The position numbers and the translations under genes were made by a program. DNA of 6,159 nucleotides from a bacterium (lineage in GTDB: Bacteria > Coprothermobacterota > Coprothermobacteria > Coprothermobacterales > JAADFF01): assembly GCA_027063755.1 (NCBI GenBank), contig JAMORD010000116.1, positions 1-6,159 on the forward strand, written 5' to 3'. The first letter of the stretch is position 1. Each line of letters opens with the position of its first letter. This document shows, in pieces, positions 1 through 6,159 of this stretch. Under the pieces are notes generated by a model. The model did not search any database. It had not been told where the DNA came from and was given only the letters and a program-made list of their open reading frames with translations.

Positions 1-196
1 TAAATTCCCCGAAGATATCAAGAAAAATCTTCAAGTGGGAATGACCCTTTATATGAATACCGAACAGGGGCCTATTCCTGTTAAGGTTGTTGCCATTGAA
101 GGTGCCACCGTTACCATAGATGCCAATCATCCACTGGCTGGCAAGACACTGGTATTTGACATTAAGGTTGTAGATATTAAGAAACAGGACAACTAA
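1..196 (+). CDS. slyD: FKBP-type peptidyl-prolyl cis-trans isomerase, SlyD-like, C-terminal part (5' end outside window)
   Basis: The frame with codons starting at base 2 is open from the window edge to a TAA at 194-196, giving 64 residues. It contains QGPIPVKVVAI, followed after a short spacer by DANHPLAGKTLVFDIKVV. The NHPLAG motif followed by a hydrophobic beta strand is the hallmark C-terminal half of the FKBP fold in SlyD-type isomerases, which speed prolyl isomerisation and act as cytoplasmic chaperones. The preceding stretch (FPEDIKKNLQVGMTLYM) fits the end of the IF (insert-in-flap) chaperone domain and its return to FKBP. The protein ends in KKQDN, so the His/Cys-rich metal-binding tail of E. 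coli SlyD is absent, as in short-tailed SlyD proteins. A strong terminator follows at once, so it is probably the last gene of its own transcript and not linked to the exporter cluster. Family assignment is confident; the symbol is slightly less so because the N-terminus is not visible. Confidence 0.85.
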   Translation, partial: KFPEDIKKNLQVGMTLYMNTEQGPIPVKVVAIEGATVTIDANHPLAGKTLVFDIKVVDIKKQDN

Positions 197-217
197 TCGC
201 AAATAGTAGTTGCTATT

Positions 218-248
218 AAGGGAGGGCTCGCCCTCCCTTTTCTTTTTG
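218..248 (+). terminator. Rho-independent terminator after slyD
   Basis: A 9-bp perfect stem (218-226 pairing with 231-239, AAGGGAGGG with CCCTCCCTT) closes on a CTCG tetraloop and runs into a T-rich tract (TTTTCTTTTT up to 247). It lies 22 bases after the slyD stop codon. The stem is GC-rich in an AT-rich neighbourhood. A weak 5-bp hairpin (AATAG 202-206 with CTATT 213-217) sits just upstream and is probably incidental. The terminator separates slyD from the following genes, which therefore need their own promoter. Confidence 0.93.
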
Positions 249-280
249 TTGCCTTCTATAACAAGAAAACTGAATGATGG

Positions 281-310
281 TTATAACAATTCATTAATCT
301 TATGTATATT
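281..310 (+). promoter_or_regulatory. possible promoter for the exporter cluster (weak sigma-70-like match)
   Basis: The region between the slyD terminator and the gene at 383 must contain a promoter if the terminator is efficient. The best pair I can see is TTATAA (281-286) as -35 and TATATT (305-310) as -10, with an 18-base spacer. The -35 is a poor match to TTGACA. Other AT-rich hexamers, such as TATATG at 354-359, could equally serve as -10. The candidate -10 lies inside a 12-bp palindrome, TATATTAATATA (305-316), and the candidate -35 lies inside an 8-bp palindrome, GTTATAAC (280-287). The octamer TATAACAA occurs at 257-264 and again at 282-289. These could be operator half-sites or just AT-rich coincidence. 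The transcription start is not determined. Confidence 0.25.
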
Positions 311-369
311 AATATATGGTCTAAACTCTCACCATGCTGTTAAAATGGTAGTGTATATGAAAGTTGGTG

Positions 370-380
370 GGAGGGGTGAT
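370..380 (+). promoter_or_regulatory. ribosome binding site deciding the ATG start at 383
   Basis: The sequence GGAGGGGTGAT is almost fully complementary to the usual bacterial 16S rRNA tail. A TTG at 380-382 directly before the ATG extends the open frame by one codon, but it would overlap this ribosome binding site. The ATG at 383, seven bases after GAGGG, is therefore the better start. Confidence 0.75.
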
Positions 381-382
381 TG

Positions 383-1312
383 ATGAAAAAGGTTTGGATT
401 GCACTTGCACTGATTTTATTTGCCGTTATATTAATGGTGACATTGTATATGCCGCATGGTGGAGATGTTTTTCCATATACATATGTAGAGTTTGATAAAA
501 ACCTCGTTATGCACGATCTATCCACAGGGAAGACGGCTACCGTTGCTCCTCCCGGATATCTCATGGGTATAGCTCCCCATGCACTGGTATTTGCCAAGCC
601 TATAAATGGCGATAAACAGATGCAGTTGATATATCTCTATGGTGCCACGGCATCAAGAACTATAGGCACATATGATATGCCAACATTTGTTGGTCTTCAA
701 GATGACAACTTTGCCGTTGTAATCTATGGAAAGACCGTTTCTGATATGCAGGTATGTGCTATCCTCGTAGACGGTCAGGAGAAATGCACTTCCATGCCGT
801 CTGATGCCGCCTCAGACTTGCAAACCTTGGGGCCGGCAAACGCAAAGGTTTGGTATGATGGCACATATTTTTACTATCTTGGTAGGTTTGTTGAGCGATT
901 TGGCAATGAAGAGCACAAGCAGATAGAGGAGAATGCCGATCTTATGTATGCTTATGTCTTGCCTCTTGAAGGGCATAGGTTTATTCTTGGTGGTAAAACT
1001 GTCTCTCTATATGATAAAGACGGCTTTGTAAAGTCTGCTACAGTGAAATTGTCACCGAGATGGATATCTCCACGCATGGTGTATTGTGGAAATGCCATTG
1101 CCGTGCCAAGTGGGGGCAAGACCTATAAAATATCTATTCCCGACATGAATATTAAGAAAACGCTGAAAGGTATTCCTGTTGGTTGTGTGAATAAACAGGT
1201 GCTTTTGTTTAAGGGCATATATCCTACTAAGGGTGACATTATTTCCGAAAATGGTCATGTGTATCTAAGAGATGTGTCATTTGGAGCCCTGATAGGGGGA
1301 ATTAGGCCTTGA
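383..1312 (+). CDS. unrecognised membrane-anchored, beta-rich extracytoplasmic protein coupled to the ABC exporter
   Basis: I do not recognise this 309-residue protein. It begins MKK, then a hydrophobic stretch at about residues 4-22, then a short Pro/Gly-rich segment. This fits either an uncleaved N-terminal anchor or a signal peptide. No lipobox cysteine follows the hydrophobic stretch. The remaining roughly 285 residues alternate short hydrophobic strands with Gly, Asn and Asp turns and contain no long helix, suggesting an all-beta domain, possibly propeller-like. An example is the YVEFDKNLVMHDLSTGK stretch near the start. There are four cysteines (about 125, 135, 235 and 268). The first two flank a 9-residue loop and could form a disulfide outside the membrane. 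The stop overlaps the start of exporter subunit A by 4 bases (TTGA), so the two are probably translated together. I infer an accessory or surface partner of the exporter; no enzymatic motif is visible. Confidence is high that it is a gene and low on role. Confidence 0.85.
   Translation: MKKVWIALALILFAVILMVTLYMPHGGDVFPYTYVEFDKNLVMHDLSTGKTATVAPPGYLMGIAPHALVFAKPINGDKQMQLIYLYGATASRTIGTYDMPTFVGLQDDNFAVVIYGKTVSDMQVCAILVDGQEKCTSMPSDAASDLQTLGPANAKVWYDGTYFYYLGRFVERFGNEEHKQIEENADLMYAYVLPLEGHRFILGGKTVSLYDKDGFVKSATVKLSPRWISPRMVYCGNAIAVPSGGKTYKISIPDMNIKKTLKGIPVGCVNKQVLLFKGIYPTKGDIISENGHVYLRDVSFGALIGGIRP
1294..1300 (+). promoter_or_regulatory. ribosome binding site for the TTG start of exporter subunit A
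   Basis: AGGGGGA lies inside the end of the upstream gene and 8 bases before the TTG at 1309-1311. It supports the TTG as the start. The start overlaps the upstream stop as TTGA, and the protein beginning there has the normal N-terminal length for a half-transporter. Unlike the other starts in this cluster it lacks the GGTGAT extension. Confidence 0.65.
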
Positions 1313-3036
1313 AGAGGCTGTTTGGTTATCTAAAAACTCAGTGGAAGAAAATTCTTATAGCCTTTATATCACTTGTACTTGTTGATATTATGCAGATTAT
1401 ATATCCGCAGTATGTAAGAAAGGCTATAAATCTTATAAAGTCTCTCAGCACAGATACCGACAAAGCCCACTGGATAAGCGTTTTATGGCACTATGCATTT
1501 ATCATGATAGCCCTTTTTGTAGCTGTTGCCATATTTAGACTTATATATCGTTGGTTTTTGAGAACGGTGGCTGTTAATTACGATCACCAACTCCGTATGG
1601 ATATTATGAATAAGTATCTTTCCTTTAGTGAAAGAGACCTTCAGAAGTTTGATGTCGGTGATCTTATGTCCCGTCTGATTAGGGATACACGGAGTGTCAG
1701 AAGGTTTATCATGATGGGAACCATTATCCTTGTTGATTTTTTGGTGCTCGGGGGAATGACAATAGCTACGATGATGTCTATGAGTCCTCATTTAACACTG
1801 GTGAGTGTGCCACCAATGATTATTCTTACAATCTTTGTTCTCTGGGCTGGCTCTTATATGCAGAAGAAGTTCAAGGTCATGCTGGAGCTTTTTGGGGATA
1901 TGACAGAGAGGGTCAGAGAGACGACTATAGGTATCAAGGTTATCAAGACATTTGTTAGAGAGGATTTCTTTATGAAACTCTTTGAGGAGATTAATGATAG
2001 GTACATAGGTACTGGTGTAAGGCTCTATACACTCCAGTCTTCATTTTGGCCTCTCTCCAGTGTTGTTTCAGGGTTGTCTCTTGTTATCGTGCTGTGGGTA
2101 GGAGGCAACATGGTTATGAGTGGCAAGATGGATATTGGTACACTGGTGTCTTTTATGATGTATATCAATATGATTGCCTGGCCTATGCTTAGTATAGGTA
2201 TGTTTATTACCGTTTACAGTATGTCTAAGTCTGCCATTCAGCGTATAGATGAGGTGCTGACATATGAACCTGAGGTTGAGGATACAGGAACTAAGGAGAT
2301 TGAAGGTGTATCTCATATTACTGTGAAAGATATCAAAGACGATATTGTGTTAAAAGGCGTGTCATTTAGTGTTTCTAAGGGGCAGGTGCTTGGTATTACA
2401 GGTCCCCCCGGCAGTGGTAAGACGGTGCTTATGAAATATTTACCAAGACTCTGGCAGCCGGGTGATGGTATGGTATTTGTCAATGATATAGATGTAAACG
2501 ATATAAAACTTCCGTCTTTGAGAAAACATTTTTCTTATGTGCCTCAAGACCCCATACTCTTTGCCGGTACTGTAAGGGAGAACATAGCATTTGCCAAACC
2601 TGATGCAACCGAAGAGGAGATTATATGGGCGGCAAAGATGGCATGTGTCTGGGACGATATACAGGCACTCCCCAATGGGTTGGATACTGTTGTTGGTGAG
2701 AGGGGAATCACCCTTTCGGGAGGACAGAGGCAGAGGGTATCTATTGCCCGTGCTTTTCTAGCAGGTAAAGATATTCTTATACTTGATGACCCTCTATCAG
2801 CTGTAGATACCCATACAGAGAGATGCATTGTGAAAAATCTCAAAGAATATGTGGCACAGCATAAGCCACTGACAATTATCGTATCTCATAGAATACCCGC
2901 CATACACTGGGCTGATTATGTGCTTGTGCTTGAAAGGGGAAGGGTTCTTGAGGAGGGAACTCCTGACAAGCTTGCCAAGGGTGATGGTCTGTATAGCAGG
3001 CTCTATCGCTATCAGATGGGTGGTGATGTAGAGTGA
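1309..3036 (+). CDS. heterodimeric ABC exporter subunit A (MdlA/YheI-like half-transporter, non-catalytic Walker B)
   Basis: This is a 575-residue half-transporter with an N-terminal six-helix exporter domain (helices near 13-36, 60-83, 134-156, 161-183, 248-270 and 278-304) and a C-terminal ATPase domain. Motifs seen are Walker A GPPGSGKT (365-372), Q-loop Gln413, an X-loop-like TVVGERG (460-466), signature LSGGQ (469-473), Walker B ILILD (489-493), D-loop SAVD (497-500) and His527. Residue 494, normally the catalytic Glu, is Asp. The LDDPLSAVD pattern is typical of MdlA/YheI-type subunits that pair with a catalytic partner. The signature is intact, so it completes the hydrolytic site on subunit B. 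Walker A is slightly unusual: Val373 follows Thr372 where Ser or Thr is common. The stretch before the first ATPase strands (about 336-350) is short and has no aromatic at the expected A-loop position. The start is TTG. The protein should form an inner-membrane exporter with the next gene; the substrate (drug, lipid or peptide) cannot be read from sequence. Confidence 0.95.
   Translation: MKRLFGYLKTQWKKILIAFISLVLVDIMQIIYPQYVRKAINLIKSLSTDTDKAHWISVLWHYAFIMIALFVAVAIFRLIYRWFLRTVAVNYDHQLRMDIMNKYLSFSERDLQKFDVGDLMSRLIRDTRSVRRFIMMGTIILVDFLVLGGMTIATMMSMSPHLTLVSVPPMIILTIFVLWAGSYMQKKFKVMLELFGDMTERVRETTIGIKVIKTFVREDFFMKLFEEINDRYIGTGVRLYTLQSSFWPLSSVVSGLSLVIVLWVGGNMVMSGKMDIGTLVSFMMYINMIAWPMLSIGMFITVYSMSKSAIQRIDEVLTYEPEVEDTGTKEIEGVSHITVKDIKDDIVLKGVSFSVSKGQVLGITGPPGSGKTVLMKYLPRLWQPGDGMVFVNDIDVNDIKLPSLRKHFSYVPQDPILFAGTVRENIAFAKPDATEEEIIWAAKMACVWDDIQALPNGLDTVVGERGITLSGGQRQRVSIARAFLAGKDILILDDPLSAVDTHTERCIVKNLKEYVAQHKPLTIIVSHRIPAIHWADYVLVLERGRVLEEGTPDKLAKGDGLYSRLYRYQMGGDVE
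3018..3027 (+). promoter_or_regulatory. extended ribosome binding site for the GTG start of exporter subunit B
   Basis: GGGTGGTGAT ends 5 bases before the GTG at 3033-3035. Its GGTGAT part is complementary to the AUCACC end of bacterial 16S rRNA. It lies inside the last codons of subunit A and fixes the GTG start, which overlaps the upstream stop as GTGA. Confidence 0.8.
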
Positions 3037-4751
3037 AACTGCTCTGGAAATATGTGAAACGCTATTGGATATGGATTGTGTTTGGTGTTATAGGTTTGTT
3101 CCTTCAGCTATTCTTTAAACTCATTAATCCATATCTGATACGCATTCTTATAGACCAATATATTATGAAAAATGACTTTGCTGGTGCTACCCGTATTATG
3201 TATCTCATTTTAGGATTCACATTGGGTTTGGGTATACCCCTAATTTTCTCTTCATGGGCTATTAATATGCTGACATTCAAGGTAATGAAGGATATTCGTA
3301 TGGATATGTTTAAGCATATGATGCGGCAGGGGCTTTACTTCTTCTCTAAGACACCAACAGGTGTTATTGTTACCCGTATTACCAATGATGTGGCCTCTGT
3401 AGGCGATGTGCTTGCAGGGAGTATTCCAGCTATCGTGTCCGATGTATTTATCATTACAGGTGTATGGGTGTTTCTATTTCTTGTTAATATGAAACTGGCA
3501 CTTATTGAACTTGTGTTTGCTCCGATTATTGCCCTTCTTGCCATAGGATTTGGTCGCTGGCTTAGAAATCTATACTCCCATATCAGAGATGTCAGGGCGA
3601 CCTTAAATGTTAAGTCTCAAGAGATACTATCTGCTATTCCCATTATTCAGGTGTTTGTGCAGGTCCCGCGTATCAGGAAAGATTATGAAAAGACATCGCT
3701 GGAATACAGAAATAGTCTATTTAAGGCATTTTTCATAACAGATATATTCAATGTACTTTCAGGTCCTGTCCTCAAAACATCAATGCAGGCAACGGCTATT
3801 GTCGCTGGTGGATATCTAATCTTAAAAAATCAATCTACCATAGGTGATGTTGTGGCATTTCTCACATATATCAGCTATCTCATAGAGCCTATTAGGGATA
3901 TAGCCGATAAGTATACAATGATACAAGATGCCACATCGGCCATTAACAAGATACAGCGTTTTATGAATGAAAATTGGTACATACCGGAGGCTGACAATCC
4001 ACATACAGGCAAGCCCGAAGGCTATATTAGATACGATGATGTTCACTTTGCATATCCCGGTACCAAGAAAGAGGTTATTAGAGGTGTGTCATTTGAGGCG
4101 CTGAAGGGTAAAAAGGTTGCCCTTGTGGGCTTTACAGGTTCTGGTAAATCTACATTGCTGAATCTGGCCCTGAGATTTTACGATGTAGATAAAGGTGCCA
4201 TATATGTTGACGATATAGATATCAGACAGTGGAAAAAAGATGACCTGAGAAGTGGTGCTGCTGTGGTGTTGCAAGAACCTTTTCTGTTTAAGGGAACCAT
4301 TAAGGATAACATTACACTTGGTAGAGATATCCCCCTTGATGAGGTTATAGATGCCGCCAAACGCGTTCATGCCCACGACTTTATCAAAGATTTGCCCGAT
4401 GGATACGATACACTGGTGCTTTCAGGTGGTGCAAATCTCTCTGTGGGACAGAGACAGCTGATATCCCTTGCCCGCGCCCTCGTACATCACCCGTCTATTC
4501 TCATACTTGATGAGGCCACGGCTTCTATTGACAGTGAGACAGAGAGACTTATACAACATGGCCTTGAAGAGGTGATGAAGGGCCGTACAACACTCATGGT
4601 TGCTCATAGGCTTTCTACGATTCGTGAGGCCGACAAGATTTTGGTGCTTGACAGTGGAAGGGTTGTTGAAGAAGGAACCCACGACGAACTGCTCCAGAAA
4701 AAGGGCCTGTATTACGAGCTGTATATGCTTCAGTGGGCGTCTGGGGAGTGA
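3033..4751 (+). CDS. heterodimeric ABC exporter subunit B (MdlB/YheH-like half-transporter, catalytic Walker B)
   Basis: This 572-residue half-transporter has six membrane helices (roughly 11-34, 53-75, 132-152, 154-175, 240-264 and 272-295) and a C-terminal ATPase. Motifs seen are A-loop Tyr341 in FAYPG, Walker A GFTGSGKS (366-373), Q-loop Gln414, signature LSVGQ (469-473), Walker B ILILD (489-493) with catalytic Glu494, D-loop end SID (498-500) and His525. It supplies the working ATP site together with the LSGGQ of subunit A. Its own signature has Val for the first Gly, as in MdlB-type partners (LSVGQRQ), and faces the Asp494 site of subunit A. The X-loop, usually close to TEVGERG, reads TLVLSGG (460-466), so the conserved Glu is gone and an LSGG string appears just ahead of the true signature. 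It overlaps subunit A by 4 bases, which favours equal synthesis and assembly of the two halves. Heterodimeric multidrug exporters are the nearest familiar models, but the substrate is unknown. Confidence 0.95.
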   Translation: MKLLWKYVKRYWIWIVFGVIGLFLQLFFKLINPYLIRILIDQYIMKNDFAGATRIMYLILGFTLGLGIPLIFSSWAINMLTFKVMKDIRMDMFKHMMRQGLYFFSKTPTGVIVTRITNDVASVGDVLAGSIPAIVSDVFIITGVWVFLFLVNMKLALIELVFAPIIALLAIGFGRWLRNLYSHIRDVRATLNVKSQEILSAIPIIQVFVQVPRIRKDYEKTSLEYRNSLFKAFFITDIFNVLSGPVLKTSMQATAIVAGGYLILKNQSTIGDVVAFLTYISYLIEPIRDIADKYTMIQDATSAINKIQRFMNENWYIPEADNPHTGKPEGYIRYDDVHFAYPGTKKEVIRGVSFEALKGKKVALVGFTGSGKSTLLNLALRFYDVDKGAIYVDDIDIRQWKKDDLRSGAAVVLQEPFLFKGTIKDNITLGRDIPLDEVIDAAKRVHAHDFIKDLPDGYDTLVLSGGANLSVGQRQLISLARALVHHPSILILDEATASIDSETERLIQHGLEEVMKGRTTLMVAHRLSTIREADKILVLDSGRVVEEGTHDELLQKKGLYYELYMLQWASGE

Positions 4752-4777
4752 TTTCTGATAAAATAAATTATCAGAAA
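4752..4777 (+). repeat. perfect 10-bp inverted repeat between subunit B and the TPR gene
   Basis: The arms TTTCTGATAA (4752-4761) and TTATCAGAAA (4768-4777) are perfect reverse complements around a 6-base AATAAA loop. The repeat begins directly after the subunit B stop codon. It is followed on the + strand by an A-run (to 4780) rather than a T-run, and the stem is AT-rich, so it is not a convincing intrinsic terminator on either strand. It could be an RNA hairpin that stabilises or processes the exporter mRNA, or a dimeric repressor operator for the downstream genes. The sequence does not decide between these. Confidence 0.8.
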
Positions 4778-4788
4778 AAAATGTTAAT

Positions 4789-4798
4789 AGGTGGTGAT
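4789..4798 (+). promoter_or_regulatory. extended ribosome binding site for the TTG start at 4804
   Basis: AGGTGGTGAT ends 5 bases before the TTG at 4804-4806, the same spacing as the GGTGGTGAT ahead of subunit B. An ATG at 4797-4799 overlaps this site and its frame stops after four codons. The TTG is the start that keeps the first membrane helix. Confidence 0.8.
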
Positions 4799-4803
4799 GT
4801 GCC

Positions 4804-5802
4804 TTGAATAGGCGGGTATATGTTGTTTTGTCATCAATATTGTCGTTTTTTTCCGGTGTTGGTCTAGTTTTTCTACTTGCCATGGGGAAAGCTACTGCTA
4901 AGGCACCTGCTATAAGGGCACTTTACAATAGGGGCTTTATATTGGGAGTGGTGTTATTTGTTGTTATGTTGGCCTTAGGCCTTTTGATAAAAGATGGAGA
5001 AAAAGCACTTACCAAAGAAGAGGTCTCTTTTAACGATCTTGTAAAAGAGCTGAGAGAAACTATAAGTAAAGCTTCTCATAGTCCAGATATTCGTCATACC
5101 TTTGCAGATTACCTTAAGAGTATGTGGGTAGATGAATCTACAAAGCTCCTTGTTGAAAGGGCACTGAAAGAGGTAATTGATGAGTTTCATGACCAGGCAT
5201 GGTTGTTTGCCCTATATGCAGAACTGCTGATGAGTGATGGCAGATGGGCTGATGCCGAGGTGATGATTAAGAGGGCGTGGGCTGCTGCCCCTACCGATGA
5301 ATATGTTAGGCAAGTCGTTAGGCAGTGGATAGATGCCCGTAGTGAAAAAGATCCATTCAGGGTGTCTGAGATGGTGAGAAAACTTAGGGAGGTATATCCC
5401 GAGGGCTGGCTATATATCCTTGAGGCGGAACATATGATGAAGATTGGTCGCACAGGTAATATAGAAGACATACTTGTAGAGGCGTATAAACTCAGCGATG
5501 AAGATATATCGCTCTTGGAAGTTATATCTGCATATTTAGGGTATCTTGCCTCTGAAGGAAGAGAACCCCAAATGTTTGCCTTCTTTGAGAAACTAAGAAA
5601 AGTCGGGGAAAAACCCATTATATATGCCGTGGAGGCAAAACTCTCTGTGCTGGCCGGTGATTATGATAGGGCCGTAGAGGCCGTGAGGAAACTGAAAGAT
5701 AGCGGGGCATCTTCTGAGATTGTTGATGCTGTGATTGCAGATATTATGAATGGGGCACGGAGTGATGGAAGGGAGGATATACTTTCTAAATTGTTTGAGT
5801 AG
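4804..5802 (+). CDS. membrane protein with two N-terminal helices and TPR-like repeats
   Basis: The protein has 332 residues and starts at TTG. Two hydrophobic helices lie at about 5-27 and 44-62, separated by a basic loop (K29, K33, R38, R43). The rest is alpha-helical and acidic/basic. The clearest TPR-like unit is at about 131-163, with the A..LlmsdGRWadAevmikrA...P pattern. A second is at about 271-302, with a GDYDRAVEAVRKL core. A weaker helical pair sits at 201-234. TPR arrays bind protein partners, so a scaffold or assembly role at the membrane is plausible, but no specific family is recognised. The layout of two helices followed by a TPR tail is loosely reminiscent of HemY, without enough similarity to claim it. 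The gene follows the exporter after 52 bases and is followed after 2 bases by the next gene, so it may belong to the same transcript or start a second one. Which side of the membrane holds the repeats cannot be settled from charge alone. Confidence 0.85.
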   Translation: MNRRVYVVLSSILSFFSGVGLVFLLAMGKATAKAPAIRALYNRGFILGVVLFVVMLALGLLIKDGEKALTKEEVSFNDLVKELRETISKASHSPDIRHTFADYLKSMWVDESTKLLVERALKEVIDEFHDQAWLFALYAELLMSDGRWADAEVMIKRAWAAAPTDEYVRQVVRQWIDARSEKDPFRVSEMVRKLREVYPEGWLYILEAEHMMKIGRTGNIEDILVEAYKLSDEDISLLEVISAYLGYLASEGREPQMFAFFEKLRKVGEKPIIYAVEAKLSVLAGDYDRAVEAVRKLKDSGASSEIVDAVIADIMNGARSDGREDILSKLFE

Positions 5803-5804
5803 TT

Positions 5805-6159
5805 ATGGATGTAAACATATGGTCTATAGAAGGAGCCAAATGGCATATACACGGTAAAGATAAGTATATTGTTTTGGAAAATTATCCTGTCCGCCGTGGT
5901 GTAGAGTATCTACCAGAACCGTTTCTCCCTGTTGTTGATGTATACAATAATGATGTTATGATTGATTTCTTTGCCGGACATCTGCTTCCATTCCACTATC
6001 TTAGGGTATGGGGAAAGAAAGCACGGCAGAGGTTCATTGATGGGCTTAGGCAGGCTCTAAAGTATGATATAGCACATGTGGAAGGATATACTTTGAAAAA
6101 CATTGTCTTTGCCGAAGGTAAGGTGTATATACTTCCTCCACAGCAGCAAGGCTATACCC
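5805..6159 (+). CDS. unrecognised protein, N-terminal 118 residues, with a faint kinase-like pattern (runs off window)
   Basis: The frame opens with ATG at 5805, two bases after the stop of the TPR gene, and stays open to the window edge. The ATG is the first possible start because a TGA in the same frame lies at 5796-5798. The ribosome binding site is weak (only GAG at 5797-5799), so coupling to the upstream gene is likely. The N-terminus is rich in Trp, Tyr and His with beta-like segments and no signal peptide, suggesting a cytoplasmic protein. Residues 76-110 read like the helix and catalytic-loop region of a protein-kinase fold: a helix (FIDGLRQALKYDIAHVEG), then LKNIVFAEGKVYILPP. The KNIV and VYIL strings match the usual loop Asn and following strand, but the HRD and DFG residues are not present. 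I infer a possible pseudokinase or kinase-like fold; this is a guess from pattern only. The real 3' end is outside the window. Confidence 0.75.
   Translation, partial: MDVNIWSIEGAKWHIHGKDKYIVLENYPVRRGVEYLPEPFLPVVDVYNNDVMIDFFAGHLLPFHYLRVWGKKARQRFIDGLRQALKYDIAHVEGYTLKNIVFAEGKVYILPPQQQGYT

Follow-up and report, generated by a model that had tools for sequence, protein, structure and literature searches.

What might a membrane-anchored protein do whose gene opens an operon and runs directly into the genes of an ABC exporter? We examined this for a window comprising one entire contig of 6159 bases, from a genome of 1.5 Mb in 251 contigs that is 88% complete, and compared it with the same locus in a sister species. 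The features of the window are listed in Table 1.

Table 1. Coordinates and characteristics of the features in the 6159-base window.
Feature	Position	Strand	Remarks
FKBP-type peptidyl-prolyl isomerase gene, 3' end	2..196	+	NCBIfam PRK10737, E 8e-13; separate transcription unit
Intrinsic terminator, 9-bp stem then T-rich tail	218..239	+	-16.2 kcal/mol, z -3.4
Ribosome-binding site GGAGGGGTGAT	370..380	+	From sequence; 5' of ATG 383; sister has matching site
Membrane-anchored, probable beta-propeller protein, 309 aa	383..1312	+	TM ~4-23; domain ~30-309
ABC half-exporter A (ABC-A)	1309..3036	+	GPPGSGKT, LSGGQ, Walker B ILILDD; TTG start
ABC half-exporter B (ABC-B)	3033..4751	+	GFTGSGKST, degenerate signature LSVGQ, Walker B ILILDE; GTG start
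TPR-repeat protein with two N-terminal hydrophobic segments	4804..5802	+	Genus-specific within phylum
Large protein, 5' end only, cut by contig end	5805..6159	+	N-terminal region genus-specific; intact sister copy ends in GGDEF

The order of the genes (FKBP, propeller-like gene, ABC-A, ABC-B, TPR, GGDEF protein) is identical in the sister species. There the FKBP-type isomerase gene is full-length and lipoprotein-like (L026:4181-4834; FKBP_C match, E 2e-26), and the last gene (L026:10452-13943) encodes 1163 amino acids, in which a long N-terminal region without a Pfam match precedes the GGDEF domain at the C-terminus. The strong terminator following the FKBP gene, for which the sister genome has an equivalent stem and T tail, separates the FKBP gene from the operon starting at position 383, so that transcription of this unit begins with 383-1312 as its first gene. 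A GGAGG-type ribosome-binding site lies ~8 nt before its ATG. The stretch between ABC-B and the TPR gene contains, at 4752-4777, an A+T-rich inverted repeat of 10 bp, TTTCTGATAA-AATAAA-TTATCAGAAA. This hairpin was considered as a control element, and was rejected because it is absent from the sister genome.

The product of 383-1312 begins with MKK, a short positive stretch, and ~19 hydrophobic residues, followed by a domain containing four Cys residues (C125, C135, C235 and C268). AlphaFold2 placed a helix at residues 2-22, with strands after it. Its relative in the sister species, on contig JAADFF010000059.1, is 79% identical across all 309 residues and conserves all four cysteines. Substitutions between the two genes fall mostly in the third codon position (52/26/126 for positions 1, 2 and 3), with dN of 0.13 and dS of 1.03 (dN/dS ~0.13). 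The excess at position 3 and the low dN/dS indicate that 383-1312 is a real gene under purifying selection. Its dN (0.129) compares with 0.044 and 0.035 for the exporter genes, corresponding to ~3-fold faster protein evolution, which would suit an accessory part on the outside of the exporter.

Searches of Pfam, NCBIfam and PDB sequences, queried with the single sequence and with the pair, gave no match to this protein up to an E-value of 10, and none was found in viral contigs (IMG/VR) or plasmid collections. A two-sequence profile recovered the protein in 2 of the 386 genomes searched, both in the same genus; the phylum's seven other genomes lack the gene, even when searched at E 10. One further match, in a very long open frame of an unrelated genome (G022, locus L003; E 2e-4, 28% over ~115 residues), was not accepted as a relative; the two-sequence profile did not recover it. 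As judged from these sequence searches, 383-1312 represents an uncatalogued, lineage-restricted family, in a small and poorly sampled phylum of which nine genomes entered the comparison. The sequence-only reading had described the first gene of the cluster as encoding an N-terminal anchor, a beta-rich extracytoplasmic domain with four cysteines and no recognised family; the terminator, the hydrophobic stretch and predicted helix, the predicted strands with cysteines kept in the sister, and the searches bear out each of these points.

That reading had also proposed structure prediction, which yielded beta-rich models with propeller-like matches, at low confidence. AlphaFold2 was run twice with two sequences only, on the full-length protein and on the domain alone with the sister protein as the query, and gave pLDDT values of 41 and 42, respectively, with the C-terminal half under 50. 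In both models, the N-terminal half forms two four-stranded meanders ~42 residues apart (E59-64/67-74/79-86/90-98 and E102-106/109-115/123-127/133-137, P0001 numbering), an arrangement typical of propeller blades, and the C-terminal half is unmodelled. Among the top rows of Foldseek searches of the PDB with each low-confidence model, the matches were overwhelmingly beta-propellers, with TM-scores of 0.2-0.4, including BamB, CNH, TolB, Nup159, WD40, clathrin terminal domain and S9 peptidase propellers. VIA-align again returned propellers, with a best Z of 8.3 and an rmsd of 4.0 across 136 residues, where a Z of ~7-8 can reflect a common arrangement. A sequence periodicity near 42 is visible, yet not significant versus shuffles, and none of the self-repeat tests (profile self-comparison, autocorrelation, self-alignment, spectral) was significant. 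No match to the WD40, PQQ, YVTN, kelch or LVIVD repeat families of Pfam and NCBIfam was found even at E 10. On the strength of the models, the 383-1312 domain is probably a beta-propeller.

ABC-A and ABC-B each contain an ABC_membrane and an ABC_tran domain in one chain, and are two different chains encoded in tandem. In ABC-A, Walker A and the signature are canonical, with Asp replacing the catalytic Glu in Walker B, and ABC-B has an altered signature and a canonical Walker B. This combination points to a heterodimer with one consensus and one degenerate ATP site, a hallmark of such heterodimeric exporters (PMC7756269). By its motifs, the pair is thus assigned as a standard heterodimeric type I ABC exporter. 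Its best bacterial solved relatives, all strong sequence matches, are YheI/YheH (BmrCD), TmrAB and TM287/288, with which it shares the tandem half-transporters, the Walker B Asp in one and the altered signature in the other. Unlike those systems, it is preceded by the gene for the anchored propeller-like protein, and followed by the TPR and GGDEF genes.

The stop codon of 383-1312 (1310-1312) shares 4 nt with the TTG start of ABC-A, and ABC-A and ABC-B also share 4 nt. Both overlaps are kept in the sister species (L026: 5957/5954 and 7681/7678). Across ten contigs of the sister genome, 4-bp overlaps occur at 8 of 63 (13%) same-strand junctions, so that the overlap by itself carries little weight. 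The translational coupling to the exporter that had been read from the sequence is therefore real as an arrangement, and ordinary for this lineage. The frequency of overlapping genes leaves some room for an independent surface protein (a ligand binder, scaffold or enzyme) that has a common promoter with its neighbours and no mechanistic tie to them. Such a protein would be in keeping with the many binding roles of propellers and with a linkage seen in two close genomes only, but the gene order and 4-nt overlap have been retained at 79% protein identity, and we regard this explanation as unlikely.

To place the gene in context, relatives of ABC-A (E <= 1e-95) were collected from 145 genomes, and the upstream 1.5 kb was read at 24 loci outside the genus. 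An equivalent of 383-1312 was present at 0 of these 24 loci, as judged from translations rather than by a profile; upstream gene calls were unreliable in some G+C-rich loci (L036, L045, L049). The genes found upstream were mtnA-like and grpE-like in the sister family, and unrelated genes elsewhere. At L035, L043 and L047, the gene 5' of the exporter encodes a protein that looks exported but is unrelated. The absence of a recognisable partner at the 24 loci fits the expectation that heterodimeric exporters usually work without one. The exporter pair follows the gene in both species carrying it, a thin sample from one genus, and no recurrent pairing with exporters across lineages was found. Homologues away from exporters, or a match to a housekeeping family, which the sequence-only reading had named as evidence against its proposal, were not found in these searches.

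Within the phylum, the TPR gene is likewise confined to the genus, as is the last protein outside its GGDEF domain, while relatives of the exporter occur everywhere; the marginal second matches of the last protein are to short stretches of other proteins from these two genomes. A genus-specific gene set (propeller, TPR, GGDEF) thus surrounds a widespread exporter pair. This pattern, together with the constant order of the five genes in both species, could mean that the propeller serves in the envelope or in signal input, working with the TPR and GGDEF proteins to link outside sensing to c-di-GMP, with the exporter simply co-transcribed or controlled by the signal. However, the exporter genes intervene between the propeller gene and the TPR and GGDEF genes, it is ABC-A that the propeller gene overlaps, and, apart from a few residues, the propeller has no part in the cytoplasm that could signal. 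We consider this explanation, the chief competitor of the outer-gate proposal below, less likely than not, with an appreciable chance.

In Pseudomonas putida, PedA1A2BC combines the non-cytoplasmic YVTN beta-propeller PedA2 with an ABC transporter in one predicted transcript (PMC6839425, PMC12997753). PedA2, a PQQ-dependent catabolism-associated beta-propeller protein, resembles 383-1312 in being an outside propeller encoded in an ABC operon. PedA1A2BC differs in having a separate permease, ATPase and substrate-binding protein, and is a reported lanthanide importer; the NCBIfam models of the PedA2 type gave no match to 383-1312 at E 10. TolB resembles the protein in that its propeller domain was one of the structures matched by the second low-confidence model, but 383-1312 is anchored, has no TolB sequence match, and lies in another gene context. 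BamB, the top fold match of the first low-confidence model, is a lipoprotein. Unlike BamB, 383-1312 has no cysteine near the anchor, and no Omp85/BamA was found in this genome, itself 88% complete, or elsewhere in the phylum. Omp85 and OEP (TolC-type) genes were found in 0 of the 9 genomes of the phylum, with positive controls in Thermotoga maritima and other diderms, and models of the BamB type and those linked to TolC were rejected on these grounds. The absence of Omp85 and TolC-type genes from these genomes suggests that export probably crosses one membrane, with the propeller located outside, beside the exporter.

We propose that the product of 383-1312 would be a type II (N-in, C-out) anchored beta-propeller on the outer face of the cytoplasmic membrane, co-transcribed with the heterodimeric type I ABC exporter. 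The propeller would most likely sit at the outer gate of the exporter, where it could take over the exported substrate, or tune the opening and closing of the gate. The contact between propeller and exporter, and its gating or receiving role, are what we infer. An outer-gate role is physically reasonable, since the transport cycle of TM287/288 is shifted by a sybody bound to its outside wing (PMC6529423). That this lineage-specific propeller acts on the exporter from outside is the most economical proposal, and is put forward tentatively, at somewhat less than an even chance: the gene is known from two species of one genus, and exporters of this class work without partners elsewhere. The earlier idea of an exporter component keeps its basis in the shared operon and the unusual partner, while the TPR and GGDEF proteins could equally be the partners.

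Membrane-anchored immunity proteins accompany some peptide exporters, and in another explanation the propeller would be an immunity or substrate-sequestering protein, guarding the cell against the exported compound. Neither the window nor the 14.3-kb sister contig has a recognisable gene for a small substrate peptide or for modification, and ABC-A and ABC-B have no peptidase domain and score far under the bacteriocin-exporter cut-offs. Such a function is highly improbable. In an extension of the outer-face proposal, the five genes would form one export module, in which the new-family propeller serves the degenerate-site exporter as its dedicated gate or receiver subunit, and a cytoplasmic TPR protein and diguanylate cyclase link export to c-di-GMP; a module of this extent appears improbable.

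Should the propeller prove to be a genuine subunit of the exporter, a class of exporters regarded as self-sufficient would have a natural partner on the outside, similar to the synthetic binders with which the outer gate is studied. If it is not, it would still represent a new sequence family with a probable propeller fold, in a small and poorly sampled phylum.

The sister contig extends further upstream than the window. There, the region 5' of the FKBP gene contains genes for a chemotaxis receptor, for a protein of 205 aa that matches nothing in Pfam (L026:3010-3627) and for a hemerythrin-domain protein (L026:3624-4106), the last of which overlaps the 205-aa protein gene by 4 bp.
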